NCBI GenBank assembly: GCA_003661385.1
Contig: QMWA01000124.1
Span: forward strand, 1-5,392
Length of the DNA stretch: 5,392 bases
Source: Thermoproteota archaeon
Lineage (GTDB): Archaea > Korarchaeota > Korarchaeia > B14-G2
Reading direction: 5' to 3'
Made by a program: the position numbers and the translations under genes. Below are positions 1 through 5,392 of this stretch, one piece after another. Position 1 is the stretch's first letter; each line of letters opens with the position of its first letter. The notes under the pieces are model-generated. The model did no database searches and was not told the origin of the DNA. It saw only the letters and a list, made by a program, of their open reading frames with translations.

Positions 1-1029
1 CCTGAAGCTGAAGTCAGCATAGAGGAGGTGCTGGTTCACGCCCTAGCATGCAGCAGAGACCCAAGAGACAAGATGCTCTGCGCCATCTTCTACCTGAAGA
101 ACAAGAGCAGGATAGACGACAGGAGAGCCCTTCTAAATGCTGCCAGAATGGGGCTGACTAGAGAGTGGATTTCACTCAAAAGCTATGTTGAGGGAAGCGA
201 GGTCGAAGGCTACCCGAGCCTCAGCGAGCTAGCTGAGGCAGCTAGCCTATACGGTGTACGAGTAGCCCTCCCTACATCACCTGAAGCAGCCCTAGAGCTC
301 CTAGAGCAGCTGGCCTCTAAGCTGGATGGCGAAGCCACCTGCTACCTCATAGGAGGGCTAAACCTCATGCTAAGAGGCCTAAAGAAGAGCACAAGGGACA
401 TAGATATCATGGTGGAGAGCAGAGTTGAGCTGGAGCTCCTCAAGAAGGCCCTAGCTAAGCTAGGCTACCAGGTAGCCTACAGCAACAGCAGCACCCTATG
501 CGTCAAGCATGGCATGCCGAGATTCGACATCTACCTGAAGATGGTGGATCACAGCTATAAGCTAACGAGGAGAGCAGCTGAGGAAAGTGAGCTCAAGCAG
601 ATTGGGAAGCTCAAGCTTAAGCTTCTCCCACTGGAGGACATAGCGCTTCAGAAGGCTGTAGCGGGGAGAGAGCGCGACATAGCAGACCTAGCGTCGATAG
701 CACCGCTAATAGACCAGGAGAAGCTCCTAAGAGCTCTAGAGGAGCAGGAGCAAGCCCTTGGGAAGCCCATCTGCAAGAGCCTCCTCAAAGCCCTCCAGAC
801 ACTACAGGAGGAGTATGGCATCAAGCTCAGAGTGCTGAGGAAGCTGACAGCACACACTATAGAGCACGTGATCTCAGCTATGAGAGAGCCCTTCACACCA
901 GCTCAGCTAGCAAGGGAGCTCGGCATACCAAGCTACAAAGTAAGGTATAGGGCGGAGAAGCTCCTGAAGCAGGGCAAGCTCACCAAGGTAGAAGGCAGGT
1001 ACATGAAGCTTGAGAATTTAAATCCCTGA
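1..1029 (+). CDS. AbiEii/DUF6036-like nucleotidyltransferase with C-terminal winged helix (5' end outside window)
   Basis: Probable polymerase-beta-fold nucleotidyltransferase of the minimal/AbiEii-like group, which transfers nucleotides to RNA or protein targets; the substrate here is unknown. The frame is open to the left edge. Counting from a GTG at base 28, residues 107-128 carry the signature loop (IGG, then TRDIDIMV) with metal-binding Asp124 and Asp126; the third acidic residue is probably Asp167 in RFDIYL. Residues 198-221 contain the family's conserved helix (LEDIALQKA, GRERDIADL). Residues about 287-328 form a winged-helix-like domain (FTPAQLARELGIPS). A helical stretch of unknown role fills residues 1-80. 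GTG28 is a weak start: the nine codons before it are open, read like protein, and the GAGGAG directly abuts it, so the true start is probably upstream. The glycosylase gene follows after 14 bases. AbiEii proteins are toxins in type IV toxin-antitoxin pairs; no antitoxin gene is visible, though the winged helix could serve that role in cis (inference). The fold is fairly sure, the role is not. Confidence 0.85.
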   Translation, partial: PEAEVSIEEVLVHALACSRDPRDKMLCAIFYLKNKSRIDDRRALLNAARMGLTREWISLKSYVEGSEVEGYPSLSELAEAASLYGVRVALPTSPEAALELLEQLASKLDGEATCYLIGGLNLMLRGLKKSTRDIDIMVESRVELELLKKALAKLGYQVAYSNSSTLCVKHGMPRFDIYLKMVDHSYKLTRRAAEESELKQIGKLKLKLLPLEDIALQKAVAGRERDIADLASIAPLIDQEKLLRALEEQEQALGKPICKSLLKALQTLQEEYGIKLRVLRKLTAHTIEHVISAMREPFTPAQLARELGIPSYKVRYRAEKLLKQGKLTKVEGRYMKLENLNP

Positions 1030-1043
1030 GGCAGCAGCCCTAC

Positions 1044-1643
1044 ATGCGTAGGCTCGGCAGGAGCTTCTACTGCCAGGAGCCAGTCAAGCTGGCTAAAGCT
1101 CTGCTAGGCAAGCTGATGGTCCACGAGTCACCTGAAGGCCTTACCTCAGGGGTTGTGGTCGAGACAGAAGCCTACCTAGGCAGAGGAGACAGGGCTTCAC
1201 ACGGGTACATGGGGAAGCGAACCAAGAGAAACGAGGTGCTGTACCTGGGCTGCGGGCTGGCATACGTCTACGTGGCCCACGGCCACGCCCTCTTCAACGT
1301 GACTGCAGCTCCGCCAGGTGAGCCTACCGCCGTCCTCATCAGGGCGCTAGAGCCGAGAGATGGCATAGAGCTCATGGCGAAGAGGAGGGGGCTGAAGCTG
1401 GGGAGTGAGAGGAGCCTGAGGCTGCTGTGCTCAGGTCCAGGTAGGCTGACTAAGGCCATGGGGATAACAAAGGAGCATAACGGCCTAGACCTGACGAAGG
1501 GCCCAGTGTACTTCACCGACATAGGCTTACACCCCAGGAGGGTAGCTAGCGCACCGAGGATCGGAGTAGACTACGCTGGGGAAGACGCTCTCAAGCCTCT
1601 ACGCTTCTATGTGGAGGGCAGCCCCTATGTATCCAGGAAGTAG
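1044..1643 (+). CDS. mpg: 3-methyladenine (alkylpurine) DNA glycosylase, AAG/MPG family
   Basis: Monofunctional base-excision repair enzyme that removes alkylated or deaminated purines (3-methyladenine, hypoxanthine) from DNA by cutting the N-glycosidic bond. At 199 residues it has the normal length of prokaryotic members. The catalytic motif ETEAY is at residues 40-44, with Glu42 matching human Glu125, Tyr44 matching Tyr127 and His53 matching His136. Further family blocks are VLIRALEP (97-104, Arg100 matching Arg182), LCSGPGRL (128-135), and the C-terminal KPLRFYVEGSPYVS (184-197). The loop YVYVAHGHALFN (74-85) is unusual: Tyr76 matches human Tyr159, but the intercalating Tyr162 position is His79 and the loop is one residue shorter before the conserved Asn85. 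The start ATG lies 14 bases after the preceding stop; a weak GAGG at 1028-1031 is the only Shine-Dalgarno-like site, and no TATA box is seen, so co-transcription with the upstream gene is likely. The last 45 bases overlap the convergent protease gene. Confidence 0.96.
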   Translation: MRRLGRSFYCQEPVKLAKALLGKLMVHESPEGLTSGVVVETEAYLGRGDRASHGYMGKRTKRNEVLYLGCGLAYVYVAHGHALFNVTAAPPGEPTAVLIRALEPRDGIELMAKRRGLKLGSERSLRLLCSGPGRLTKAMGITKEHNGLDLTKGPVYFTDIGLHPRRVASAPRIGVDYAGEDALKPLRFYVEGSPYVSRK

Positions 1644-2813
1644 CCCGCTACGCCTCCACTGTGCGGGAAGCTCTGGAGCAGCCAGTATGCTCACTCTCGT
1701 GCCACAGAGCCTCACAGCAACATACCTCCCCCTTATAGCCCACACACCGACATCAATAAGCCTCCCACCGGCCCTAGAGCACACGTCATTGAATGCAGCA
1801 TAGAACTCAACTGCGTCAGCTGGAGTATCCCACTCGACATCCCAGCTGACAGCATAGCCTCCACTGACAGAGTACAAGACCAAGAGGTCTCCTCCCCAGC
1901 CCTCAGCAGCAGCTCTAGCCTCCTCCTCTGGAAGCCACCTCAGCAAGAGCACCAGGATGAAGTACTCACCCATCCTATCCCTCTTGACCACAGGCCACCC
2001 CAGGCTCCAGGTGCTCTCAGAGACCACAGCAGGCTCCTCTCCACTCAGGTACTTTCCCGGGTGCATCACCTGCTCAGCTGACACAGGCAGCCTCCTGTAA
2101 GCCTCATTGACTAGCGTCCAGCCACCCGCCTTATAGAGCTCAGCTACAAATGCCTCACCAAACCTGTAGGGGAACATGTAGAGCTCTATGACAGCATCCT
2201 CATCGCCCTCAACCTCAGGCCAGCTGGCCTTCACCTCAACTGCGACAGCTTCAGCTGGCTCCCCTCTCCTGGCACACAGCCTAGCAGTGAACCCTGCATC
2301 CCCCTCGACCAGAGCTGAGATAGCACACCTCTCATCATAGCTCTCTACCTCAGGCACCTTAAAGAACTCGCCCTGAACAACATGCATCAGCTCATGGACA
2401 ACCACCTCAAATGCCTCACTTGAACCAGGGTCAAAGTACTCCCTTACGACATATAGGTCTCCTCCAAGAGAAGCTGCAACAAACATCCCAGTCCACTTGA
2501 GCTTCAGCTCAGTTATGTTGAAGTCCTCGCCAACCAGGAGGAGCAGCTTGTAAACAGCTTCCTCAGCTTCAGCTTCCTCACCAGAAGCTGAGGGCTTACC
2601 CCATGTCTCAACAACCCACTCTCTGGTCACCACGTGCACATCGACCCCGCTGGGCACGCTAAGCCCTCTCACAGAGCGTATAGCCTCCCTGGCTTCATCT
2701 ACAAGCTCCAGGACCCGCCTCTCGTACTCGCTAGGCTCCTGAAGGACTGTCGACAGCACCACTCCAGCTGCTACACCAGCTAGCACAGCTAGCAGCAGAA
2801 GCCTAAGCCTCAT
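1599..2813 (-). CDS. Exported HExxH zinc metalloprotease (gluzincin-like)
   Basis: Probable extracytoplasmic zinc protease. Numbering below runs from the upstream ATG at 2831. The protein begins with basic residues and a hydrophobic segment (residues 11-29) that could be a signal peptide or a membrane anchor. HELMH at 146-150 supplies two zinc-ligand histidines and the catalytic Glu147; Glu176 in ALVEGDA, about 26 residues on, is the likely third ligand. Later blocks resemble uncharacterised secreted metalloproteases of bacteria and archaea as I remember them: PYRFGEAFV (221-229), GGWTLVNEAY (236-245), MHPGKYL (256-262), and AAEGWGGDLLVLYS (308-321) followed by WDTPADAVEFYAAF (334-347). The four cysteines (169, 186, 351, 376) could make two disulfides. 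I prefer the ATG at 2813 over 2831 because the TATA box at 2841-2848 predicts transcription starting near 2818-2820, downstream of 2831. The C-terminal 14 or so residues are encoded across the end of the glycosylase gene. Substrate is unknown; housekeeping of surface proteins or peptide scavenging are both possible. Confidence 0.85.
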   Translation of the reverse strand: MRLRLLLLAVLAGVAAGVVLSTVLQEPSEYERRVLELVDEAREAIRSVRGLSVPSGVDVHVVTREWVVETWGKPSASGEEAEAEEAVYKLLLLVGEDFNITELKLKWTGMFVAASLGGDLYVVREYFDPGSSEAFEVVVHELMHVVQGEFFKVPEVESYDERCAISALVEGDAGFTARLCARRGEPAEAVAVEVKASWPEVEGDEDAVIELYMFPYRFGEAFVAELYKAGGWTLVNEAYRRLPVSAEQVMHPGKYLSGEEPAVVSESTWSLGWPVVKRDRMGEYFILVLLLRWLPEEEARAAAEGWGGDLLVLYSVSGGYAVSWDVEWDTPADAVEFYAAFNDVCSRAGGRLIDVGVWAIRGRYVAVRLCGTRVSILAAPELPAQWRRSGLLPGYIGAALHIEA

Positions 2814-2840
2814 GCTCCCAACATCCACCATAAGGCATCC

Positions 2841-2848
2841 CTTTTATA
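2841..2848 (-). promoter_or_regulatory. TATA box for the minus-strand metalloprotease gene
   Basis: Read on the minus strand this is TATAAAAG, a near-ideal archaeal TATA element. Its centre is near 2844-2845, so the usual 25-27 base distance places the transcription start near 2818-2820. That is just upstream of the ATG at 2813 and downstream of the ATG at 2831, so the box supports the shorter protein and a leader of only a few bases. Confidence 0.65.
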
Positions 2849-3272
2849 CACCACGCACACAGCCATGACATACACTTGAGTCCAGCCTCAAGAAGAAGCT
2901 TAAAGGTTGCATTGAGACGTAGCCTGAGGATAGCTGAGCTCTCATAGAAGAGTGTAGCCAAAGCTAAGAACATGGCAGTTAAGGAGCTCATAGAGTGCAT
3001 AGCACCAGCCTTAGCGCCATGTGCCTCACTAGGACCCCCATAGCAGTGATAGCACCTGAGAAGAGCCCACCAGCACTTCTATCAGGCTCAGCAGCCATAG
3101 CTGTGCGTCTAGCTGTAGCATACCACGCAGCGAGAGCTGAAGCTCATGCAGGCACACCAGGACAGTAGCAGCCACAGAAGCTGCAGCTACCCAGGCATCC
3201 CAACGCAGCGCTCAGAGCCACCACATGTGCTCAGCAGCTGACGCTGAAGCATGGACTGCGTGTCCTCAACCG
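2849..3272. other. Divergent intergenic spacer, no supported gene; possible gene relic
   Basis: About 420 bases separate the two divergent promoters. No frame on either strand gives a convincing gene. The minus strand has a 65-codon frame at 2803-3000 that overlaps the protease start. In neighbouring frames it has short hydrophobic stretches that would join only through frameshifts near 3145 and near 3000. The plus strand has a 49-codon frame from ATG 3019 to a stop at 3166-3168 (starting MCLTRTP), with no promoter or Shine-Dalgarno site. Both strands are rich in AGCT and GCA, which makes any frame look Ala/Leu/Ser-rich, so hydrophobicity is poor evidence here. The stretch is either regulatory DNA or the remains of a membrane-protein gene. 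No terminator T-tracts, tRNA, or C/D-box pair could be made out. Confidence 0.5.
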
Positions 3273-3278
3273 TTATAA
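3273..3278 (+). promoter_or_regulatory. TATA box for the PcRGLX/YetA-like gene
   Basis: TTATAA in the context CCGTTATAAGC. The centre lies about 26 bases before the GTG start at 3302, exactly the archaeal TATA-to-start-site distance, so transcription probably begins at or next to the first base of the start codon. No Shine-Dalgarno motif precedes the GTG at a useful distance, which agrees with a leaderless transcript. Confidence 0.65.
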
Positions 3279-3301
3279 GCTCAAGGATCCATGGCTAGCA
3301 T

Positions 3302-5392
3302 GTGAGGCTAGCTCCCCTAGCTGCGTCCCTGGTGCTCCTAGCCTTTCTCACGCTGCCATTAGCTAGTCAGCTGCAGCCCCTCATCCCGATTACAGTCAGA
3401 AATGAGCTTCCATACGATAGGGTTAGTGAGCCTGTGTCAGCTGGCATACCACTGCCACCTGGAGCCTTAGAGAGTGCTAGTGAAGCTAGGCTGCTAGACT
3501 CCTGCATGAGGGAGGTTCCAGCTCAGTTCAAGGCTCTCGCAACATGGAGTGATGGAAGCGTAAGGTGGCTTCTAGTGTGCTTCCAGTGCAGTGTCGAAGC
3601 CTACAGCGAGTCCACCTACCTCCTCCAGCTTGGAGCGCCTCCCTCACGCCAGCCCTCACCTCTGAGGGTAGAGGACTATGGCAGCTTCATCAAGGTGTCG
3701 ACAGGCGCTCTAGAGCTTGAAATAGGCCAGTCTCCGCTCATCAGGCAGGTCAAGCTGGACTTGAATGGCGACTTGGAGCCTGAGAAGCTGGTCTGCAGCT
3801 CAGGGGAGGTCGTAGCCACAGACACAGCTGGAGGAGAGCACCTAGCTGGCCTTGGTGTGAGGTCCATTGAGGTTGAGGAGGCTGGGCCTCTGAGAGCTGT
3901 AGTCAAGGTAGCTGGGACACACTTGAGCTCCAGTGGAGGGCAGCTGCTGAACTACACCATGAGGATAGTCGCATACGCCTGGAAAAGCTACATAAGAGTA
4001 TACTACACAGAGGAGAACGGCCTCCCAGTCTTGAACGATGGGAGTGGCCAGCCAAACTGCCTCAGGCTTGGGTCACCAAACAGCGTTTACTTCGAGGACA
4101 TATCCCTCAAGCTCAAGCTTGAGCCAGGAAGCTTCACGTACACCTTCCCAGCAGGCCAGCAGCAGGTATCAGGAAGGCTGGAGGGCTCCGCGTACATCTA
4201 CCAGGACTCAAGTGGAGGCGAAGACTGGGATAGGTGGCCTGGGACATCCTTCAGAGGCTACGTGATCTACGCGAACAGCGAGCTCCTGTACACTGGGCTG
4301 AGAGCCAGGGGGTGGGGAGACATCTCATCACAGAGCTTCGGCCTAACGCTATGCAAGAGGTTCTTCTGGGAAAGCTACCCCAGCGCCATAGAGTTCACAG
4401 AAGACGGGCTAGCATACCTGAGAGTGATGCCAAAGTACTTCTCACAGCCATATGAGCACAGAGCTGGAGAGCACAAGACCCACGAGCTCATCCTGTACTT
4501 CCACCCTGGAGAGTTCACAGCAGAGCACGCTGCCACAGCTGAAGCCCTAATGCACCCCCTGCAGGCCAGAGCCCCAGCACACCTCTACCTGGAGTATGGG
4601 CTCTACGAGAGGTGGCCACCATACTCGCCTGACCTCTTCCCAAGCTATGAGGCAAACAACCTCGCAGCTGTAAATGGAAGCGGAGGCGTCTACGGCGACA
4701 ACCTCTTCACCATAAGGGAGACAGTAGACTTCTATGGGTGGATGCACTTCGGTGATGTCCGTGTAGTAGACGAGGATGGTGGCACAGGGCAAATGAACCT
4801 ACAGTACGACTTCGAGTACGGCATGATAGTCCAGAGCCTAAGGCTGCTTGAAGCAGACCCAGAGAACTCCATGAGGTGGTGGAAGCTAGCTGAGCAAGCC
4901 TGCAGGCACACAGCTGACATAGACATTCTCCACGTGCACTGGGCAGACCCCAATCAGCCCTCATCACAGTGGATAAAGTGGTGCTGGGGAGGAATGTTCT
5001 GGCACACGCCACATGAGCAATCTGGCCTAGAGAACCCCCATAGAGGCTCGTCCCCAAGCCTGGAGTTCCAGTTCTGCAGAGGCCTCCTAACCTACTACTA
5101 CATGACAGGCTATGCTAAGGCATGGGAGGCAGCAATGGAGGTAGCAGAGAACACCTACTGGAGAGTAATGAACGGAAACGGGAACCCAGGGTACAGTATG
5201 ACAGCAAGCGACGAAGCCAGAGCCCCAGCGAACGCCCTACAAATACTCCTAGCAGCATACCAGGCCACGTGGAGCCAGAAGTACATGGAGGCAGCCAGAA
5301 GAGTCATAGAAGAGTCCCACTTCCAGACGAAGTGGTACAAGGACGGCCCAAACCCAGAGTATGCCAGCAGGTCAGTTGCACCATGGCAGCAA
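3302..5392 (+). CDS. Exported PcRGLX/YetA-like (exo-rhamnogalacturonan lyase-like) protein, 3' end outside window
   Basis: A continuous frame of 697 codons runs from GTG 3302 to the last base of the window. The family is named for the Penicillium exo-rhamnogalacturonan lyase PcRGLX and Bacillus YetA; characterised relatives remove units from rhamnogalacturonan by beta-elimination. Residues 1-22 look like a signal peptide (MRLAPLAASL, cleavage near Ala21-Ser22). Residues about 28-111 match the N-terminal RIFT-barrel domain (EPVSAGIPLPPGAL; WSDGSVRWLL). Residues about 115-400 fit the central beta-sandwich (KRFFWESYPSAIEF at 352-365; GEHKTHELILYFHPG at 389-403). Residues from about 425 on fit the C-terminal alpha/alpha toroid (GWMHFGD 479-485; YDFEYG 502-507; RHTADIDILHVHW 535-547; WHTPHEQSG 567-575; GLLTYYYMTGY 594-604). 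The in-frame stop TAG at 3296-3298 and the TATA box at 3273 fix the GTG start. Nine cysteines (68, 93, 96, 165, 253, 351, 534, 561, 592) may include disulfides. Family membership is well supported; the substrate in this organism is inferred. YetA is about 860 residues, so roughly 150-200 are probably missing. Confidence 0.88.
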   Translation, partial: MRLAPLAASLVLLAFLTLPLASQLQPLIPITVRNELPYDRVSEPVSAGIPLPPGALESASEARLLDSCMREVPAQFKALATWSDGSVRWLLVCFQCSVEAYSESTYLLQLGAPPSRQPSPLRVEDYGSFIKVSTGALELEIGQSPLIRQVKLDLNGDLEPEKLVCSSGEVVATDTAGGEHLAGLGVRSIEVEEAGPLRAVVKVAGTHLSSSGGQLLNYTMRIVAYAWKSYIRVYYTEENGLPVLNDGSGQPNCLRLGSPNSVYFEDISLKLKLEPGSFTYTFPAGQQQVSGRLEGSAYIYQDSSGGEDWDRWPGTSFRGYVIYANSELLYTGLRARGWGDISSQSFGLTLCKRFFWESYPSAIEFTEDGLAYLRVMPKYFSQPYEHRAGEHKTHELILYFHPGEFTAEHAATAEALMHPLQARAPAHLYLEYGLYERWPPYSPDLFPSYEANNLAAVNGSGGVYGDNLFTIRETVDFYGWMHFGDVRVVDEDGGTGQMNLQYDFEYGMIVQSLRLLEADPENSMRWWKLAEQACRHTADIDILHVHWADPNQPSSQWIKWCWGGMFWHTPHEQSGLENPHRGSSPSLEFQFCRGLLTYYYMTGYAKAWEAAMEVAENTYWRVMNGNGNPGYSMTASDEARAPANALQILLAAYQATWSQKYMEAARRVIEESHFQTKWYKDGPNPEYASRSVAPWQQ

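Follow-up and report, generated by a model that had tools for sequence, protein, structure and literature searches.

Among named systems, the best structural match to the protein described here is PcRGLX from Penicillium chrysogenum, an exo-rhamnogalacturonan lyase (CAZy PL26, EC 4.2.2.24; PDB 5XQ3, 5XQG, 5XQJ and 5XQO). At the time of PMC10461819, CAZy PL26 held 1,657 sequences, with one characterised enzyme and no accepted subfamilies. The CAZymes of natronoarchaea already include PL26 (PMC10963439), and the haloarchaeon Halomontanus rarus carries a more canonical copy, so archaeal PL26-like genes as such are not new. The protein reported here is read, at a probability of roughly 0.62, as a secreted carbohydrate-active protein on a deep archaeal branch of the PL26 superfamily, with a rebuilt active site and an extracellular glycan, probably not rhamnogalacturonan, as its target.

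The window, which is the entire contig QMWA01000124.1 (5392 bases), belongs to a host assembly of 1.74 Mb in 206 contigs that is 91% complete. Its longest open reading frame is the PcRGLX-like gene at 3302–5392 (+ strand, 697 codons), which, as a preliminary description of this DNA had stated, shows no stop up to base 5392; it is cut by the contig end. Because the homologues are 881–942 aa long, the window protein lacks about 180–200 C-terminal residues. An in-frame TAG at 3296–3298 makes GTG 3302 the first possible start, with none upstream. A search of the window for four TATA-like hexamers returned two matches in total, one of which is TTATAA at 3273–3278 (+), −29 to −24 relative to this GTG; its placement supports, and does not prove, a leaderless transcript. 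The first 22 residues (VRLAPLAASLVLLAFLTLPLAS; 3302–3367, +), as read from the sequence, probably form a signal peptide and direct export, and leaders resembling them occur in four homologues (L003, L005, L006 and L008), in line with the intact signal peptide proposed earlier. The host encodes a full-length reverse gyrase (1305 bits), which points to a thermophilic archaeon; of the hyperthermophilic archaeal host named before, the archaeal nature and the thermophily are thereby upheld.

The window encodes other proteins as well. At 1–1029 (+), cut by the contig start, lies a nucleotidyltransferase-like gene whose product matches DUF2204/DUF6036 over the cut-off and has a C-terminal winged-helix-like region. 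The product of the gene at 1602–2831 (−) is related to the Hvo_1808 family surface protein, with a match (E 1.6e-39) that falls short of the equivalog cut-off; the 3′ end of this gene overlaps that of a DNA-3-methyladenine glycosylase gene (1044–1643, +). In the Hvo_1808-like gene, ATG 2813 opens a signal-peptide-like stretch and suits a TATA-like site at 2843–2848 better than does ATG 2831.

Profile comparisons and structure modelling indicate that the window protein is homologous to PcRGLX along its whole length, with the same three-domain fold. With the Pfam models of the superfamily (PF19501, PF21345 and PF21346) and their gathering scores as cut-offs, PcRGLX_1st (the RIFT barrel) was matched by residues 42–97 (3425–3592, +) at 31.9 bits (cut-off 22.1), and PcRGLX_2nd (the central beta sandwich) by residues 122–236 (3665–4009, +) at 55.2 bits (cut-off 23.5). 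The latter match spans model positions 2–121 of 360, and the remaining sandwich is recognised by structure. PcRGLX_3rd (PF21346) found no match in the window protein, in five orthologues or fusions with a full toroid, or in a search of 101 relatives. The C-terminal alpha/alpha toroid, incomplete here (residues 416–697; 4547–5392, +), is recognised by Foldseek and by hhalign, in which a profile–profile comparison restricted to the toroids gives a collinear alignment of 332 columns (E 1.2e-5, probability 81%). The earlier statement that N-terminal, central and C-terminal blocks all match the PcRGLX/YetA architecture therefore stands as to homology, with the third block under the Pfam threshold.

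The relationship is a distant one, at 17–19% identity to PcRGLX, with 17% for the window protein. The single window protein gave no phmmer match in the PDB, and PcRGLX was reached by profile only. When six archaeal homologues were built into a profile, it picked out PcRGLX in the PDB at 7.7e-9, in short collinear stretches that extend into the toroid; a profile that combined archaeal and bacterial sequences aligned with PcRGLX over its full length, at a significance driven by the bacterial rows. AlphaFold on the single sequence was of no use (pLDDT 35.6). With five sequences, on the complete orthologue L005 (896 aa), it gave a model (mean pLDDT 58.8) with two usable domains and a poor toroid, often below pLDDT 50. 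In Foldseek searches with this model, the top matches were all PcRGLX (best 2.1e-18, whole chain covered), and VIA-align of the first two domains against PcRGLX gave Z 28.9 and an rmsd of 2.7 over 351 residues, the next family standing at Z 21. The structure model, of a kind the preliminary description had called for, thus ranks PcRGLX first, with low model confidence in the toroid. Two other assignments were set aside: DUF3473 and C5-epim_C, whose Pfam matches are weak and below cut-off, and kinship with GH38 or galactose mutarotases, where the VIA-align structural matches reflect the common beta-sandwich fold.

The active site is where the archaeal proteins depart from the canonical set. Tyr-to-Phe mutants are usually made for trapping substrate, and the printed alignments of 5XQO, the PcRGLX substrate complex, with the wild-type chain show such an exchange in ITYEDWEPG, at position 437 of the deposited chain. 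On the basis of this deposited complex, Tyr437 of PcRGLX is probably catalytic. By sequence alignment, as distinct from pocket superposition, this position is Tyr in 10 of 10 canonical PL26 proteins, a gap in all six archaeal clade members and in a more distant archaeal relative (G159), and Met in H. rarus. The nearest archaeal aromatic residue, Y384 of the window protein, is Phe in the other five clade members and is therefore no replacement. The absence of PcRGLX catalytic residues, which the preliminary description had named as evidence against its assignment, is accordingly seen in part, for Tyr437 and at the level of sequence, not of an active-site superposition.

Further, of 109 canonical invariant positions, the six archaeal proteins all retain 37 and all lack 56. 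In PcRGLX numbering, the losses include Y437, E438, the R550-H551-W553-Y555-D556 loop, R613, H614, W619 and R627; the H-x-W-x-Y-D loop and the RHGVQHW motif are missing from the whole clade. Y534-G535, G540-D541, D547, N564, E590, R594-H595, D600 and H603 are kept. The clade has invariant blocks of its own, including HRxGExKTHE, DEDxGxGQxNLQYDF, RH[TS]ADxDxLH, WxWGGMFWHxxH and PHRG. In the window protein, GEHKTHE (residues 389–395; 4466–4486, +) aligns with the canonical G-x-x-R-T-x-E/D, YGWMHFGDV (residues 478–486; 4733–4759, +) keeps the YG and GD of PcRGLX, and RHTADIDILHV (residues 535–545; 4904–4936, +) aligns with PcRGLX RHTGEVDVYHI. Specific to the archaeal clade are W-I-x-W-x-W-G-G-M-F-W-H-x-x-H (residues 557–571; 4970–5014, +), near the canonical RHGVQHW, and PHRGSSP (residues 579–585; 5036–5056, +). 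Near the Trp-rich insertion the sequences align with less certainty, and residue-level claims there are tentative.

Orthologues with 62–65% identity were found in 3 of 28 other genomes of the host phylum, all of the same class as the host. They are stand-alone exported proteins (L003, L005 and L006); their GC is 64–71% versus 56% here, and their gene neighbourhoods differ. The protein is under strong constraint, with 64% amino-acid identity versus 70% difference at fourfold sites, and so matters to its host. Among 394 sampled archaeal genomes, seven had any match, and one of these (G202) was then set aside as mannosidase-like, its weak profile match falling on an ORF (L015) that resembles a GH38 alpha-mannosidase. 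In Thermoplasmatota, 2 of 389 sampled genomes match (L007 and L008), at 51–52% identity over the PcRGLX-like module, which is fused into proteins 2626 and at least 2262 residues long that also carry beta-helix, PKD, laminin-G or cadherin domains. G159 is 25% identical, and viral contigs gave no match.

A tree with bacterial, fungal and archaeal homologues had been proposed as a check, and in IQ-TREE the archaeal clade does hold together (support 100/100) on a long stem, apart from the canonical set; G159 and then H. rarus branch between it and the canonical bacterial and fungal proteins. The window protein is best read as a member of an archaeal branch lying deep within the PL26/PcRGLX superfamily. 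Being unrooted and including few bacteria, the tree does not give the direction of transfer. Occurrence is patchy and identity between two phyla is 51–52%, which suggests that archaea have exchanged the gene.

Several related loci deserve mention in their own right. The 2626-aa Thermoplasmatota surface protein (L007:3804-11684) contains NosD/beta-helix, laminin-G, PKD and PcRGLX-like modules and a second beta-helix-like (DUF1565) stretch, and its N-terminus reads from sequence as a papain-type peptidase, with no Pfam match listed. The other fusion (L008:7971-14756, at least 2262 aa) has an N-terminal PcRGLX-like module followed by beta-helices; a stretch with DGIHLDIE, with no Pfam match, resembles a GH18-type barrel. 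Divergent to the L003 orthologue and beside it lies a gene (L024:11709-13010, +) for an exported, TIM-barrel-glycosidase-like protein with no Pfam family matched. A PcRGLX-like protein of more than 1060 aa (L025:6750-9937), from a genome of about 0.6 Mb, has a toroid with a near-cut-off match to a GH127 catalytic domain. In addition, genes for DUF1961 proteins lie close to PL26-like ones in Pseudoalteromonas and Halomontanus (L021:5083-8523 and L017:1-249), and DUF6250 adjoins such genes in Sphingomonas (L020) and Hymenobacter (L022).

Under the favoured reading, the protein would be exported and act outside the cell. The cleft that separates sandwich from toroid may hold the end of an extracellular glycan, acidic or rich in deoxysugars, and its cleavage may rely on residues in the motifs particular to the clade (HRxGExKTHE, DEDxGxGQxNLQYDF, RH[TS]ADxDxLH, WGGMFWHxxH and PHRG). 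The likeliest substrates would be microbial exopolysaccharide or surface glycans, over plant rhamnogalacturonan; the occurrence of the Thermoplasmatota module among beta-helix, PKD, laminin-G or cadherin domains fits a surface-glycan role. As to chemistry, we lean slightly towards beta-elimination over hydrolysis because the sole characterised relative is a lyase. It is conceivable, as a tentative extension that we hold with less than even confidence, that the clade forms a new family, made up of exported archaeal enzymes that cleave glycans, with a PL26 scaffold and an active site rebuilt around KTHE, RHTAD and WGGMFWH; these would act on the exopolysaccharide of archaea or of vent communities and would have passed between archaeal phyla.

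Three other explanations were weighed against the favoured reading. The short contig of 5392 bases and the division of the MAG into 206 contigs would allow an assembly or binning artefact, in which a contaminant contig had brought in a bacterial gene. We reject this as extremely improbable: the codon usage of the gene agrees with that of the host reverse gyrase gene (r = 0.92), as does its GC with that of the host, two of the three orthologues in same-class genomes lie on contigs of 687 kb and 128 kb, and the nearest canonical bacterial relatives found are just 18–22% identical. The same codon usage bears out the earlier view that the gene, said there to match its neighbours in this respect, was not recently transferred. 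A true exo-rhamnogalacturonan lyase, that is, canonical PL26 function in a hyperthermophilic archaeon, would accord with the three-domain homology and the 37 retained invariant positions; however, none of the six clade members has Tyr437, Glu438, the H-x-W-x-Y-D loop or RHGVQHW, and an archaeon with reverse gyrase and relatives among vent MAGs would hardly be expected to feed on plant pectin. Partner enzymes of rhamnogalacturonan catabolism speak in the same direction. GH88/105 was found in none of four carrier genomes and GH78 and GH28 in none of six, in searches that covered these three families and were positive in control genomes; the carriers are incomplete MAGs (completeness 91–96% where stated). 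The missing partners appear to argue against a rhamnogalacturonan pathway, and we regard canonical function as quite improbable. The pectin-type lyase of the preliminary description is not supported by these results, and its alternative suggestion of a different substrate becomes the likelier one.

The main rival is a non-catalytic glycan-binding or structural surface protein on a PL26 scaffold, for catalysis could have been lost in the clade, with binding retained. The adhesin-like domain fusions in Thermoplasmatota would suit such a role, as would the loss of the very tyrosine mutated in the PcRGLX substrate complex. The His, Asp, Glu, Lys, Arg and Trp of the motifs, however, are densely invariant across phyla, a pattern that seems more active-site-like, and we consider a purely binding or structural protein unlikely, if less so than a canonical lyase.

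A hyperthermophile clade with the PL26 scaffold and without the substrate-complex tyrosine offers a direct test of which residues set the substrate and the chemistry, and a starting point for finding thermostable enzymes that act on the glycans of hydrothermal communities. Naming such proteins rhamnogalacturonan lyases from their N-terminal Pfam domains would mislead.

Compared with PcRGLX, the archaeal protein has the RIFT barrel, beta sandwich and alpha/alpha toroid in the same order and fold, and the YG, GD, GxxxTxE and RHTxxxD motifs are common to both. Tyr437/Glu438, the H551-W553-Y555-D556 loop and R613-H614 of PcRGLX are lacking in the archaeal clade, whose sequences carry an insertion rich in Trp. 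The PL26-like protein of H. rarus (WP_276255890.1) is 24% identical over 91% of the query, and 25% in a second comparison. Similar to the archaeal clade, it has a KTH[ED] variant and no Tyr at position 437, whereas it differs in matching all three PcRGLX Pfam models and in keeping RHGVQHW, and its gene clusters with GH78, GH2, GH43 and sulfatase genes. Since much of the canonical loop is kept, the H. rarus protein is intermediate between the canonical PL26 enzymes and the archaeal clade.
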